A program made the position numbers and the translations under genes. A DNA stretch of 64,000 nucleotides from Halegenticoccus soli (GTDB lineage: Archaea > Halobacteriota > Halobacteria > Halobacteriales > Haloferacaceae): assembly GCF_002844195.1 (NCBI RefSeq), contig NZ_PEND01000002.1, positions 186,001-250,000 on the forward strand. Reading direction: 5' to 3'. The notes under the pieces were generated by a model that had not been told where the DNA came from, made no database searches, and worked only from the letters and a program-made list of their open reading frames with translations. Positions 1-64,000 of the stretch are shown here, in pieces. Numbering within the stretch: the first letter of the stretch is position 1; every line of letters starts with the position of its first letter.

Positions 1-2
1 CG

Positions 3-287
3 TCGCCGCGGCCGTTCGCGCTGGCCGACGCGGTCCGGACGCGGGCGCTCGCGCGGGAACTCGACGCCGGCCTCGTCGGGGTCGTCCTGAACCGGACCGT
101 CGACGAGCCGCCGGTCGACGCGGTCGAACGGACGCTGGGCGCGCCGGTGACGACCGTCCCCGCCGATCCCCGCGTCGCCGCGTCAGTCGCGGACCGCGCG
201 CCGGTCGTCGTCGCGGCCCCGGAGAGCCGGGCGGCGGCGGGAATCGAGGCGCTCTCGCGGGCCGTTCAGTCTTGCAGGCCGGCGTAA
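3..287 (+). CDS. MinD/ParA-family ATPase, C-terminal fragment
   Basis: The gene enters from the left edge, so only the last 94 residues and the stop codon are seen. The frame reads through ALADAVRTRALARELDAG and LVGVVLNRTVDEPP, then a TTVPADPRVAASV segment and VVVAAPESRAA. This matches the C-terminal half of archaeal MinD-like ATPases, in which a GVVLNR strand is followed by a short helix and a conserved P-D/E-D segment. The Walker motifs would lie outside the window. The stop codon overlaps the 3' end of the opposite-strand tfb gene by about 20 bp. A second MinD-like gene lies close by at 1982-2737. The family is clear; whether it acts in cell division, chemotaxis-pole placement or another process cannot be told. 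Confidence 0.75.
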   Translation, partial: SPRPFALADAVRTRALARELDAGLVGVVLNRTVDEPPVDAVERTLGAPVTTVPADPRVAASVADRAPVVVAAPESRAAAGIEALSRAVQSCRPA

Positions 288-1129
288 GTGCTCCGGAGGG
301 TGACCGGCGTGACGCCCGCCACGTCGGCCGCCTCGCGCTGCGTCACCGACCGATCCAGCTCCCGCGCGGCGGCGTACAGGCACGCCGCCGCCACGCCGCT
401 CGGGTTCCGCCCGTTCGCGATGCCCGCCTCGCGCGCCTCGGCGACGAGTTCGCGCGCCCGCCGCTCCGTCGGCGCGTCGAGGCCGAGTTCGCTGGCGAAC
501 CGCGGGACGTGCTCGGCGGGATCGATCGGTCCGGTCGGAAGCCCAAGCTCGCGGTTGAGCGCGCCGTAGGCGGCCCGGTGCTCCGCCTCGGTCGCCCTGG
601 CGGCCTCGACCACCTCGTCGACGGTCCGCGAGACAGAGGCGACCCGGCAGGCCGCGTACACTGACGCGGACGCGAACCCCTCCAGCGACCGCCCGCGGAG
701 CAGGTCCTCCTTCTGCGCCGAGCGGAACAGCGAGCAGGCGTGGTCACGAACCCGCTCGGGGAGCGACAGCGCCCCGGTGAGCCGCCGGATCTCGGTGAAC
801 GCGTACACCTGGTTCCGCTCGCGTTTCGTGGGGATGCGCGCGCGGTTGTGCTGCCGACGCAGCCTGGTCATCCGCCGGCGCTTTCGCCCCTTGATCCGCG
901 TCGATCGGCCGATCTCGGTCGACAACCCCCGGTCGTGACGCGAGCGGGTCAGCGGTGCGCCGGTCCGCTCGCGGTTCCGCTCGTCGTCCGCGAACGATCG
1001 TCACTCCGGGCCGGGATCGATGCGGTTCTCCGCGACGACCAGCCCGCAGTTCGTGCAGACGGTCTCTCCGCCGTCGGCGCTCAGTCGCCCGTCGCACTCC
1101 GGACAGCCGCTCGAACGTGCCTGACTCAT
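266..1129 (-). pseudogene. tfb: Transcription factor B (TFB/TFIIB) interrupted by an in-frame TGA
   Basis: Read as one frame from the ATG at 1129, this is a complete 287-residue archaeal TFB. An N-terminal zinc ribbon (CPEC at about residues 9-12, CTNCGLVVAE at about 25-34) is followed by IDPGPE, a stop codon TGA at 1003-1001 (codon 43), then RSFADDERNRERTGAP, the B-reader GLSTEIG and two cyclin-like repeats (ERNQVYAFTEIRRL and PRFASELGL onward). Family members have a conserved Trp directly after GPE, so TGA most likely replaced TGG by one base change. The 245 codons after it are fully open. Either the gene is dead, or a 219-residue protein without ribbon starts at the TTG at 925, or the base is a sequencing error. 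A good TATA box at 1157-1164 would give a leaderless transcript. Confidence 0.8.
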
Positions 1130-1156
1130 CACACTTCGAGCTTCGGCCCGATCGGG

Positions 1157-1164
1157 TATTTAAA
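1157..1164 (-). promoter_or_regulatory. TATA box of tfb
   Basis: On the minus strand the sequence reads TTTAAATA, centred about 31 bp upstream of the tfb ATG at 1129. That spacing is what a leaderless or near-leaderless archaeal transcript needs. Its survival suggests that the gene was lost only recently, or is still transcribed. Confidence 0.6.
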
Positions 1165-1205
1165 GACAGGACGAATCGCCGGAACGACCCCGCCCTTTCG
1201 TCGCT

Positions 1206-1230
1206 GAAGGTACCGGTCACCGGTACCTTC
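1206..1230. repeat. Perfect 12-bp palindrome with 1-bp centre
   Basis: The arm gaaggtaccggt at 1206-1217 is followed by one C and by its exact reverse complement at 1219-1230. It lies in the intergenic region between the divergent tfb and the conserved gene at 1303. It could be the operator of a dimeric regulator or a recombination-generated palindrome. It is too long to expect by chance at one given spot. Confidence 0.6.
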
Positions 1231-1302
1231 TTTTCGCGCGCCCGCCCCGGATCGCTCTCCGAAAGAGTAATGGTAAGGATGTTGAGGTGTCAACTCACGT
1301 CT

Positions 1303-1818
1303 ATGGGGCTGTCGGACATCGCCGCGGGGATCGAGGTCACGATGGAGCAGCGCGACCGCGGCGTCCCCACCGTCGACGGCACCGGCTCCGACCTCGGAGA
1401 GCGGCTCGCGTCCAGCGCCGAGTCGCTGCCGTGCGATCCCGGGGCGGCGGCGACGGTGCTCGAAACCCACGCGGCCGGGACGAGCGTCGGCGACAGCGCC
1501 CGGGAGGCGAACGTCGCGCCGGTGACGGCGGCGAAGGTCCTCCACCGGTGCGGCGTCGCGGGCGTCTCGCCGCTCTCCCCGGACGCGCGGCGGATCCTGC
1601 GCGACTGGCTGTCGGGGGACCTCTCCCGGACGGACGCGCTCGCGCTCACGGGCGCGAGCGACGCGGAGTTCGCGCTCGCGGCGTACATCGAGACGCACGA
1701 CCAGGTCCCGGCGCTCGTCGAGGCGGTCGAGTCCGGGCGCGTTCCGGCGGCGAGCGCGACCGTCGAAAAGCGGGACGCGCTCCGCGAAACCATGAGCGAC
1801 GCGACCGACCTCCGCTGA
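1303..1818 (+). CDS. Conserved haloarchaeal protein of unknown function
   Basis: The 171-residue protein begins MGLSDIAAGIEVTMEQRDRG. It has a central segment (REANVAPVTAAKVLHRCGV, about residues 66-84) that looks like a helix-turn-helix. A second short helical part follows (RDWLSGDLSRTDALALTGAS) that reads like a recognition or adaptor region of small DNA-binding proteins. I recognise it as a haloarchaea-specific conserved hypothetical, without experimental function. An upstream in-frame ATG at 1270 exists, but the family start matches the ATG at 1303, which has a gaggtg Shine-Dalgarno-like sequence about 15 bp before it. A role in transcription is only a guess from the HTH-like pattern. Confidence 0.7.
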   Translation: MGLSDIAAGIEVTMEQRDRGVPTVDGTGSDLGERLASSAESLPCDPGAAATVLETHAAGTSVGDSAREANVAPVTAAKVLHRCGVAGVSPLSPDARRILRDWLSGDLSRTDALALTGASDAEFALAAYIETHDQVPALVEAVESGRVPAASATVEKRDALRETMSDATDLR

Positions 1819-1981
1819 GGGCGACGGAGACCCACGGGCGCTACCGCCGGCCCGATAGGCAGCGTTGAGAGACGCGATTGCAGGCCGGATACCCGGCGCG
1901 GGGGCGTTCGAGGCGGTCTCCGTCTCGCTGTCGACTCCAACCCTCTGAGCTGAACAGTACCGGCCCGATACCGGCGAACCG

Positions 1982-2737
1982 CTATCGCCGATTCGAGACG
2001 TACGCCTCCGCGCGCTCCAGCAGTCCCGGCTCCTCGAACTCCAGATCCAGTTCCACGTCGAACAGCTCCGTCGCCGCCGCGGCGACCGCCGGCGAGAGCG
2101 GCGCCTCCGGATCGACGCAGACCGGCGCGTCGGCGACGGCGCTCGCCTCGCTCGCCGGCAGGTGCGCGTCGGCGGCGTCCAACTCGCCCCACGTCGAGAG
2201 CACGGCGTCCGCGGGCGCGCCCACGTCGCGGAGGCGAGCCCGCGTCCGCTGGAGGGCGTCCGTGCCGCGCGCGGTTGCCGGCGCGACAGCCACGACGCGG
2301 TCCGCCGCGTCGACCGCGGCGATCGACTGGTTGGCGGCGACGGGCGGCACGTCGACGAGCACGTGCTCGAACGCCGCGGCGGCCTCGGTGACGCGCTCTT
2401 CGAACCGCCGGGCGGCGTCGACCGCCTTCGCGCGGGCCAGCCGCTCGAACGGCGCGTGCGCCGGACAGCAGGCGACTCGACCCGGGATCGATTCGGGAAG
2501 CGCGAGCGGGTACAGTCCCGAAGCGAGCGGTTCGTCGGGGAGGTCCGCGAGCAGCGCGGTCGCGTCCGGATCGATCCGCCCCCCGACGTAGTGGGCGAGC
2601 CCCTGCGTCGCGAACGCCGCGTCCAGCACCGCCACGTCGCGCCCGTCGCGGGCGAGCGTCGCCGCCAGTTCGACCGCCGATCGCGTCGTCCCCGCGCCGC
2701 CGGTCGCGCCGACCAGCGCTGTCGTCGTTCCAGCCAT
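1982..2737 (-). CDS. MinD/ParA-like P-loop protein with altered Walker A
   Basis: The 251-residue protein starts MAGTTTALVGATGGAGTTRS, the position of the deviant Walker A of MinD/ParA ATPases (KGGxGKT). Here both lysines are missing and the loop reads TGGAGTTR. The Walker B-like strand (VAVLDAAFATQGLAHYV) and the second switch strand (HVLVDVPPVAANQ) are kept, as is the D-x-V-V-A-V-A-P strand typical of the family. The fold is therefore clearly SIMIBI-class, but ATP hydrolysis is doubtful. Many haloarchaea carry such degenerate paralogues, and no partner is known to me. A TATA box lies about 28 bp before the ATG. Confidence 0.75.
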   Translation of the reverse strand: MAGTTTALVGATGGAGTTRSAVELAATLARDGRDVAVLDAAFATQGLAHYVGGRIDPDATALLADLPDEPLASGLYPLALPESIPGRVACCPAHAPFERLARAKAVDAARRFEERVTEAAAAFEHVLVDVPPVAANQSIAAVDAADRVVAVAPATARGTDALQRTRARLRDVGAPADAVLSTWGELDAADAHLPASEASAVADAPVCVDPEAPLSPAVAAAATELFDVELDLEFEEPGLLERAEAYVSNRR

Positions 2738-2761
2738 GCGTCGGGATTGTGACCTGTCAGG

Positions 2762-2769
2762 ATTAAAAA
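2762..2769 (-). promoter_or_regulatory. TATA box of the MinD-like gene
   Basis: The minus strand reads TTTTTAAT, centred about 28 bp upstream of the ATG at 2737, which fits a leaderless transcript. Confidence 0.5.
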
Positions 2770-2861
2770 CTCCCGGTTCGAACTCGACGCCGCCGTCGGA
2801 CCGATCGGCGGCTCGGCGACGGTCGGCGCGACCGGCGGCGAGGATCGATCCGCGTCGCCGT

Positions 2862-3293
2862 CTACTCGCGGTGCGTCGCGGAGATCTCCGCCGCGAGGTC
2901 GGTGAGGTCGTCGTCCGAGAGGTCCGGCCGCTCGCCCGCGACGGCGTGGATGGGACCGCCGCCGTCACCCTCGAACCGGGGGACGATGTGGGCGTGCACG
3001 TGCGGCACCTCCTGGCCCGCCGCCTCGCCGTCGTTTATTCCGACGGTCGTCGCGTCGGCGTCGACGACGCTCTCGACGCGGGGGACGAGTTCGTACACCT
3101 CGTGGAACACCTCCGTCGCCACGTCGCTCGGCATGTCGCCCAGGCGCTCGTAGTGATCCTTCGGTACGACGAGGGTGTGCCCCGGCGCGAGGGGGTTCAC
3201 GTCGAGGAACGCGAGCGTCGCGTCGGTCTCCCGGACGACGTTCGCGGGGATGTCGCCCGCCACGATCTTACAGAAGATGCAGTCGTCGGACAT
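2862..3293 (-). CDS. HIT family nucleotide-binding protein
   Basis: The 143-residue protein has the HIT-family layout. An N-terminal zinc-like CIFCKIVAGDIPA segment is followed by FLDVNPLAPGHTLVVPK and the histidine triad HVHAHIVPR (about residues 98-106). Members hydrolyse or transfer nucleoside monophosphates from substrates such as adenosine 5'-phosphoramidate. The size is normal for a single-domain Hint/HIT protein. The start is set by the conserved MSDDCIFC. It is transcribed in the same direction as, but separately from, its neighbours. The exact substrate is unknown. Confidence 0.9.
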   Translation of the reverse strand: MSDDCIFCKIVAGDIPANVVRETDATLAFLDVNPLAPGHTLVVPKDHYERLGDMPSDVATEVFHEVYELVPRVESVVDADATTVGINDGEAAGQEVPHVHAHIVPRFEGDGGGPIHAVAGERPDLSDDDLTDLAAEISATHRE

Positions 3294-3365
3294 GGGCGAA
3301 CCGTCGACCGCGCGGCGTAAGAAGATTTCCCGGACCGACCCTGCGCGGGGCCGCCGCCGACCTGA

Positions 3366-3983
3366 TCAGGGGAGGTGCGACGCGATCGCCTCCCGGTACT
3401 CCTCGGGCGCGTAGCCGAGCCGGGACAGCCACACCTCCTGGTACGAGGGGTGCAGGATCGGGAGGAGGCGCACGCCGAGCGCGGGGCAGTCGACCGGGTC
3501 GAGGACGGCGTCGAGGAAGCCGTCGAGGTCGCGTCCCTCGAAGGCGAGCACCGTCCGCGTCGCGTGCTTGCCGGTGGCGACGACGACGGCCGGGTCGACC
3601 GCTTCGATCTCGGCTTCGAGGTGCGTCCGGCAGTTTTCGAGTTCCGCGCGCGTCGGCTCGCGGTTCGACCCGCCGTCGCCGCGCGGGAAGCACTTCACCG
3701 CGTTCGTGTAGTACGTCCTGTCGCCGTAGTCCAGGTCGTCGAACAGGGCGCGGATCCGCCGCCCGGAGTGGCGCGAGGTGTACGCGAACCCGGTGTGGTT
3801 GCCGCCCTTCCACGTCTCCGCGTCGGGGTCCCCCGCGCCGGGTGCCTCGCCGACGACCATCACGTCCGCGTTCGACGGTCCGTTCCCCCACGAGATGCGG
3901 GTCCGCGAGTCGGCCAGGGCGGGACAGCGGGCGCAGCCGGGTTCGAGGACGTTTCGCTCGTCCGAGCGCGGGTGCGTCGGCAT
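3366..3983 (-). CDS. Uracil-DNA glycosylase, Fe-S type (family 4/5-like)
   Basis: The 205-residue protein carries four cysteines that fit the [4Fe-4S] cluster of thermophile-type uracil-DNA glycosylases (C17, C20, C98, C118). The active-site loop GEAPGAGDPDAE lies at about 45-56, and the C-terminal minor-groove motif HPSYQEV at about 184. It would remove uracil from DNA after cytosine deamination, starting base excision repair. This matters in a GC-rich genome. The ATG lies 4 bp downstream of the stop of the small membrane protein gene at 3988-4218, so the two are probably cotranscribed, without an obvious functional link. Confidence 0.88.
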   Translation of the reverse strand: MPTHPRSDERNVLEPGCARCPALADSRTRISWGNGPSNADVMVVGEAPGAGDPDAETWKGGNHTGFAYTSRHSGRRIRALFDDLDYGDRTYYTNAVKCFPRGDGGSNREPTRAELENCRTHLEAEIEAVDPAVVVATGKHATRTVLAFEGRDLDGFLDAVLDPVDCPALGVRLLPILHPSYQEVWLSRLGYAPEEYREAIASHLP

Positions 3984-3987
3984 CGGC

Positions 3988-4218
3988 TCACTCCGTGAGC
4001 GGAAGCGCGAGGCCGAAGACGAGCGGCGAGAGCAGCCCGATCAGGATGCCGAGCACTTCGAGGTCGAAAAACAGCGTCTCCTCCCAGGCGGGTATCGGCT
4101 GCAACACCGCGTGCCCCACGACCTGTCCGAGCACGCCGACGACGAACAGCGCGACGCCGAGGCCGAAGCCGGTTTTCGTCAGACGGGGGTAGTCGAGATT
4201 CCCGTAGCGACCGGTCAT
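3988..4218 (-). CDS. Small haloarchaeal membrane protein
   Basis: The 76-residue protein starts MTGRYGNLDYPRLTKTG. It has two hydrophobic segments (FGLGVALFVVGVLGQVVGHA at about 17-36 and FDLEVLGILIGLLSPLVFGL at about 51-70) joined by a short loop with an acidic patch. I recognise it as a haloarchaea-only conserved small membrane protein without known role. An upstream ATG at 4245 would add nine unlike residues, and the inner ATG fits the family. It is the first gene of a likely two-gene unit with the uracil-DNA glycosylase. Confidence 0.7.
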   Translation of the reverse strand: MTGRYGNLDYPRLTKTGFGLGVALFVVGVLGQVVGHAVLQPIPAWEETLFFDLEVLGILIGLLSPLVFGLALPLTE

Positions 4219-4304
4219 GCGTGCGTGTCGTCCGCTCCGGGGCAAAACGGTTACGCTCGCGGCCGAGCGAAAAGCTCACAACGCCCCGCGCGTTCCGCTA
4301 CCCC

Positions 4305-4559
4305 ATGCAGGAACTGCTCGCGGAGCTGCTCTCGGAACTCGTCGCCGTCGTCCTTCTGGCCCTCGGAACGGGCACCCTGACGACGGTCGGTCTCTACCTC
4401 GAACGGCTCAGCTTCGAAGCGTTCACCTCCGGAAGAGTCACGTTCGCCCTCTGGGTGGCCGGCATGGGTGCGCTCGCGCTGTACTTCGGCCCGTACCTGA
4501 TGGGGTACACCGAACTCCTCCCGCGAATCCGCGCGCTCGCGGCCGGCGCGGCGGAGTGA
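4305..4559 (+). CDS. Small membrane protein, unknown function
   Basis: The 84-residue protein (MQELLAELLSELVAV...) has two membrane segments, at about residues 9-33 and 45-65, and ends in a short polar tail. The start follows a cctaccccATG context. The frame is open upstream to 4221, but the upstream residues are arginine-rich and unlike a membrane protein. It is a conserved-looking haloarchaeal small protein that I cannot assign. It stands alone between divergent and convergent neighbours. Confidence 0.6.
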   Translation: MQELLAELLSELVAVVLLALGTGTLTTVGLYLERLSFEAFTSGRVTFALWVAGMGALALYFGPYLMGYTELLPRIRALAAGAAE

Positions 4560-4621
4560 CGAAGCGACGGACCGGCCGAAAACTGGCGGGGCGACGGATC
4601 CCGCCGAATCGAAACCGAAAA

Positions 4622-5521
4622 TCAGAGGTGCGCCGCGATCGCGGGCGCGACGCTCACGGCGCTCACGTCGCGTTCGATCGTGTCGGTTCCGTAGAGGGCC
4701 CGTATCCCCGCGCGTTCGAGCTTCGTCCGGGCGTTGCTCGCGAGCAGCGGATGGACGCAGGTGACGTACACGTTCGCCGCGCCGCGGTCGCGGAGCACGC
4801 CGATGGACTCGCTCATCGTCGACCCCGTGGCGATGATGTCGTCGACGAGGACCACGTCCCGTCCCTCGACGGGCGCGCCGCTCGGGCTGATCTCGATCTC
4901 CCCGGTGTCGTAGTCCCGCGCCTTCTCGAAGTAGTCGGTGTCGCCGTCGCCGTAGGCGTCGCGGACGGTCTCGGCGATCGAGATCGCCCCCGCGTCCGGC
5001 GACAGGAACAGCGGCTCGTCAAGGTCGTCCGGCAGCGGCTCGGCCAGCCGCGACGCGGCGTCGACGGCCTCGCACGGCACGTCGAAGAAGTCGGCGACGG
5101 ACGGCTCGTGGGGGTTCACGAGCACGACCCGGTCGGCCTCGGCGCTGATCGCGCGGGCGACGGCGCGGGCCGAGGCGGGCTGGCCGGGCCTGAACGCCTT
5201 GTCCTGTCTCGCGTAGCCCATGTAGGGGACGACGGTCACCACCTCGTCCGCGCCCGCCTCGCGCGCGGCGTCCTGCAGCTGGAGCAGCTCGACGTGCGCG
5301 TCGCTCGTGACCGTCGAGGCGACGACGACCGCGCGGCCGCCGTCGATGTCGACCGGTCGGACGTCCGCTTCCCGCCCCTCCCCTTCGCCGGCGAGCGCGG
5401 GCGCGGAGACGAGCAGTTCGCCGTCCGGAAACCGCCGGTACTCCGCGACCGCGAGCGGTTCGTCGCACTCGGTCGCGAGCGTCGCAGCCAGGGCTTGAGA
5501 AGAGGACCCGGGGAGTATCAT
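4622..5521 (-). CDS. prs: Ribose-phosphate pyrophosphokinase (PRPP synthetase)
   Basis: The enzyme makes PRPP from ribose 5-phosphate and ATP for nucleotide, histidine and tryptophan synthesis. The 299-residue protein shows the flexible catalytic loop YMGYARQDKAFRPGQ (about residues 98-112), VLVNPHEPSVADFF and the PRPP-binding signature VVLVDDIIATGSTMSE in the C-terminal domain. The length is typical of the archaeal class. The ATG at 5521 begins MILPGSSSQALA, as in the family, although the frame stays open to 5710. A TATA box lies about 26 bp upstream of the ATG. Confidence 0.93.
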   Translation of the reverse strand: MILPGSSSQALAATLATECDEPLAVAEYRRFPDGELLVSAPALAGEGEGREADVRPVDIDGGRAVVVASTVTSDAHVELLQLQDAAREAGADEVVTVVPYMGYARQDKAFRPGQPASARAVARAISAEADRVVLVNPHEPSVADFFDVPCEAVDAASRLAEPLPDDLDEPLFLSPDAGAISIAETVRDAYGDGDTDYFEKARDYDTGEIEISPSGAPVEGRDVVLVDDIIATGSTMSESIGVLRDRGAANVYVTCVHPLLASNARTKLERAGIRALYGTDTIERDVSAVSVAPAIAAHL

Positions 5522-5543
5522 GTGTGAGGGCACTATGTCCGGC

Positions 5544-5551
5544 GTTAAACC
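5544..5551 (-). promoter_or_regulatory. TATA box of prs
   Basis: The minus strand carries GGGTTTAAC, centred about 26 bp before the prs ATG, which fits a leaderless transcript. Confidence 0.5.
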
Positions 5552-5651
5552 CGTTTTCGTTGGCGCTCGGCTCGCTCCCCGATCGACTTTGACCGTTCGA
5601 CTGGCGGGCGGTGCCGGTGCCAGCCGTCGCCCGCCGCCCGCGGCCGTCCCG

Positions 5652-6458
5652 TCACCGGACGGCCAGTCCGCCGACGCCGTCCAGCCCGAGCGCCTGCGAG
5701 CGCCAACCATCGCCCGCGTCGAGCAGGAACGTCCCGGCGTCCGTCACCGCGACGGTGGCGTCGGGGGAGTAGTCGACGTCGACGATCGGTTCGTCGACGG
5801 GCGGCTCGATCTCCGACCACTCGCCGTCCGTCCGGGCGTAGACGCCGCTCGCGGAGACGGCGTGGGCCCGGTCGCCGCCGTCTGAGCTCACCGCGCGGAA
5901 GTCCCCGCGGAGCGCGTCCATCCAGCCGTTGCCGAGCGCGTACAGCGCCTCGCCGGTCGCCGCGAGCGGGACGCCCCGGCCGGCCACGTCGCGCACGTCG
6001 TCCAGCCCCGCGTGCCGGAGCTCCCCGCCGGCGACGCGGTGGACGCCGTCCGCGGCGGCGACGACCCCCCCGTCGATGGCCCGGACGCTCCCAGCGGTTC
6101 CCAGGTCCGTCCACTCGCCGTCGGACCCGTCGCCGGCGGCCGCTTCGTATCGCGCGACTCGACCGTCCTCGCCGGCCGCCAGCACCCCGCCGTCGCCGTG
6201 TCCCACGGCGACCGCCGGGCCGAATCCCGTCCCCTCGAAGCCGTCCCCCGCCGAGACGAGCACGTCCTCGTCGGTCGCGACGACGACCTCGCCGCCCGCG
6301 GCCGCCACGTCGCGGGCGGCGCAGCGGCGCTCGACGCCGAATCCGCCGATCAGGTCGTCGGACACCTCCACGACGATGACGCCGATGGCGGCCGCGACGA
6401 ACGCCTCGGTCTTGCCGCCCTTGTCGCTGTAAACCCGCTTTTCGTCGATCGTGCTCAT
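5652..6458 (-). CDS. HVO_0234-type predicted beta-propeller protein
   Basis: The 268-residue protein starts MSTIDEKRVYSDKGGKTEAF, a start conserved in a haloarchaeal family predicted to form a beta-propeller. The body is made of short repeated strands of the kind GGxVVVATDEDVLVSAGDGF, GGVLAAGEDGRVARYE and ATVAVTDAGTFLLDAGDGW, about six or seven blades. There is no signal peptide, so it should be cytoplasmic, probably a binding scaffold. Nothing catalytic is visible. The frame is open upstream to 6563, but the family start is at 6458. Confidence 0.75.
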   Translation of the reverse strand: MSTIDEKRVYSDKGGKTEAFVAAAIGVIVVEVSDDLIGGFGVERRCAARDVAAAGGEVVVATDEDVLVSAGDGFEGTGFGPAVAVGHGDGGVLAAGEDGRVARYEAAAGDGSDGEWTDLGTAGSVRAIDGGVVAAADGVHRVAGGELRHAGLDDVRDVAGRGVPLAATGEALYALGNGWMDALRGDFRAVSSDGGDRAHAVSASGVYARTDGEWSEIEPPVDEPIVDVDYSPDATVAVTDAGTFLLDAGDGWRSQALGLDGVGGLAVR

Positions 6459-6620
6459 CGGTCGTCGGGACACGCGCCGACGGCGAAAGCTTTCCGCTCG
6501 ATCCCTCTCCCCCTCGCGGCGCGCCGACCGCTCGTCGGTAGTTCCCGCCGAGCGAGGTGGCACGGACCGCTCGCGCGTCCGAGTCGGTCGGAGAACGGAA
6601 TCACTTCGCGCCGGAGTCGC

Positions 6621-6995
6621 TCACAGGAACTCGCGCACGTCCGAGTACCACATGTCGTGGTGATCGACCTCGCCGACCCGCTCCGCGATGGCGACCGCGA
6701 GGACGTGCCAGCACGCCTGCTCCGGATCGGTCGGATCGAGGTTGTACTCGCTGTCCTTGCACGTGCAGCCGCCGCCCTCGACGACGTACTCGTCGTCGTA
6801 GCCGACGACGACGGTGAAATCGCGGTACCGCTTCACCCGCCTCTCGGAGACGGCCTCGATGGCGCGGACGCCGCGGGACCCGTGGATGGAGACGATGGCG
6901 TCCGCTACCGGGGCGGTCAGCTCCCCGGCGTCTGCGAGCGTCGCGCGCCAGTCGGCCACCTCGCTCACGTCGGGTCGACCTAGCGTCGTCAGCAC
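6621..6995 (-). CDS. SWIM zinc finger protein
   Basis: The 124-residue protein (GTG start, [16 protein letters not shown]) contains a SWIM zinc-finger, [10 protein letters not shown] followed by [14 protein letters not shown] (pattern CxC...CxH, about residues 79-106). SWIM fingers bind nucleic acid or protein partners, and in archaea such small proteins accompany recombination mediators. Longer upstream starts add low-complexity residues that overlap the divergent trm1 region, so the GTG at 6995 is preferred. The C-terminus [14 protein letters not shown] is conserved in haloarchaeal homologues. The biological role is unknown. Confidence 0.8.
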
Positions 6996-7068
6996 CAAAA
7001 CACGTTCGATCGGCGAGCGAGCGGGTCGTATCGGGCGACTTTTCGCCGTCCCGTTCCCACCAGCACGC

Positions 7069-8181
7069 ATGATCATCCGCGAAGGGGGCGTCGAGATCGA
7101 CGTGCCGTCGGCCCGCGACGGCGCGAGCGAGGGCGCCGGCGACGGGGTGTTCTTCAACCCAACGCAGGAGCTGAACCGCGACGTGACGGTCGCGGCGCTG
7201 CGGGCCTACCGCGAGCGCGAGCCGCGCGCCGAGACCTACCTCGACGCGACGGCCGCGAGCGGGATCCGCGGGGTCCGCGCCGCGGCTGAGGGGTTCGACG
7301 TGACCTGCGCCGACGTCGACTCCGAGGCGGTCGAACTGGCCGAGGAGAACCTCGCGCGCAACGGCCTCGACGGGCGGACGCTCCGCCGCGACGCGAACGT
7401 CCTCATGCACCAGGAGGCGTTCGACGTGGTCGACGTGGACCCCTTCGGCACGCCGATGCCCTTCGCCGACGCGGCGTTCGCCCGGACCCGCAACCTCGTC
7501 TGCGTCACCGCGACCGACACCGCCCCGCTCTGCGGCGCGCACCTCAAAAGCGGCGTCCGCAAGTACAGCGCCGTCCCCAGGAACACGGACTACCACGCCG
7601 AGATGGGGCTCCGGATCCTGCTCTCCGCGCTCGTCCGGACCGCCGCCCGCCGCGACGTCGCCGCCGTCCCCGCGCTCTCGCATGTCTCCCGCCACTACGC
7701 CCGGACGTACCTCGAACTCGACCACCGCGCGACCGCGGCCGACGCCGCGATCGACGAACTGGGGCACCTCTACCACTGCGAGGACTGCCTCGCCCGCCGT
7801 CACGAGTACGGGCTCATCGCTCACCCGCCGGAGGAGTGCCCCGAGTGCGGCGGCGGTCGGGTGCTGACCGCCGGCCCCGTGTGGCTCGGGCCGACCGCCG
7901 ACCGCGCGTTCGCCGATGCGGTCCGCGAGCGCGTCACGGACGACATGGGCGAGGCCAAGCGCGCGCGGAAACTGCTCGCCGCGATCGCCGCCGAGTTCGA
8001 CGCGCCCACCCACTACGACCAGCACCGGCTCTGCAAGGAGTGGGGGCGGTCGGCGTCGGCGATGGACGAGTTCCTCGGGAAGCTCCGCGAGGCGGGCTAC
8101 GAGGCGACTCGCGCCCACTACCACGGCACCGCGTTCAAGACGGACGCGACGGTCGAGGAGATCAGGGAGGCGACGCGGTGA
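7069..8181 (+). CDS. trm1: tRNA (guanine(26)-N2)-dimethyltransferase
   Basis: Trm1 methylates G26 of tRNAs with S-adenosylmethionine. The 370-residue protein has the N-terminal [13 protein letters not shown] start and the substrate-binding [12 protein letters not shown]. The SAM motif is [12 protein letters not shown] (about 67-78), the catalytic motif is [10 protein letters not shown] (about 122-131), and a C-terminal zinc site (CEDC...CPEC) lies in the tRNA-binding domain. Length and order match archaeal Trm1. It is divergent from the SWIM gene, separated by about 70 bp. Confidence 0.95.
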
Positions 8182-8282
8182 GCGTCGTGAGCTCTCTCAC
8201 GCGCTGAAACCGCCACCCCCCGCGAAACACGAGAGTTCAGCCCGCCAACGGTTACTTGTAGCTGTTCGCCGAACACAGTGGC

Positions 8283-9548
8283 GTGTCATCGACAGCCGTC
8301 AACCGTTCGCCCGGACCAGTCGGGACGGCGAAGTCCGTCGTCCGGGAGGTGCAGGACCGCGAAGTGACGTTTCTGGCCGCGAGCATCTCGTATTACGCGT
8401 TCGTCTCGCTCATCCCCCTGCTGGTGCTCTCGTTCGTCGTCGCGCTGTTCGTGGGCGGCGAGGGGCTCCGCGAACAGATCGAAGCGCTGGCCGGCCAGTA
8501 CCTGCTGCCGACCGGCCAGGAGCTGATCACGGGCGCGGTGCAGAACCAGACGGGGCAGGGCGGCGTCGGCGTCGTCAGTTTCCTCCTCACGACCTGGGGT
8601 GCCCTCAAGCTGTTTCGCGGGGTCGACACGGCGTTCTCGCGGGTGTACGGCTCCGAGACGGGGGGGATCGTCGACCAGGTAAAAGACGGCGTCATCGTTC
8701 TCACCTCGATCGGGGCGGGCGTCGTCGGCGTGTTCGTCGTCGGCGCAGTCGCCTCGTTCGTCAACCTGCCGTTCATCGGGCTCGTGAGTTCCCTGCTGCT
8801 CTTCGCCTCGCTCGTCGTGGCGTTCTTCCCCCTCTACTACGTCTTCCCGGACGTCGACGTCACGCCCCGCGAGGTCGTGCCGGGGACGCTGTTCGCGGCG
8901 GTCGGCTGGGCGGTCCTCGCCGGGCTGTTCGGGGTGTACGCCGACGTCGCGGGCGGCAGCGTGGCCGGCGCGCTCGGCGCGATCCTCCTGCTCCTGACGT
9001 GGTTTTACTTCGGGGGGACGCTCCTGCTCGTCGGCGCCGTCGTCAACGCGGTTCTCGGTAACCGTCTCGCGGATCGGCAGGTACAACAGGCCGCGGGTAG
9101 ACGTGAAAGTCAGACGGAGATGAGCGAGGACAGCGAGGATACGCCGGACCGGGAACGGGACGTCGAACCGGCGGGCGCGCCGGACATCAGCCAGCTCGAA
9201 GCGCGGGTCGAGGAGCTCCGCGCGGACCTCGACGCGTTCGAGTCCGACGTCGACGCCCGGACGGTGAAGAAGCCGGAACTGGAGTCGGAGCTCAAGCGGT
9301 ACGTCCGCGCGCGCATGCGCCGCGGGAAAGCCCGCGGCTGGGGGCCGTATCTCGTCCTCCTCTACGGGACGCTCATGACGCTCGGCGCGTTCTTCTACGA
9401 GGACGGCCTCGTCGCCATCGGGGCGATGATCGTCATCTTCCTCTCGACGCTCGGGCTGTACGTGCTGTTCGTCATGGTCGGGGTCGGCCTCAACCTGCTC
9501 GACGTGCCCGGAAAGGCGGTCGACGCCGTCAAGGACCGCCGGCGATAA
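8283..9548 (+). CDS. YihY/BrkB-family membrane protein
   Basis: The 421-residue protein (GTG start) carries the YihY/BrkB domain. A cytosolic VQDREVTFLAASISYYAF motif leads into about six membrane helices up to residue 260. Then come an acidic hydrophilic region (about 265-335) with a predicted coiled coil (ISQLEARVEELRADLDAF) and two more helices near the C-terminus. Bacterial relatives were once misnamed RNase BN, and the real function is unknown, possibly transport or envelope. The added coiled-coil tail is typical of haloarchaeal members. The next gene begins 13 bp downstream, so the two may be cotranscribed. Confidence 0.85.
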   Translation: MSSTAVNRSPGPVGTAKSVVREVQDREVTFLAASISYYAFVSLIPLLVLSFVVALFVGGEGLREQIEALAGQYLLPTGQELITGAVQNQTGQGGVGVVSFLLTTWGALKLFRGVDTAFSRVYGSETGGIVDQVKDGVIVLTSIGAGVVGVFVVGAVASFVNLPFIGLVSSLLLFASLVVAFFPLYYVFPDVDVTPREVVPGTLFAAVGWAVLAGLFGVYADVAGGSVAGALGAILLLLTWFYFGGTLLLVGAVVNAVLGNRLADRQVQQAAGRRESQTEMSEDSEDTPDRERDVEPAGAPDISQLEARVEELRADLDAFESDVDARTVKKPELESELKRYVRARMRRGKARGWGPYLVLLYGTLMTLGAFFYEDGLVAIGAMIVIFLSTLGLYVLFVMVGVGLNLLDVPGKAVDAVKDRRR

Positions 9549-9561
9549 CGCGGAGACGACG

Positions 9562-10512
9562 ATGCCGACCGCGACACTCCCGCCGGCGGCGGCGACGGTC
9601 CGGACGTTCGGCGCGCTCGGTCCGCTCGCGGAGCTGTCGGACGCCGTCGTGTTCGTCTTCGCGCTCGTCACCCAGCTCGGCGACCCGTGGTTCCTGTTCG
9701 TCGGACTTGCGCTGCTCTACTGGTTCGGACCCGAGCGGCTCGGCGTGTCCCGACGGACGGGCGCGACCGTCCTCGCCCTCGCGCTCGGCGCGCTCGCGCT
9801 GACCGTCGGGCTCAAGAGCTTCTTCGCCTCCCCGCGGCCGCCCGGCGCGGGCCGGATCGTCCCGCCGACGTGGCTGCCCGCGTCGATCGCCCCGGCCTAC
9901 GCCTCCCTCGCCACCGGCGACGGCTTCGGCTTCCCGAGCGGCCACGCCGTCGGCACGACGGTCGTCTACGGCGGCTGTGCGACGCTTCTGCGCGGCGGCG
10001 CGCGCGACCGGCGCTGGCTCGCCGCCGGCGCGGTCGTGGTCCTCGTTGGGCTCTCCCGGCTCGTCCTCGGCGTCCACTACCCGATCGACGTCGTCGTCGG
10101 CGTCCTCGTCGGTGCGACCTTCCTCGCGGGCGTCGTTCCGATCGTCCGGCGGCGACCCGACCGCGCCTTCGCCGTCGCGGCGGCCCTCAGTCTGCTTGCC
10201 GTGGGAATCGCGGCGGCCGGCGGCCACGCGATGGAGACGAAGGAGGCGGCCGCCGGCTTCGGCGGCGCGCTCGGCGGACTGGCGACGTGTCGCGCCGTCG
10301 AGATCCGGGACGGACGGCTCGGCGCGCCGCTCGCGCTCGTCGGCCTCGCCTTCGCCGGCGGCGTCTCGCTCGGGACCTACGTTCTCGCCCCGCCGGTGCC
10401 GGTGGCGGCGGGCGCGAACGCGCTCGTCGTCGCCTGCGTGCTCGCGCTGCCGGCGCTCGCGGCGCGGCTCGAAAAAAGCGAAAGCGGATCGGCTCAGAAC
10501 GTCTCGAGGTAA
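9562..10512 (+). CDS. PAP2-family membrane phosphatase
   Basis: The 316-residue integral membrane protein has the three phosphatase motifs of the PAP2 superfamily: KSFFASPRP (about 92-100), FPSGHAVG (about 127-134) and SRLVLGVHYPIDVVVG (about 165-180). Its likely substrates are lipid phosphates or pyrophosphates such as polyprenyl diphosphate. About eight hydrophobic segments are present. It directly follows the YihY gene. Its last residues (QNVSR) and stop codon lie inside a 26-bp tandem duplication of the end of the convergent glnA, so the natural C-terminus was probably replaced by this event. Confidence 0.88.
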   Translation: MPTATLPPAAATVRTFGALGPLAELSDAVVFVFALVTQLGDPWFLFVGLALLYWFGPERLGVSRRTGATVLALALGALALTVGLKSFFASPRPPGAGRIVPPTWLPASIAPAYASLATGDGFGFPSGHAVGTTVVYGGCATLLRGGARDRRWLAAGAVVVLVGLSRLVLGVHYPIDVVVGVLVGATFLAGVVPIVRRRPDRAFAVAAALSLLAVGIAAAGGHAMETKEAAAGFGGALGGLATCRAVEIRDGRLGAPLALVGLAFAGGVSLGTYVLAPPVPVAAGANALVVACVLALPALAARLEKSESGSAQNVSR

Positions 10513-10544
10513 CGGTCCCTCAGAACGTCTCGAGGTAACGGTCC
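10493..10544. repeat. Perfect 26-bp tandem duplication at glnA 3' end
   Basis: The unit ctcagaacgtctcgaggtaa plus cggtcc occurs at 10493-10518 and again without mismatch at 10519-10544. The second copy encodes the last residues and stop of glnA (DRYLETF) on the minus strand. The first copy lies beyond the stop and supplies the C-terminal codons and stop of the convergent PAP2 gene. Confidence 0.95.
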
Positions 10545-11893
10545 AGTTCCCACTCGGAGACGGAGACGCGGTAGTCGTCGAACTCCTGCGTCTTCGCCTC
10601 GACGAACTTCTCGTAGATGTGCTCGCCCAGGGCGCTCTGGACGGTCTCGTCCGTCTGAAGGGCCGAGAGCGCCTCGCCGAGGTTGGACGGCAGCGTGTCG
10701 ATGCCGTACTCCCTGCGCTTTTCTTCGTCGAACTCGTAGATGTTCTCGCGGACCGGCGCGGGCGCTTCGAGGCCCTGCTCGATGCCGTCGAGGCCGGCGT
10801 GAATCATCGTCGCGAGCGCCAGGTAGGGGTTGCAGGACGGGTCGGGCGAGCGGAGTTCGATGCGCGAGGCGGCCGGGACGCGGGCGGCCGGCTTGCGGAT
10901 GAGCGCCGAGCGGTTGCGGTCGGACCAGGCGACGTAGACGGGCGCTTCGTAGCCCGGCACCAGGCGCTTGTAGCTGTTGACGGTCGGGTTGCAGACGGCC
11001 GTGATGGCGGGGGCGTGTTCGAGGACGCCGGCGAGGAAGCTCTTTGCCGTCGCCGAGAGGTTGAACTCGTCGCTCTCGTCGTGGAAGGCGTTCTCGCCGC
11101 CCTCGGTGAAAAGCGACAGGTGCGTGTGCATGCCGGACCCGTTGATGCGCGCGATGGGCTTGGGCATGAACGTCGCGTGGAGGTCGTGCTCGGCCGCGAT
11201 GGCGCGGACGACCGTCCGGAAGGTGGCGACGTTGTCGGCCGTCGAGAGCGCGTCGTCGTACTCGAAGTTGATCTCGTGCTGCCCCTCGGCGACCTCGTGG
11301 TGGCTCGCCTCGATCTCGAAGCCCATGCTCTCGAGCCCGTAGATGATGTCGCGGCGGACGTCCGACGCGAGGTCCTTGGGCGCGAGGTCGAAGTAACCCC
11401 CGGCGTCGTTCGTCTTCGTGGTCGCGCGGCCCTCCTCGTCCTCCTCGAACAGGAAGAACTCGGGCTCTGGCGCGGCGTTGACCTCGTAGCCCATCTCCGC
11501 GGCGCGGTCGAGCGCCTGCTTGAGCACGTAGCGGGGGTCACCCTCGAACGGCTCGCCGGTCGAGGTGTCGATCACGTCGCAGATGAGGCGGGCCGACGCG
11601 CCGCCTTCGCGTTTGCGCCACGGCAGGACGGCGAACGTCTCGGGGTCGGGCTTGAGCCGCATGTCGGACTCCTGAATGCGGACGAAGCCCTCGATGCTGG
11701 AGCCGTCGAAGTAGATCCCCTCCGTGAACGCTTTCTTGGCCTGCGTGGCCGGCACGGCCACGTTCTTCACCGTGCCGAGGATGTCGGTGAACTGCAGCCG
11801 AAGGAAGTCGACGTCCTCCGCTTCGATCTCGTCTATGACCGCCTGCGCTTCGCTGCTCAACCCGCCGTCTGGTACCATGTTTTCGTCCGTCAT
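10520..11893 (-). CDS. glnA: Glutamine synthetase, type I
   Basis: The enzyme joins ammonia to glutamate with ATP, the main nitrogen assimilation step. The 457-residue protein has the N-terminal beta-grasp with [13 protein letters not shown] and the latch [12 protein letters not shown]. It also has the metal site [16 protein letters not shown], the ATP site [12 protein letters not shown], and [17 protein letters not shown] with [16 protein letters not shown]. Length and sequence fit the haloarchaeal GSI. It is divergent from lrp, a pairing kept in haloarchaea, where Lrp is known to act on glnA. The C-terminus DRYLETF is duplicated downstream. Confidence 0.97.
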
Positions 11894-11922
11894 CTTCTGA
11901 CCACGCTATGCAAATACACCCA

Positions 11923-11930
11923 GTATAAAG
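11923..11930 (-). promoter_or_regulatory. TATA box of glnA
   Basis: The minus strand reads CTTTATAC, centred about 34 bp upstream of the glnA ATG, which predicts a short leader of a few bases. The 126-bp divergent region up to lrp is AT-rich and is the likely place for Lrp binding. Confidence 0.55.
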
Positions 11931-12019
11931 ATTTTATCGACTAGTGCAAACTGCTCCGCCCACTCGGAGGAATTGGATATTCGTAAAATTCTAATGCCCC
12001 CAGTGAGTGGGCAACTGTA

Positions 12020-12478
12020 ATGACGTACGAAAACCTGGATGCGAAGCTCATCAACGCGCTGTTAGGAGACGGCCGAGCGAGCCTCAGGAGCCTCGGCGAG
12101 AAGCTCGACGTGTCGGTGACGACCGTCTCGAACCACCTCCGCGACCTCGAAGACGAGGGCGTCATCGAGGGGTACACCCCGCGCGTGAACTACGAGGCGC
12201 TCGGGTACGACGTGACGGCGGTCATCCAGCTGAAAGTCGAAGGGAGCAAGCTGCCGGACATCACGGAGCGGCTCAGGAACGAAAAGCAGATGATAAGCGT
12301 CTACGAGGTGACCGGCGACTACGACGTGATCGCCATCGGGAAGTTCAAGGACACCGACGGCATGAACCGCCAGATCAAGGCGCTGCTCACGGACACGGAC
12401 ATCCGCGAATCCAACACCAGCGTCGTGCTCAACGCCGTCGTCGAGAACGAACAGTTCGAACTCGACATCGGCGAGTAA
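12020..12478 (+). CDS. lrp: Lrp/AsnC-family transcription regulator
   Basis: The 152-residue protein has an N-terminal winged helix ([20 protein letters not shown], then [18 protein letters not shown], about residues 6-50). A C-terminal RAM/AsnC ligand-binding domain follows, with [16 protein letters not shown] (about 95-110). Family members form octamers and sense amino acids. Its divergent position next to glnA suggests control of glutamine synthetase and of its own gene. An AT-rich promoter (AAATTCTAA at about 11986) lies 30 bp before the ATG. Confidence 0.93.
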
Positions 12479-13126
12479 CCCGAACTTCTCCGTCCCGCGC
12501 GAAGCGCGGCGCATCGAACGACTAGCGAGTGCGCCGTCGAACGCCCGGCGGGGAATCGTCACGTTCGCCCCCTTATCACCCGTCCGCCTGGGCTTCTCTC
12601 GAAGAGCGTTTCTGTGATCACTCTATACTCGAATCTGATTACTCCTATCCCGGATCGTGTCAATATCGACACGGCATTCTGTGAGGAGAATTAATCGTTC
12701 GCCGGTAACCACGGCGTAACCGCGAATAGTGGCGATAGGTGGTATTTTCGAGGCCGGAAGGACGGGGGTCGATCAGTCGAGATCTCGGGAGAAACGTTGC
12801 AAACGATTCGCCAAAACCCGGAGTTTTGAGGGGGTCACGGGCGATTACTGATATTCGATTGACGCTCGCGGGAACCGGCAGATATTCCCGTGTGTCGCCG
12901 CTATCCGGAAAAATCTCCCCGTTCCTTCTGTCATTCCCGAATTGGCCGCCCCGAGGGCGACGCAAACGGTGCTAACGGACCTCACGCTTGAAATAGGGTC
13001 GCGGTGTCCACGTCCTGTGGGTTGGTTCGTTCCGCGAATCGATCCCGAGGTTGCGGACGCGACCACGTAGCGCAGGGTAACTGCGTTCACCCCTCGACGA
13101 GAGGGATCACTGAAAGGTACAAAGAC
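12479..13126. other. Gene-poor, lower-GC intergenic stretch
   Basis: These 648 bp hold no frame that I trust. Short open frames on both strands lack good starts and have no coherent composition. GC content drops clearly below the neighbourhood. Visible elements are a 5-bp hairpin gtgtc/gacac at 12657-12672, AT-rich promoter-like pieces (tctatac near 12622, aattaat near 12694) and a hairpin cgcag/ctgcg at 13071-13085 just before the next gene. It could hold a small RNA or the remains of an old insertion, but neither can be shown from sequence alone. Confidence 0.5.
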
Positions 13127-13402
13127 ATGAACCGCAAAATAATGCTACTGACAGTCCTCGTCGTCGTCGGATTGACATTCGGCGGTGCCGGTCTGGCGAC
13201 GGCGGGCGACAGCTACGACGAGAAAGGCGACGATAGAAAGGGCGACAACAAAGTCGACAAGGACGGGAAAAAGAAGTACTGTGTGATCCACAAGCCGCCG
13301 GGCAACCCGGAGAACGCCAAGAAGATCTTCGTCGGCAGTGAGCGGGCGTACAAGGCACACCTCGCACACGGCGACAAACCCTGCAAGAAGTACAAGAAGT
13401 AA
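13127..13402 (+). CDS. Small lysine-rich secreted protein with PPGNP motif
   Basis: The 91-residue protein has a Sec-type signal peptide (MNRKIMLLTVLVVVGLTFGG, cleavage probably after ATAG near residue 27). A short, very charged spacer (DEKGDDRKGDNKVDKDGKKK) follows, and then a compact module: CVIHKPPGNPENAKKIFVGS...AHLAHGDKPC. That module (C-x-x-H/K-PPGNP-x-NA...VG...AHLxHGD) is one I know from extracellular bacterial proteins, of unknown function. A lysine-rich mature protein is unusual for haloarchaea, which favour acidic proteins. Together with the low GC around it, this suggests acquisition by transfer. The two cysteines may pair. Confidence 0.75.
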   Translation: MNRKIMLLTVLVVVGLTFGGAGLATAGDSYDEKGDDRKGDNKVDKDGKKKYCVIHKPPGNPENAKKIFVGSERAYKAHLAHGDKPCKKYKK

Positions 13403-13592
13403 ATCTGTTAGCCGTCACGCGTACCGCTAGCCCGCTCGCAGAACGGCACGGCGAACCGACGCGAAAACATTCAACCGCGACTTTTTGGCTGTCCGCGACA
13501 GCTCGTTCGTCGCCTCTTCGTCCGCCGTCGAACGCTAACCCCCCCGGAGTAACACGTTCCGCCGTTTTGTCGCCGTATCGGCAACCGAGCGT

Positions 13593-13905
13593 ATGGACGA
13601 GGACATCGACGGAAGCGTGTGCCGGAGCGATCTGGTCCACGAGCGATTCCGCGAACCTCTCGAAGCGCCTGCTGTACGTCGGGTTTCCGACCCCCCTCGG
13701 CGGCGGGGTGTTCGTGATGAGCCACGGGCCGACCATCGCCGCCGTGAACGATCCGACCGCGCTCGCGCTCGTCGTCAGCACCGTGGTGACGCTCGTGTTC
13801 CTCCCCTTCGTCGTCCTGCTCGTCTACACGTTCCGCATCGCGACGATCGCCAGGCGGACGGCCGACTTCGGTCCGTTCGTCCCGCGGGTCGATCTCGAGG
13901 GGTAG
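13593..13905 (+). pseudogene. Small membrane protein with probable +1 frameshift
   Basis: From the ATG at 13593 the frame reads MDEDIDGSV and then loses sense. In the +1 frame it continues as AGAIWSTSDSANLSKRLLY, followed by GFPTPLGGGVFVMSHGP and a second membrane helix (LALVVSTVVTLVFLPFVVLL), ending DFGPFVPRVDLEG. Removing the T at 13620 restores one 103-residue protein with two membrane helices. No acceptable ATG or GTG precedes the helices in the second frame. The insertion is therefore real, or a sequencing error, or the gene starts at a TTG (13567). Function unknown. Confidence 0.5.
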
Positions 13906-14008
13906 CCGACCGTCCCAGTTCCGCCTTTTACTCGCTCGTTCACTCGCTCACTCGTTCACCGCGTTCGCTTGCTCGCAAAAGCCGGACCGAAAACCCGCCG
14001 TCCGTTAC

Positions 14009-15091
14009 CTACTCGAAGTCGTCCTCGAACACGAACGTGCCGTCGCGCTGGACTACTTCGCCGTCGACCTCGATGACCGAATCCTCCGACATGTCGACGA
14101 TCATGTCGACGTGCTCCGCGCTCTCGTTCATCTCGTTCTCCTCGCCGACCGTCTCGGCGTAGGCGCTGCCGACGGCCATGTGGACGGTGTCGCCCATCTT
14201 CTCGTCGAACAGCATGTTGTAGGTGAAGCGGTCGATGTCGCGGTTCATGCCGATGCCGAGTTCCCCGAGGTAGCGCGCCCCCTCGTCGGTGTCGAGAATG
14301 CCGGTCAGGAGGTCCTCGTTGCGCTCCGCGCTGTGGGAGACGACCTTCCCGTCTTCGAACCGGAGGCGGACGCCCTCGATCTCGCGGCCGTAGCGGTACA
14401 GCGGCAGGTCGAAGTGGACCGTCCCGTTCACGCTGTCTCTCACGGGCGCGGTGAACACCTCGCCGCCGGGGAGGTTGTTCTCGCCGTAGTCGTTGATCGT
14501 CTCGTTGCCCGCGACGGACATGGTGAGGTCCGTCTCCCCGCCGCTGGCGATGCGGACCTCGTCCGCGCCGTTCACGATCTCGACCATCTGCGCCTGGAAC
14601 TCCCGCTGTTCGTCCCAGTCCTTGTTGACGGCGTCCCAGACGAAGTTCTCGTACGCCTCGGTGCTCATGCCCGCCAGCTGGGCGTGGCCGGACGTCGGGA
14701 ACTGCGTGAGACACCAGCGCTTCGAGAGTCGCTCCTGCAGGAGTGGCTTGTCGGCCCGGCGGAACGCGGCGTTCGTCTCCGGGGGCACGTCGCTCTTTTC
14801 GGTGACGTTCGCCCCGCCGCGGGCGACGACGTACACGTCCATCTCCTCGTAGAGCGCGAGCTTGTGAGTCGGCGTTTCGAACTCGTCGGCGGCGAGCTGG
14901 TACGCCCGCTCGGCGCGGTCGGAGTTGCAGAGGTAGACGGGGTTCGCGCCGCGGTCGCCCGCGAGTTCGTGCAGCGCGACGGCGAGGTCCTCGGCCTCCG
15001 CCGGCATGCTGATGACGACGTTGTCGCCGGGCTGGATGTCGGTGGAGTGGTCGGCGATGATCGCTGCGTGTTCGCGGATGCGCGGGTCCAT
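14009..15091 (-). CDS. M29-family aminopeptidase
   Basis: The 360-residue protein fits thermophilic-type M29 metallo-aminopeptidases, which release N-terminal amino acids from peptides with two divalent metals. Seen are the N-terminal Rossmann-like part (IQPGDNVVISMPAEAEDLA), NLPGGEVFTAPVRDSVNGT (metal ligand Glu) and HSAERNEDLL. Near the C-terminus are MLFDEKMGDTVHMAVGSAY and HVDMIVDM, with the last His and Asp ligands. It acts in the cytoplasm. A start at 15091 (MDPRIREHAAIIADHSTD) agrees with the family. It is divergent from the threonine aldolase. Confidence 0.9.
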   Translation of the reverse strand: MDPRIREHAAIIADHSTDIQPGDNVVISMPAEAEDLAVALHELAGDRGANPVYLCNSDRAERAYQLAADEFETPTHKLALYEEMDVYVVARGGANVTEKSDVPPETNAAFRRADKPLLQERLSKRWCLTQFPTSGHAQLAGMSTEAYENFVWDAVNKDWDEQREFQAQMVEIVNGADEVRIASGGETDLTMSVAGNETINDYGENNLPGGEVFTAPVRDSVNGTVHFDLPLYRYGREIEGVRLRFEDGKVVSHSAERNEDLLTGILDTDEGARYLGELGIGMNRDIDRFTYNMLFDEKMGDTVHMAVGSAYAETVGEENEMNESAEHVDMIVDMSEDSVIEVDGEVVQRDGTFVFEDDFE

Positions 15092-15203
15092 ACCCGGCCT
15101 TTCTACGGGTGGAGAATACCGCTTTCGGAGTTGGTCGCCGACTCCTCCCGGTCGCCGTCTCGGCGACCGCTCGCCTCGTCGCGTCCGTGGCCGGGACCCG
15201 CGG

Positions 15204-15210
15204 TTATATT
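15204..15210 (+). promoter_or_regulatory. TATA box of the threonine aldolase gene
   Basis: TTATATT lies about 29 bp before the ATG at 15236, giving a leaderless transcript. Confidence 0.55.
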
Positions 15211-15235
15211 CCGCCTCGCTCGAAACCGACGGCGT

Positions 15236-16261
15236 ATGATCGACCTCCGCAGCGACACCGTCACGCGCCCGAACGACGCGATGCGGGAGGCCGCCCGGGA
15301 CGCGCCCGTCGGCGACGACGTGTACGGCGAGGACCCGACCGTCAACGAACTCGAAGCCCGCGCCGCCGAAACGGTGGGCAAGGAGGCCGCGCTGTACGTC
15401 CCGACGGGGACGATGGGCAACCAGATCGCCGCGCGGGTCCACACCGACCGCGGCCAGGAGATCATCGTCGACGAGGAGGCCCACGTCGTGAAGTGGGAGC
15501 TCGGCGGGCTGGCGCAGCTGTCCGGCCTGCAGGTCCGCACGGTCGACTGCGGCCCGCGGGCCGTCCCGACGCCCGAACAGGTGCGCGAACGCTACGTCGC
15601 CGAAGACCTCCACCGGCCCGGCACCGGCCTCCTCGAACTCGAAAACACGCACAACAGCCGCGGCGGCGTGGCGATTCCCGCGGAGCGCGTCGACGCGGCG
15701 GCGGAGGCGGCGCACGAGCTGGGCGTCCCGGTTCACCTCGATGGCGCGCGCCTATTCAACGCGGCCGTCGCCCTCGACGAGGCCCCCGAGCGCCTGGTCG
15801 AGAACGTCGACTCGGTGATGTTCTGCCTGTCGAAGGGGCTCGGAGCGCCGGTCGGCTCGGTGCTCGCCGGCTCGGAGGAGTTCGTCGCGCGGGCCCGCCG
15901 GGTCCGCAAGCTCTTCGGCGGGGGGATGCGGCAGGCCGGGATCGTCGCGGCCCCGGGGCTGCTCGCGCTGGAGGACGCGGACCGCCTCGCCGAGGACCAC
16001 GAGAACGCCCGCGCGCTGGCCGCCGGGCTGAACGAGATCCCCGGTCTCTCGGCGCCCGAACCGGATACGAACATCGTCGTCGCCGATTCGGCGGACGCGG
16101 GGCTCACGACGGAGGAGTTCGTCGCCGCCTGCGGGGAGCGCGGGGTCGCCTGCGGCGCGTTCGGCGAGTACGTCACCCGATTTTGCACGCACTGGGACGT
16201 GGATCGCGACGACGTCGACGAGGCGCTCTCGCGGGTCGAGGCGGCGGTCGAGGGAGCCTGA
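15236..16261 (+). CDS. ltaE: Low-specificity threonine aldolase / beta-eliminating lyase
   Basis: A PLP enzyme of fold type I that splits threonine or allo-threonine to glycine and acetaldehyde. The 341-residue protein starts MIDLRSDTVTRPNDAMREA and has VYGEDPTVNELE, the substrate motif PTGTMGNQIA and ENTHNSRGG. VHLDGARLFNAAVAL contains the PLP-pyridine Asp, and the Schiff-base lysine is in FCLSKGLGAPVGS (about residue 203). The length is normal. Some relatives act on other beta-hydroxy amino acids, so the exact substrate is an inference. Confidence 0.92.
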   Translation: MIDLRSDTVTRPNDAMREAARDAPVGDDVYGEDPTVNELEARAAETVGKEAALYVPTGTMGNQIAARVHTDRGQEIIVDEEAHVVKWELGGLAQLSGLQVRTVDCGPRAVPTPEQVRERYVAEDLHRPGTGLLELENTHNSRGGVAIPAERVDAAAEAAHELGVPVHLDGARLFNAAVALDEAPERLVENVDSVMFCLSKGLGAPVGSVLAGSEEFVARARRVRKLFGGGMRQAGIVAAPGLLALEDADRLAEDHENARALAAGLNEIPGLSAPEPDTNIVVADSADAGLTTEEFVAACGERGVACGAFGEYVTRFCTHWDVDRDDVDEALSRVEAAVEGA

Positions 16262-16342
16262 TTCGATCGCGGGAACCTCGTCCGATCGAGGGCGCCGTAC
16301 CCGGCCGGTCGTTCCGCACCGCCGGCCGCGATCTGCCGACGC

Positions 16343-16846
16343 TCAGGCGTTCAACCGCCAGAGCTCGTAGTTGAGGACGGCCGCGAACCCGACCCAGAGG
16401 AGGTACGGGACGAGGAGCGCCGCGGCCCGCCGGTCGACGCGGGCGAACGCGGCGAGGGTGCCGAGGAGGGCGACGAACAACAGGGCGATGACGCCGAGCC
16501 CGAGCGGCGGGCTCTGCAACCCGAAGAACGCCGGGGTCCAGGCGAGGTTGAGCGCGAACTGAACGCCGAACGCCGCGAGCGCGAGCCGGACGGCCCGGTT
16601 CGAGGTCCCGCGCCGCCAGACGAGCCAGAGGGCGATCCCCTGGAGGGTGAAAAGCAGCGTCCAGACGATCCCGAACGTCGCGGGGGGCGGGTAGAACCAC
16701 GGCTTTTCGAGGGCGGTGAACCACGCGCTGCCGGGGCCGGCCACGAGCGACGGGCTCGCGCCGACGACGTTGACGGCGAGGACGAACGCGAGGGCGACGA
16801 GCAGTCCCCGCCGGGCCGGCGCGGCGGACCGAAGTGTCGACTCCAT
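16343..16846 (-). CDS. tspO: TspO/MBR-family membrane protein
   Basis: The 167-residue protein has five membrane helices and the TspO signature: WFTALEKPWFYPPPATFGIVW (the loop after helix 1), ALNLAWTPAFFG and the C-terminal LLWVGFAAVLNYELWRLN. TspO proteins bind porphyrins and other ligands and respond to oxidative or light stress. The gene follows the histidine kinase gene in the same direction with only 7 bp between, so the two are probably one transcript. That links a sensor kinase with a stress-related membrane protein. Confidence 0.92.
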   Translation of the reverse strand: MESTLRSAAPARRGLLVALAFVLAVNVVGASPSLVAGPGSAWFTALEKPWFYPPPATFGIVWTLLFTLQGIALWLVWRRGTSNRAVRLALAAFGVQFALNLAWTPAFFGLQSPPLGLGVIALLFVALLGTLAAFARVDRRAAALLVPYLLWVGFAAVLNYELWRLNA

Positions 16847-16853
16847 GCCGGAA

Positions 16854-18725
16854 TCACGCGCGCGACGCGCCTGAGCCTTTCGCCGGCTCCGCGAGGAACT
16901 CGAACCGCGCGCCGCCCTCGGCCTCGGCCGCGTCCGTCGCCCGCACCCGCCAGCCGTGCGCCTCGGCGATCCTGCGGACGATGGCGAGCCCGAAGCCGTT
17001 GCCGGCGGCTCGCGTCGTGTAGCCGGTCTCGAACGCCCGATCGCGCTCGTCGGGGTCGATTCCCGGTCCGTCGTCCTCGACGTAGAAGCCGCCGTCGAAC
17101 CCGCCGAGCCGGACGCGAACGTCGGGGCCCCCGTGCTCGACGGCGTTCCGAAAGAGGTTCGTCAGCAGTTCGGCGAGCCGCTCGGCGTCCGCCTCCAGCG
17201 CGCACTCGCTCTCGACCGAGAGCGTCGCGTCGGCGGTCGCGGTGTTCGCCCACGCCCGCCGGGCGACCGTTCCGAGGTCCACCGGTTCGCGCTCGCCGAC
17301 GATCTGTCCCTTCCGGGCGAGCGTCAGCAGCCCCTCGATGAGGTCGCCCATCCGGTCCAGCGCGTCCGCCGCCCTCCGGAGCGCCGGGTCGTCGCGCTCC
17401 TCCCTCGCGAGCGCGAGGTATCCGTCGGCGACGGTAAGCGGGTTTCTGAGGTCGTGAGAGACGATGCTGGCGAACTCGTCGAGCCGCTCGTTCTGCCGCC
17501 GGAGCTCCCGCTCTCGCTCCTTCTGCTCCGACAGGTCGGTGTAGATGGCGTACCCGATCGCGCACCCGTCCTGCCGCCGCGCTGGAACGACGTGGAGCAG
17601 GAAGTCCTGGCGGCCGCGCTTCGTCAGCCGTTCGACCTCGGCCCGGACGGGTTCGCCGGCCCGCAGCCGCTCGCTGAACGTCCTCGCCTCCGACGCGTGC
17701 TCCGGCGGGACGATGTTCTCGTCCATGTCCTCGCCGACGATCTCCTCGGCGGCGTAGCCGAACACGCGCTCGAACGCCGGGTTGACCCGGCGGACGATCG
17801 CGGTCTCGCCGTCGAACTCGTAGGCCGCCGCGGCGTCAGGCACGTTCTCGAACAGCGCGCCCAGGCGATCCCGCTCCTCCCGGAGCTCCGCCTCAGCCTC
17901 GATTCTCTTCAACGTCTCGCGCGCGTGCGCGACGAGTAATTCGGCGAGCTCCAGGTCTGTCTCGTCGTACCCTCGCGGCCGCGTCGACACCGCCTGAAAG
18001 ACGCCGCGGTCGCCGATCGGAACGCTGATCCCCGACCGGTAGTCGCTCCGCGTCGGGCTCGCCTCCGGGGTCTCCTCGACGGTCTCCACGAGCTGCGATT
18101 CCCCGGTCCGGATCGTCTTCCCCGCGATCCCCTCCGAGACGCGCATCGTCCGGACCGCGTCGCTCGGCGCCGTCTCCGACACCGCCCGGGGGACGATCTC
18201 ATCGCCCTCGACGAGGCCGACGTAACAGAGGTCGAATTCGAGGATGCGCTCCGCGACGTCGACCGTGCGCGCGCACAGCCCCTCGACGGAGCGAGCCGCC
18301 GCAAGCCTCGCGGTCCCGTCGTGGAGGCGGGCGACGCGCCGCCGGTCCTCCCGGAGTTGCGCGCGCTTCCGCTCGTCGACCGCGCGTCGGAGCTCCTCGA
18401 CCAGTCGGTCGACGCCGTCGGCCGTCCGCCTGACGTGGCCGTCCGCGCCGTCGGTTCCCTCGCCCGCCGAGGCCGGCGCGTCGGCGTAGACGATCACCGG
18501 GACCCCCCGGTCGCGGGCGGTGGCCGCCGCGGCCGCGGCGTGCTCGACGTCGAGGACGACGAAGCAGTCTGCGGGTTCCGCGGCGATCGATTCGAGACCG
18601 TCCGCGGGGTCTGCGGAGCGCGCGTCCACGCCCTCGACCGCCGCGAGCCGCCGGACGAGGTCGGCCTCGCTCTCCGGGGCGACGACGCGGACGCGGATTC
18701 GGTCGACGGCTGTCGGCGGTGGCAC
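16854..18725 (-). CDS. GAF-PAS sensor histidine kinase
   Basis: The 623-residue soluble kinase has a degenerate receiver-like N-terminus (about 1-125, no clear phosphoacceptor), a GAF domain (about 135-285), a PAS domain (ENVPDAAAAYEF...NPAFERVFGY, about 293-405) and HisKA with H-box FASIVSHDLRNPLT (His near 421). The HATPase_c domain has LLTNLFRNAVEHGG, VEDDGPGI and GNGFGLAIVRRIAEAHGW. There are no membrane segments, so it senses a cytoplasmic signal. No response regulator gene adjoins, as is common in haloarchaea. The GTG start at 18725 has a TATA-like actaaaag 30 bp upstream. The frame stays open far upstream, but only as an antisense shadow of alaS. Confidence 0.9.
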   Translation of the reverse strand: MPPPTAVDRIRVRVVAPESEADLVRRLAAVEGVDARSADPADGLESIAAEPADCFVVLDVEHAAAAAATARDRGVPVIVYADAPASAGEGTDGADGHVRRTADGVDRLVEELRRAVDERKRAQLREDRRRVARLHDGTARLAAARSVEGLCARTVDVAERILEFDLCYVGLVEGDEIVPRAVSETAPSDAVRTMRVSEGIAGKTIRTGESQLVETVEETPEASPTRSDYRSGISVPIGDRGVFQAVSTRPRGYDETDLELAELLVAHARETLKRIEAEAELREERDRLGALFENVPDAAAAYEFDGETAIVRRVNPAFERVFGYAAEEIVGEDMDENIVPPEHASEARTFSERLRAGEPVRAEVERLTKRGRQDFLLHVVPARRQDGCAIGYAIYTDLSEQKERERELRRQNERLDEFASIVSHDLRNPLTVADGYLALAREERDDPALRRAADALDRMGDLIEGLLTLARKGQIVGEREPVDLGTVARRAWANTATADATLSVESECALEADAERLAELLTNLFRNAVEHGGPDVRVRLGGFDGGFYVEDDGPGIDPDERDRAFETGYTTRAAGNGFGLAIVRRIAEAHGWRVRATDAAEAEGGARFEFLAEPAKGSGASRA

Positions 18726-18869
18726 GGACGTGCGAGTGTCAGCGATCGGAACTAAAAGGGTTCCGGTGTCGCGAACCGCACGACGCCGCGGCGTCGCCGC
18801 GACGCCGGCGGCGGACCGAATCGACCTTTGCGGAACTGTTTTACCGCGTGGTTGGCGACATGATAGACA

Positions 18870-21638
18870 ATGAGCGAACTCGAATCGGAGTATCGCCTCG
18901 AGTACTTCGAGGAAAACGATTTCGTCCGAAAGGAGTGCTCCGAGTGCGGGGCGCACTTCTGGACGCGGGACCACGACCGCACCACGTGCGGCGAACCCCC
19001 GTGCGAGGAGTACAGCTTCATCGACAACCCCGGGTTCGACGACGAGTACACGATGGAGGAGATGCGCGAGACGTTCCTGTCTTTCTTCGAGGAACACGGC
19101 CACGCGCGAATCGACCCGTACCCCGTCGCGGCGAACCGCTGGCGCGACGACGTGCTGCTCACCCAGGCGTCGATCTACGACTTCCAGCCCCTGGTGACCA
19201 GCGGGCGGACCCCGCCGCCGGCGAACCCCCTCTGCATCTCGCAGCCCTGCATCCGCATGCAGGACATCGACAACGTCGGCAAGACCGGGCGGCACACGAT
19301 GGCGTTCGAGATGATGGCCCACCACGCCTTCAACGCCCGCGAGGAGGTCGGCGACCGGTACGCCTACTCGGGCGAGGTGTACTGGAAGGACCGCACCGTC
19401 GAGCTCTGCGACGAGCTGTTCGCGTCGCTCGGCGCGGACGTGACGGAGATCACGTACATCGAGGACCCGTGGGTCGGCGGCGGCAACGCCGGTCCCGCCA
19501 TCGAGGTGATCTACCGCGGCGCGGAACTGGCGACGCTCGTCTTCATGTCGCTCGAACAGGACCCGGAGGGCGAGTACGAACTCAAGGACGGCAACCGCTA
19601 CTCGCCGATGGACACGTACATCGTCGACACCGGGTACGGCCTCGAACGGTGGACCTGGATGAGCCAGGGGACGCCCACGGTGTACGAGGCGGTCTACCCC
19701 GACATGATCGACTTCCTCAAGGAGAACGCGGGGATCGAGCACACCGACGACGAGGAGACGCTCATCCACCGCGCGGCGAAGCTCGCGGGCCACATGGACA
19801 TCGACGAGGCCGACGACATGGACGCCGCCCGCGACAACATCGCCCGCAAGCTCGACGTGAACAAGCACGAGCTGGAGAGCCTGATGCGGCCGCTCGAGGA
19901 CATTTACGCGATCGCGGACCACTGCCGCGCTTTGGCGTACATGTTCGGCGACGGCATCGTCCCGAGCAACGTCGGCACGGGCTACCTCGCCCGGATGGTA
20001 CTCCGGCGGACGAAGCGCCTCGTCGACAACGTCGGCATCGACGCGCCGCTGGACGAACTCGTGGACATGCAGGCCAAGCGCCTCGGCTACGAGAACCGCG
20101 ACACCGTCCGCGACATCGTCCGCACCGAGGAGCGCAAGTACCGGAAGACGCTCGAACGCGGCGGTCGGCGGGTCAGACAGATCGCCGACGAGTACGCCGG
20201 CTCGGGCGAGCCGATCCCGACGGAGACGCTCATCGAGCTGTACGACAGCCACGGCATCCAGCCCGACATGGTGAGAGAGATCGCCGAGGAGCGCGGCGCG
20301 ACCGTCCAGGTGCCGGACGACTTCTACTCGCTCGTCGCGGCCCGCCACGACTCCGAGCAGGCGTTCGAGGACGCCGACCGGGCCGACGACCGCCTGGCCG
20401 ACCTCCCGGAGACGGAGAAGCTCTACTACGAGGACCAGGACCGGTCAGAGTTCGAGGCGGTCGTCCTGGACGTGTTCGAGCGCGAGGAGGGCTACGACGT
20501 CGTGCTCGACCAGACGATGTTCTACCCGGAGGGCGGCGGTCAGCCCGCCGACCGCGGGACGATCTCGACCGGCGACGTGACGGCCGAGGTCGAGGACGTT
20601 CAGATACGCGACGGCGTCGTCCTCCACCGGACGGACCGCGACCCCGGCAAGGGCGAGTTCGTCCGCGGGCAGATCGACGCGAACCGACGCCGGCGGCTCA
20701 TGCGGCACCACACCGCGACTCACGTCGTCGGTCACGCGACCCGACAGGTGATCGGTGACCACATCCGACAGGCGGGCGCCCAGAAGGGCCTCGAGAGCTC
20801 GCGCTTCGACGTCACCCACTACGAGCGGATCACCCGCGAGGAGGTCAAGGAGATCGAGCGCGTCGCCAACGAGATCGTGATGGACAACGTGCCCGTCAAA
20901 CAGGAGTGGCCGGACCGCCACGAGGCCGAGGAGCGCCACGGCTTCGACCTCTACCAGGGGGGCATCCCGCCGGGCGAGAAGATCCGCCTCATCCACGTCG
21001 CCGAGGACGTGCAGGCGTGCGGGGGGACGCACGTCCGGCGGACGGGCGACATCGGCGCGATCAAGATCCTGAACACGGAGCCGGTGCAGGACGGCGTCGA
21101 GCGCATCGTCTTCGCCGCGGGCGAGGCGGCCATCGAGGCGACCCAGCGCACCGAGGACGCTCTGTACGACGCGGCCGAGGTGCTCGACGTGAGCCCCCAG
21201 GAGGTGCCCGACACCGCGGAGCGTTTCTTCGCCGAGTGGAAGGAGCGCGGCAAGCAGATCGACCGCCTCAAGCGCGAACTCGCCGAGGCGCGCGCGGCCG
21301 CCGGCGCAGACGAGGTCGACATCGACGGCACGCCGGTCGTCATCCAGCGGCTCGACGCCGACTCGGACGAGCTCCGGGCGACAGCCAACGCGCTCGTGGA
21401 CGAGGGGAAGGTCGCGGTGCTCGGCAGCGCCCGGGGCGGTAGCGCGCAGTTCGTCGTGAGCGTCCCCGACGGCGTGAACGTGAACGCCGGCGAGGTCGTC
21501 GGACGGCTCGCGGCGAAAGTCGGCGGCGGCGGCGGCGGCCCGGCCGACTTCGCGCAGGGCGGCGGCCCCGACGTCGACGCGCTCGACGAGGCGCTCGACG
21601 ACGCCGACGACGTGCTTCGAACGGTTCTGAACGCGTAA
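18870..21638 (+). CDS. alaS: Alanyl-tRNA synthetase, archaeal type
   Basis: The enzyme charges tRNA-Ala with alanine. The 922-residue protein has the archaeal N-terminal extension with a zinc site (CSECGAHFW...[11 protein letters not shown], about 18-49). A class II core ([40 protein letters not shown]) follows, then the editing domain ([14 protein letters not shown] and [13 protein letters not shown], zinc ligands). A C-terminal oligomerisation domain ends in a Gly-rich [12 protein letters not shown]. Size and order match archaeal AlaRS. A TTTTAC promoter element lies about 30 bp upstream. Confidence 0.97.
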
Positions 21639-21728
21639 CGCGGCGTTTCCCTCGATTCCCGCGCTCCGGGAATGACGTTCCCGCTTGAAGGGGTCGGCGA
21701 CCGTACGTTCACCCGTAAGGTGAGCAAA

Positions 21729-22268
21729 ATGACTACCAACAAAGCCTCGGTCGACTGGCTCGGGGCGGAGAAGCCGTTCGAGTACGCCGAGTCGGCGGCG
21801 GGATACGTGACGGTGCTGATCAGACTCGTAACCGGGTGGTGGTTCTTCCACGCCGGATACACGAAGCTCGCGTTCGTCGCCGGCGAACCGTTCGACGCGT
21901 CGGGCTACCTGCTCAACGCGCCCGCGGCCTCGCCGCTCCAGGGCTTCTTCGCCTGGGCGGCCGGGACGCCCTGGCTGCTGGAGTTCACGAACGTCATGAT
22001 TCCGGTGGGCGAGACGCTCATCGGCCTCGGCCTGCTCGTCGGGGCGCTGGTCCGTCTCGCGGCCCTGTTCGGCGGGCTCCTGATGGTGTTCTTCTACCTG
22101 GGGAACGCCGACTGGGAGCACGGCTTCGTCAACGGGGACCTGTTCGGACTCCTGCTGTTCGTGATCGTCGGCGTGTTCGCCGCGGGCCGGATCCTCGGCG
22201 TGGACGCCTACCTCGAACGGACGGAGTTCGTCCGCGAGCGCCCACGGCTGCGCTACCTGCTCGGGTAG
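21729..22268 (+). CDS. DoxX-family membrane protein
   Basis: The 179-residue protein has four membrane helices in DoxX order: YVTVLIRLVTGWWFFHAGYT, an LLEFTNVMIPVGETLIGLGL helix, LAALFGGLLMVFFYLGN and LFGLLLFVIVGVFAAGRI. DoxX relatives associate with quinone- or thiosulfate-linked oxidation and with redox stress complexes. A longer start at 21672 exists in frame. The preferred ATG at 21729 begins MTTNKASVDWL and follows a weak promoter. Partners are not visible here. Confidence 0.85.
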   Translation: MTTNKASVDWLGAEKPFEYAESAAGYVTVLIRLVTGWWFFHAGYTKLAFVAGEPFDASGYLLNAPAASPLQGFFAWAAGTPWLLEFTNVMIPVGETLIGLGLLVGALVRLAALFGGLLMVFFYLGNADWEHGFVNGDLFGLLLFVIVGVFAAGRILGVDAYLERTEFVRERPRLRYLLG

Positions 22269-22383
22269 CGCCGCGGTCGAACTCCCCGACTGTGTCAAGA
22301 GGGGTTCGGTCGAGGGATCCGCCGGGGCGGTCTCGAAAGCCCCGGCGACGGATTCAAATCCCTCCGACGACGATCGGTCGTCC

Positions 22384-22509
22384 ATGAGCGCGAGCGACTG
22401 GCCGCGGGCCATCGGCGAACACCGCGTGACCGACCAGTGGGTCTGTGAGGTCTGCGGCGCGGACTTCGACTGCCTCTCGCAGTTCAGGGAGACGCCCTGC
22501 GAGCGGTGA
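22384..22509 (+). CDS. 41-residue zinc-finger-like microprotein
   Basis: A very short frame from ATG 22384 to TGA 22507-22509 encodes MSASDWPRAIGEHRVTDQ, then CEVCGADFDCLSQF and ends TPCER. Four cysteines in the order CxxC-x6-C-x8-C could hold one zinc ion. A TATA-like ttcaaat lies 30 bp before the ATG. The start is leaderless, as for other genes here, and codon use is normal for the genome. Haloarchaea have many such small zinc-finger proteins, some tied to stress and surface phenotypes. The role of this one is unknown. Confidence 0.6.
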   Translation: MSASDWPRAIGEHRVTDQWVCEVCGADFDCLSQFRETPCER

Positions 22510-22561
22510 GCCCCGCCCGAGATCGGAACCCTCTATCGGGATCGGAGCCGTAGCGTCGGCC

Positions 22562-23341
22562 ATGCCAACCGCGCGAAACGGCGGCGTCTCGCTGTACTAC
22601 GACACCGACGGGACGGGCGAGACGGTCGCGTTCGTCGGCGACCTCGGCTACGGCGCGTGGCAGTGGGGCTGGCAGCACGCGGCGGTCGCCGGCCCCTACC
22701 GGAGCCTCGTGACGGACCTCCGGGGTGCGGGCCGCTCGGACGCGCCCCCTGGTCCGTACACAGTCGGCGAACTGGCGCAGGACCTCGAAGTCGCGCTCGC
22801 GGACGCGGGCGTCCGATCTGCCCACGTCGTCGGCGCGGGGCTCGGCGGCGCGATCGCGCTGTGGGCGGCGCTCTCGTCGTCGCGGCCGGCGAGCCTGACG
22901 CTCCTCGGCACGGCCGCGTCGGGACGCGGGCTCGATCTCGAACCGCTGTTCGCCCCGCCGGGCGACCGCGACGCCCTCCGCCGGTCGCTCGACGCCGCCT
23001 TCTCCGACGCGTTCTTCGACGAGCAGCCCGAGGTCGTCGAGCGGATCGTCGAGTGGCGGGCGGCGGAGGACGCCTCCCGGGAGGCGTGGGAGGCGCAGGC
23101 CGCCGCGGCGGAGCGGTTCGACGTCCGGGAGCGGCTCCACGAGGTGACAGTGCCGGCGCTCGTGCTCCACGGCACCGAGGACGCGGTGTGGCCCGAGGCG
23201 CGCGGCCGCGAGCTCGCGGAGGGACTGCCCCGGGGGGAGTTCGCCCCGGTCGAGGGCGCGGGCCACCTCGCGCACGTCGAGCACTCCCGCGTCGTCAACG
23301 ATCTCCTCCTCGACTTCCTGGGCGAGCCCGCCTTCGATTGA
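22562..23341 (+). CDS. Alpha/beta-hydrolase fold protein with Gly at the nucleophile
   Basis: The 259-residue protein has the alpha/beta-hydrolase layout: YRSLVTDLRGAGRSDAPPG, then the nucleophile elbow, here VVGAGLGGAIAL (residues 89-100). The usual Ser of GxSxGG is Gly93. The acid loop is VLHGTEDAVWP, and the histidine loop is VEGAGHLAHVE. With Asp and His kept but no serine, ordinary ester hydrolysis is unlikely. The protein may be a binder, a lyase or a cofactorless catalyst. It starts 53 bp after the zinc microprotein gene in the same direction. Confidence 0.8.
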   Translation: MPTARNGGVSLYYDTDGTGETVAFVGDLGYGAWQWGWQHAAVAGPYRSLVTDLRGAGRSDAPPGPYTVGELAQDLEVALADAGVRSAHVVGAGLGGAIALWAALSSSRPASLTLLGTAASGRGLDLEPLFAPPGDRDALRRSLDAAFSDAFFDEQPEVVERIVEWRAAEDASREAWEAQAAAAERFDVRERLHEVTVPALVLHGTEDAVWPEARGRELAEGLPRGEFAPVEGAGHLAHVEHSRVVNDLLLDFLGEPAFD

Positions 23342-23404
23342 CCTCTCGGCCTTCCGAACGAGCCCGTTCTCGACCGATTCCCGATCGAGGGGACGGCCGG
23401 TCCC

Positions 23405-24538
23405 TCAGGCGAACACGGTCCGGACGGCGTCGGCCATCGCGTTCACCCTGGTCGCGTGCTCGTACTCGTCGCGGATGCCGTTGGTGACGTACGCCATCGC
23501 CAGATCCGCCTCCGGGTCGGCCCAGCCGACGATGCTGCCGAGGCCCCCGTGGCCGAAGACCGCGTCGGGGCTCAGCGTCCCGTACTTGTCCCACGGCGTC
23601 CCGGCGCGCTCGAACCCCATCGCGTACCGCCTGGGCACGCCGAGGGTCCCGTCCCGCTCGACCTGGGCCTGCACGGCGGTCGCTCGTTCGACGGTCTCGG
23701 AGTCGAGCAGGCGGGTCCCGTCGAGTTCGCCGCCGGCGGCGAGGCAGGCGTAGAAGCGAGCCATGTCCCGGGCCGTCCCCGTGCCGCTGGCGGCGGGGAT
23801 GACCGCCCGGTGGAACGACTCCTGGTTGAACAGGGCCGCGGCGGCGTCGTTGTCGACCGTGCCGAGGCCGACGTCCGGCTCCCGGCAGCGGTCGAACGCC
23901 TCGAAGCCGACGAGGGTGGCGACCCCGTCCGGCTCGTCCTCGGGGATGCCGACGTGGGTGTCGTCCATCCCGAGCGGTTCGAACACGCGCTCGCGGGCGA
24001 ACTCGTCGATCGGCGTCCCGCTCGCCCGGCGGACGAGCTCGCCGACGACGAACCCGTAGTTGAGGGCGTGGTACGCCGCCGTCTCGCCCGGCTCGAACGA
24101 GAGCTCGATCTCCTCCATGGCCGCGACGGCGGCGTCCCAGTCGATCCACCGCGCCGGCTCCTCGTCGAACGGGCCGTGCGGGAACCCGCCCTGGTGGCTC
24201 AGGACGTGTCTCACCGTCACGTCCGCCTTCGCCGTCCCCGGCTCCGCGAACGCGGGCCAGTGCTCGCGGACGGCGTCGTCGTAGTCGAGCGCGCCCTCCT
24301 CGGCCAGCAGGTGGACGCAGGCACCGGCGTACGGCTTCGTGCAGGAAAAGAGGACGTGCTTGCGGTCGGGCGTCGTCGGCTCGCCGTCGGGGCCGGTCAC
24401 CCCGCCCGCCAGGTCGAGGACGAGATCGCCCTCGCGGTACACTGCGAGCTGCGCGCCGTGGTGGAGACCCGCGTCGAGCTGGAGGTCGAACAGCTGCTCG
24501 ATCTGTTCCGGTCCGTCCGCGTCGAAGACTTCGCTCAT
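23405..24538 (-). CDS. Serine hydrolase, class C beta-lactamase/esterase family
   Basis: The 377-residue protein belongs to the beta-lactamase-fold esterases (EstB-like). The nucleophile motif is S65-C-T-K68 (FSCTKPY), the tyrosine motif is Y-x-x-N within YHALNYGF, and the third motif appears as FGHGGLGS near the C-terminus. No signal peptide is present, so it acts in the cytoplasm. Members hydrolyse esters or D-amino acid peptides rather than beta-lactams. The C-terminus EYEHATRVNAMADAVRTVFA is intact. The substrate is unknown. Confidence 0.88.
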   Translation of the reverse strand: MSEVFDADGPEQIEQLFDLQLDAGLHHGAQLAVYREGDLVLDLAGGVTGPDGEPTTPDRKHVLFSCTKPYAGACVHLLAEEGALDYDDAVREHWPAFAEPGTAKADVTVRHVLSHQGGFPHGPFDEEPARWIDWDAAVAAMEEIELSFEPGETAAYHALNYGFVVGELVRRASGTPIDEFARERVFEPLGMDDTHVGIPEDEPDGVATLVGFEAFDRCREPDVGLGTVDNDAAAALFNQESFHRAVIPAASGTGTARDMARFYACLAAGGELDGTRLLDSETVERATAVQAQVERDGTLGVPRRYAMGFERAGTPWDKYGTLSPDAVFGHGGLGSIVGWADPEADLAMAYVTNGIRDEYEHATRVNAMADAVRTVFA

Positions 24539-24631
24539 GCCAGCCAGTTACACGGGGAGTGACATATATTCTCGACCGCGCCGGCCGCGTCGGCCGACGC
24601 TGAGCGACGCCGACCGCTGACCACTGACCGC

Positions 24632-24673
24632 CACCCGCCGACCGTCGACCGCCGCCCGCCGATCGTCGACCGT
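24632..24673. repeat. Imperfect tandem 21-bp repeat
   Basis: Two 21-bp units, starting cacccgccgaccgtcgaccg (24632) and cgcccgccgatcgtcgaccg (24653), are followed by a decayed third. They lie in the 262-bp divergent spacer upstream of two genes, with no coding function visible. Confidence 0.6.
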
Positions 24674-24778
24674 CGCCCGTCGATCCGCGTTCCGTCGTCG
24701 ATTCCGCTCCGCGTCCTCCGGCGCACCCGGTCAGTCCGAAAGGCCGGCAGAGCCCTCGCGTAGCGTAAGGTACTTCTC

Positions 24779-24799
24779 TACGAGTAAACTGTACTCGTA
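24779..24799. promoter_or_regulatory. Inverted repeat just upstream of the amidotransferase start
   Basis: tacgagta (24779-24786) and its exact reverse complement tactcgta (24792-24799) flank a 5-bp centre. They end 2 bp before the ATG at 24802. The place between the TATA-like taaggtactt and the start suits a repressor operator. The binding protein is unknown. Confidence 0.45.
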
Positions 24800-24801
24800 C
24801 G

Positions 24802-25494
24802 ATGAGTCGGCTGCGCTTCGCTCTCCTCGACGCGTCGCACAACGACGGCGACACGAGGCGGAACTTCCGTCGGGAACTCGACGTCGATCTCGCCGAATTC
24901 GACGCGAGCGGCGGCGACCTCCCATCCTCCTTCGACTTCGACGGCGTGATCGTCACCGGCTCGCGCGCGTCGGTCTACTGGGACGAGGAGTGGATCCCGC
25001 CGCTCGTCGACTGGGTCGCCGAGGCGGCCGACCGCGGCCTGCCGATCCTGGGCGTCTGTTACGGCCACCAGGTCGTCGCGGAGGCGCTCGGCGGCCGCGT
25101 CTCGGGCATGGACGACTTCGAGATCGGCTACCGCGAGGTGCGCCACCGGGGCGGCGACCTGTTCGACGGGATCGACGAGACGTTCACCGCCTTTACGACC
25201 CACGGGGACGCGGTCGCCGAACTCCCGCCGGGCGCGGAACTGCTCGCCGAGAACGAGTACGGCGTCCACGCCTTCCGGAAGGGCCACGCCTTCGGCGTCC
25301 AGTTCCACCCCGAGTACGACATGGAGACCGCGGAGCGCGTCACCCGCCGCAAGGAGTTCCTCGGCCGGGAGCGCGTCCGGTCCGTGCTCGACGGCATCAC
25401 CGAGGAGAACTACGCGGCCGCCTGCGAGGCGAAGGCGCTGTTCGACAACTTCGTCGCCTACGCCGAGCGCGTCCGCGCCGAAGCGGCCGCCTGA
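24802..25494 (+). CDS. Class I glutamine amidotransferase-like protein
   Basis: The 230-residue protein is a stand-alone GATase1 domain: oxyanion strand GVIVTGSRASVYW, the nucleophile elbow GVCYGHQ (Cys86) and the triad end FHPEYD (His169, Glu171). It resembles the GMP-synthase-like amidotransferases that release ammonia from glutamine or gamma-glutamyl compounds. No synthetase domain adjoins, so the acceptor is unknown and it could equally be a gamma-glutamyl hydrolase. The gene has a perfect inverted repeat directly in front of the start. Confidence 0.87.
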   Translation: MSRLRFALLDASHNDGDTRRNFRRELDVDLAEFDASGGDLPSSFDFDGVIVTGSRASVYWDEEWIPPLVDWVAEAADRGLPILGVCYGHQVVAEALGGRVSGMDDFEIGYREVRHRGGDLFDGIDETFTAFTTHGDAVAELPPGAELLAENEYGVHAFRKGHAFGVQFHPEYDMETAERVTRRKEFLGRERVRSVLDGITEENYAAACEAKALFDNFVAYAERVRAEAAA

Positions 25495-25532
25495 TCGGAT
25501 CTGCCGCCTCCTCCGCCGTCGACCTGCAACGT

Positions 25533-26477
25533 TCACGGGACGCGGAGCGGTTCGGAGAGGTCCCACAGGCCGACCGCCGCCTCGCGGGCCTCCCGTTCGG
25601 CGCGCGCGAACGCCTCGGCTTCGGGGTGGTCGTCGTCGGTGGCCCGCGCGAGACCGCTCCTGAGGAGTTCGAGGTTCACGTTCGCGCTCGCGTTCGTCCC
25701 GCCGGCGAAGACGTAGGCCGGGGAGGAGATCTCCGGGACCCCGCCGTCGGCGTCCGCGTCCCGCGAGCGGATCAGCCGGAGCCCGACCCGCTCCCCGGCG
25801 AGCGCTGATCTGACCGCGGCGTCCGCCATCCACGCCCACGCGTAGAGGTACTGCCGCCCTCCGGCCGTGTCCGGGACGCCCTCGAACGCCGCCGGCGACT
25901 GCGCGGCCGACAGCTCCGGCGCGTCGACGCCCGCGAGCGACACGATCGCCTCGCTGCCGTCGTCGAGCTCGACGCGGAGCGTGTCGCCGTCGACGACCTC
26001 GCGGACCGTCGCGCGCAGCTCCGACCCGTCCGGCGGGACGTCGGCCGGCGTCTGTCCGGGCGTTCCGCTTCCCGGTTCCGACGCGGGCGGCGTCCCGGCC
26101 CCCGGTGCGGACGGGTCGATCGGATTCCGGGGCGATCCGTCCGGAGCCGGCGCTGACGAACCCGTCCGCGCGTTCGCGTCCGACCCCCAGCCGCCCCGGT
26201 CCGATCCGCGTCGGTCCGATTCGCGGTCGGGTTCTTCGTCCGCGACCGGCGGAGAATCGGCGGTCGACGCCGGCTCCGGCGTCGGGCTTCCGCGGTCCGC
26301 CGCTCCGTCGCGCGGCGTCCCGCCGTTCGGCGGCCGTTCGTCCGCCGGCCGTTCGTCCGCCGTTCGGTTTCGATTCGCCGACCGCCGACCGCCGCCGAGC
26401 ACCTCCGCGCAGCCCGCTTCCGCCGCGCTCGCCGCGACCGCGGCGGCCCCGAGGATCTTGCGCGCGTGTCGACGCAT
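25533..26477 (-). CDS. Secreted lipoprotein thermonuclease (SNase domain)
   Basis: The 314-residue protein begins with an Arg-rich, Ala-rich signal and a lipobox-like EAGC at about residues 20-23. A long low-complexity linker rich in Pro, Asp, Gly and Ser follows (about 25-150), then a staphylococcal-nuclease domain. In that domain TVREVVDGDTLRVELDD, VSLAGVDAPELSAAQ, NLELLRSGLARA and EREAREAAVGLWD are seen. The domain keeps the Asp and Glu of the VDxPE motif and the later Arg (LRSGLA). The first catalytic Arg, normally before L-x-x-V-D, is Ser here. It is probably anchored outside the membrane and attacks extracellular nucleic acid. Confidence 0.85.
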   Translation of the reverse strand: MRRHARKILGAAAVAASAAEAGCAEVLGGGRRSANRNRTADERPADERPPNGGTPRDGAADRGSPTPEPASTADSPPVADEEPDRESDRRGSDRGGWGSDANARTGSSAPAPDGSPRNPIDPSAPGAGTPPASEPGSGTPGQTPADVPPDGSELRATVREVVDGDTLRVELDDGSEAIVSLAGVDAPELSAAQSPAAFEGVPDTAGGRQYLYAWAWMADAAVRSALAGERVGLRLIRSRDADADGGVPEISSPAYVFAGGTNASANVNLELLRSGLARATDDDHPEAEAFARAEREAREAAVGLWDLSEPLRVP

Positions 26478-26627
26478 GCGAGCCCCTTCGGGCGGGGACG
26501 GTTAAGCGCACGATATGCCGGGGGTGACCGCCGCCGGTATCCGATCGGTAAGCGCGGACGAGTCGTTTCGCCCGTCGAGACCGCCCCAAACGAATCGCTT
26601 TTGCGTCGCCGCTCCGGACGGTTGTAC

Positions 26628-27791
26628 ATGCTAGATTACGTGGAATTGGAGGCGGACCTGGGCGAGGAGGAGCGGCTGATCCGCGACACCGCCCGCCGGT
26701 TCGTCGACGAGAAGGTCCGCCCCGACATCGCCGAGCACTACATCGAGGGGACGTTTCCGACCGAACTCATCCCCGAGATGGGCGAGATGGGGTTCTACGC
26801 GCCGAACCTCGACGGCTACGGCCTGCCGGGTGTCAGCGAAACCGCCTACGGGCTGCTCATGCAGGAACTCGAAGCCTGCGACAGCGGTCTCCGCTCCATG
26901 GCGAGCGTCCAGGGCGCGCTCGTCATGTACCCCATCCACGCCTTCGGGTCCGACGAGCAGAAGGAGGAGTGGCTGCCGAAGCTCGGGGCGGGCGAGGCCG
27001 TCGGGTGCTTCGGACTCACCGAACCGGCGCACGGATCGAACCCGTCGGGGATGGAGACGCGCGCCGAGAAGGACGGGGGGGAGTACGTCCTCCACGGATC
27101 GAAGACCTGGATCACGAACTCGCCGATCGCCGACGTGGCGGTCGTCTGGGCGCGCGACACCTCCGCGGAGGGGCGACCCGTCCGCGGCTTCCTCGTCGAG
27201 ACCGACCGCGACGGGGTGACGACGAACGAGATCAAGGAGAAGCTCTCGCTGCGGGCGTCGATCACGGGCGAGATCGGCCTGAACGACGTCCGCGTCCCCG
27301 AGGAGAACGTCCTGCCGGGCGTCGAAGGGATGAAGGGACCCCTCTCGTGTCTCACGCAGGCGCGCTACGGCATCGCGTGGGGCGCCGTCGGGGCCGCCCG
27401 CGACTGCTTCGAGACCGCCCGCCGATACGCGCTGGACCGCGAGCAGTTCGGCGGCCCGATCGCGCGCTTCCAGATCCAGCAGGAGAAGCTGGCGGAGATG
27501 GCGACGCAGATCACGACCGCCCAGCTGCTCGCCTACCGTCTCGCCGAGCTGAAGGAGCGGGGAGACCTGCGCCCCCAGCACGTCTCCATGGCGAAGCGAA
27601 ACAACGTTCGCACGGCCCGCGACCAGGCGCGGGTCGCCCGCGAGATGCTCGGCGGTAACGGCATCACGGCGGACTACTCGCCGATGCGCCACATGGCGAA
27701 CATGGAGACGGTGTACACGTACGAGGGGACCCACGACATCCACTCGCTGATCCTCGGGCAGGATCTCACCGGGATCGCGGCGTTCGAGTAG
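26628..27791 (+). CDS. Acyl-CoA dehydrogenase, glutaryl-CoA dehydrogenase-like
   Basis: The 387-residue flavoprotein has the acyl-CoA dehydrogenase order: GCFGLTEPAHGSNPSGM, KTWITNSPIADVAVVWA, then LDREQFGGPIARFQIQQEKL, EMLGGNGITADYSPMRHMAN and VYTYEGTHDIHSLILGQDLTG. The catalytic Glu in YEGTHDIH and the tail resemble glutaryl-CoA dehydrogenase more than straight-chain enzymes. The electrons would go to ETF and then to the membrane. A candidate ETF oxidase is encoded at 31838-34030. The frame is open upstream, but the conserved start is MLDYVELEADL at 26628. Confidence 0.9.
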   Translation: MLDYVELEADLGEEERLIRDTARRFVDEKVRPDIAEHYIEGTFPTELIPEMGEMGFYAPNLDGYGLPGVSETAYGLLMQELEACDSGLRSMASVQGALVMYPIHAFGSDEQKEEWLPKLGAGEAVGCFGLTEPAHGSNPSGMETRAEKDGGEYVLHGSKTWITNSPIADVAVVWARDTSAEGRPVRGFLVETDRDGVTTNEIKEKLSLRASITGEIGLNDVRVPEENVLPGVEGMKGPLSCLTQARYGIAWGAVGAARDCFETARRYALDREQFGGPIARFQIQQEKLAEMATQITTAQLLAYRLAELKERGDLRPQHVSMAKRNNVRTARDQARVAREMLGGNGITADYSPMRHMANMETVYTYEGTHDIHSLILGQDLTGIAAFE

Positions 27792-28002
27792 CTCGGTACG
27801 TGAGCCTCTGCGATCGCGGTGAGCAACCGGGACCGCGGCGTTCGGCGCTTCCGGCCCGGGTGCTCCGCACCGCGGCGATCGGACGGAATTCCGTCGCCGG
27901 AACCGCGCGCAGTAATACGTTTTTCGGTCCTGTGCGTCGTATGCCAACAATGAACACGCATATATACGCGGGGCACCCTACCTACGCCAAAGTGAGGAAC
28001 AC

Positions 28003-28287
28003 ATGACCGCTTCGGCTCACAACCCCGCAGCACTCGATCTCACCCGCGAAGAGGCGTGGGTCGTTCACGCCGCCGTGCTCGCAGCGATCGAGCGCGAACT
28101 CGACGACGGGAACGACGCGCCGGACGAGCTCGCGCTCCTTCGGGCGCTCGAAGCCGACGACGGCTTCGAGCCCGATCAGCTGCGACTGCTCCGCCGCATC
28201 CTCTCACAGTATCTGACGGACGCGCCGGACAGGGACGACGAGCCGGGGCGATCGGTTCTGGACGACATCGAACTGGCGCTCAGCTGA
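28003..28287 (+). CDS. Small acidic haloarchaeal protein, unknown function
   Basis: The 94-residue acidic protein is mostly helical: LDLTREEAWVVHAAVLAAI, ELDDGNDAPDELALLRALEA and LRLLRRILSQYL. It has no membrane segment and no cysteines. I recognise it as a conserved haloarchaeal family of unknown role. A gtgagg Shine-Dalgarno-like sequence lies 8 bp before the ATG, and a TATA box (catatata, near 27960) lies about 40 bp upstream. This transcript therefore has a leader, unlike most in the window. It converges with the DUF393 gene. Confidence 0.7.
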   Translation: MTASAHNPAALDLTREEAWVVHAAVLAAIERELDDGNDAPDELALLRALEADDGFEPDQLRLLRRILSQYLTDAPDRDDEPGRSVLDDIELALS

Positions 28288-28306
28288 CGTCCCCCTCTCC
28301 GACCGC

Positions 28307-28690
28307 TCACGCCGACTCTCGGCGCAGAAATTGCCCCCACGTTCCCCGACGCCTCGCGACCCAGTGGTACGCCGCCTCCCGGAAGGAGGGGTAGCCCGGA
28401 ACCCGCCTGAGGAGCGCCGCGAGCGCGCCGAGGCCGGCGTTCATTCGCGCGAGCGCCTGCTCCGTCGCCTCCCCGCAGGAGTAGACGGCGTCGTCGGTGA
28501 GAAGGTGGACGCAGGACTCGTAGTCGTCCGGGAGCCGCGCGCGCTGGTCCGGCGTGAGCTCCCCGAACCCGACGAGTTCGAACCGCCCGCGGCGGTTCGC
28601 CAGGGCCGCCGACCACGCGCAGAAGCCGCAGTCGTCGTCGTAGACGAGACGGGGCGGAGCCTCGTCTTCTCGGCTTCGACCGTCGCTCAT
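28307..28690 (-). CDS. DCC-family thiol-disulfide oxidoreductase (DUF393)
   Basis: The 127-residue protein starts MSDGRSREDEAPPRLVYDDD and carries the DCC motif DDDCGFCAWS, a CxxC-like redox centre in a thioredoxin-like fold (about residues 18-25). LTPDQRARLPDDYESCVHLL and a C-terminal RVPGYPSFREAAYHWVARRR helix follow, as in the family. Members are thought to exchange disulfides in the cytoplasm. It is divergent from the ferredoxin gene, sharing a 117-bp promoter region. Confidence 0.88.
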   Translation of the reverse strand: MSDGRSREDEAPPRLVYDDDCGFCAWSAALANRRGRFELVGFGELTPDQRARLPDDYESCVHLLTDDAVYSCGEATEQALARMNAGLGALAALLRRVPGYPSFREAAYHWVARRRGTWGQFLRRESA

Positions 28691-28776
28691 ACGGGCCCTT
28701 GGTCCGGCGGCGACAAGAGCGCACGGGCGGCCGTTCGCCGCGGATCGCGGTCGCCCCGTCACGCGGTTTTGATGGA

Positions 28777-28784
28777 CTTAAATA
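28777..28784 (+). promoter_or_regulatory. TATA box of the ferredoxin gene
   Basis: CTTAAATA is centred about 27 bp before the ATG at 28808, a near-ideal archaeal promoter for a leaderless transcript. Confidence 0.6.
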
Positions 28785-28807
28785 GCGCACCGCCGGAAGT
28801 GAACCGG

Positions 28808-29128
28808 ATGGGAATCGACCTGAACTTCGACGCGAACCGCGAGAAGGTCGGCGAGGAGAACGGCGTGGCCGTGTGGGGTCCCGTCGACCCGCCGGAGAGA
28901 CTCGGCGTTCACGGCACCCACGTCGCCGTCGACTACGACGCCTGCGTCGCGGACGGCGCGTGCCTGGAGGACTGTCCGGTCGACGTGTTCACGTGGGTCG
29001 ACACGCCCGGCCACCCGGAGAGCGACCGGAAGGTCGAACCGACCCGCGAGGACCAGTGCATCGACTGCATGCTCTGCGTCGACATCTGCCCCGTCGACGC
29101 CATCGACGTGGACGCGAGTCGGCAGTAG
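28808..29128 (+). CDS. 7Fe-type ferredoxin
   Basis: The 106-residue protein has two iron-sulfur motifs: CVADGACLEDCPVDVF (three cysteines, about 46-61) and CIDCMLCVDICPVDAIDV (four cysteines, about 83-100). Three plus four cysteines suggest one [3Fe-4S] and one [4Fe-4S] cluster, as in the archaeal dicluster ferredoxins. Its N-terminal extension (MGIDLNFDANREKVGEENG) is typical for haloarchaea. It is a general low-potential electron carrier in the cytoplasm, for example for 2-oxoacid oxidoreductases. A strong TATA box precedes it. Confidence 0.92.
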   Translation: MGIDLNFDANREKVGEENGVAVWGPVDPPERLGVHGTHVAVDYDACVADGACLEDCPVDVFTWVDTPGHPESDRKVEPTREDQCIDCMLCVDICPVDAIDVDASRQ

Positions 29129-29205
29129 CAGTAGAGCGACTCGACCGTCCCGCGCTCCTTTCGGTCTCACTCGCCACGTCATCCCTTCTGCTCCGTCCCG
29201 CCAGA

Positions 29206-29214
29206 TAGTATAAG
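29206..29214 (+). promoter_or_regulatory. TATA box of the ferritin-like gene
   Basis: TAGTATAAG lies about 30 bp before the ATG at 29240. Confidence 0.55.
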
Positions 29215-29239
29215 CGGCTGGCGACCGCACCTAGGAACC

Positions 29240-29695
29240 ATGACGTCCCAGGAGGTCACCGACCTGCTCCGCAAGGCGTACAACGACGAGATCGAGACCG
29301 TCATGAACTACCTGACGAACTCGATCGTTCTGGACGGGGTGAGCGCAGAAGAGGTCAAAGAGTCCCTGAGTCAGGACATCCAGGAGGAGCTCGGCCACGC
29401 GGAGATGCTCGGCCAGCGCCTCAAGCAGCTCGACGAGCGCCCGCCGGGCTCGGCCGAGTTCGAAGCGCGGCAGGACACGCTCCAGCCGCCGGCCGACACC
29501 ACGAACGTCCTCGAAGTCATCGAGGGCGTGCTCGACGCCGAGAACGACGCCATCGAGACGTACCGGTCGCTCGTGAACGCGGCGCGCGAGGCCGACGACC
29601 CCGTGACGGAGGACTTCGCGGTGACGATCCTCGCCGACGAGGAGGCCCACCGGACGGAGTTCCGCGGGTTCCGAAAGGAGTACAGGTCGGACTGA
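29240..29695 (+). CDS. Ferritin-like domain protein
   Basis: The 151-residue protein is a four-helix ferritin-like protein. The metal ligands sit in DEIETVMNYLTNS (about 16-28), EELGHAEMLGQRL (about 49-61), AENDAIETYRSL (about 99-110) and ADEEAHRTEF (about 131-140). The pattern E...ExxH twice gives a di-iron site. Such small haloarchaeal proteins sit between bacterioferritin and Dps in family trees and may store or oxidise iron. No haem-binding Met is evident. It follows the ferredoxin gene but has its own promoter. Confidence 0.87.
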   Translation: MTSQEVTDLLRKAYNDEIETVMNYLTNSIVLDGVSAEEVKESLSQDIQEELGHAEMLGQRLKQLDERPPGSAEFEARQDTLQPPADTTNVLEVIEGVLDAENDAIETYRSLVNAAREADDPVTEDFAVTILADEEAHRTEFRGFRKEYRSD

Positions 29696-29826
29696 GCGAC
29701 GCCGACGCCTGACGCTCTCGTTCGCGCCGTTCTCTTTTGCCCGAGGCCCGATAGTCGCCGCGCGCGGAGCCGCGGAACGGGTCCGGAGGGGCCGGATTTT
29801 ACTCGGTGCCGGTTCACTCGGCGGAC

Positions 29827-30408
29827 ATGAAGCGCGTCACCATCGGCGACGTGGAATCGGGCGCCGGCGGTGCGGACGTCGACTGCCGTCGGCTGTCCGG
29901 TCCGCTCGGCGCGATCGGCGTCGCGATCAATTACTACCGCATCGCTCCCGGCGAAGGGTTCCCCGGCGGGCTTCACGCCCACGCGGATCAAGAGGAGATC
30001 TTCGTCGTGATCGAGGGCGAAGCGATCTTCGAGACGCTCGCGCGGCCGAGCGGAGAGATCACCGTCGCCGAGGGCGAGGCGGTCAGGTTCGCCCCCGGCG
30101 AGTTCCAGTCGGGACGGAACGCGTCGAGCGACGATCTCGTGGCGTTCGCGATCGGCGCGCCCCGCGACAGCGAAGACGTGCGACTCCCGCTCGACTGTCC
30201 CGAGTGCGGCTGCGACGAGCTGCGCCTGGACGCGGGCGAGAGCGACCCCAAGCTCGTCTGCCCGGCCTGCGACGCCGAACGCATCCCCCGAGGGTGTCCG
30301 GAGTGCGGCCACGACGACCTGCGCGCCGCTCTCGGCGAGGGAACCCGGACTATCGTCGTCTGCCCGGCCTGCGACGCCGAGTTCGAAACGCCTCCGGTTC
30401 GGGAGTGA
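29827..30408 (+). CDS. Cupin with two tandem C-terminal zinc ribbons
   Basis: The 193-residue protein joins a cupin (about 1-118; GGLHAHADQEEIFVVIEGEA, then VRFAPGEFQSGRNAS) to two zinc ribbons in tandem. The ribbons are CPECGCDEL...CPACDAERI (about 125-155) and CPECGHDDL...CPACDAEFE (about 158-188). The two ribbons are near-copies, also at DNA level, so one arose by duplication. Cupins of this type bind a metal through HxH...E and act as small-molecule sensors or enzymes. The ribbons may bind nucleic acid or protein. A TATA box (attttact) precedes it. The substrate is unknown. Confidence 0.82.
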   Translation: MKRVTIGDVESGAGGADVDCRRLSGPLGAIGVAINYYRIAPGEGFPGGLHAHADQEEIFVVIEGEAIFETLARPSGEITVAEGEAVRFAPGEFQSGRNASSDDLVAFAIGAPRDSEDVRLPLDCPECGCDELRLDAGESDPKLVCPACDAERIPRGCPECGHDDLRAALGEGTRTIVVCPACDAEFETPPVRE

Positions 30409-30502
30409 CGTCGCCCGCGGGTCGACCACGACCGCGAACTGACGCCGCGCCGCCTCCGAGCCGCCGCCGACCGCGAGGCGTCGAACGCGGTCGCCGCCCG
30501 CG

Positions 30503-31354
30503 TCAGCCGCCGGCCAGCAGCTCCTCCGCGTGGCGCTTCCCGAGGGCGATCGTGTCGTAATCCTCGGTTCCGATTTCGAGCGTCGCGGTCCCCGACCAGC
30601 CGGCGTCCGCCAGCCCCGAGAGCGCCGCGGCGAAGTCGAGACGCCCCATCCCGACCGGGAGGTGCTCGTCGCCGCCGCCGCGGGTGTCGACCAGGTGGAG
30701 GTGTCCGATCCGGTCGGCGTGGTCGCGCAGGAACGCGGCCATCTCGGTCTCGTCCGCGCCGGCGAGCAGCGCGTGGCTGGTGTCGAACGTCATCGAGGCG
30801 TCCGGGTACCGTTCGAGCAGTTCCGGGAAGGTCGTCACGTCGTAATAGTCTGAGACGACGTTCTCGACGCAGGGATCGAGTCCGCGCTCGCGGGCCGCCG
30901 GGATCAGATCGTCGAGCCCCGCGTGGACGAATCTGCGGCGCTCCGCCTCGGTCCAGCCCAGCTCCCAGGCGTCCGAGGAGGGGTGAAACACGACGGTCTC
31001 CGCGCCGAGATCGGCCGCGAGATCCATCCCGGCGGTGAGTTCCGCCACCGCGCCCTCCCGGACGGGCGTGAACGGCGAGCCCGGATCGACGGCGAACGGG
31101 AGGTGGACGACGATGTCCCTCCCCGCGTCGGCGAGGGTCGCCCGCATAGTCTCTCGGCGGTCGGCGATGCGCTCGCGGGCGTAAGGACCGTCTAGCAGCA
31201 GTTCCACGAAGTCGAACCCCTCGTCCGCCGCCCATCGGACGGCCTCGTCGAACGCCATGCCGAGGCCGACGGTGAATCCGAGGTCGACATCGAGATCGAG
31301 GTCGAGTTTCCGGTCGGGATCGCCGTCTCGGTCGGTCCGGCCGTCGTCCGTCAT
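30503..31354 (-). CDS. Sugar phosphate isomerase/epimerase (TIM barrel)
   Basis: The 283-residue protein is an AP-endonuclease-2-like TIM barrel of the xylose-isomerase superfamily. Metal-site strands are VVFHPSSDAWELGW, PCVENVVSDYYD, MTFDTSHALLAG and HLHLVDTRGGGDEHLP, with the final Glu in ATLEIGTEDY. An acidic N-terminal tail (about 20 residues of Asp-rich repeats) precedes it. A close paralogue is encoded at 53541-54323, sharing VHLPFA and HPSSDA. Members isomerise or epimerise keto-sugars or hydroxypyruvate. The substrate here is unknown. Confidence 0.85.
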   Translation of the reverse strand: MTDDGRTDRDGDPDRKLDLDLDVDLGFTVGLGMAFDEAVRWAADEGFDFVELLLDGPYARERIADRRETMRATLADAGRDIVVHLPFAVDPGSPFTPVREGAVAELTAGMDLAADLGAETVVFHPSSDAWELGWTEAERRRFVHAGLDDLIPAARERGLDPCVENVVSDYYDVTTFPELLERYPDASMTFDTSHALLAGADETEMAAFLRDHADRIGHLHLVDTRGGGDEHLPVGMGRLDFAAALSGLADAGWSGTATLEIGTEDYDTIALGKRHAEELLAGG

Positions 31355-31568
31355 GGAGACCACGGCGGGGGGCCTCGGAGATAGCCGTTCCGATCCGGGT
31401 CGGACGGTGACCTCCCTCGCCAAGAAACATGTCATCGATCCGCCTCGGCGTTCTCTTCCCGCCGCCGATCAATCCCGGGTTTTACGGGTGACGGTCCGTT
31501 TGCGGAGCGGGACGCGGGAGACGCACACAAAGCTTTTATCGTCCTCCTCTTTCGAATCGGACAGCACC

Positions 31569-31778
31569 ATGGCGTGGCGAGACGTTCTGTTCATCGCGTT
31601 ACTGCCGTTCCTGGTGGGGACCGGCTTCCTGCTCTGGCCCCAGGCGATGTTCCGTTTCCGCTTCCACGTGTCGGGCGACGGCCTCACGGCGGAAGGCGAA
31701 CGGGCCTATCGGCGGTTCGGCGCCTTCTTGATCCTCTCGGGCGTCGGCTTCGCCGTCTGGGGGCTCTTCTTCCTGTAG
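31569..31778 (+). CDS. Small two-helix membrane protein
   Basis: The 69-residue protein (MAWRDVLFIALLPFLVGTGF...) has a helix at about 6-25 and a second at about 50-68, joined by a basic/polar loop FRFRFHVSGDGLTAEGERAY. A TATA-like gcttttatc lies about 34 bp before the ATG. It looks like a conserved haloarchaeal small membrane protein. I cannot assign a function, and no neighbour suggests one. Confidence 0.65.
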   Translation: MAWRDVLFIALLPFLVGTGFLLWPQAMFRFRFHVSGDGLTAEGERAYRRFGAFLILSGVGFAVWGLFFL

Positions 31779-31837
31779 TTCGAAACCCCTCGTGCACGAA
31801 CTGGAAGGAACGGACCGCGACGACCGCCCGACAGGGC

Positions 31838-34030
31838 TCAGTCGGCCGCCGTGGAGCCGACACCGTCGCCCTCGGGTGCCGTCGTCGATCGCTCGCGGAC
31901 TTCCTTCGCCTCCAGCGCCTCAATCAGGAGTTCGGCCACGTCGACGATCTCGATCTCGTCCTCGAAGTCCCCGGTCTTCCGGCCGTCCTCGTACATCGTC
32001 ATGCACATCGGGCAGGCGACGACGAACTTCTCGACCGCGTCGCCGGCGGCGGTGTCTTCGAGCGCCTCGCGCAGGCGCTCCTCGCTCGGCTTGGGATCCT
32101 CCTCGAAGTCTATCCAGAGGCCGCCGCCGCCGCCGCCGCAGCAGAAGCTGTCCTTCCGGTTGCGCGGCATCTCGTACAGCTCGCAGCCGGTGGCCCGGAT
32201 GAGCTCCCTCGGGGCCTCGTACTCGTCGTTGTACCGGCCGAGGTGACAGGGGTCGTGGTAGGTGACGGTGTAGTCGAGTTCGGTCCCGTCGAGGCCGAAC
32301 CGCTCCGCCCGGACGAGCTGCTCTATCACCTGCGTCCAGTGGAGCACCTCCACCGAACCGTCCTCGTTCCAGTGACCGTCGTACTCGAACGGCATCACGG
32401 GGTCGTCGGCGAACTCGCCGAAGTCGATCTCCGGGTACTCGTTCTTCATCGTGTTGTACGAGTGGGGGTCGGTGCAGACGATCCGGCTGAAGTCGCACTC
32501 CTCGAACGATTCGACGTGGTGACCGGCCAGTTCGAGGTAGAGGAACTCCTCGCCGACGCGGCGGATGTCGTTGCCGTCGTACTTCTCGTCGTCGAAGAGG
32601 ATGCCGTAGGAGACGCCCGCGCGCTCGAAGAGCGTCGCCAGCGAGCGGGCGACCTTCTTGTTCCGCTCGTCGTAGCTCGGGTAGTCGCCGACGTACCAGA
32701 GGTACTCGACGGGGCCCTCGCGGGCGTCCGCGAGGTCGAAATCGAGTTCGTCGGCCCAGTCGGCGCGCTTTCGCGGGGCCTCCCCGAACGTGTTGCCCTT
32801 CTGCATGAGGTTGCCGAACACGTCCTGCATGCTCGACCGCACGTCGCCCTGGTCCGTCATCTGCCGGTTCAGCCGGGTGAAGGAGTTGAGGTGCTCGATC
32901 TCGACGGGGCAGGCGTCCATGCAGGCCATGCAGGCCATGCACGACTCCATCGTCTCGGTGGCGATGACGCTCTCGCCGCCGTCGGCGATGATCGGCATCG
33001 GCTCGGTCTCGCCGGCGTCGAGGTCCATCCGGTACCGCTTCAGGTCGAGGATGACGTCCCGCGGATCGAGCGGGCGGTCAGACGCCTTCGCCGGGCACAC
33101 CGCCGAACAGCGGCCGCACTTCGTGCAGGCGTCCTGGTCGAGCAGCTCCTTCCAGGAGAAGTCGTCGATGGACTCGGCGTTGACGTGGTCGAGGTCCGCC
33201 GGGACGCCGGGCAGGCGGCGTCCGGCGCGCTCGTCGCGGGTGACGACGTTGGCGAACGAGGAGATCATGTGGAACGGCTTGGCGTACGGGATCCACGCGA
33301 TGAACGCGAGCGCGAGCAGGGCGTGTGACCACCAGCCCCACCAGTAGAGCGACTCGGCGGCGGCCGGGCTCATCCCGGCGGTCTGGAGGGCGCGCGCGCC
33401 GAACCAGCCGACGAAGCTCACCGTTTCGAACCGCGGGAACTCGGTGCCGAGGATGCGGAGCGCCTCGATGGCGTATCCGCCGACGCCGAGCAGAAAGAGC
33501 GTCCAGACGAACGCGTCGTCCTCGAAGCCGGTGTGCTTGCCCCGGAGGCGGTGGTTTCTGACCGCGTATCGACGGTAGAGCGCCATCCCGACGCCGACGA
33601 CGAACAGCAGGCCGAGCGCGTCCATCACGAGCGAGTACGCGAGGTAGAAGTCGCCGACGAAGAAGGACCCCTGTCCGAGCGCCTTCGTCCAGATGTCCAT
33701 GTCGATCGCCAGGATAGTCGTCCCAATGAGAAGCGTGAGAAAGCCCCAGAAGATGAACGCGTGCATCAGCCCGCCGTAGAGGTCCCGATCGAACTGCTTC
33801 TCGTTCGAGCCGACGATCTTCGCCGCCGCCGCGACGCGACCCGAGAGATCGTCGAACCGCTCGAACCAGTCCTCGGTGCCCCTGGCGTACCGAGCGAAGC
33901 GCCCGTACACCCCGTATAGGAAAACGAGAATGGCGACGGCCGAGAGATAGTAGAACGCGGCCTCCCCCACCGGACCGATGGTCCAGAACGTCTCCCGGGT
34001 GATCTCACCCGAGGCCTGCAGGACTATCAT
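31838..34030 (-). CDS. EtfD-like membrane Fe-S oxidoreductase (HdrD-related)
   Basis: The 730-residue protein has an N-terminal membrane part of about six helices like respiratory gamma subunits (to about 275). Two [4Fe-4S] motifs follow (CTKCGRCSAVCPAKASD near 297 and CMACMACMDACPVE near 356). Then come two CCG domains, seen as VTYHDPCHLGRYN and DSFCCGGGGGGLW, as in heterodisulfide reductase HdrD. The same fusion is known as EtfD, which passes electrons from electron-transfer flavoprotein to menaquinone during fatty acid oxidation. Haloarchaea oxidise acyl-CoAs and lack coenzyme B/M chemistry, so the EtfD role is more likely than disulfide reduction. The ATG at 34030 is preferred to the TTG at 34036. 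Confidence 0.88.
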   Translation of the reverse strand: MIVLQASGEITRETFWTIGPVGEAAFYYLSAVAILVFLYGVYGRFARYARGTEDWFERFDDLSGRVAAAAKIVGSNEKQFDRDLYGGLMHAFIFWGFLTLLIGTTILAIDMDIWTKALGQGSFFVGDFYLAYSLVMDALGLLFVVGVGMALYRRYAVRNHRLRGKHTGFEDDAFVWTLFLLGVGGYAIEALRILGTEFPRFETVSFVGWFGARALQTAGMSPAAAESLYWWGWWSHALLALAFIAWIPYAKPFHMISSFANVVTRDERAGRRLPGVPADLDHVNAESIDDFSWKELLDQDACTKCGRCSAVCPAKASDRPLDPRDVILDLKRYRMDLDAGETEPMPIIADGGESVIATETMESCMACMACMDACPVEIEHLNSFTRLNRQMTDQGDVRSSMQDVFGNLMQKGNTFGEAPRKRADWADELDFDLADAREGPVEYLWYVGDYPSYDERNKKVARSLATLFERAGVSYGILFDDEKYDGNDIRRVGEEFLYLELAGHHVESFEECDFSRIVCTDPHSYNTMKNEYPEIDFGEFADDPVMPFEYDGHWNEDGSVEVLHWTQVIEQLVRAERFGLDGTELDYTVTYHDPCHLGRYNDEYEAPRELIRATGCELYEMPRNRKDSFCCGGGGGGLWIDFEEDPKPSEERLREALEDTAAGDAVEKFVVACPMCMTMYEDGRKTGDFEDEIEIVDVAELLIEALEAKEVRERSTTAPEGDGVGSTAAD

Positions 34031-34054
34031 ACTCAATCACCGGGGTAGCGGATG

Positions 34055-34061
34055 GTTAAAT
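34055..34061 (-). promoter_or_regulatory. TATA box of the EtfD-like gene
   Basis: The minus strand reads ATTTAACC about 28 bp before the ATG at 34030. Confidence 0.5.
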
Positions 34062-34114
34062 CTTGCCACCTTCGCACCCGCCGCCAGCCGCCGAAATACC
34101 GCGACGCGACGGGG

Positions 34115-34819
34115 TCAGACGAGCGAAAATGCGGCAATAATCACCGAGAGCGCAACGGCCGGCGCGTCGAGCCGCGAGAACCGCAGCGCGGGGAGCGTCG
34201 GGTTCCACGCGAAACAGCGGGCGCGGAGCGCCAGCGCCAGCCGGTCGGCGCGGCCGAACGCGCGGTTGAGCCCGGCCGTCGCCACGAGGCGCATCCGCTC
34301 TCCGAGCGGGCGTTCGTCGCCGAGCCGCGCCGCCATCGCCTCGCGGACCCGCGCGAGGTCGGCCCGCAGGACGGGGAGGAACCGGAAGACGAGCGCGACG
34401 CCGACGCCGAGGAACTGCCCCGGCTTCCCCGGCACCAGCCGCTGGATCGCCGCGCGGGAGTCGCGCACGGGCGTCGTCCGGACGTACGCGGCGCTTACGA
34501 GGAAGATCAGGAGGACGCGGTAGCTCGCCAACGCGGGCGGGACGGCGTCGCCCGGGACGACCCACGGCGGCCCGAGCGTCAGGGCTTCGAGGAGCGGCGC
34601 GGCCGCGAGGAACGGGAGGGCGAACCGGAACTCCCGGAGGGCGGTTCGCGGGGAGAGCTCCGCGGCGAGGAGGGCGCCGAGGGCGACGCCGGTGAGCGTC
34701 GCGAGGCCGCGCGGCGTCGTGTGCGCGAACGCGGTCCACGCGAAGGAGAGCTGAAAGAGGAGCTTCGAGCGCGGATCGAGGCGGTGGGCGAGCGAGTCGC
34801 CAGGCGCGTAGGTCAGCAC
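34115..34819 (-). CDS. bioN: ECF transporter transmembrane component (BioN/EcfT)
   Basis: The 234-residue membrane protein is the EcfT/CbiQ-type coupling subunit: HRLDPRSKLLFQLSFAW at the start, about five helices, and the coupling-helix motifs ending in LALALRARCFAWNP. It links the ATPase to the substrate-binding S-component BioY. The ATG overlaps the end of the ATPase gene by 7 bp, so the two are translationally coupled. It is the last gene of a bioY-bioM-bioN operon that takes up biotin, the usual arrangement. Confidence 0.9.
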   Translation of the reverse strand: MLTYAPGDSLAHRLDPRSKLLFQLSFAWTAFAHTTPRGLATLTGVALGALLAAELSPRTALREFRFALPFLAAAPLLEALTLGPPWVVPGDAVPPALASYRVLLIFLVSAAYVRTTPVRDSRAAIQRLVPGKPGQFLGVGVALVFRFLPVLRADLARVREAMAARLGDERPLGERMRLVATAGLNRAFGRADRLALALRARCFAWNPTLPALRFSRLDAPAVALSVIIAAFSLV

Positions 34820-35556
34820 GACTGCGTCCGCTCCCCGTCGCGTCGGTCGTCGACCGCGCCCGGCGCTCGGACGCCCAGATCCGGCAGCCGATCGACCGCC
34901 TCCGTCGGCGGCGCGTCGAGCGCCACGCGCCCGTCGGCCATCGCCACGACGCGGTCCGCGAGGTCGAACACGTCGCGGAGGTCGTGCGTGACGACGACGA
35001 TCCCGGTCCCGTCGGCGCGCAGGTCGCGGAGGCGGGCGACGACCGACCGCCGGGCGGGATCGTCGAGGCCGGTGAACGGCTCGTCGAGCACGAGGTGGTC
35101 CGGCTCCATCGCCAGCGCCCCGGCGACGGCGACCCGTTCCTGCTCGCCGCCGGAGAGGGCGTCGACGCGCTCGGTCTCCCGCCCGCGCATCCGCACCGCG
35201 GCTAGCGCCTCGTCGACGCGGCGGTCGATCTCCTCGCGGGGGAGCCCGAGGTTCTCCGGGCCGAACGCCACGTCCGCGCCGACCGTGGCGGCGACGAGCT
35301 GGTCCCGCGGTTCCTGGAACACCATCCCCACCGCGGTCCGGGCGGCGACGAGGTCGTCGGCGACGGGCCGGCCGTTCACCAGCACCTCGCCCGCGTCCGG
35401 TTCGAGGAGGCCGTTGAAGTGGCGGACGAGCGTCGTCTTGCCGGACCCGTTCGCCCCCGCGAGGACGACGAACTCGCCGTCCTCGATCGTCAGGCCGACG
35501 CCGTCGACCGCGACGGAGTCGCCGTATCGGTGGACCAGGTCGCGGGTTTCGATCAT
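34813..35556 (-). CDS. bioM: ECF transporter ATPase (BioM/EcfA)
   Basis: The 247-residue ABC ATPase has Walker A GANGSGKTTLV (about 34-44), Q-loop VFQEPRDQL, signature LSGGEQERVAVA, Walker B HLVLDEPFTGLD and the switch His in VVTHDLRD. It powers biotin import with BioN and BioY. Its start is 10 bp downstream of the bioY stop, and its end overlaps bioN. The C-terminal tail VDDRRDGERTQSC is variable in the family. Confidence 0.92.
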   Translation of the reverse strand: MIETRDLVHRYGDSVAVDGVGLTIEDGEFVVLAGANGSGKTTLVRHFNGLLEPDAGEVLVNGRPVADDLVAARTAVGMVFQEPRDQLVAATVGADVAFGPENLGLPREEIDRRVDEALAAVRMRGRETERVDALSGGEQERVAVAGALAMEPDHLVLDEPFTGLDDPARRSVVARLRDLRADGTGIVVVTHDLRDVFDLADRVVAMADGRVALDAPPTEAVDRLPDLGVRAPGAVDDRRDGERTQSC

Positions 35557-35566
35557 GGCCGCGCCG

Positions 35567-36148
35567 TCACGACGCCGCGATGGCGTCGCTGCGGACGATG
35601 CCGACCGCGGCGGCGATCTTCACGGCCTCGAAGGGGACGAACGCGACCGCCGAGACGAGGAACGCCTCGACGAGGCCGACGTTCTGGACGTAGGCGAACC
35701 CGACGGTGCCGAGCGCGTATATCACGGCCGTTCCGAGCGTCATCGCGCCGACGAGGCGGACGACGCTCGCGTCCCGGTAGTCGCGCAGCGCGAATCCGCC
35801 GTGGACCGCCGCGCCGACGACGAACGCGGCGATCGGGTACGACCAGAGGTAGCCGGCCGTGAAGCCGACGAGCGGACCGATGCCGGACGACCCGCCGGCG
35901 AAGACCGGCGCGCCGACCGCGCCCGCGGCGAGGTAGAGCACCATCGCGGCCGCTCCCCACACCGGGCCGAGCATGATGCCGGCGAGGAACACCCCGAGCA
36001 CCTGCAGCGTGATGGGGGACGGCGAGAGGGGGTTCGGAAACGAGACGTACGCGAACGCGCCCATCAGCGCGGCGAACAGCGCCGCCCGCGCGACGTTGCC
36101 GACGACCTCGTCGCCGACGAGGTCGACCGAATCGGTGGTGGTTGCCAT
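35567..36148 (-). CDS. bioY: BioY, biotin-binding S-component
   Basis: The 193-residue protein has six membrane helices with the BioY landmarks SFPNPLSPSPITLQVLGVFL (about 36-55), GAAAMVLYLAAGAVGAPVFA and GPLVGFTAGYLWSYP. It binds biotin at the outer face and passes it through the ECF complex with BioM and BioN. It is the first gene of the operon. A BirA-like inverted repeat overlaps its promoter (36163-36190), so uptake is likely repressed when biotin is sufficient. Haloarchaea need biotin for acetyl/propionyl-CoA carboxylase. Confidence 0.93.
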   Translation of the reverse strand: MATTTDSVDLVGDEVVGNVARAALFAALMGAFAYVSFPNPLSPSPITLQVLGVFLAGIMLGPVWGAAAMVLYLAAGAVGAPVFAGGSSGIGPLVGFTAGYLWSYPIAAFVVGAAVHGGFALRDYRDASVVRLVGAMTLGTAVIYALGTVGFAYVQNVGLVEAFLVSAVAFVPFEAVKIAAAVGIVRSDAIAAS

Positions 36149-36162
36149 AGGTCTCGTCGCTC

Positions 36163-36190
36163 GTAAACCCGCTTGTAATCTTCGGTTGAC
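36163..36190 (-). promoter_or_regulatory. BirA-like biotin operator upstream of bioY
   Basis: On the minus strand GTCAACC (36190-36184), a 14-bp spacer and GGTTTAC (36169-36163) form an inverted repeat with one mismatch. The known BirA operator consensus is TTGTAAACC, 14-16 bp, GGTTTACAA. The half-sites flank the likely TATA region (gattacaa) and end 15 bp from the bioY ATG. A bound repressor would block the promoter. The BirA gene itself is outside the window. Confidence 0.65.
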
Positions 36191-36285
36191 CGTGCGCCCG
36201 AGGTGACGCGTCCGGGATAGAGGCGCGGGAGACGGCGTGAGCCCGCCAGTAGGCTTTTGTACGCCCGCCGAGTCTAGACCCTGCC

Positions 36286-36885
36286 ATGGATGAAAAAACC
36301 GCCGAGCTCCGGGACATCTTCATCGATGCGACGGGATCCGACACGGTGACGGAGAGCCAGGAGGAAAAGCGGGGCTCGCTCACCGACGACGAGGGGGAGG
36401 CGGACGAGCGCGTCGCCGAGATCATCTCGACGATGCGCGAGCGGTACGCGTTCGACTCCTCGCTCGACGACGGAGCGCTCCACCGGGTCGTTCGCGGCTT
36501 CTACGACGACGAGGGCGACAACGAGATCGCCGCCGACCTCGGCGTCGAGCCGCGGGAGGTGTTCGACGCGCGGATGGACCTCCACCTCGTCCGGGATGCG
36601 GACCGCGACGCCCCGTTCGACCTCGACAGACTCCGCTCGATGCTCGTCGAGAAGGTCCCGCTCGAAGAGCGTGCGGCGGCGCTGGACGCCGACGAACGCG
36701 TCGTCGCCAGGTTCAGCGAGGTCGCCGAGGCCGACCTCGAATCGACGCGCGCCAACGACCGCTTCCGCGACGAGTTCGAGGAGCTGCTGACCGACTCTGA
36801 CCTCTCCGCCCAGCTCGCCAAGGACGCCCGCGAGGACGGGCTGAAGGAGGCGACCGAGGACATCGAGACGGACGTCTCGTTCTGA
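36286..36885 (+). CDS. Conditioned-medium-induced protein 4-like
   Basis: The 199-residue, very acidic protein starts MDEKTAELRDIFIDATGSD. It contains a DEGDNEIAADLGVEPREVFD segment that looks like a helix-turn-helix, and a long C-terminal helical part. I recognise it as the haloarchaeal family annotated conditioned medium-induced protein 4 (Cmi4), named from growth-phase or quorum-like induction in haloalkaliphiles. Molecular function is unknown. The HTH-like part suggests nucleic acid binding. No signal peptide or membrane helix is present. Confidence 0.7.
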   Translation: MDEKTAELRDIFIDATGSDTVTESQEEKRGSLTDDEGEADERVAEIISTMRERYAFDSSLDDGALHRVVRGFYDDEGDNEIAADLGVEPREVFDARMDLHLVRDADRDAPFDLDRLRSMLVEKVPLEERAAALDADERVVARFSEVAEADLESTRANDRFRDEFEELLTDSDLSAQLAKDAREDGLKEATEDIETDVSF

Positions 36886-36970
36886 ACCCTTTTCCGACGG
36901 CGCGACCGGCCGGGCAGTCACCGCTGGCGGCACCTGAAGGTTATATCCGAGGACGGGGCCAGTCCGCGGT

Positions 36971-37624
36971 GTGCCCTCGTTCGGAGACCTCGCCCGCGCC
37001 GCTTACTGCCCGCGCCAGCTGTACTACGCCCGCCGGGACGACCGCACTCCGCCGCCCGAGGCTACCGCCCGCAAGCGGCTCGCGCACCGGTACCCCGCGC
37101 TTCGGACGGCGGGCGACGAAACGCTGCGGTCGCTGCCGATCGATCTCGCGCCCGACGCCTACCGCGGCGCGCTCGACCGCCTCGCGGAGCGCGACGAGTG
37201 GGCGTCGCTGATCGATCCGGCAGAGACCGAGGCGTTCCTCGCCGGGCGCGACTGCCGCGGCGTCGCCGACAAGATCCTCGACGGCGAGCCGCCGATCCCC
37301 GCGCTCGTCTCGCCGGGATCGCCGCCTGACCGGGGCGTCTGGCGGCCGCAGGCCGTCAGGGCGGTCGCCGCGGCGAAGGTGCTCTCGTGGGAGCGCGAGC
37401 GCGAGATTCCGCGGGCGCTGGTCGAGTACCCCGCGTCCGCCGTCGTCCGCGAGGTCCGGCTGACGACGCGGCGGAAGGCGGCGTACCGCGAGGCGCTCAG
37501 GACGGTCCGCTCGCTCGACGGGCCGCCACCGCGGCTCCGGAACAGCGGCAAGTGCGGCCCTTGCGAGTACCGCGAAACGTGCGGCGTCCGGACGCGCTCT
37601 CTGAAGTCGCTGCTCGGGCTGTGA
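36971..37624 (+). CDS. Stand-alone Cas4/Dna2-like protein with degenerate catalytic motif
   Basis: The 217-residue protein (GTG start) opens with LARAAYCPRQLYYARR (Cys13) and ends with the cysteine cluster CGPCEYRETCG (C195, C198, C204), the four iron-sulfur ligands of Cas4-type nucleases. The core Asp is kept in RGVADKIL (D100). The following strand, which should carry E-x-K, reads PALVSPGSPP. A later VEYPASAVVREVRLT strand matches the family. It is probably Fe-S-bearing but nuclease-poor. No cas genes or CRISPR repeats occur in the window, so it belongs to the non-CRISPR Cas4-like group. Confidence 0.78.
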   Translation: MPSFGDLARAAYCPRQLYYARRDDRTPPPEATARKRLAHRYPALRTAGDETLRSLPIDLAPDAYRGALDRLAERDEWASLIDPAETEAFLAGRDCRGVADKILDGEPPIPALVSPGSPPDRGVWRPQAVRAVAAAKVLSWEREREIPRALVEYPASAVVREVRLTTRRKAAYREALRTVRSLDGPPPRLRNSGKCGPCEYRETCGVRTRSLKSLLGL

Positions 37625-37650
37625 CGGAGGATCGGCGTATCGGTAGTCCG

Positions 37651-37728
37651 CAGCCGCGTTTCCCGGCCAGCCGCCGCGTTCGTCGGTCCGCCGCCGCGTT
37701 CCCGTTCAGTCGCCGCGTTCCCCGGCCA
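37651..37728. repeat. Four imperfect ~20-bp tandem repeats at sua5 3' end
   Basis: Units centred on gccgcgttcccgg start near 37651, 37668, 37688 and 37709. The last unit lies inside sua5, encoding its C-terminus, and the others follow the stop codon. The divergence between copies shows an old event. Confidence 0.6.
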
Positions 37729-38305
37729 GCCACGCCTCGATCTCGTCGGCCATCGCGCCGCGCCGGTGGACGACTCCCTCGCCGGGGTCGACGACGGTGC
37801 TCTCCGTCCCGGGCGTCTCGCCGCCGTCGACGATTGCGGCGACCCCCTCGCGGATGCGCTCGTCGAGGTCCGCCGGGCGGGTGACGCTCCCCGCCCCGCT
37901 GCGGTTCGCGCTGGTCGCGGTGATCGGCGTCGGTTCGACCGCTCGGAGGAGCGCCAGGGCGAGTTCGTGATCCGGGACGCGCACGCCGACGCGCTCGCGG
38001 CCGCCGGTCAGCACGTCGGGGAGCGCCTCCCGCCGTTCGACGACCACGGTGACCGGGCCGGGGAGGAACTCGCGCATGAACCGCTCCTCGCGCGGCGTCG
38101 GCTGAGTGTACTCCAGCGCGGCGTCCACGTCGGGGACCGCGAGCGAGAGCGGGTTGTCCCGCTCTCGCCCCTTCAGATCGAACACCCGTTCCACGGCGGA
38201 CGCCGAGAGCGCGTCGGCGCCGAGACCGTACACCGTCTCCGTCGGGTAGACGACCGCCTCCCCGCGGCGGATCGCCTCGGCCGCGTTCGACAGATCTTCG
38301 CGCAT
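37706..38305 (-). CDS. sua5: L-threonylcarbamoyladenylate synthase (Sua5/YrdC)
   Basis: The enzyme makes threonylcarbamoyl-AMP from threonine, bicarbonate and ATP, the first step of t6A37 formation in tRNA. The 199-residue protein is the single YrdC domain: VVYPTETVYGLGADAL (about 18-33), FDLKGRERDNPLSL, FLPGPVTVVVERR and ITATSANRSG, with STVVD near the end. No C-terminal Sua5 domain is present. The ending GERGD lies in a tandem repeat that continues beyond the stop. Confidence 0.92.
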   Translation of the reverse strand: MREDLSNAAEAIRRGEAVVYPTETVYGLGADALSASAVERVFDLKGRERDNPLSLAVPDVDAALEYTQPTPREERFMREFLPGPVTVVVERREALPDVLTGGRERVGVRVPDHELALALLRAVEPTPITATSANRSGAGSVTRPADLDERIREGVAAIVDGGETPGTESTVVDPGEGVVHRRGAMADEIEAWLAGERGD

Positions 38306-38405
38306 GTCCGCGAGTCGGTCGCGGACGGAAAAAAGCGTACTGCGTTTGCCCCGTGCCTCGTCGGCCTCGAACGCCTGTCCCTCAGGTTCCGAACGTGCGT
38401 CCCGC

Positions 38406-38915
38406 CTACACGTTCGCCTCGATGGCGTCCTCGACCTCGTCGTAGTCGGGGAACTCCGGCCACTCGGTCGCGACCCACGCGTACTCTACGGTCCGGTCCT
38501 CGTCGAGCAGGAACACCGACGGCCGCGGTTCGCTTATCCCCGTCATCCCGTCGAGGTCGTGGTCGATCCCGTACTCGCGGGCGACGGCGTTCGACGGGTC
38601 CGAGAACAGCCGGTAGTCCATCCCGCGCTCCTCGATGAGCGTCTCGTGCTCGTACGGCGTCGAGATCGAGACGCCGACGACTGTCAGGCGGTCGCCCCAC
38701 CCCCGGTCGCGGATCTCGTTCCACACGTACGTCGCCGGGAACGCCCCGTCCATCGTGTAGAAGACGAGGAGCACCGGCCCTTCGTCGGTGAGATCCGAAA
38801 GTGAGGCGTCTTCCCAGTACTCGGCGTTGACGAGCGGGCGGGTGAAGTCCGGCGCGGTGTCCCCCTCGTCGACGTGCTCCGTCTCGCCGAGGTCGACGAC
38901 TTCGAAATCGACCAT
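38406..38915 (-). CDS. Redoxin-fold protein without peroxidatic cysteine
   Basis: The 169-residue protein has the AhpC/Bcp layout: EGDTAPDFTRPLVNAEYWED, LLVFYTMDGAFPATYVWNEI, VVGVSISTPYEHE and REYGIDHD...SVFLLDEDRTVEYAW. At the place of the peroxidatic Cys the sequence is MDGAFPATY, and the whole protein has no cysteine. It can hardly be a thiol peroxidase. It may be a chaperone-like or electron-transfer relic. The ATG shares one base with the stop of the upstream glutaredoxin-like gene (TGATG), so the pair is coupled. Confidence 0.82.
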   Translation of the reverse strand: MVDFEVVDLGETEHVDEGDTAPDFTRPLVNAEYWEDASLSDLTDEGPVLLVFYTMDGAFPATYVWNEIRDRGWGDRLTVVGVSISTPYEHETLIEERGMDYRLFSDPSNAVAREYGIDHDLDGMTGISEPRPSVFLLDEDRTVEYAWVATEWPEFPDYDEVEDAIEANV

Positions 38916-39184
38916 CAGGCGGCCCCCCCGTCCCCGTACGTCTTCTCCAGGTACTCGACGATGTTCGCGCTCTCGGACATCGTCAGGCCGGTGTTCTCGT
39001 CCACGATGGCGGGGACGGTCCGCTTGCCGCTGATCCGCTTTACGACGTTGCGGTCCGAGTGCATCGGTTCGACGAACCGCGATCGGTACTCGAGGTCGTA
39101 CTCCTGCAGTTTGCGGACGACGCGCTCGCAGTACGGGCACGCCTGCAGTCGGTACAGCGTGATCGACGGCTGGTCGGCGGGCAT
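38915..39184 (-). CDS. Glutaredoxin-like protein (GST N-terminal fold)
   Basis: The 89-residue protein starts MPADQPSITLYRLQACPYCE, with the CPYC redox motif at about residues 16-19. KRTVPAIVDENTGLTMSES follows, the cis-Pro and ligand-binding part of the glutaredoxin/GST-N fold. It probably handles low-molecular thiols (gamma-glutamylcysteine in haloarchaea) or protein disulfides. It is the first gene of a two-gene unit with the cysteine-free redoxin, whose start it overlaps. Confidence 0.88.
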   Translation of the reverse strand: MPADQPSITLYRLQACPYCERVVRKLQEYDLEYRSRFVEPMHSDRNVVKRISGKRTVPAIVDENTGLTMSESANIVEYLEKTYGDGGAA

Positions 39185-39270
39185 GCGTCCCGGTTGGGGC
39201 GTTCCGCGCCTAAGGCCTTCGTTTCCGGAGGATTTCGAGGCCCCGCCGCGAGCGCCGGGAGAGGGCAACT

Positions 39271-39277
39271 CTTAATT
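39271..39277 (+). promoter_or_regulatory. TATA box of the CorC-type gene
   Basis: CTTAATT lies about 31 bp before the ATG at 39305. Confidence 0.5.
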
Positions 39278-39304
39278 CTGGGCCCGGTCAAGAATTCGTG
39301 TCAC

Positions 39305-40702
39305 ATGGGTTTGTCGCCGTCACTCGTGACCGCCAGTCTGTCCGCTCTGCCCGGACAGCTATCGCAGTTCGTCCCGATCGACCAGACGACGATCACGATC
39401 GGCGGCGTGCTCGCGATAGTCATCCTCATCGGCCTGTCGGCGTTCTTCTCCTCCTCGGAGATCGCGATGTTCTCGCTCGCGAAACACCGCGTCGAGTCGC
39501 TCGTGAACGACGGCGTCGGCGGCGCGGAGACGGTCAACGAGCTGAAGGAGAACCCCCACCGGCTCCTGGTGACGATCCTCGTCGGGAACAACATCGTCAA
39601 CATCGCCATGTCGTCCATCGCGACGGCCATCGTCGGGTTCTACTTCGAACCCGGGCCGGCGGTGCTCATCTCGACGTTCGGCATCACCTCGCTCGTCCTC
39701 CTGTTCGGCGAGAGCGCCCCGAAATCGTACGCGGTCGAAAACACCGAATCGTGGGCGCTCACGGTCGCTCGACCGCTGAAGTACTCGGAGTACGTCCTCT
39801 TTCCGCTCGTCGTCACGTTCGATTACCTCACCCGGGTGATCAACAAGGTGACCGGCGGCCGGTCGGCCATCGAGACCTCGTACGTCACCCGCGACGAGAT
39901 CCAGGACATGATCCAGACCGGCGAGCGCGAGGGCGTCATCGAGGAGGAGGAGCGCGAGATGCTCGACCGGATCTTCCGCTTCAACAACACCATCGCGAAG
40001 GAGGTGATGACCCCCCGCCTGGACATGACGGCCGTCCCCAAGGACGCCAGCATCGACGAGGCGATCGAGACCTGCGTTCAGAGCGACCACGAGCGCGTGC
40101 CGGTGTACGACGGGAACCTCGACAACATCGTCGGCATCGTCAACATCCGCGACCTCGTCCGGGAGAAGTACTACGGCGAGCGGGAGACGCGGCTGACGGA
40201 CCTCGTCCACCCGACGCTGCACGTCCCGGAGTCGAAGAACGTCGACGAACTCCTCGCCGAGATCCAGGACAACCGGATGCAGATGGTCATCGTCATCGAC
40301 GAGTTCGGGACCACCGAGGGGCTCATCACCCTGGAGGACATGGTCGAGGAGATCGTCGGCGACATCCTCGAAGGCGACGAGGAGGAGCCGTTCGAGTTCG
40401 TCGACGACAACACCTGTCTCGTCCGCGGCGAGGTCAACATCGACGAGGTGAACGAGGTGCTCGACCTCGAACTGCCCGAGGGCGAGGAGTTCGAGACGCT
40501 CGCGGGCTTCATCTTCAACCGCGCCGGCCGCCTCGTCGAGGAGGGCGAGGAGATCGAGTACGACGGCGTCACCATCTACATCGAACAGGTGGACAACACC
40601 CGGATCATGAAGGCCCGGATCACGAAGCCGGAGGAGCCGATCGCGGCCGACGAGGAGGGCGAGGGCGAGGGCGAGGAGGCCGAGGTCGAAAGCGGCGACT
40701 GA
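39305..40702 (+). CDS. CNNM/CorC-type membrane protein with CBS domains
   Basis: The 465-residue protein has the DUF21/CNNM membrane domain (ILIGLSAFFSSSEIAMFSL, NNIVNIAMSSIATAIVGFYF, LLFGESAPKSYAVEN). Two CBS domains follow (VMTPRLDMTAVPKDASIDEA; LHVPESKNVDELLAEIQDNR with DEFGTTEGLITLEDMVEEI), then a C-terminal CorC/HlyC domain (FEFVDDNTCLVRGEVNIDEV). An acidic low-complexity tail closes the protein. Family members export or regulate magnesium or cobalt and sense ATP via CBS. The name haemolysin in databases is misleading. Confidence 0.93.
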   Translation: MGLSPSLVTASLSALPGQLSQFVPIDQTTITIGGVLAIVILIGLSAFFSSSEIAMFSLAKHRVESLVNDGVGGAETVNELKENPHRLLVTILVGNNIVNIAMSSIATAIVGFYFEPGPAVLISTFGITSLVLLFGESAPKSYAVENTESWALTVARPLKYSEYVLFPLVVTFDYLTRVINKVTGGRSAIETSYVTRDEIQDMIQTGEREGVIEEEEREMLDRIFRFNNTIAKEVMTPRLDMTAVPKDASIDEAIETCVQSDHERVPVYDGNLDNIVGIVNIRDLVREKYYGERETRLTDLVHPTLHVPESKNVDELLAEIQDNRMQMVIVIDEFGTTEGLITLEDMVEEIVGDILEGDEEEPFEFVDDNTCLVRGEVNIDEVNEVLDLELPEGEEFETLAGFIFNRAGRLVEEGEEIEYDGVTIYIEQVDNTRIMKARITKPEEPIAADEEGEGEGEEAEVESGD

Positions 40703-40807
40703 CCGTCGGCCGACCGGATCCGCCTCTTCTGTCCTCACCGCCTCCCGGACTTCGTCCGCCTCTCCGACCTCGGCCACCTCCCCGACCCCGTTCGCCGTCT
40801 GTTCGGC

Positions 40808-41590
40808 CTACCGGCAGTCGTCTCCGCCCTCGTCCATCAGCGCGGCCTCCTCGGCCGCGCGGTACCGCGCGGCGACGTCGTCCCAGTCGACGACGTTCCA
40901 GAAGCTGTCGACGTACGCGCCGCGGTCGTTCTCGTACTGGAGGTAGTAGGCGTGCTCCCACACGTCGAGTACGAGCAGCGGCGTGGACCCCTGCACGGCG
41001 AGGTCGTTGTGCTTCTCCGCCTGGATCACGAGCAGCCCGTCGGAGAGGTGGTCGTAGACGAGCATGCCCCAACCGGACCCCTCGACGTTCTTTGCGGCCG
41101 CCGAGAAGTCGCTCTCGAACGCGTCGAGCGAGCCGAAGTCGTCCTCGATGGCGTCGGCGAGTTCGCCGCCTGGCTCGCCGCCGCCGTCCGGCGACATGTT
41201 CTCCCAGAAGGTCGAGTGGAGGACGTGCCCCGACAGGTTGAACGAGAGGTCGCGCTTCACGGCCTTGACGTCCCCGAAGTCGCCCGATTCGCGCATCTCC
41301 GCGAGCGTCTCCAGGGCGTCGTTCGCGCCGTCGACGTACCCCTGGTGGTGCTTGTCGTGGTGCAGTTCCATGATTCGCGCCTCGATGTGCGGTTCGAGCG
41401 CGTCGTAGTCGTACGGAAGCGGCGGAAGCTCGTATGTCATGTCGGTGGTGTCTGTCGGTTGCGTCGCGCGAGCCGTCGAAGCGCCCGTCACCGCGATCCC
41501 GGTGGCGATCCCGAACGCCCGGAGGTACGTTCGCCGGGTCGGCGAGGCGAACCCTTCGCGGATCCGCGTGCGGTCGCTGCTGTCGGTCAT
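40808..41590 (-). CDS. sod: Tat-exported Fe/Mn superoxide dismutase
   Basis: The 260-residue protein holds a complete Fe/Mn SOD: YELPPLPYDYDALEPHIEAR, MELHHDKHHQGYV (first His ligand), SFNLSGHVLHSTFWENMSP (second), and DVWEHAYYLQYENDRGAYVD (Asp and His). In front lies an about 50-residue leader with SPTRRTYLRAFGIATG and an AVTGASTARA stretch, a Tat signal peptide. The enzyme is therefore exported folded with its metal, most likely to defend the surface against superoxide. The usual cytoplasmic start (MTYELPP) is still an internal ATG. A longer start at 41611 is possible. Confidence 0.9.
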   Translation of the reverse strand: MTDSSDRTRIREGFASPTRRTYLRAFGIATGIAVTGASTARATQPTDTTDMTYELPPLPYDYDALEPHIEARIMELHHDKHHQGYVDGANDALETLAEMRESGDFGDVKAVKRDLSFNLSGHVLHSTFWENMSPDGGGEPGGELADAIEDDFGSLDAFESDFSAAAKNVEGSGWGMLVYDHLSDGLLVIQAEKHNDLAVQGSTPLLVLDVWEHAYYLQYENDRGAYVDSFWNVVDWDDVAARYRAAEEAALMDEGGDDCR

Positions 41591-41738
41591 CTGTCGTCGG
41601 TACCTCAGCATAATACACTAACATACGCGTAAAAAATCAAGCGGCCGAATTTCTGGTTCGATCGTCGAATACGCCGTCACCCCGCGCCGTCGCCCCGGCG
41701 TCTCACGCGGTCCAGAACCGACCGAGAACGGTTCTCAT

Positions 41739-41834
41739 AGGGAGTATCGTAGCCAGCCGCGGTTCCGAAGCCCGTCCTCGGATGGCGTCTCTCGGTCCTT
41801 CGCCGAGAATCTCTGAACTCCTCCGATACTCCCT
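41739..41834 (-). other. Branched inverted-repeat element after the phosphate transporter
   Basis: An 11-bp perfect inverted repeat (agggagtatcg at 41739-41749, cgatactccct at 41824-41834) closes a 96-nt segment that begins 2 nt after the stop of the PiT gene. Inside it are a 6-bp hairpin (41790-41795 with 41803-41808, 7-nt loop) and a 4+5-bp hairpin (41752-41755 with 41783-41786, 41764-41768 with 41778-41782). As RNA this would be a branched junction. It may be a structured 3' untranslated element, a small RNA or the remnant of a miniature mobile element. Confidence 0.5.
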
Positions 41835-41835
41835 G

Positions 41836-43029
41836 TCAGACCACCGCGTCGACGGCGAGGAACACGCCGTAGCTCACGGCGAACGCGAGCACGAGCGAAC
41901 CGGCCCACGCTAACACGGTGTAGAGCATCTTCTTTCGGCTCACGCCGGAGCCGCCGGCGGCGTATCCGCTGCCGATGATCGCGCTGACGATGATCTCGTT
42001 GAACGAGACGGGAACGCCGAACGCCACGGCGATCTGGGCGATGGCGAACGACGGGATGAGCGCCGCGATCGAGCGCCGCGGGCCGAGCGAGGAGTAGTCC
42101 TGCGCGAGCGCCTTGATCATCCGCGGCGCGCCGGTCCACGAGCCCGCGAGCAGGCCCAGCCCGCCGCCGACGAGCAGCGCCCACAGGGGGACCGCGACCT
42201 GATCGAGCAGCGGGACCAGCGGACCGATGGCGAGGCCGACCTGGCTGCCGCCCGCGGAGAAGGCGACGAGCGCCCCGAGGACGAGCAGGAAGTATCGCTG
42301 GCCGGCGGCCGCGTCGTCGGCCATCTTCCGCGCGAGCGCGGCGGCCGCGAGCCCGCCGATCAGCGCGCTCACGACCACGAGACCGAGATCGACGCCGCGA
42401 ACCGATGGCAGCCCCAGCGCGGAGCCGGCGACCCCCGCGATCGTCGACGGGCCGCCCTCCGACCCGAGCACCGCGAACTCGATGTTGGCGACGATGATCC
42501 CCACGACTCCGGCGAGGAGCGGAACGAACACTCGCTCGGAGGCGCGCTCGGCCCGGAGCAGTCGGGCCGTGCCGTACGCCGCGCCGCCGCCGACGAACGG
42601 AGTGAGTACCCAGAGGGCGAGGATCTGCTGGTACTTGAGCCACGCCGGCTCGCCGCCGAGGGCCAGTCCGACGCCGACGACCGCCCCGGTGACGGTGAAC
42701 GCGGTCGCGATCGGGTAGCCGGTGAAGACGCCGACGGCGACGAGCGCGGCCGCGGCCAGGAGGCCGATCGCCGCGGCGGTCGCGGTGATGGGTGCGCCGC
42801 CGACGAGCTCCGTCCCCACGGCCTGCGTGACGTTTTCCCCCTGGAGAACCGCGCCGAGGAAGCCGAGGAGGCCGACGACGAACCCGGCGCGCATCACCGA
42901 GATGGCGTTCGCCCCCACGGCCGGCGCGAAGGGCGTCGATCCGGACGACCCCGCGCCGATGGCCCACGCCATGAACAGGCTGGCCGCCGCCGCGACGACG
43001 AGCGTGACGAGCGCCGCGACGGCTACCAT
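41836..43029 (-). CDS. pit: Inorganic phosphate transporter, PiT family
   Basis: The 397-residue protein has about ten membrane helices and the duplicated PiT signature. The first half is GANAISVMRAGFVVGLLGFL with LQGENVTQAVGTELV; the second half is VALVAFSAGGSQVGLAIGPL-like sequence, with SFNEIIVSAIIGSG. It imports phosphate with a cation. A small membrane protein gene lies upstream in the same direction with 48 bp between, and a divergent winged-helix gene follows. That suggests a local phosphate regulon. A structured element starts 2 nt after the stop. Confidence 0.92.
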   Translation of the reverse strand: MVAVAALVTLVVAAAASLFMAWAIGAGSSGSTPFAPAVGANAISVMRAGFVVGLLGFLGAVLQGENVTQAVGTELVGGAPITATAAAIGLLAAAALVAVGVFTGYPIATAFTVTGAVVGVGLALGGEPAWLKYQQILALWVLTPFVGGGAAYGTARLLRAERASERVFVPLLAGVVGIIVANIEFAVLGSEGGPSTIAGVAGSALGLPSVRGVDLGLVVVSALIGGLAAAALARKMADDAAAGQRYFLLVLGALVAFSAGGSQVGLAIGPLVPLLDQVAVPLWALLVGGGLGLLAGSWTGAPRMIKALAQDYSSLGPRRSIAALIPSFAIAQIAVAFGVPVSFNEIIVSAIIGSGYAAGGSGVSRKKMLYTVLAWAGSLVLAFAVSYGVFLAVDAVV

Positions 43030-43077
43030 CGCCCTCCCCCGCCGATCCGGTGAGTGCGTCCCTCGCGCATCGTCGGA

Positions 43078-43293
43078 TCAGCGCCTGTCTCGCGCCTGCT
43101 CGTACCCCTCTCGGAGACCCAGCATCGTCCGCCGGACGAACAGATACGCGAAAAAGACGAACAGGAGCATGATCACGAGAAGCCCCAGAAACACGGGATC
43201 CAGGTTCTCGAGCGCGATGGCCACCATGTCCGCCCATATTTGCGGCGACGTGAAAGCCGTTTCGACGGCGAACGCAAGGAGGACAAAGCTCAT
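43078..43293 (-). CDS. Small membrane protein upstream of pit
   Basis: The 71-residue protein has an N-terminal hydrophobic segment (MSFVLLAFAVETAF), a longer helix (VFLGLLVIMLLFVFFAYLFV, about 35-54) and a basic tail (RRTMLGLREGYEQARDRR). It is conserved next to PiT transporters in haloarchaea as far as I recall and may be an accessory subunit. The start lies only 26 bp from the start of the divergent winged-helix gene, so both share a very short control region. Confidence 0.65.
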   Translation of the reverse strand: MSFVLLAFAVETAFTSPQIWADMVAIALENLDPVFLGLLVIMLLFVFFAYLFVRRTMLGLREGYEQARDRR

Positions 43294-43319
43294 GTCCCCG
43301 GCGAGGGAACCGGCGCGCG

Positions 43320-44318
43320 ATGGCCGGCCTCCTGCCCTCCTCCCCCGACACGTCGGACGCGGGCGGCGGCGAGCCGCGAGTCGTCGGCGTCGACAGCGAC
43401 GCGGCGGACGACCTGCTGTCGGCGCTCTCCTCGCGCACCGCCCGGCGCGTCCTCGCCGAACTCCACGAGGAGCCGTCCTCGCCGTCCGCCCTCGCCGACC
43501 GCGTCGACACCTCGCTGCAGAACGTCCAGTACCACCTCGGAAAACTGTCGGACGCCGACCTCGTCGAGGTCGTCGACACCGTCTACTCCGAGAAGGGCCG
43601 CGAGATGAAGGTGTACGCCCCCGCCGACCGCGCCCTCATCGTCGTCGCCGGACGCGAGGAGGACGCGACTGGCCTGCGGGCGACGCTCTCGCGCCTGCTC
43701 GGCGGCGTCGGCGCGCTCGCCGTCGCCAGCCTGCTCGTCGACCGCCTGCTCGGCGGGCCCACCGCGAACGTCTTCACGTCTCTGGGCGGCACCTCGGCGA
43801 GCGTCGACCGCGGCGCGTCCCCGGACGGTGGCGACGCCGGCGGTTCGTCCGCCGGAAGCGGCGGATCGACCGACATCGATTACCAGAGCCAGAATGCGGA
43901 CGCGACCGACGGGACGGCGGCTTCGGCGGACGGAACCGCGAGCTCCGCCGACGGATCGGCATCGACTCCCGCTGATGGATCGACGGCGACTCCGACCGCC
44001 GACTCGACGGGGGCGGACGGTCCGGCGGCCGCCGACGCGACGCGGACGGAGGCCGCGACGACGGCGGACGCGGCGACAGAGACCGCCGCACCGGACGCGA
44101 CCACGACCGCCGCGCCGGACACGACCACCGCGGCCCCGGACGGCGGCGGGTCGCCGACCGGGACGGCCGAGGCCACCGAGGCGGTCACCACCGCGTTCGA
44201 CGCCGCCGACCCGGTCGCGACCGTCGACGCGCTCGCGGCCGCTCCCGGCGCGCTGTTCTTCCTCGGGGGGCTGACGGTGCTCCTCCTGGCGACGCTCGCT
44301 CTCGCATCCGGTAGGTAA
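43320..44318 (+). CDS. Membrane-anchored winged-helix transcription regulator
   Basis: The 332-residue protein has an ArsR-like winged helix (SRTARRVLAELHEEPSSPSA, then SLQNVQYHLGKLSDADLVE, about residues 37-90). A membrane helix follows (LLGGVGALAVASLLVDRLLG, about 125-144), then a 150-residue linker made almost only of Ala, Thr, Ser, Asp and Gly, and a final helix (LFFLGGLTVLLLATLALASG, about 310-330). The DNA-binding domain would be cytoplasmic, and the linker outside and probably O-glycosylated. It is divergent from the small membrane protein and pit genes, so control of phosphate uptake is a reasonable guess. Confidence 0.82.
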   Translation: MAGLLPSSPDTSDAGGGEPRVVGVDSDAADDLLSALSSRTARRVLAELHEEPSSPSALADRVDTSLQNVQYHLGKLSDADLVEVVDTVYSEKGREMKVYAPADRALIVVAGREEDATGLRATLSRLLGGVGALAVASLLVDRLLGGPTANVFTSLGGTSASVDRGASPDGGDAGGSSAGSGGSTDIDYQSQNADATDGTAASADGTASSADGSASTPADGSTATPTADSTGADGPAAADATRTEAATTADAATETAAPDATTTAAPDTTTAAPDGGGSPTGTAEATEAVTTAFDAADPVATVDALAAAPGALFFLGGLTVLLLATLALASGR

Positions 44319-44577
44319 AACGGTTGTTTGAGCTTACCGAGCGTATTTGATACGTCCGCCCCTACGCGTAATTGCGACGCCCGCTTCGGCCCTCCACCGC
44401 GGCTTTCCCGTCCGTCCCCGTCGACCCGTGCGTCCGGGCGTGCCCGGCGCCCGACCCCGAGTGTGCGTCCGTCTCGCCGATGCGGGCGGCGCGTGCCTCC
44501 GTTCTCCCGACGCGTTCCGTTCGCGGCGGCTCCGCGCCGATCTCAGCTTCCGCCCGCGACGCTCCCGTCCGTCGAGA

Positions 44578-45102
44578 TCAGCCGATCGTCCCGGCGGCGG
44601 GGAGGTCGAACCGGTCGAACACCTCGCCGCCGGGCGTGCAGAACCGCCCCCTGAGACCGCCGTTGACGGGTTCGAGTTCGACGTGCGCCGCGCGGTACCC
44701 CCGCGGCTGGGCGTGGCTTCCCGGGTTGAGTAGCGGAATCTCCCCGGTCGCGTCGAAGGTCGGGCGGTGGCTGTGCCCGAAGACGACCGCGTCCGCGTTC
44801 CGCTCCCTGCCGAACAGCGAGAGCGCCGTCGGCCCGCCGCGCCGCGTGTGCGTCACCGCGAACTGGACCCCCCCGTACTCGACGGTCCGGGCCTCCGGGA
44901 GTCGCTCGCGGATCGCGCCGTCGTCGTTGTTCCCGTACACGGCCCGGAGCGTCCGGGCCTCCCGGTAGAACGCGTCGAGGACGGTCTCGGTCATGAAGTC
45001 GCCGGCGTGGACCACGAGATCCGCCTCCCGAACCGCCTCGAGGGTCCGTCCGGTGAGTCGGTGGCTGTCCCTGCCGTGGGTGTCGGAGACGACAGTGAGC
45101 AT
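44578..45102 (-). CDS. Metallophosphoesterase, YfcE/MJ0936 type
   Basis: The 174-residue protein has the calcineurin-like metal motifs: VVSDTHGRDSH (about 4-14), VVHAGDFMTETVLD, VYGNNDDGAIRERLP, the VTHTRRGGPT loop and VFGHSHRPTF. These give the di-metal site D, H, D, N, H, GHxH. Small single-domain members hydrolyse phosphodiesters with low specificity. The start MLTVVSDTHG is the family start. It is divergent from the CDF gene. Confidence 0.9.
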   Translation of the reverse strand: MLTVVSDTHGRDSHRLTGRTLEAVREADLVVHAGDFMTETVLDAFYREARTLRAVYGNNDDGAIRERLPEARTVEYGGVQFAVTHTRRGGPTALSLFGRERNADAVVFGHSHRPTFDATGEIPLLNPGSHAQPRGYRAAHVELEPVNGGLRGRFCTPGGEVFDRFDLPAAGTIG

Positions 45103-45196
45103 CGCCGACCGTACGACGCCCAGGAATAAACCACTCGTCCCTCCGGCACGGAGCGCGGCCGACGGCGGCCGGAGCGTCGAGCGGCCGCGCGGTGAA

Positions 45197-45275
45197 CCGC
45201 CCCGACCGCTCCGCCGACCCACCGACCCGCCGATCCGCCTATCCGCCGATCGGCCGCCCCGACCGCTCCACCGAC
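45197..45275. repeat. Degenerate GC-rich direct repeats before the CDF gene
   Basis: A 22-bp sequence beginning ccgccccgaccgctcc occurs at 45197 and 45254 with one mismatch. Between the copies lie 8-bp units of the type ccgacccg/ccgatccg. They fill the divergent spacer and seem non-coding. Confidence 0.55.
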
Positions 45276-45332
45276 TCGCCGATCCGTCGACCGGGCGGAA
45301 GGTCTATCCGGCGCGCTCGTGTGGTGAGCGAC

Positions 45333-46283
45333 ATGGCAGGCGCAAGCACGTCGGTCGTCCTCGCCGCGCTCATCGCAAACGGCGCCATCGCGGTCATGAA
45401 GTTCTTCGGGTTTGTTCTCACGGGCAGCCCCTCCATGCTCTCGGAGACGTACCACTCCATCTCCGACACCGGCAACCAGGTCTTCCTGCTCTTCGGCATC
45501 CGGTACAGCGGTCAGGAGCCCACGCCGTCCCACCCGTTCGGCTACGGCAAGGCGCAGTTCTTCTACAGCTTCCTCGTCGCCGTGCTGCTGTTCGGCGTCG
45601 CCGGGTGGGAGAGCGTGAAGCACGGCTACGACGCCCTGACGCACGGCGGCCACGGCGGGGGCGGCCACCCGGTCGAGTTCCTCGGAATCGGCCCCTTCGA
45701 CCCCATCTACGTGAACGTCGTCGTCCTCCTCGGGGCGATCGGGTTCGAGACCTACGCGTTCAAGAAGGCGAACGCGGAGCTCCGCCGCCAGATCGCGGAG
45801 TACGAGTGGAACGGGCTGGTCGACGCCTTCCGGAAGACGAGCGACGTGACGACGCTCACGGCGTTCACCGAGGACGCGATCGCGCTCGGCGGCGCGGCGC
45901 TGGCGCTCGTCGGCATCCTGCTGTCGGAGTTCACGGGCGACGAGACGTACGACGCGCTCGCGGCGCTGCTCATCGGGGTGATGCTGATGGGCTTCGCCGT
46001 CGCGCTCGCCTGGGAGAACAAGCGGCTCATCCTCGGCGAGAGCCTCCCGAGATCCGTCGAATCCGACCTCCGCGAGGTAGTCCGCTCGCACGAGACGGTC
46101 ACCCACGTCGACGCCTTCCGGACGATGTTCGTCGGCGCAAACCAGGTGCTCGTCACCGCCGAGGTGAGTTTCGACCCCGACCTCGAAACCGACGATCTCG
46201 ACGAGGACATCACGCAGATAAAGCGGAAGCTCCGGGAGGCGGACGACCGCGTCAGGATCGTCTACATCGAGCCGGAGATCTGA
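45333..46283 (+). CDS. Cation diffusion facilitator (CDF) metal transporter
   Basis: The 316-residue protein has the CDF layout with six membrane helices. The first metal-site motif is ETYHSISDTGNQ (HxxxD in helix 2), and the second is FTEDAIALGGAALALVGI (D-based) in helix 5. A His-rich loop HGGHGGGGHPVEF lies between helices, and a C-terminal cytoplasmic ferredoxin-like domain follows (HVDAFRTMFVGANQVLVTAE). It exports zinc, manganese or iron in exchange for protons. The frame is open upstream through the repeats; the likely start is MAGASTSVV at 45333. Confidence 0.92.
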   Translation: MAGASTSVVLAALIANGAIAVMKFFGFVLTGSPSMLSETYHSISDTGNQVFLLFGIRYSGQEPTPSHPFGYGKAQFFYSFLVAVLLFGVAGWESVKHGYDALTHGGHGGGGHPVEFLGIGPFDPIYVNVVVLLGAIGFETYAFKKANAELRRQIAEYEWNGLVDAFRKTSDVTTLTAFTEDAIALGGAALALVGILLSEFTGDETYDALAALLIGVMLMGFAVALAWENKRLILGESLPRSVESDLREVVRSHETVTHVDAFRTMFVGANQVLVTAEVSFDPDLETDDLDEDITQIKRKLREADDRVRIVYIEPEI

Positions 46284-46295
46284 GAGCGGTCGCCG

Positions 46296-47273
46296 TTACC
46301 CGTCGAGCGCGACCGACGCGAGAAGCGCCTCCAGCTGCACCTTCTCGTTCGCGCCTTCCGTGATCCGGTAGTCGGCCTCGCCGATGCGCTCCAGGAGGCT
46401 GGCGGCCGCCCGCTCGTCGAGGTCGAAATCCCACACCGAGCGGTGTAGCTGGTCGATGATGTCGCCGCCGGCCATCCCCGTTTCGGTCAGGAGGCGGTCG
46501 AGCTTCGAGCGCGCCTGCGCGAAGTCGCCGTCGACCGCGGCCGCCACCATCGACTCGATCTCCTCCGGCCGGGCGGTGCTCGTGATCGTGTAGACGGCCT
46601 CGGCGTCGACGACCTCGCCGGTCGTGGCCGCGGCCTGCAGCGAGTTGATCGCCCGGCGCATGTCGCCGTCGGCGGCGTACACCAGCGCGTCCAGCCCCTC
46701 CTCCGTGAGCGATATCCCCTCGCTCTCGGCGATCTCGCGGGTCTGCGCCGCGACCGCCTCGTCCGACAGCGGCGAGAACCGGAACACCGCGCACCGCGAC
46801 TGGATGGGGTCGATGATCTTCGAGGAGTAGTTACACGAGAGGACGAAGCGGGTGTTGTCGGAGAACTGCTCCATGGTCCGGCGGAGGGCGGACTGGGCGT
46901 CGGAGGTGAGCGAATCAGCCTCGTCCAGGAAGATGATGCGGTAGTCGTACCCGCCGAACGACGACCGCGCGAAGTTCTTGATGCGGTCGCGGACCACGTC
47001 GATGCCGCGCTCGTCCGAGGCGTTGAGTTCGAGGAAGTTCCCGCGCCAGTCGTCGCCGTACACCTCGCGGGCGATGGCGGTCGCGCAGGTGGTCTTTCCC
47101 ACGCCGGCTGGGCCGGCAAATAAAAGGTGCGGCAGGTCGCTCTGCTCGATGTAGCTCTCCAGGCGGGAGACGATGTCCTCGTGTCCGAACACGTCGTCGA
47201 GAGTCTGCGGGCGGTACTTCTCGATCCAGATTTCCCGACCCGGCGACGGACCCTCGGCCTCGGCCTCGCTCAT
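46296..47273 (-). CDS. rfcS: Replication factor C small subunit
   Basis: RfcS is the clamp-loader ATPase that puts PCNA on DNA. The 325-residue protein has [20 protein letters not shown]-loop [14 protein letters not shown] (54-61), Walker [31 protein letters not shown] (sensor 1 and the SRC arginine finger) and [16 protein letters not shown] (sensor 2), with a C-terminal collar domain. Length and motifs match the archaeal small subunit. Neighbours are functionally unrelated. Confidence 0.96.
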
Positions 47274-47431
47274 ACCCGCCGTAGGGGCCGGTCGGGTGAT
47301 AAAGTCCCCGAGATGGGGTCGCGCGGGTCGCCCGAACCGCGGGGCGGTTCGACGTGCGATCCGATAGAACGGCTCGCCCGCTCCGCCCCGCGAAGGCAAC
47401 GCTGAAACCGCCGGACGTCCGACCGTCCCGC

Positions 47432-47632
47432 ATGGACGTCACCGTCGAGGTCGTGGGGGAGGAGACCCGCGCGGTCAGGGTGGCCGACGACGCGACCTAC
47501 GCGGACCTCCTCGCTCCGTTCGACCTCAGCCCGCACGAGGTGAGCGTGCTCGTCGAGGGCCGCCCCGTCCCCGAGGACCAGCCCGTCGAGACGGACCGCG
47601 TGAAGGTGCTGCGGCTCATCAAGGGGGGGTAG
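47432..47632 (+). CDS. samp2: Ubiquitin-like small archaeal modifier protein SAMP2
   Basis: The 66-residue beta-grasp protein begins [17 protein letters not shown] and ends KVLRLIKGG, with the free diglycine tail that is adenylated by UbaA. In Haloferax volcanii SAMP2 is attached to lysines of target proteins and also acts in tRNA thiolation. Size, start and C-terminus match SAMP2 better than SAMP1 or MoaD. The next gene, a GNAT acetyltransferase, starts 8 bp downstream and is likely cotranscribed. Confidence 0.92.
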
Positions 47633-47640
47633 CGGCCGCG

Positions 47641-48045
47641 ATGGGCGACGGACCGACGGCCGACGACTCGCCGAACGCGACGGTTCGCGAGGCCGACCCG
47701 GACGACCTCCTCGACGTCATGCGAGTTCTCGACGCCGCGATGCTCGAAGCCGACGCCGACGCGGTCCGGGAGCGGATCGCCGCGGGGGAGGCGCTCGTCG
47801 CCGAGGCGGACGGCGCGGTCGTCGGCGCGCTCGCGCTCGACGGCTCGCGCGTCGAAGCCGTCGCCGTCCGTCGCACCCGCCGGGGGCGGGGGATCGGATC
47901 GGCGCTCGTCGAGGCCGCGGCGGTTCGGACCGGGGACCTGACCGCCGAGTTCGACCCGCGCGTCCGGCCGTTCTACGAGTCGCTCGGGTTCGACGTCGAA
48001 CCGCGGAGCAGGCGGCTGCGGGGGCGGCTGCGCCGCGAGCGGTGA
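47641..48045 (+). CDS. GNAT-family N-acetyltransferase
   Basis: The 134-residue protein has the GNAT pattern: TVREADPDDLLDVMRVLDAA, VEAVAVRRTRRGRGIGSALV (acetyl-CoA pyrophosphate loop RRGRGIGSA, about 80-88) and FDPRVRPFYESLGFDV near the end. It follows samp2 directly, an arrangement that could mean a link between acetylation and sampylation, but the substrate is unknown. The C-terminus is basic (SRRLRGRLRRER), unusual for this proteome. Confidence 0.85.
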   Translation: MGDGPTADDSPNATVREADPDDLLDVMRVLDAAMLEADADAVRERIAAGEALVAEADGAVVGALALDGSRVEAVAVRRTRRGRGIGSALVEAAAVRTGDLTAEFDPRVRPFYESLGFDVEPRSRRLRGRLRRER

Positions 48046-48052
48046 CCCGCTC

Positions 48053-48556
48053 TCAGGGCGAGTCGTCGCCGTCGACCGACCCGTCGGACTCGACGGATTC
48101 GACGGACTCGACCGATCCGCCTCCGGCGTCCGCTCTCATGCACGTCGCCGACTCGGGGCAGAGCGACGCGAACTGCGCCGTCTCCCGGATCGCCTCGGGC
48201 GCGTCGCTCCGGTCGATCCGCTTGAAGCCGAGTCGCTCGAAGAAGTCGGCGGCCGTCGTCGTGAGGAGGTACAGCGTCTCGACGCCCCGCGCCGACGCGT
48301 ACTCCCGGAGCGCGTCGCACATCTCCCGGCCGTAGCCCGACCCCCGCCGCCGCTCGTCGACCGCGACCGAGCGGAGCAGCGCGTCGGAGCCGTACCGTTC
48401 GAGGCCGCCGACGGCGACGACGCCGGGTTCGGCGTCGACGGCTCCGACGAACAGCTCGACGCCCGACTCCCGCGCGTCGTCCGCCGGGAGGCCGCTCCGT
48501 TCGAGGAGCGAGACGGCGGCCTCCAGGTCCGACGCGGTCGCCCGACGGATCGTCAT
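48053..48556 (-). CDS. ArsN2-like N-acetyltransferase with repetitive acidic tail
   Basis: The 167-residue GNAT begins MTIRRATASDLEAAVSLLER. It has LLRSVAVDERRRGSGYGREM (acetyl-CoA loop), YLLTTTAADFFERLGFKRID and ETAQFASLCPESATCM, endings seen in ArsN2-type acetyltransferases linked to arsenic resistance. A tail of repeats (GGGSVESVESVESDGSVDGD) encoded by 9-bp tandem units has been added at the C-terminus. An ATG 12 bp further upstream is possible. No ars genes are near. Confidence 0.85.
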   Translation of the reverse strand: MTIRRATASDLEAAVSLLERSGLPADDARESGVELFVGAVDAEPGVVAVGGLERYGSDALLRSVAVDERRRGSGYGREMCDALREYASARGVETLYLLTTTAADFFERLGFKRIDRSDAPEAIRETAQFASLCPESATCMRADAGGGSVESVESVESDGSVDGDDSP

Positions 48557-48577
48557 CGCGGTCCCCATCTCCGTCCC

Positions 48578-49954
48578 TCAGAGGACCGACTCGACGAGCT
48601 CGCGCCCGTCGGCCAGGAGTTCGCCCACGCTGTCTTCGCTGTCGGCCTCGGCGTAGACGCGCATCTTCGGCTCGGTGCCGCTCGGGCGGACGAGCAGCCA
48701 GGAGCCGTCGTCGAGGAGGAGCTTGAACCCGTCGAGCGTCACGACCTTCGCCACCTCGTGGCCGGCGACCGTCTCCGGGATCTCCGCTTCGAGGTCCGAC
48801 AGCACCCGCTCCTTCTCGCCGTCGGGGCAGTCGAGGCTGACCTTGTCCGAGACGATGTCGCCGTGTTCGTCGGTCAGCCGGTCGACGCGGTCGTCGAGCG
48901 GCTCCTCGTCGACCGCCGCGGCGGCGAGCAGCGCCATGAGGACGCCGTCCTTCTCGCGGATGTGCCCCCGGACGCTGAAGCCGCCGGACTCCTCGCCGCC
49001 GACGAGGGCGTCGTGTTCGCCCATCGCCTTCGCGACCCACTTGAACCCGACCGGCGTCTCGATCACCTCCTCGCCGTGGGCCTCGGCGATACGGTCGATG
49101 AGGAACGTCGTCGGGACGCTCCGCACCGCCGGGCCGGCGTCGGATTCCAGGAGATAGTCGTACACCGCCGCGAAGAAGAGGTTCTCGTCGAGGTAGCCCC
49201 GGCCGGGCGTGACGACCGCGAGGCGGTCGGCGTCGCCGTCGTTCGCCACGCCGAGGTCGGCGTCGCGCTCGCGGACGGCCTCGACGAGCCCCGTCAGGTG
49301 TTCCGGGCTCGGCTCCGGCGACTCCCCGCCGAAGGTGGGGTCGCGGTCGGTTCGGAGGCGGACCACGTCCGCGCCGGCGGATTCGAGCAGGTCGTCCGTC
49401 ACGCCCCGACCGCTGCCGTGCATGGCGTCGTAGACGACCGTGAGATTCGAGAGATCCCCGGCGTCCACGAGGTCGCGGGCGTGCTCGGCGTGGTCCGAGA
49501 CGAGGTCGACGCGCTCCGTCGATCCGCGCTCGCCCTCCGGGAGGAGGTCGGGCTCGCGGAGGTTCGCCTCGATGCGCTCCGTCACCTCGGGGAGCGCGGG
49601 CGCGCCGTCCTCGGGGATGAACTTCACGCCGTTGTACTCCGGCGGGTTGTGCGAGGCGGTCACCATCAGCGCGCCCGCGAGGCCGCGCGAGACGATCCCC
49701 CAGGCGACCACGGGCGTGGGGCGGTCGCGCTCGGGGAGCAGCACGTCGAACCCGTTGCCGGTGAGCACCTCCGCGAGGCTCTCCGCGAACCCCTCGGAGG
49801 TCTCGCGAGCGTCGTATCCCACGAGGACGGGTTCGTCGCGCCCCTCCTCGCGGAGGTAGTCGGCGACGGCCTGCCCGACGACGCGCACTCGCTCGTCGGT
49901 GAAGGTGTCGAGCGTCGCCCGCCAACCGTCCGTGCCGAACGAAATCTCGTCCAT
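48578..49954 (-). CDS. Phosphoglucomutase/phosphomannomutase family
   Basis: The 458-residue alpha-D-phosphohexomutase has FGTDGWRA at the start, the phosphoserine loop VTASHNPPEYNGVKF (about 98-112), the metal loop NDGDADRLAVV (about 238-248), the sugar loop GGEESGGFSV and the phosphate-binding VRPSGTEPKMRVY near the end. It interconverts hexose 1- and 6-phosphates for cell-surface glycan synthesis. Glucose, mannose or glucosamine phosphate cannot be told apart here. A gttttttacc promoter lies about 27 bp upstream on the minus strand. Confidence 0.93.
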   Translation of the reverse strand: MDEISFGTDGWRATLDTFTDERVRVVGQAVADYLREEGRDEPVLVGYDARETSEGFAESLAEVLTGNGFDVLLPERDRPTPVVAWGIVSRGLAGALMVTASHNPPEYNGVKFIPEDGAPALPEVTERIEANLREPDLLPEGERGSTERVDLVSDHAEHARDLVDAGDLSNLTVVYDAMHGSGRGVTDDLLESAGADVVRLRTDRDPTFGGESPEPSPEHLTGLVEAVRERDADLGVANDGDADRLAVVTPGRGYLDENLFFAAVYDYLLESDAGPAVRSVPTTFLIDRIAEAHGEEVIETPVGFKWVAKAMGEHDALVGGEESGGFSVRGHIREKDGVLMALLAAAAVDEEPLDDRVDRLTDEHGDIVSDKVSLDCPDGEKERVLSDLEAEIPETVAGHEVAKVVTLDGFKLLLDDGSWLLVRPSGTEPKMRVYAEADSEDSVGELLADGRELVESVL

Positions 49955-50116
49955 ATCCTACCCTCCCCCTCACCCGGTAAAAAACCATCTCACCGTCGGG
50001 TGGTAACGCCCCCGGCGTCGGGTGCTAGCGATTCTCGACGGCCGTACGTCGGGGTGACGGCGCGGCGGCGGGCCGTCTCGGGCACCTTTTATCCGCGCGT
50101 CCCCGAAAGGTGGACA

Positions 50117-50710
50117 ATGACGACAGTCGTCGCCGTCAGCGGCAGCCGCCGCGAAGGAAGCTACACTCGCGCAGCGCTCCGGTACGCGCTCGACGCCGCC
50201 GACGAGGCGGGCGCGGACACCGACTTCATCGACCTCGGCGCGGTCGACCTCCCGCTGTACCACCCCGACATCGACGAACAGGGCGACTCGCCGGACCTGC
50301 TGCGCCGGGTGCGCGAGGCCGACGGCGTGATCGTCGGCTCGCCCGTCTACCACGGCTCGTACTCCTCGACGTTCAAGAACTTCCACGACTACTGCTCGTT
50401 CGACGAGTACGAGGACACCGCCGTCGGGCTGCTCGCGGTCGCGGGGGGCGGCTCCTACGGCAGCACTCTCGAACACCTCCGGAGCACCGTCAGGGGCGTC
50501 CACGGGTTCGTCATCCCCCACCAGGTCGGGATCCGGAGCGCCTACGAGAAGTTCGAGGAGGTCCCGTCGATCCAGGGGGACGGCGAGGGTATCGAGTACG
50601 AGTTCGTCGACGAACCGCTCCGAGAGCGCACCGAGAAGCTGGGCCGAAAGGTCGCAGCGCACGCCGCGCTCCTCCGGCGGCGGCCGGAAGCCGCTGACGC
50701 GAGCGAGTAG
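50117..50710 (+). CDS. NADPH-dependent FMN reductase
   Basis: The 197-residue flavodoxin-like protein has the FMN phosphate loop VAVSGSRREGSYTRAAL (about 5-21), VDLPLYHPDIDEQGDSP and VIVGSPVYHGSYSSTFKNF (about 75-93), then VAGGGSYGSTLEHLRS. It reduces FMN or small electrophiles such as quinones with NAD(P)H. A TATA-like cttttatc lies about 30 bp before the ATG. It converges with the GIY-YIG gene. Confidence 0.92.
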   Translation: MTTVVAVSGSRREGSYTRAALRYALDAADEAGADTDFIDLGAVDLPLYHPDIDEQGDSPDLLRRVREADGVIVGSPVYHGSYSSTFKNFHDYCSFDEYEDTAVGLLAVAGGGSYGSTLEHLRSTVRGVHGFVIPHQVGIRSAYEKFEEVPSIQGDGEGIEYEFVDEPLRERTEKLGRKVAAHAALLRRRPEAADASE

Positions 50711-50716
50711 CCGTCG

Positions 50717-50959
50717 CTACCCCTCGCCGACCAGCCGCTCCTTCTGCCGCCGCGAGAGCGATTTGATCTCGTACTCGCGGCTCATCGCGGCCGACTTCGA
50801 GCGGTACGACTCCGCGTGGACGAGTTCCACCGGCGTCCGACCTCGCGTGTACTTCGCCCCAGTCCCGTCGTTGTGCTCCTCGACCCGGCGGTCTGGATCC
50901 GTCGTGTATCCGGTGTAGTAGGTGCCGTCGGCGCACTCCACGACGTAGACGTAGTGCAC
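50717..50959 (-). CDS. GIY-YIG domain protein
   Basis: The 80-residue protein is a minimal GIY-YIG nuclease domain: [20 protein letters not shown] (GIY...YIG variant VYV...YTGYT), [19 protein letters not shown] with the catalytic Arg and HN, and the Glu in [19 protein letters not shown]. This is the YhbQ/UPF0213-like class with unknown biological target. It is complete in length for that class. Confidence 0.92.
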
Positions 50960-51061
50960 GGACGCGGGTACGGCCCGTCGGGAATAAGTCCGAGGGGTTC
51001 CGCGGCCGCGGCGGACAGAACAGCTTCGCGTGGTGGTCGTGTTGCGTTACCCGGTCAGCGG

Positions 51062-51211
51062 TCAGGCGTTGCGGGTGCGTTGGCGTGCGACTTCGGCGAT
51101 TCCCGCGTTCGCGGAACAGTTGGGACAGGCGAACACTCGCCCGTACTCGTCTGCGAACACGCGCGCGAAGCGCTCAGACACGTGCGACCCGCAGTGGTCG
51201 CAACTTGGCAT
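51062..51211 (-). CDS. 49-residue zinc-ribbon protein
   Basis: The short protein MPSCDHCGSHVSERFARVFA, DEYGRVFACPNCSANAGI and a basic tail EVARQRTRNA is a single zinc ribbon (CDHC...CPNC). It belongs to a conserved haloarchaeal small-protein family that I recognise by its FxRVFxDxxGxVxACPxC core. The frame extends upstream, but the ATG at 51211 is the family start. A TATA-like ggtatttgag lies about 55 bp upstream, so a leader of some 25 nt is possible. Function unknown. Confidence 0.78.
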   Translation of the reverse strand: MPSCDHCGSHVSERFARVFADEYGRVFACPNCSANAGIAEVARQRTRNA

Positions 51212-51382
51212 GTTCGTCCGGCATCCACCGTAGCCGGTACCCTGTCGTATGTGTCCCAGGCTCAAATACCCTTCCTCACGCGCGCACGCGCATGCGAACG
51301 ACAAAAACCGCGTTCGAGGCGTGAACCAGTCCCGTTCGAGGAACGGACTACCGTTCGATCGGCGAACTAGCCGTCCGATCGC

Positions 51383-52153
51383 CTACTCGGTCGCCGATCC
51401 CGTTTCCCTCGCGGCCGCGACCGCCCGCGCGATCAGCCCGGCCTGCGCGCCCGCGACGAAGCCCGCGCCGACGTTCACGACCGACAGCACCGTACACGAC
51501 TGCAGCATCCCGTACAGCGCGGCCTCGCCCTCGCCGGCCGCGCCGTACCCCGTCGGCACCGGGAGGCCGATGACCGGCGTGTCGACGAGCCCCGCGACCA
51601 CCGTCGGGAGCGCGCCCTCGCGCCCCGCGGCGACGACGAGCACGTCGGCCGCCCGGAGGGCGTCGAGGTGATCCAGCACGCGGCCGAGGTGCGCGACGCC
51701 GACGTCGGAGATGAGCTCGACGGTCGCGCCCATCTCGCGCGCGATGACGGCCGCCTCGCCCGCGACCGCCGCGTCCGAGGTGCCGCCGGTGACGACGCGG
51801 ACGGTCGCGTCCACCGACGGCGGTTCGAAGTCGGGGTCGCGGACGACGACTGTCCGCGCGCGGCCGTCGCGGGCCGCGGACGCCTCCGGGACCGCCCGCC
51901 GGACGGCGTCGACCGTCGCGTCGTCGGCGCGGGTGACGATCGCCCTGCCGGTCGTCTCGACCGCCGCGGCCGCGAGCGTCGCGACCTCGTCGGCCGTCTT
52001 TCCCTCCGCGAGGATCGCCTCCGGCACGCCCCGGCGCGTCTCGCGCGCCGCGTCGAATCGCCCGGCGTCGGTGGTCGCGTACCCCCGCAACTGCGCCTCC
52101 GCGGCCGCGGGAGAGAGATCCCCGCGTGCGACCGCTTCAAGGATGTCGCGCAT
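51383..52153 (-). CDS. larB: LarB, nickel-pincer cofactor synthesis carboxylase
   Basis: LarB carboxylates nicotinic acid adenine dinucleotide at C5 and hydrolyses the anhydride, the first step of the nickel-pincer nucleotide of lactate racemase. The 256-residue protein has an N-terminal helical part (RDILEAVARGDLSPAAAEAQ, GVPEAILAEGKTADEVATLA) and a PurE-like domain. That domain has RVVTGGTSDAAVAGEAAVIA, VAAGREGALPTVVAGLVDTP and LPVPTGYGAAGEGEAALYGM. LarC and LarE are not in the window. The promoter region is shared with the divergent DUF1931 gene. Confidence 0.93.
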   Translation of the reverse strand: MRDILEAVARGDLSPAAAEAQLRGYATTDAGRFDAARETRRGVPEAILAEGKTADEVATLAAAAVETTGRAIVTRADDATVDAVRRAVPEASAARDGRARTVVVRDPDFEPPSVDATVRVVTGGTSDAAVAGEAAVIAREMGATVELISDVGVAHLGRVLDHLDALRAADVLVVAAGREGALPTVVAGLVDTPVIGLPVPTGYGAAGEGEAALYGMLQSCTVLSVVNVGAGFVAGAQAGLIARAVAAARETGSATE

Positions 52154-52322
52154 GGTCGGCCTACGGGGGTCCGGTACTCGTAGGTGTCGCTCCCGGTCGC
52201 CCGTGAGGTCCCGCGGGCCCCTGCAGGGTCCTCGCAGCTATCAACGCGAGGGTATATGAATCCGTCGGCTAGATTCCGCCACATACCTGCGACACAAGGG
52301 CTGACGGTGCGATTTGGGAAAT

Positions 52323-52332
52323 CTTATTAATA
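52323..52332 (+). promoter_or_regulatory. TATA box of the DUF1931 gene
   Basis: cttattaata lies about 27 bp before the ATG at 52355 in an otherwise GC-rich context, a strong leaderless promoter. Confidence 0.6.
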
Positions 52333-52354
52333 AGGGGGCGGTATGCGGGAATGC

Positions 52355-52522
52355 ATGGCAGACCTCATTGTCAAAGCCGCCGTCAAGGAAGCGCTGCAGG
52401 ACAAGAACGTCGCTTCGGACTTCTACGACGCGCTGGACGAGCAGGTGAAGGAGCTTCTCGACGACGCCGCTCGCCGCGCCGAGGAAAACGACCGCAAGAC
52501 GGTCCAGCCCCGCGACCTGTAA
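52355..52522 (+). CDS. DUF1931 histone-fold-like small protein
   Basis: The 55-residue protein starts MADLIVKAAVKEALQDKNVA and ends RRAEENDRKTVQPRDL. The pattern helix-helix-DRKTVQPRDL is that of DUF1931, a short archaeal family with a histone-like end (RKTVxPxDL). It may bind DNA or act as a structural partner of other histone-fold proteins. The gene is complete, has a strong TATA box and is divergent from larB. It is only 55 codons long and easy to miss. Confidence 0.85.
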   Translation: MADLIVKAAVKEALQDKNVASDFYDALDEQVKELLDDAARRAEENDRKTVQPRDL

Positions 52523-52628
52523 GCAGGGTCTTCGGACCGAAGCTTCTCGATATTTTTCGCGCCCGAGCGACGGCGCCGCGCCGGCGAGTCCGGGACGACC
52601 ACTCCCCGCCGAGCCGGGAGATTCTCAC

Positions 52629-52706
52629 TCGTCGCCGAACCGATAGACCGTCGCGCGTCGCCGAATCAGCGGACCGTCACTCGCCGCCGAATCGGCGGAC
52701 CGTCAC
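52629..52706. repeat. Three tandem 26-bp repeats at rpiA 3' end
   Basis: Three units of exactly 26 bp lie at 52629-52654, 52655-52680 and 52681-52706. All share the core cgccgaa-c-g-ggaccgtc with a few differences. The last one encodes the C-terminus of rpiA (VTVRRFGGE), and the other two lie beyond its stop codon. Confidence 0.9.
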
Positions 52707-53372
52707 CCCCTCGTCGGTCCCGACGTGGACCTCGTCCGCGAGGCCGACGAACAGCCCGTGCTCGACGACGCCGGGCGTCCCGGAGAGCGTCCGCGCCAGC
52801 GCGGCCGGGTCGTCGATCCGCCCGAAGTCGCAGTCGAGCACGAGGTTGCCGTTGTCGGTCACTACCGGTCCGTCCTTCCGCTCGGCGCTCCGGAGGGTCG
52901 GCTCGCCCCCCGCGCCCTCGATCGCGCGCGCGACGGCCGTCCGGGCGGCGGGGAGCACCTCGACCGGCACGGGGCGGTCGAGCGCGTCGCTCTCCTTCGA
53001 GGGGTCCGCGACCACGACGAACCGCTTCGCGGCGGCGTCGACGATTTTCTCCCGCGCGTGCGCCGCTCCCCCGCCCTTGATGAGGTCGCCGCCGGCGATC
53101 TGATCGGCCCCGTCGAGGGCGAGGTCGACCGACTCGACCTCGTCGAGCGCGACGAGCGGCACCCCGACCTCGCGCGCGAGTTCGCGCGAGGCGAAGGAGG
53201 TCGGGACGCCCCGGACGTCGAGCCCCGCGTCGACCGCGCGGCCGAGCGCCCGGATCGCGTGGGCCGCCGTGCTCCCCGTGCCGAGTCCGACCGTCATCCC
53301 GTCGTCGGCGAGCGCCGCGGCGCTCTCGCCGGCGCGGCGTTTCGCCCCGTCGCTTCCGCCGGTGTTCTTCAT
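52677..53372 (-). CDS. rpiA: Ribose-5-phosphate isomerase A
   Basis: The enzyme interconverts ribose 5-phosphate and ribulose 5-phosphate. The 231-residue protein has GMTVGLGTGSTAAHAIRALG (phosphate loop, about 24-43), VPTSFASRELAREVGVPLV, DLALDGADQIAGGDLIKGGG and DPSKESDAL, VPVEVLP. Lengths and motifs match RpiA. The frame is open to 53399, but MKNTGGSDGAKRRAGESAA at 53372 is the family start. The last nine codons are a unit of a 26-bp tandem repeat running past the stop. Confidence 0.95.
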   Translation of the reverse strand: MKNTGGSDGAKRRAGESAAALADDGMTVGLGTGSTAAHAIRALGRAVDAGLDVRGVPTSFASRELAREVGVPLVALDEVESVDLALDGADQIAGGDLIKGGGAAHAREKIVDAAAKRFVVVADPSKESDALDRPVPVEVLPAARTAVARAIEGAGGEPTLRSAERKDGPVVTDNGNLVLDCDFGRIDDPAALARTLSGTPGVVEHGLFVGLADEVHVGTDEGVTVRRFGGE

Positions 53373-53540
53373 GTGGGGCGTGTTCCCGGCGCGGAGCAAA
53401 AGCGCTCGGGGTTTTCGGCCGTCGAGCGCGCCCGTTCGACGCCGGACTCCGGACCGGCCGAACAGCCGATCGGTTTCCGTGGCCGACGTATTGCCGGAGG
53501 GGGTTTATCCCCGCGGGCGACGGAGAGTGTGGTGAACGAC

Positions 53541-54323
53541 ATGAGGACCGGATTCGTCACGCAGACGCACACGGGCGACGTCGCCGCCTCCGAGGCCGCG
53601 GCGCAGGCCGCGGCGTTCGGGTTCGACTTCGTCGAGCTGTACATGGACGGCGCGACCGAGCGCACGCGGCTGGACCGCGCGGCGCTCTCGGAGGCGCTTT
53701 CGGACCGCGGGCTCGACCTCCTGGTCCACCTCCCGTTCGCGGATCTCGATCTGGGTTCGCCCCGGGACCGGATCCGCGAGGCGTCGATCGAAGAGCAGAA
53801 GGTGTGCATCGAGGACGCCGCCGGGATGGGCGCGGAGAAGGCCGTTCTCCACCCGAGTTCGGACGCGACGCCCCCCGAGTGGGAGCCCGAGGAGATCTAC
53901 CCCGCGATCGTCGAGTCGGTGAACGACCTCGACGCGTTCGCCCGCGACCGCGGGCTGGAGATCTGCGTCGAGAACCTGCCGGGCGTCCCGCTCACGATCG
54001 ACGAGTTCGACCTCGTGTTCGACGGGACGGACGCCTCGATGACGCTCGACACCGGCCACGCGCGGGTCGACGGGTTCGAGGCCGGGGACATCGCGGCGTT
54101 CCTGGAGGCGCACCTCAACCGCGTCTCGCACCTCCACCTCAACGACACGCGCGGTCCGCGCGACGAGCACCTCCCGTTCGGGTCGGGGACGCTCGACTTC
54201 CCGACGGCGCTCGCCCCGCTTTTCGACGCCGACTGGGACGGGACCGCCTCGCTCGAAGTGTACACGTTCGACGCCGACTACCTCGAACTCGGAAAGCGCA
54301 AGCTCGATGCACTGCTCGCCTGA
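53541..54323 (+). CDS. Sugar phosphate isomerase/epimerase, paralogue
   Basis: The 260-residue TIM-barrel protein parallels the one at 30503-31354: DLLVHLPFADLDLGSPRDRI, VLHPSSDATPPEWEPEEIY, ICVENLPGVPLTIDEFD, MTLDTGHARVDGF and HLHLNDTRGPRDEHLPFGSG, with the metal-site Glu in SLEVYTFDADYLEL. It lies between rpiA and the glycerol-phosphate cluster, 54 bp before the transferase gene, so it could supply a sugar or polyol phosphate to that cluster. The substrate is unknown. Confidence 0.85.
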   Translation: MRTGFVTQTHTGDVAASEAAAQAAAFGFDFVELYMDGATERTRLDRAALSEALSDRGLDLLVHLPFADLDLGSPRDRIREASIEEQKVCIEDAAGMGAEKAVLHPSSDATPPEWEPEEIYPAIVESVNDLDAFARDRGLEICVENLPGVPLTIDEFDLVFDGTDASMTLDTGHARVDGFEAGDIAAFLEAHLNRVSHLHLNDTRGPRDEHLPFGSGTLDFPTALAPLFDADWDGTASLEVYTFDADYLELGKRKLDALLA

Positions 54324-54377
54324 GGGCCGGCGTCGGCGTGATCCGCCCCGCCGTACGCCGCCTGCAGGGGTCGCCCC

Positions 54378-55586
54378 ATGCCCGTGAGCCCCCGCACCGT
54401 CGTCGGTCGGCTCCGCCGCTACTGCTCGCTCCTCGCCGAGGCGGTCGTCCACGCCGCCGTCGCGCTCGCCACCGGCGCGGTCGGCCGCGACGACGACCTG
54501 TGGGTCTTCGGCGCCCGCGGCGGCTCGACGTTCGGCGAGAACAGCAAGTACCAGTTCCTCCACGTCGCAGACCGCTGCCCCGGCGTGCGAGCGGTCTGGA
54601 TCGCGCGCGACCGCGACGTGATCGGCGCGCTCCGGTCCCGCGGGTACGAGGCGTACCACCCCTTTTCGCCCCGCGGCGTCCTCCTGCAACTCCGCGCCGG
54701 CGTCGTCTTCCTGACCCACAACTTCCGCGACGTGAACCGCTGGACCGTCGGCGGTGCGACGGTCGTCATGCTCTGGCACGGCATCCCGATGAAGCGGGTC
54801 TCCTGGGACGCCGAACTCGGGAAACTGCCGCCGGTCGTCCGGTCGGCCTCCCGGTACCTCTACCGGCGGTACGACTGCGTCGCCCTGACCGGCCGGGGGA
54901 CGCTCGACGTGTTCGTCTCCGGGTTCCGCCTGCCGCCGGAGCGGTTCGCGGTCACGGGCTACCCCCGGACCGACGTGCTGTTCGAACCCGTCCCGGACGC
55001 GGACGTCGGCGTGGCGACGGACGCGCTCGCGGAGATCCGCCGGCTCTCCGAGGGGCACGACGTGCTCCTCTACCTGCCGACGTTCCGCGAGGAGCCGGAC
55101 GCGCGCGCGACCGAACACCTGGATCTCGACGCGCTCGACCGCCTCCTGGACGCCCACGACGCGTACCTCGTCCTGAAGCTCCACCCGGAGGAGCGCCTGG
55201 ACCGCGACGTGTCGGACTACTCGCGGCTCCTCCGGCTCCCGTCCGAGTCCGACGTCTACCCGGTGCTCCCGCACACGGACGCGCTGATAACCGACTACTC
55301 CTCCGTGTTCTTCGAGTACTTGTTGCTCGACGAGCCGGTGATCTTCTACCCCTACGACCTCGGGGAGTACCGCGCCGGGCGCGGGTTCTACTACGAGTAC
55401 GACTCGGTCACGCCGGGGCCGACGGCGACGGACGGCGACGAACTCCTCGCGGCGGTCGATCGGACGCTCGGGGGGGAGGACCGGTTCGCGGCGGAGCGGC
55501 GGGCGGTCCGGGACCGCTTTTTCGACCACCGGGGCGGCGGGCGGGCGGCGGCGGTCTGCGACGCCGTGAGGGACCGCCTTGATTGA
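54378..55586 (+). CDS. CDP-glycerol glycerophosphotransferase-family protein (TagB/TagF-like)
   Basis: The 402-residue protein has the GT-B fold of teichoic acid polymerases: DLWVFGARGGSTFGENSKY, VVMLWHGIPMKRVSWD (catalytic His region, about 130-145), VTGYPRTDVLFE, VLLYLPTFREEPDARAT, LKLHPEE and ITDYSSVFFEYLLLDEPVIF, the most telling motif (about 300-320). A short hydrophobic N-terminal helix (LLAEAVVHAAVALATGAVG) suggests membrane association. In Gram-positive bacteria the family adds glycerol phosphate from CDP-glycerol to lipid-linked disaccharide. In haloarchaea the acceptor would be a surface glycan or lipid. It is followed by a GDPD and a nucleotidyltransferase-HAD gene. Confidence 0.88.
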   Translation: MPVSPRTVVGRLRRYCSLLAEAVVHAAVALATGAVGRDDDLWVFGARGGSTFGENSKYQFLHVADRCPGVRAVWIARDRDVIGALRSRGYEAYHPFSPRGVLLQLRAGVVFLTHNFRDVNRWTVGGATVVMLWHGIPMKRVSWDAELGKLPPVVRSASRYLYRRYDCVALTGRGTLDVFVSGFRLPPERFAVTGYPRTDVLFEPVPDADVGVATDALAEIRRLSEGHDVLLYLPTFREEPDARATEHLDLDALDRLLDAHDAYLVLKLHPEERLDRDVSDYSRLLRLPSESDVYPVLPHTDALITDYSSVFFEYLLLDEPVIFYPYDLGEYRAGRGFYYEYDSVTPGPTATDGDELLAAVDRTLGGEDRFAAERRAVRDRFFDHRGGGRAAAVCDAVRDRLD

Positions 55587-55720
55587 GGGGGACGAATCAG
55601 CCCTTTCCGCACGGGCTATATAGTCATGGGTTGGTGTACTGTGTCGGGACAAGTGGTATGTATACCCAACAGACAGTTTGATATAGCGGATCGTTCTATG
55701 GTGGAACAACGCGATCACAC

Positions 55721-56647
55721 ATGGCGTGTCCAACGGGAGCCACCGACCGACCCGATTCTCTTCTCCAGACCGACGACGTCGCGTGCATCGCCCACCGCGG
55801 ATTCGCGGGAATCGCCCCCGAGAACACGCGCACGGCCTTCGAACGCGCGGTCGGCGGGGCGTTCGGCGATCCGGCCGACGTGGTCGAACTCGACGTCATG
55901 CCGACCGCGGACGGCAAGATAGTCGTCTTTCACGACACGGACCTCGCGCGGCTCACCGACGCGCCCGCGCGGCTCCGCGAACAGTCCGTCTGGGAGACAC
56001 CATTCGAGACACTTCGGCGCTTCGAGGTTCTCGGCAGCGGCGAGTCGATCCCGCGGCTCTCCGAGATCCTGGACCTCGTCCCGCCGTCGGTCGGCCTCAA
56101 CGTCGAGTTCAAGAACCCCGGAACCGCGGCGGTCGAGTACGGGGCGCTCGACGCCGACGCGCTCGACCGCCAGCGACGCCGGTGGCACGACTTCGCCGCC
56201 GACGTGCTCGACGTGCTCGACGCGTACCCCCACGAGGCCCTCGTCTCGTCGTTCCACGAGGGCGCGCTCGCGGCCGTCCGGGAGATCGACCCGTCCGTGC
56301 CGATCGCCGCCGTCTTCTACGACTCCATCGCAGACGGGTTGCGCGTCGCGCGCCGACACGACTGCGAGGTGATCCACCCGCCCTGGAACATGATCTACGG
56401 CACGGAGCTCTTCAACGAGGAGTACTGCTCCGGCCCGTTCGAGCCCGTCGATCTCGTCGAGATCGCCCACGACGAGGGTCGCGCCGTCAACGCCTGGACG
56501 GTGAACAGCTGGTACCAGGCCGACCAGCTCCGCCAGGCGGGCGTCGACGGCATCATCACGGATTATCCGGGGCTCCTCGGATTCGACGCCGCGCCCGAAG
56601 GCGCGGCCGCCGGCGAACGGCGCGCCGATTCGATCTCCCTCCACTGA
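55721..56647 (+). CDS. Glycerophosphodiester phosphodiesterase
   Basis: The 308-residue TIM-barrel protein has CIAHRGFAGIAPENTRTAFE (about 22-41), DVVELDVMPTADGKIVVFHD (metal and catalytic residues) and RLTDAPARLREQSVWETPFE. FKNPGTAAVEYGAL, VSSFHEGALAAVREID and VNAWTVNSWYQADQLRQAGV follow, then GIITDYPGLLG. These match GDPD. It would split glycerophosphodiesters into alcohol and glycerol phosphate, so it can recycle or trim the polymer made by the neighbouring transferase. A TATA element (gatatagc) lies about 35 bp upstream in an AT-rich spacer. Confidence 0.92.
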   Translation: MACPTGATDRPDSLLQTDDVACIAHRGFAGIAPENTRTAFERAVGGAFGDPADVVELDVMPTADGKIVVFHDTDLARLTDAPARLREQSVWETPFETLRRFEVLGSGESIPRLSEILDLVPPSVGLNVEFKNPGTAAVEYGALDADALDRQRRRWHDFAADVLDVLDAYPHEALVSSFHEGALAAVREIDPSVPIAAVFYDSIADGLRVARRHDCEVIHPPWNMIYGTELFNEEYCSGPFEPVDLVEIAHDEGRAVNAWTVNSWYQADQLRQAGVDGIITDYPGLLGFDAAPEGAAAGERRADSISLH

Positions 56648-56767
56648 CCGGCTCGCTCGCCGGATCGGGACTCCGGTTTTCCGCGGTCTTGTTCCTGTCT
56701 CCTTCCGAGTCTTTCGCCTTTTCGTGAACTACCCGAGAGAATTCCATTAATTACCGGAAAATACTCG

Positions 56768-56775
56768 CATTTATT
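56768..56775 (+). promoter_or_regulatory. TATA box of the nucleotidyltransferase-HAD gene
   Basis: gcatttat lies about 30 bp before the ATG at 56802, within a notably AT-rich 150-bp spacer. Confidence 0.5.
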
Positions 56776-56801
56776 GCGCCACCAGTGGTATCTCCTGTAC
56801 A

Positions 56802-58322
56802 ATGGCTCGCTGTTCACAGGCTGTCGTCTTAGCTGCGGGTATCGGTTCTCGGCTCAAGCCGCTGACGCTCCGGAAGCCGAAGTGCTGCGTGACGGTCGAT
56901 TCGACGCCGATCCTGGCCCACCAGCTGCGCGCGTACGCCGAGGCCGGGATCTCAGAGGTGCACGTCGTCTCGGGCTACCTGAGCGACCACACCGCCCGCC
57001 TCTGCGAGCGCGTCGCGGCCGAGTACGAGGGCTTTTCGGTGTCGGTCATCGAGAACGAGGTGTACGCGAACACCGACAACCTCTACTCGTTATCTCTCGC
57101 GCGCGAGGCCGTGGACGGCGAGCCGTTCGTGCTGAGCAACGGCGACGTGGTGTTCGATCCCGGGGTGCCGGAGCGGCTCCTCGCCGCCGACGGCGACAGC
57201 GCCATCGCCTGCGACACCTCGACGTACTCCGACGAGGCGATGAAGATCACGGTCGACGAGGCGGGCCGCGTCTCCCACATCAGCAAGGGCGTCCCGCGCG
57301 AGGAGGCGCACGCCTCCTCCATCGACGTGTACCGCTTTTCAGCGTCGTTCTCGGCGGCGCTGTTCGACCAGGTGGAGCACCTCATCGATCGCGACCGGGA
57401 GTACTGCGGCTGGTCGGAGATCGCGATCGACCGGGTGCTCCGGACCGGCCGCCACGACGCTCGACCGGTCGACATCGCCGGGCTGCCGTGGGTCGAGATC
57501 GACACCGCGGAGGACCTCGTCCAGGCGGACCGGCGGTTCGCGTCGATCGGCGACCTCCGGTCGAAGAAACTCGCCTTCTTCGACCTCGACGGGACGATCT
57601 ACCTCGGGGACGAGCTCGTCGACGGCGCGGAGGCGGTCGTCTCGGCGTTCCGCGACGGCGGGACCGACGTGTACTTCCTCTCGAACAACTCCTCGCGGTG
57701 GAAGACCGACTACGCGGACAAGCTCACCTCGCTGGGCGTCCCCGCGTCACCGGAGGACGTCATCCTCTCGACCGACGGCGTCATCGAGTACCTGCGGGAG
57801 GCCGCCGACGGGGCGTACGTCGTCGGCACGGAGGCGATGCGGGACGCCATGCGCGAGCGGGGCGTCGACGTCGACGCCGACGATCCGTCGCACGTCGTGG
57901 TGGGGTTCGACACCGAACTCGACTACGAGAAGGTCCGCCGGGCGACGCTCGCGGTCCGCGACGGGGCGGAGTTCCTGCTCGCGCACCCCGATCTCGTCTG
58001 CCCGACGGCGGACGGACTCGTCCCCGACTGCGGCTCGATCGGCGCGCTCGTCGAGGCCGCGACGGGCCGGTCGCCCGCGCGCGTCTTCGGCAAGCCCAAC
58101 CCGGAGATGGTGTCTCACGTCCTCGACGAGCGGGGCGTCTCGCCGTCGGAGGCCGTCGTCGTCGGCGACCGACTCGGCACCGAGATGCGGATGGCCGAGC
58201 GCGTCGGCTGCGACTCGGTCTGCGTCCTGACCGGCGACGCGGACCGCGCGGCCGTCGAGGAGAGCTCCGTCTCCCCGTCGCTCGTGGTCCCGTCCGTCGG
58301 CGCGCTCGCGGAGCTCCTCTGA
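56802..58322 (+). CDS. Fused nucleotidyltransferase and HAD-IIA phosphatase
   Basis: The 506-residue protein joins two enzymes. Residues 1-245 are an NTP transferase: AVVLAAGIGSRLKPLTLRKP, ENEVYANTDNLYSLSLA (LicC-like), LSNGDVVFDP with the metal Asp, and VEIDTAEDLVQADRRF. Residues 255-506 are a HAD-IIA phosphatase: AFFDLDGTIYLGDELVDGAE (D261/D263), VYFLSNNSSRWKTDYADKL, FGKPNPEMVSHVL and VVVGDRLGTEMRMAERVGCD, like glycerol-phosphate phosphatases. The first domain would make a CDP- or similar nucleotide-activated small alcohol phosphate. The second would remove a phosphate from a related compound. Context (TagB-like, GDPD) suggests a CDP-polyol pathway; choline, ethanolamine or inositol phosphate remain possible. 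Confidence 0.87.
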   Translation: MARCSQAVVLAAGIGSRLKPLTLRKPKCCVTVDSTPILAHQLRAYAEAGISEVHVVSGYLSDHTARLCERVAAEYEGFSVSVIENEVYANTDNLYSLSLAREAVDGEPFVLSNGDVVFDPGVPERLLAADGDSAIACDTSTYSDEAMKITVDEAGRVSHISKGVPREEAHASSIDVYRFSASFSAALFDQVEHLIDRDREYCGWSEIAIDRVLRTGRHDARPVDIAGLPWVEIDTAEDLVQADRRFASIGDLRSKKLAFFDLDGTIYLGDELVDGAEAVVSAFRDGGTDVYFLSNNSSRWKTDYADKLTSLGVPASPEDVILSTDGVIEYLREAADGAYVVGTEAMRDAMRERGVDVDADDPSHVVVGFDTELDYEKVRRATLAVRDGAEFLLAHPDLVCPTADGLVPDCGSIGALVEAATGRSPARVFGKPNPEMVSHVLDERGVSPSEAVVVGDRLGTEMRMAERVGCDSVCVLTGDADRAAVEESSVSPSLVVPSVGALAELL

Positions 58323-58353
58323 TTGACCGCCGCCGCGCACTGTCGGCGCCCCT

Positions 58354-58384
58354 TACCAGTAGTTGGTAGTACGGTTTCTTTATT
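58354..58384 (+). terminator. Candidate terminator after the nucleotidyltransferase-HAD gene
   Basis: A 5-bp hairpin (tacca, 5-nt loop, tggta) is followed within 7 bp by the T-rich run tttctttatt. Archaeal termination relies mainly on such T-runs. It lies just after the end of the glycerol-phosphate block and before the low-GC island. Confidence 0.4.
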
Positions 58385-58458
58385 CAGTCTGACCTCTGAA
58401 TCGATAGCAGCGCTTCTTTAAGTAGGCGTGCGTATCCATCACCCAGTAAACTCCTGCG

Positions 58459-59124
58459 TTATTTCTCGCCTTTAATCCCGATCTCCTTGTCAAAGCGTGC
58501 GAAGAACTCATTCATAAAGTCCCAGCGAGACTCACCAAGACGACGCCCAGGTGCGGTATATAGCAAGTCCAGACGTTCTCTGGCCCACTCCCTAAGCAAT
58601 TCGATGTCCGGTCGTTCCGATGTGTCTCCTTCAGAAACGGATGCGTCGTCTATTGGGGCATAGCGGTCTCCTGCTCGCCCCGACCGCTCACCGACGATAC
58701 AGGCTAAACGAACGATACCACGCGCCCCCGCGGCGTCCAGTTTGTCTGCGTCGAAGAGCAACTTCGCTTCGATAGTCTCCGGTTCGGGGGAACTGGCTCG
58801 AATACTATGAGTCGTGATGCAGTATTTGACCGCATCGATGAGGTCAGACGGGACCGCTTCTCTTTCAAGCAGTTCTACTGCTTTTCGTGCGCCCCATCTA
58901 TCGTGGTCGTCAACCTCTCCGACTCGCTCACGGGGACGACCGATGTCGTGTAGCCACGTCGCCATAGAGAGTACGTCCAGGTCAACAGTCTCCTCACACT
59001 CAGTTGCTAAGCGGAGTGCCACATCGTGAACCCGCTTCGCGTGGAAAATGTCGTGCGCTGGGAGGGCGTCTTCGTAGTAGGGCACCGACAGCGTTCGAGC
59101 GAGGGAGTCTAAGTCCTGAGCCAT
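58459..59124 (-). CDS. HD-domain phosphohydrolase
   Basis: The 221-residue protein has the HD metal site: HDIFHAKRVHDVALRLA (first His), TWLHDIGRPRERVGEVDDHD (HD), ITTHSIRASSPEP and LLFDADKLDAAGARGIVRLA (final Asp). This pattern is the YfbR/YedJ-like class that acts on nucleotides or nucleoside phosphates. Codon use is clearly lower in GC than in the flanking genes, and it begins an accessory island. The ATG at 59124 starts MAQDLDSLARTLS. It may be part of a defence or stress cassette with the adjacent toxin-antitoxin genes, or simply a passenger. Confidence 0.88.
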   Translation of the reverse strand: MAQDLDSLARTLSVPYYEDALPAHDIFHAKRVHDVALRLATECEETVDLDVLSMATWLHDIGRPRERVGEVDDHDRWGARKAVELLEREAVPSDLIDAVKYCITTHSIRASSPEPETIEAKLLFDADKLDAAGARGIVRLACIVGERSGRAGDRYAPIDDASVSEGDTSERPDIELLREWARERLDLLYTAPGRRLGESRWDFMNEFFARFDKEIGIKGEK

Positions 59125-59325
59125 ACTTGTCGTCCGAGGAGAGAATTCACGAGTTTTTCTATCTATGGAATCCTGCACACTACCACATCAACCGAACTGC
59201 GCTATCGAGACTCACCGTCTGCTGAATTTACGCTCTGCATTTAACGATTGTTCTATGCTTTTGCTGACAAATGAGTTTCCAATAATTTCGGCCCGCGTGA
59301 GAACGAGTGAGCGACAGTTCTATGT

Positions 59326-59344
59326 GTACCACGCGAGTACCACG
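59326..59344 (+). promoter_or_regulatory. Direct repeats before the antitoxin gene
   Basis: gtaccacg occurs at 59326-59333 and again at 59337-59344, 11 bp apart, one helical turn, ending just 4 bp before the ATG at 59349. Ribbon-helix-helix antitoxins bind such spaced half-sites cooperatively, so this is a likely autoregulatory operator. Confidence 0.5.
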
Positions 59345-59348
59345 GTGT

Positions 59349-59630
59349 ATGAGAACGGACACGGGCGAGAACAACGGCGAGATGGTCAAGCTCAACGTCA
59401 AAGTCCCCAAGCGGCTTCTGGAAGATCTTGACGAACTTGCCGAGGAGTTGAATTACACCAATCGGTCGGAGTTCATCCGTGAGGTGCTGCGCGACACGAC
59501 GGAGCCGATTCTGACGCCCGGGGCGCAGGAGGGTGTCTCCCAGGGGTACGCGGACGTGGCAGCAGGACGGACGATGTCGATTACGGAAGCGAAGGACCGA
59601 CTCGGCATCGAGGACGAAAGCGAGGGGTGA
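59349..59630 (+). CDS. Ribbon-helix-helix antitoxin (CopG-like)
   Basis: The 93-residue protein has the RHH fold in VKLNVKVPKRLLEDLDELAE, then LNYTNRSEFIREVLRD (about 18-53): a beta-strand followed by two helices with the conserved NRSEFIR. The C-terminal part (ITEAKDRLGIEDESEG) would wrap the toxin. It lies 10 bp before a RelE-type toxin gene, as in type II toxin-antitoxin operons, and has direct repeats in front. GC is lower than in the chromosome around it. Confidence 0.88.
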   Translation: MRTDTGENNGEMVKLNVKVPKRLLEDLDELAEELNYTNRSEFIREVLRDTTEPILTPGAQEGVSQGYADVAAGRTMSITEAKDRLGIEDESEG

Positions 59631-59640
59631 GGGCTGACGA

Positions 59641-59940
59641 GTGGCGCATGACGTCGTTCTGACCGAAACGTTCTTTTCGACGGTTGAGCAGTTCGAGACA
59701 GAAGACGCGAAGCGCGTCATCAACAAACTCGAAGACATCGGCGACTTCCCGGAGCACTTCCTCGACCGGTTGAAGAACCACCCGCGGTACAAGCTCCGTG
59801 TTGGTGATTTCCGCGTGCTGATCGACTGGGACAAGGACAACGAGACGATCTACGCCATCGACGTCTTCGAGCGGAAGAAGGAATACCGCGAACTCGGGAA
59901 ATACCGCGAAGTCTGGGGGTCCTGGCGCGACGACGAATGA
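59641..59940 (+). CDS. RelE/ParE-family toxin
   Basis: The 99-residue protein (GTG start) reads VVLTETFFSTVEQFETEDAK, IGDFPEHFLDRLKNHPRYKL, RVGDFRVLIDWDKDNETIYA, IDVFERKKEYRE. The LRVGDFRVLIDWD...IDVFERKK strands and the basic C-terminal end are typical of ribosome-dependent mRNA interferases of the RelE family. Whether it cuts mRNA or inhibits gyrase (ParE) cannot be seen. Its stop overlaps the start of a third gene (ATGA). Confidence 0.88.
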   Translation: MAHDVVLTETFFSTVEQFETEDAKRVINKLEDIGDFPEHFLDRLKNHPRYKLRVGDFRVLIDWDKDNETIYAIDVFERKKEYRELGKYREVWGSWRDDE

Positions 59941-60098
59941 CGAACCCGAGTGATGGGACAGAACAGTTTCTCGAAGCGGCGAGAGAGTACGTCGAGAAGA
60001 ACGGCGAGAGCGGGGCCGAACGTCTCCCCCCGTACGACGAGACCGCGAACCCACGCCCGTCAGAGCAGCGCCGGACGGGAAGGGCGTGCCGCCTGTGA
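59937..60098 (+). CDS. Third gene of the toxin-antitoxin operon, small unknown protein
   Basis: The 53-residue frame begins at an ATG that overlaps the toxin stop (ATGA): MTNPSDGTEQFLEAAREYVE, KNGESGAERLPPYDETANPR, and ends TGRACRL. Its own stop overlaps a GTG that opens a further frame. It is acidic, helical at the start and unlike anything I recognise. Coupling to the toxin suggests that it is a real cotranscribed accessory protein. Being under 60 codons, it is easily missed. Confidence 0.55.
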   Translation: MTNPSDGTEQFLEAAREYVEKNGESGAERLPPYDETANPRPSEQRRTGRACRL

Positions 60099-60265
60099 CG
60101 GTCATTACGCGTGACCTCAGAGAACTCACGTATCCGTATCTTCAGTTCGACCGCGACGCGAGTACGATCCACTCGCTCGACTCGTTCCTCTCGCTTCTCG
60201 TGAGCGCGGCAGCACATGACGAGTTCGTCGAAGAGGCCTCGAACAACCAAGACCTCCTCCCGGAT
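60095..60265 (+). pseudogene. Truncated fourth frame of the toxin-antitoxin operon
   Basis: A GTG overlapping the previous stop (GTGA) opens TVITRDLRELTYPYLQFDRD, ASTIHSLDSFLSLLVSAAAH and DEFVEEASNNQDLLPDR, with clear low-GC coding character. Around 60265 the composition jumps to the GC-rich, arginine-rich type and the frame loses sense, although it stays open to 60523. The gene was probably cut here by the right-hand border of the island. I do not recognise the family. Confidence 0.45.
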
Positions 60266-60476
60266 CGACGGACGCGCGGACGCGCTCGCGGACCGCGTCC
60301 GCTCCGACGCGGCCCCCGACGCCCTACCGTGGGCACGGACCGCGACGCGGTGCGTGACGCTTTTCGGTCCCGCGCCGCCGCGCGCCGCGGGACGGTCCGT
60401 CCGCGAGGAGGCGCACGTCGGTCCGATCGACGGCTCCGCGCCGAAGGGTTTTGCCGTTCCCGAGCGACCGCTCTTC

Positions 60477-60794
60477 ATGGCCCGCACGGCAGTCGTCGCC
60501 GGCGTCGGACCCGGTCTCGGTGAATCGCTCGCCCGGAAGTTCGCGGCCGAAGGGTGCTCGGTCGCGCTGCTCGCCCGCTCGGAGGAGTACCTCCGACGCC
60601 TCGCCGCGGAGCTGCGGGACGCTCCGGGGGACGGAGAGGCGCTCGCGGTGCCGACGGATCTCGCCGATCCCGATCGGATCGCCCGCGCCTTCGAGTCGAT
60701 CCGCGAGGAACTCGGGCCGGTCGACGTCCTCGTCAACCACGCCAGCGGCGCGTCCTGGCGGGGGCTGACCGACCTCTCCGTCGAGGAGTTCTGA
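60477..60794 (+). pseudogene. Short-chain dehydrogenase, C-terminally truncated
   Basis: The 105-residue frame MARTAVVAGVGPGLGESLAR has the SDR cofactor loop (GxxxGxG) and the DLADPD and VDVLVNHASGA strands (NNAG-like). It ends LTDLSVEEF followed by a stop. Full SDRs have about 250 residues, and the catalytic Ser/Tyr-x-x-x-Lys part is missing. The upstream promoter (ttttgcc, about 30 bp before) is intact. The gene was truncated by deletion, consistent with an unstable locus beside the island. Confidence 0.75.
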
Positions 60795-60841
60795 CCGCTC
60801 CCGCCGGGCGATTTACGGACGGCGGCGTCCTACTCGCCCGC

Positions 60842-61426
60842 ATGGCGCTCCGGAACCTCCTCGCGGACGGCGGTACGAACGCCGCGGTCGCGTGGGCCAT
60901 CCTGGCGTTCCTGTTCGCCGTCGCCGTCGCGGAGGCCGCGCTCGGCTCGTTCCTCTGGGCCGGGTTCGCCGTCGTCGCCGCGCTCGTCGCCGCCGTCCCG
61001 CCCCTCGCGGCCCGCGATCCGTCGGTGATGCTGCCGTGGTGGCTGCTCGCCGTCGTCGCCATCCCGCCCGTCGTCGAGCCGTTCGAGCCGCTCACGAAGG
61101 TCGCGGCGTACTTCGCGGTCGCCGCGCTCGCGCTCTCCGTCGCCGTCGATCTCCACGCCTTCACGGCCGCGAGGATGAGCCGCCGGTTCGCCGTGGCCTT
61201 CGTGGTTCTGACGACGATGGCGGTCGCCGGGGTCTGGACGACCGTCCGGGGGCTCGCCGACCTCTATTTCGGGGCGTCCTTCTTCCGCGGCCCCAACGAC
61301 CTGATGTGGGATCTCGTCGTGTCGAGCGCGGTCGGCGTCCTCGGCGGTCTGGGGTTCGAGCGGTACTTTTACCGGGCGGACCACGGCGGCGTTCGGGGCC
61401 TCTCCCCGCGGGGGGACGGCGAATGA
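60842..61426 (+). CDS. Membrane protein, first of a coupled pair
   Basis: The 194-residue protein has five or six helices, for example ALRNLLADGGTNAAVAWAIL, VAEAALGSFLWAGFAVVAAL, LLAVVAIPPVVEPFEPLTKV and FAVAFVVLTTMAVAGVWTTV. The C-terminal part is FFRGPNDLMWDLVVSSAVGV, LGFERYFYR. The second gene starts inside its stop codon (ATGA). It resembles the smaller haloarchaeal membrane proteins without assigned role. The conserved NDLMWDLV segment recalls the D-containing motif in its partner. Confidence 0.7.
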   Translation: MALRNLLADGGTNAAVAWAILAFLFAVAVAEAALGSFLWAGFAVVAALVAAVPPLAARDPSVMLPWWLLAVVAIPPVVEPFEPLTKVAAYFAVAALALSVAVDLHAFTAARMSRRFAVAFVVLTTMAVAGVWTTVRGLADLYFGASFFRGPNDLMWDLVVSSAVGVLGGLGFERYFYRADHGGVRGLSPRGDGE

Positions 61427-62052
61427 CGCTCGCGGATCAGCTCGACCTGGAGACCTACGAGCGCACCGGGGTCAGGCTCATGCAGCTCGTTCTCGTCGGC
61501 ATCGTCGGCTACGCCGCCGTCACGCTGAACGCCGGGTTGCTCTTCAACAGCGCCGTCCCCCTCGCCATCACGTTCGTCCCCGCCCTCCTGCGACGCGACT
61601 ACGGCCTCCCGATGGACGCGGGACTGACGCTGTGGATCACGGCCGCCGTCTTCCTCCACGCCGTCGGCGCGCTCGGGCCGTACCGATCGATCCCGTGGTA
61701 CGACCAGGTCGCGCACGCCCTCTCGGCGTCCGTCGTCGCCGTCAGCGGCTACGCCGTAATCCGCGCGCTGGAGATCCACTCGGACGACGTGCGGCTCCGA
61801 TCGAAGGTGCGCGCGATCTACCTGATCGTTTTTGTGCTTGCGTTCGGCGTCCTCTGGGAGATCGCGGAGTTCGCGTCCGGCGGGCTCGCCGCCCTGATCG
61901 GTGGGCGGGCGCTTTTGGCCCAGTACGGACTGGACGACATCGTCCTCGATCTCCTGTTCAACGTCGCGGGGGCGGTGATCGTCGCGGCGTGGGGCGGCGG
62001 CGTCAGCGACGCCCTCTCGCGGGCGATCTCGCGCCGCGTTCTCGACGAGTAG
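61423..62052 (+). CDS. Membrane protein, DUF2238/YjdF-like
   Basis: The 209-residue protein has six helices. Its motifs are LHAVGALGPYRSIPWYDQVA, HALSASVVAVSGYAVIRALE, VFVLAFGVLWEIAEFASGGL and DDIVLDLLFNVAGAVIVAAW. The order YDQVAHALSA...GVLWEIAEF...D-x-x-x-D-L-x-x-N is that of DUF2238, a family with metal-ligand-like residues in the membrane and unknown function. It is coupled by an overlapping start/stop to the preceding membrane protein. Confidence 0.78.
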   Translation: MTLADQLDLETYERTGVRLMQLVLVGIVGYAAVTLNAGLLFNSAVPLAITFVPALLRRDYGLPMDAGLTLWITAAVFLHAVGALGPYRSIPWYDQVAHALSASVVAVSGYAVIRALEIHSDDVRLRSKVRAIYLIVFVLAFGVLWEIAEFASGGLAALIGGRALLAQYGLDDIVLDLLFNVAGAVIVAAWGGGVSDALSRAISRRVLDE

Positions 62053-62096
62053 CGGACCGGAAACGCGAATCGGGCGCGTTCCGCCCCGGCCGGCGG

Positions 62097-63221
62097 TCAC
62101 AGCCTGTCGAGGACCGTCTCGGGATCGTACGTCAGCGACAGCGCCCGCGATCGCCCCCGCCCTTCGATGTCGGCGTACGTCGTCTCGATGATCCCGAGCT
62201 GGTCGAGCTTGTTGACGATCTCCGAGTAGCGGGTGTAGCCGAGGCCGGTCTTCTCGCGGAACGACTCGTACACCGCGCCGGCCTGTTCGCCGTTGTGTTC
62301 GGCGATGGCCTCCACGAGCGCGCGCTCGGAGTCGCTCAGCCCCCGCAGGCTCCGCGAGAGGTGGACGTACTTCGACTTCTCGTAGGCCGTCTCGACGTCG
62401 TCGACGCTTATCGTCTTGCTCGCGCGCATCTCGGCGGTGAGCCCCGCCCGCCGGAGCAGGTCGATGCCGACGCGCAGGTCGCCGCTCTCGGCGGTGAGCT
62501 CGGCGACGCGGTCGAGCACCTCCGACCCGATCACCCCGTCGCGGAAGCCGCGCCGGACGCGCTCTCGCAGGATGTCGACGATCTCCGGCGCGTCGTACAC
62601 CGGGAAGTACACCTCCTCGGGGCGGAAGACGCTCTGGACGCGGCTGTCCAGCGCGTCGATCACGTCCAGCGAGAGGTCCGAGGAGATGATGATGACGCCG
62701 ATTCGCGCGCCCGCGTGCGCCTCGTGCGCCCGGAGTAGCGAGTACAGCGTGTCCGACGCCTCGTTCTCGTAAAACAGGTAGTTCACGTCGTCGAGCGCGA
62801 CGACGAGCACCTCGTCCTCCTCGACCAGCCGGTCCGTGATCTGGCCGAACAGCTTCTTGAACGAGATGCCCGAGGAGGGCGGTTCGTACTCGAAGATGCC
62901 CTCGAAGATGCGCGAGAAGACGGCGTAGCGGGTCGAGTCGACCTGACAGTTGACGTGGACCGTCCGGACGTCCGTCTGCGCGCGGAGCTCGCCGAAGATC
63001 CGCTGCACGGCGGTCGTCTTCCCGGTTCCCGGCGGTCCGCGGACCATCGTGTTCAGGGGCCGCGACCCGCGGACCGCCGGACGCAGCGCGTACTGGAGGC
63101 TCTGCATCTGGCTCTCGCGGTGCTTGAACGTCTCCGGGACGTAGTCGATCTCGAAGACGCGCTCGTCGCGGAAGATCGACTCGTCCCACGAGAGCATCCC
63201 CCCCTCGGGGTCGTCTGGCAT
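62097..63221 (-). CDS. orc1: Orc1/Cdc6 replication initiation protein
   Basis: The 374-residue AAA+ protein has YVPETFKHRESQMQSLQYAL, P-loop RGPPGTGKTTAVQRI (62-70), Walker B LVVALDDVNYLFYENE and sensor VIIISSDLSLDVIDALDSRV. Sensor 2 lies near DLRVGIDLLRRAGLTAEM, and a C-terminal winged helix (GLGYTRYSEIVNKLDQLGII) follows. It would bind origins and load MCM. The start MPDDPEGGMLSWDESIFRDE is conserved in haloarchaea. No origin-recognition-box repeats or AT-rich unwinding element are seen beside it, so the gene need not mark an active origin. Confidence 0.93.
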   Translation of the reverse strand: MPDDPEGGMLSWDESIFRDERVFEIDYVPETFKHRESQMQSLQYALRPAVRGSRPLNTMVRGPPGTGKTTAVQRIFGELRAQTDVRTVHVNCQVDSTRYAVFSRIFEGIFEYEPPSSGISFKKLFGQITDRLVEEDEVLVVALDDVNYLFYENEASDTLYSLLRAHEAHAGARIGVIIISSDLSLDVIDALDSRVQSVFRPEEVYFPVYDAPEIVDILRERVRRGFRDGVIGSEVLDRVAELTAESGDLRVGIDLLRRAGLTAEMRASKTISVDDVETAYEKSKYVHLSRSLRGLSDSERALVEAIAEHNGEQAGAVYESFREKTGLGYTRYSEIVNKLDQLGIIETTYADIEGRGRSRALSLTYDPETVLDRL

Positions 63222-63244
63222 CACTTTCACCACGCTCCGGCGGG

Positions 63245-63252
63245 TACTTAAT
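63245..63252 (-). promoter_or_regulatory. TATA box of orc1
   Basis: The minus strand reads ATTAAGTA, centred about 27 bp before the ATG at 63221. Confidence 0.55.
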
Positions 63253-63368
63253 GATTTGCCACCGGGCGGTCCGCAGCGTTCAGCCACGCAGATTCGATCG
63301 CGAGGTCGACGCTGACGTTCCCGAAAGCCCCCTCTCGCTCGACGGCTGCGCGTCGTTCGACGAATCGG

Positions 63369-63965
63369 CTACTCGCCCGCGAGGCGGTCGATCACGTCGC
63401 CGTAGTCCCCCGCGACGTGGAAGGCGATCGACTTCCCCTCCGAGAGTCGCCCGAACGTCCCCTCGTCGGTGGCGTACCGCCTCGTCAACCGCACGTCGCC
63501 CCGCCGACCGTGGTCGACGACCGCGCTGTACCCCGTTCCGGCCGCGTCGCCCGCCGCGCCTCCGCCCCCATCCGGCGCACCGAGGCGACGGACGGTCCCC
63601 CGCCGGACGATCCGGCTCGCGCCGGAGAGCCGCGGCCGCCCCGTGACGCCGAGCTGGAACCGGATGTCGTCCCCGACCATGAGGCGGTTGAACGTCGCTC
63701 GATCGGCGCTGTACCACGCGACGTCCCCCGCTCCGATTCCGTCGACGTGGTTCGCGTTCTCGTGTTCGACCCGGACGTGATAGAAGACCTCGTCGTACCG
63801 GTCGAGGAGGCCCTCCTCCGCCTCCGACGTCACCGTGACGTTCGCGGGTTCGTCCGCCCACGGCCCCGCCGGTTCGACGGTCGGGTCGACGCCGAACGCG
63901 TCCGGCTCGACCGTGAGCAGCGACGCCGACGAGTCGGACGGCGCGTCGGGCTTCCGCCCCGTCAT
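63369..63965 (-). CDS. Unknown protein with internal duplication
   Basis: The 198-residue acidic protein has no signal peptide, membrane segment or cysteine. Two related segments stand out. ADRATFNRLMVGDDIRFQLG and TDEGTFGRLSEGKSIAFHVA each follow a GDV-x-(5-6)-Y or similar stretch, about 80 residues apart. This suggests two copies of a small beta-domain. An N-terminal part (DEPANVTVTSEAEEGLLDRY, DEVFYHVRVEHENANHVDG) resembles a third strand set. I do not recognise the family. The right end of the window follows 35 bp upstream of its start, so its promoter is only partly seen. Confidence 0.65.
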   Translation of the reverse strand: MTGRKPDAPSDSSASLLTVEPDAFGVDPTVEPAGPWADEPANVTVTSEAEEGLLDRYDEVFYHVRVEHENANHVDGIGAGDVAWYSADRATFNRLMVGDDIRFQLGVTGRPRLSGASRIVRRGTVRRLGAPDGGGGAAGDAAGTGYSAVVDHGRRGDVRLTRRYATDEGTFGRLSEGKSIAFHVAGDYGDVIDRLAGE

Positions 63966-64000
63966 CCCCTTACCGACGACCCGTCCGGCGATCGGCGGCA

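Follow-up and report, generated by a model that had tools for sequence, protein, structure and literature searches.

A cassette of four genes in Halegenticoccus soli probably functions to activate glycerol phosphate and attach it to an acceptor in the cell envelope. The genes encode a TIM-barrel protein, a glycerophosphotransferase of the PF04464 family, a glycerophosphodiester phosphodiesterase (GDPD) and a fusion of a nucleotidyltransferase (NT) with a HAD-type phosphatase (Table 1). With the TIM-barrel gene included, for which the ATG at 53541 is the best reading of the start, the cassette is larger than the three consecutive genes in one direction described in the initial annotation of the window (the whole 64,000-nucleotide stretch of DNA analysed), which were all found on the forward strand where that annotation had placed them. 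In the proposed mechanism, the N-terminal domain of the fusion would transfer CMP from CTP to glycerol phosphate taken from the lipid pathway of the archaeon. The product formed together with the HAD domain would most likely be CDP-2-glycerol, as in pneumococcal Gtp2/Gtp3, or else CDP-1-glycerol. The membrane-associated PF04464 protein would then use this CDP donor to add one or a few glycerol phosphate units to a glycan or lipid acceptor, and such decoration is more likely than the building of a long chain.

Table 1. Genes and spacers of the cassette (window positions).
Feature	Position	Strand	Description
TIM-barrel protein gene	53541..54323	+	PF01261; AP_endonuc_2 / CbiR- and MJ1311-like; probable metal-dependent phosphoesterase or isomerase
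Glycerophosphotransferase gene	54378..55586	+	402 aa; single-domain PF04464, N-terminal amphipathic helix
Transferase/GDPD spacer	55587..55720	+	134 bp, GC 0.507; TATA-like boxes; candidate GDPD promoter
GDPD-family glycerophosphodiester phosphodiesterase gene	55721..56647	+	308 aa; PF03009
GDPD/fusion spacer	56648..56801	+	154 bp, GC 0.526; TTTATTG at about -30; candidate fusion-gene promoter
Fusion gene	56802..58322	+	506 aa; LicC-type cytidylyltransferase (~1-246) + HAD-IIA (~253-506)

Profile matches agree with the families initially assigned to the transferase, GDPD and fusion, and the active-site residues of the cassette proteins show little or no variation among relatives. The transferase matches PF04464 with an E-value of 2.6e-61, its AlphaFold model (pLDDT 92.8) has TagF and TarL as best fold matches, and it carries the catalytic WHG, HP and DYSS motifs of the family, with H134, H269 and D306-Y-S-S invariant among relatives; the segments WHGIPMKR and ITDYSSVFFEYLLLDEPVIF, by which the gene was originally recognized, are both found in its open reading frame. 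The GDPD matches PF03009 (E 7.4e-34) and keeps the motifs HRG, PENT, E-D, HD and K, with the catalytic H, E, D, H and K, as invariant features. It has no signal peptide obvious by eye and appears to be cytosolic, where it would remove or recycle glycerophosphodiesters inside the cell. The fusion combines an NTP_transf_3 domain (E 5.6e-15) with the HAD domains Hydrolase_6 (E 8.7e-22) and Hydrolase_like (E 9.2e-16).

AT-rich spacers with individual promoters had been suggested for the genes, and this is plausible for two of them. The GC content of the window is 0.697 (about 70%), compared to 51% and 53% in the spacers ahead of the GDPD and fusion genes, respectively; the location of the first of these spacers with its TATA-like boxes is kept in the closest relatives, and the TTTATTG of the second is aligned in the three nearest relatives. 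The spacer between the TIM-barrel and transferase genes is only 54 bp long at 83% GC, so that a promoter of its own is rejected for the transferase gene and separate control is plausible for the GDPD and fusion genes only.

The cassette is conserved across haloarchaea. Among 195 surveyed genomes of the order, the fusion is present in 31, all of which also carry a PF04464 glycerophosphotransferase (Fisher p ~4e-18, uncorrected for kinship), with the two genes adjoining in 26. The initial annotation proposed a neighbourhood search and named a lack of conservation in relatives as refuting; the search gave the opposite result, with the set found again in several families and its gene order conserved far beyond chance. 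The TIM-barrel gene accompanies the fusion gene in most fusion-carrying genomes, at the front of the cassette in the family of H. soli and at its end, overlapping the fusion gene, in another family, and an overlap of 1-8 nt is seen in many. Four genomes of one family have the cassette without the TIM-barrel gene and with the GDPD gene in reversed orientation, and relatives of the TIM-barrel protein and GDPD also occur in genomes lacking the fusion; both observations count against the proposed pathway. A search of genome contigs with short HAD patterns returned one named haloarchaeon, Halohasta salina, among the matches listed. A search of plasmids for the fusion found none. A Halorussus plasmid carries a stand-alone NT paired with PF04464 inside a polysaccharide cluster. 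A 37% identical fusion from a different lineage within the phylum (G213, G236) was set aside, as its GxGxR nucleotide motif is lost and no transferase lies close to it.

The probable donor is indicated by the fusion protein. When a profile of the haloarchaeal NTs was compared to solved structures, LicC, PntC and IPCT ranked first, all of them CTP enzymes, and LicC, the CTP:phosphocholine cytidylyltransferase, was nearest (E 4e-28). However, the haloarchaeal NT is fused to a HAD domain, has no choline-linked genes around it and falls on a different branch from LicC in the NT tree, where it is sister to exactly the NTs of three Bacillota loci, L132, L162 and L163 (support 98/95). In the HAD tree, the fusion HADs group with the HADs of the same loci, Lokiarchaeal HADs and those of other fusions (100/99), and the stand-alone HADs of haloarchaea fall outside this group. 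As the NT and HAD portions thus each branch with the products of separate but adjacent bacterial genes in capsule-type loci, the fusion probably makes CDP-glycerol, in the 2- or 1-linked form. The initial proposal is supported in part, namely for conservation of the neighbourhood, a CTP-type activating domain, a PF04464 transferase and the theme of polyol (glycerol) phosphate.

LicC-type enzymes also act on choline, inositol and phosphonates, and sequence by itself does not discriminate glycerol phosphate from other small polyol phosphates. Another CDP-polyol, such as CDP-inositol or a CDP-activated tetritol or pentitol formed with the help of the TIM-barrel enzyme, is an unlikely donor for the same transferase. 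It would fit the close structural relationship of the NT to IPCT and LicC, the frequency of the TIM fold among sugar isomerases and the use of CDP-ribitol by TarL, but the inositol-type bacterial NTs, which adjoin CDP-alcohol phosphotransferases, form a separate branch, the sister NTs adjoin glycerol-1-phosphate dehydrogenases, and the metal site of the TIM-barrel protein is phosphoesterase-like. Archaeal IPCT/DIPPS is likewise a fusion with a CTP-dependent NT of the same fold, although its partner is a CDP-alcohol phosphotransferase rather than a HAD domain.

The preferred donor, CDP-glycerol, is also that of a known bacterial system. In the pneumococcal wchX-gtp system, glycerol phosphate is added as a side group in serotypes 15 and 23F via a CDP-2-glycerol pathway and glycerol-2-phosphate transfer, and like the haloarchaeal cassette the system includes a PF04464-type transferase, a cytidylyltransferase and a third enzyme of HAD type. 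The pneumococcal genes are ordered wchX-gtp1-gtp2-gtp3 (PMC3493582, PMC5207522). The three capsule-type Bacillota loci contain genes for PF04464, glycerol-1-phosphate dehydrogenase, NT and HAD close together, with the latter two overlapping, and in L132 and L162 this unfused homologous set stands in exactly that order, the same as the pneumococcal one. The best NCBIfam model for their dehydrogenases is PRK00843, with E-values of 1e-75 to 1e-78 where scanned, below the cut-off. A search for Gtp2 gave no match in 247 Streptococcus genomes, a sample that may lack serotype-specific genes, so that the link to the pneumococcal Gtp proteins rests on gene order and known biochemistry. The haloarchaeal cassette differs in being archaeal, in the fusion of NT and HAD, in its GDPD and TIM-barrel genes and in its location outside any polysaccharide or capsule cluster. 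Furthermore, no gtp1-like dehydrogenase is present in any haloarchaeal cassette; none would be needed, as the archaeal lipid pathway already supplies sn-glycerol-1-phosphate, whereas the bacterial loci carry their own enzyme. A gene of the Fe-ADH_2 (glycerol-1-phosphate dehydrogenase) family lies elsewhere in the H. soli genome (E 5.6e-31).

The initial annotation favored a surface polymer, and a true poly(glycerol phosphate) of the teichoic acid type made with the same activation chemistry now seems improbable. The cassette shares the transferase family, fold and catalytic motifs with the wall teichoic acid system TagD/TagB/TagF (TarF, TarL); PF04464 counts the polymerases TagF and TarL among its members, in TagF a single enzyme suffices for polymerization, and turnover of a polymer would be a fitting role for a GDPD. 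On the other side, the sole transferase is single-domain, and its scores with the NCBIfam models for TarF, TarL and TarB (86, 82 and 47 bits) are far under the curated cut-offs (550, 1000 and 500, respectively), so that it does not qualify as a TarF/TarL/TagF polymerase equivalog. The linkage-unit enzyme WecG/TagA (PF03808) has no match in the genome, with the control positive in seven genomes including B. subtilis; the cassette has no exporter such as TagGH, the GDPD lacks an obvious signal peptide, and the cytidylyltransferase is LicC-like rather than TagD-like.

PF04464 enzymes are monotopic membrane enzymes that act on lipid-linked or glycan acceptors. This property, the polysaccharide clusters around other haloarchaeal PF04464 copies and the capsule-type sister loci all make it very unlikely that the cassette instead encodes a soluble glycerophosphodiester pathway, for salvage or for a compatible solute like archaeal glycerophosphoinositol. 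Such a pathway would be consistent with the apparently cytosolic GDPD, the further phosphoesterase-like domains and the lack of adjoining glycosyltransferases or exporters, and Archaeoglobus makes glycerophosphoinositol from CDP-1-glycerol, as cited in PMC8262930.

For envelope decoration with glycerol phosphate, no haloarchaeal CDP-glycerol pathway was found in the open-access literature searched, and the cassette seems to be undescribed in archaea and to resemble bacterial capsule- and teichoic-acid-decorating genes. Known features of haloarchaeal surfaces are S-layer glycoproteins and sulfated glycolipids. If these surfaces were also modified by means of CDP-glycerol, this would introduce a new class of anionic group, in direct parallel to bacterial teichoic acid and capsule chemistry, and would connect surface glycans with glycerol-1-phosphate, the precursor of archaeal lipids. 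More tentatively, the envelope component may contain archaeal-type glycerol phosphate (sn-glycerol-1-phosphate or glycerol-2-phosphate) and be the work of an activation and transfer module of bacterial type that turned into a fusion enzyme and acquired two dedicated phosphoesterases, one with a new function in the AP_endonuc_2 superfamily. The bacterial NT beside a glycerol-1-phosphate dehydrogenase suggests that CDP-1-glycerol chemistry may be more common in bacteria than assumed in PMC8262930.

The TIM-barrel protein had been described as a sugar phosphate isomerase lying ahead of the other genes; its location and membership in the system stand, and its identity as an isomerase is questionable. 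It matches PF01261 (E 2.5e-38) and MJ1311 (E 8e-25), and the CbiR model (E 2.9e-24) at 85.9 bits, under the curated cut-off of 105 bits. The nine metal ligands of endonuclease IV (H,H,E,D,H,H,D,H,E) all have their counterparts in the protein, at H63, H104, E144, D170, H173, H197/H199, D208, H210 and E239. These residues are invariant in relatives, and all except the last are shown aligned to endonuclease IV 5zhz. Such conservation suggests that the protein could be a phosphoesterase and not an isomerase, and its metal site resembles those of endonuclease IV and CbiR-type phosphoesterases more closely than those of isomerases. It would most likely act as a metal-dependent phosphoesterase in the same pathway; the simple isomerase reading, backed by fold ranking, is not preferred given the metal ligands. 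CbiR is a cobamide phosphodiesterase, and no cobamide genes occur near the cassette. A paralogue of the TIM-barrel protein adjoins genes for a pfkB-type kinase and an NCS2-type permease, which keeps the isomerase reading alive.

The three consecutive genes named in the initial annotation, whose positions match exactly, encode the only PF04464 transferase of the source genome, a GDPD protein and a fusion of a nucleotidyltransferase (NT) domain with a HAD phosphatase-type domain, and form a cassette with the TIM-barrel gene (TIM) ahead of them. The neighbourhood is genuine and conserved across relatives. Among 195 genomes surveyed across the order, 31 encode a full-length fusion protein and 65 have PF04464, including all 31 fusion genomes (Fisher p 3.5e-18, kinship ignored). 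Gene arrangements were compared over regions of about 20 kb. The order TIM-transferase-GDPD-fusion occurs in five of the 31 (the source genome, G084, G092, G149 and G173), and also in Halohasta salina beyond the sample, while transferase-GDPD-fusion-TIM occurs in 17, all from one family with Halorussus among its members. Other fusion genomes carry GDPD-fusion-TIM with the transferase elsewhere (two), transferase-fusion with GDPD convergent (four), fusion-TIM only (two) or the fusion alone (one). In arrangements with TIM downstream of the fusion, TIM usually begins about 4 nt before the fusion gene ends. TIM thus swaps sides but keeps to the cassette, and its translation is often coupled to that of the fusion; this argues strongly for a shared function. 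Its orthologues (at least 60% identity) were found in cassettes only, and matches at 45-56% are paralogues elsewhere.

Cassette genes, their flanks and related loci (plain coordinates, window; G000, source genome; L, fetched loci)
Feature	Position	Strand	Remarks
RpiA	52680-53369	-	flanks cassette, outside it
AP_endonuc_2 TIM barrel	53541-54323	+	Pfam; best reading of start; directly ahead of transferase
Transferase	54378-55586	+	Pfam PF04464, E 2.6e-61, 208 bits vs cut-off 22
GDPD	55721-56647	+	Pfam, E 7.4e-34
Fusion	56802-58322	+	Pfam NTP_transf_3, residues 7-137; HAD Hydrolase_6/Hydrolase_like, 259-501
HD-domain protein	58459-59178	-	flanks cassette, outside it
CopG-type antitoxin/ParE-type toxin pair	59376-59940		PF01402 2.5e-8; PF05016 7.5e-5
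Second TIM paralogue	30503-31435	-	48% identity to cassette TIM
Third TIM paralogue	G000:C7:270969-271736
Fe-ADH_2 gene	G000:C4:102019-102450		away from cassette
NT-HAD fusions, another lineage of phylum	L077 8979-10478; L078 6048-7547
NTP transferase and PF04464, Halorussus aquaticus megaplasmid	L105 14149-16185
Lokiarchaeal contig	L081 4009-10771

The fusion NT retains both LAAGxGSRL, its nucleotide motif, and (Y)xxTxNxYS, which LicC also has, and the haloarchaeal NT-domain profile places LicC, PntC and IPCT, all CTP enzymes, on top among solved structures. The HAD half retains DxDGT, the SNNS loop, GKP and GDR. The L077 and L078 fusions have lost GxGxR, so their NT half may be inactive.

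Among 300 Bacilli-class genomes searched with only the NT domain, the best match was locus L132, where flippase-type, glycosyltransferase, PF04464, Fe-ADH_2 dehydrogenase, NT and HAD genes are co-directional (NT, 35% identity over 241 aa; HAD, 34% over 261 aa). A phylum survey added L162 and L163, both in one genome, with PF04464 and dehydrogenase separated by two other genes in L163. This Bacillota PF04464-dehydrogenase-NT-HAD order is that of pneumococcal wchX-gtp1-gtp2-gtp3 (PMC3493582, PMC5207522). The dehydrogenases scanned, those of L132 and L163 plus several more adjoining an NT, have the glycerol-1-phosphate dehydrogenase model PRK00843 as best model (E 1e-75 to 1e-93, under the curated threshold of that model), and that of L162 was recognised through homology to the L132 enzyme. 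An NT also adjoins such a gene, without HAD, in L137, L141, L147, L164-L166 and L168. The Bacilli loci L137, L141 and L147 combine it with a LicC-type NT and apparent ABC-2 polysaccharide export genes, a content that suggests bacterial surface glycans based on CDP-1-glycerol.

Haloarchaeal NTs are sister to those of L132, L162 and L163 (98/95), and the fusion HAD halves cluster with the matching locus HADs (100/99), separate from stand-alone haloarchaeal and sampled bacterial HADs. Both halves therefore derive from a single pair of neighbouring genes, either joined on the haloarchaeal branch or separated on the other one. In contrast to the bacterial loci, the archaeal cassette contains no dehydrogenase gene, which fits a cell producing glycerol-1-phosphate for lipids. 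Context and phylogeny can narrow the probable activation chemistry to a CDP-glycerol; the open-access literature searched yielded no account of such a pathway in haloarchaea. Gtp2 reportedly yields CDP-2-glycerol and Gtp3 glycerol-2-phosphate (Wang et al. 2010, J Bacteriol).

The transferase model (AlphaFold, pLDDT 92.8) has TagF as its best PDB fold match, followed by TarL and capsule polymerases, and WHG-H134, K267-H269-P270 and D306-Y-S-S are invariant in 20 relatives. Its N-terminal helix (residues 5-35), amphipathic in the first turns, fits a monotopic membrane protein. The polymerisation initially proposed is unsupported, since the transferase is single-domain and NCBIfam models do not assign it as TarF, TarL or TarB. 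Elsewhere, L105 has a stand-alone NTP transferase gene immediately upstream of PF04464, amid glycosyltransferases, polysaccharide lyases and a polysialyltransferase-family gene. The L081 contig encodes PF04464, two NTs, PEP-mutase-like and phosphonopyruvate-decarboxylase-like proteins and a Gtp3-like HAD, possibly for an archaeal surface glycan containing phosphonate.

The proposal that TIM is a sugar phosphate isomerase agrees with the fold search, where MJ1311 and ketose epimerases rank first, but less well with its metal ligands. Profile-sequence alignment matches TIM to endonuclease IV 5zhz, MJ1311 and TTHB071 at metal-ligand positions (H63, H104, E144, D170, H173, H197/199, D208, H210), several of which the isomerase Art22 lacks; E239 is likewise invariant among relatives. 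The nearest NCBIfam model, scoring below cut-off, is CbiR, a cobamide phosphodiesterase of the AP_endonuc_2 superfamily with conserved metal-type residues (PMC7733943). These sequence comparisons favour, with moderate confidence, reading TIM as a metal phosphoesterase rather than as an isomerase. Orthologues of the third paralogue adjoin a pfkB-type sugar kinase and an NCS2-type permease, so that other roles for TIM are conceivable.

Of the AT-rich spacers initially described, those ahead of GDPD (51% GC) and the fusion (53%) are indeed AT-richer, and in the latter the three nearest relatives also keep TTTATTG/CTTATTG at about -30. Between TIM and the transferase the spacer has 83% GC, so these two genes are probably co-transcribed. 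The CopG/ParE pair lies in a lower-GC patch (56% vs 70%), adjoined by an HD-domain phosphohydrolase gene.
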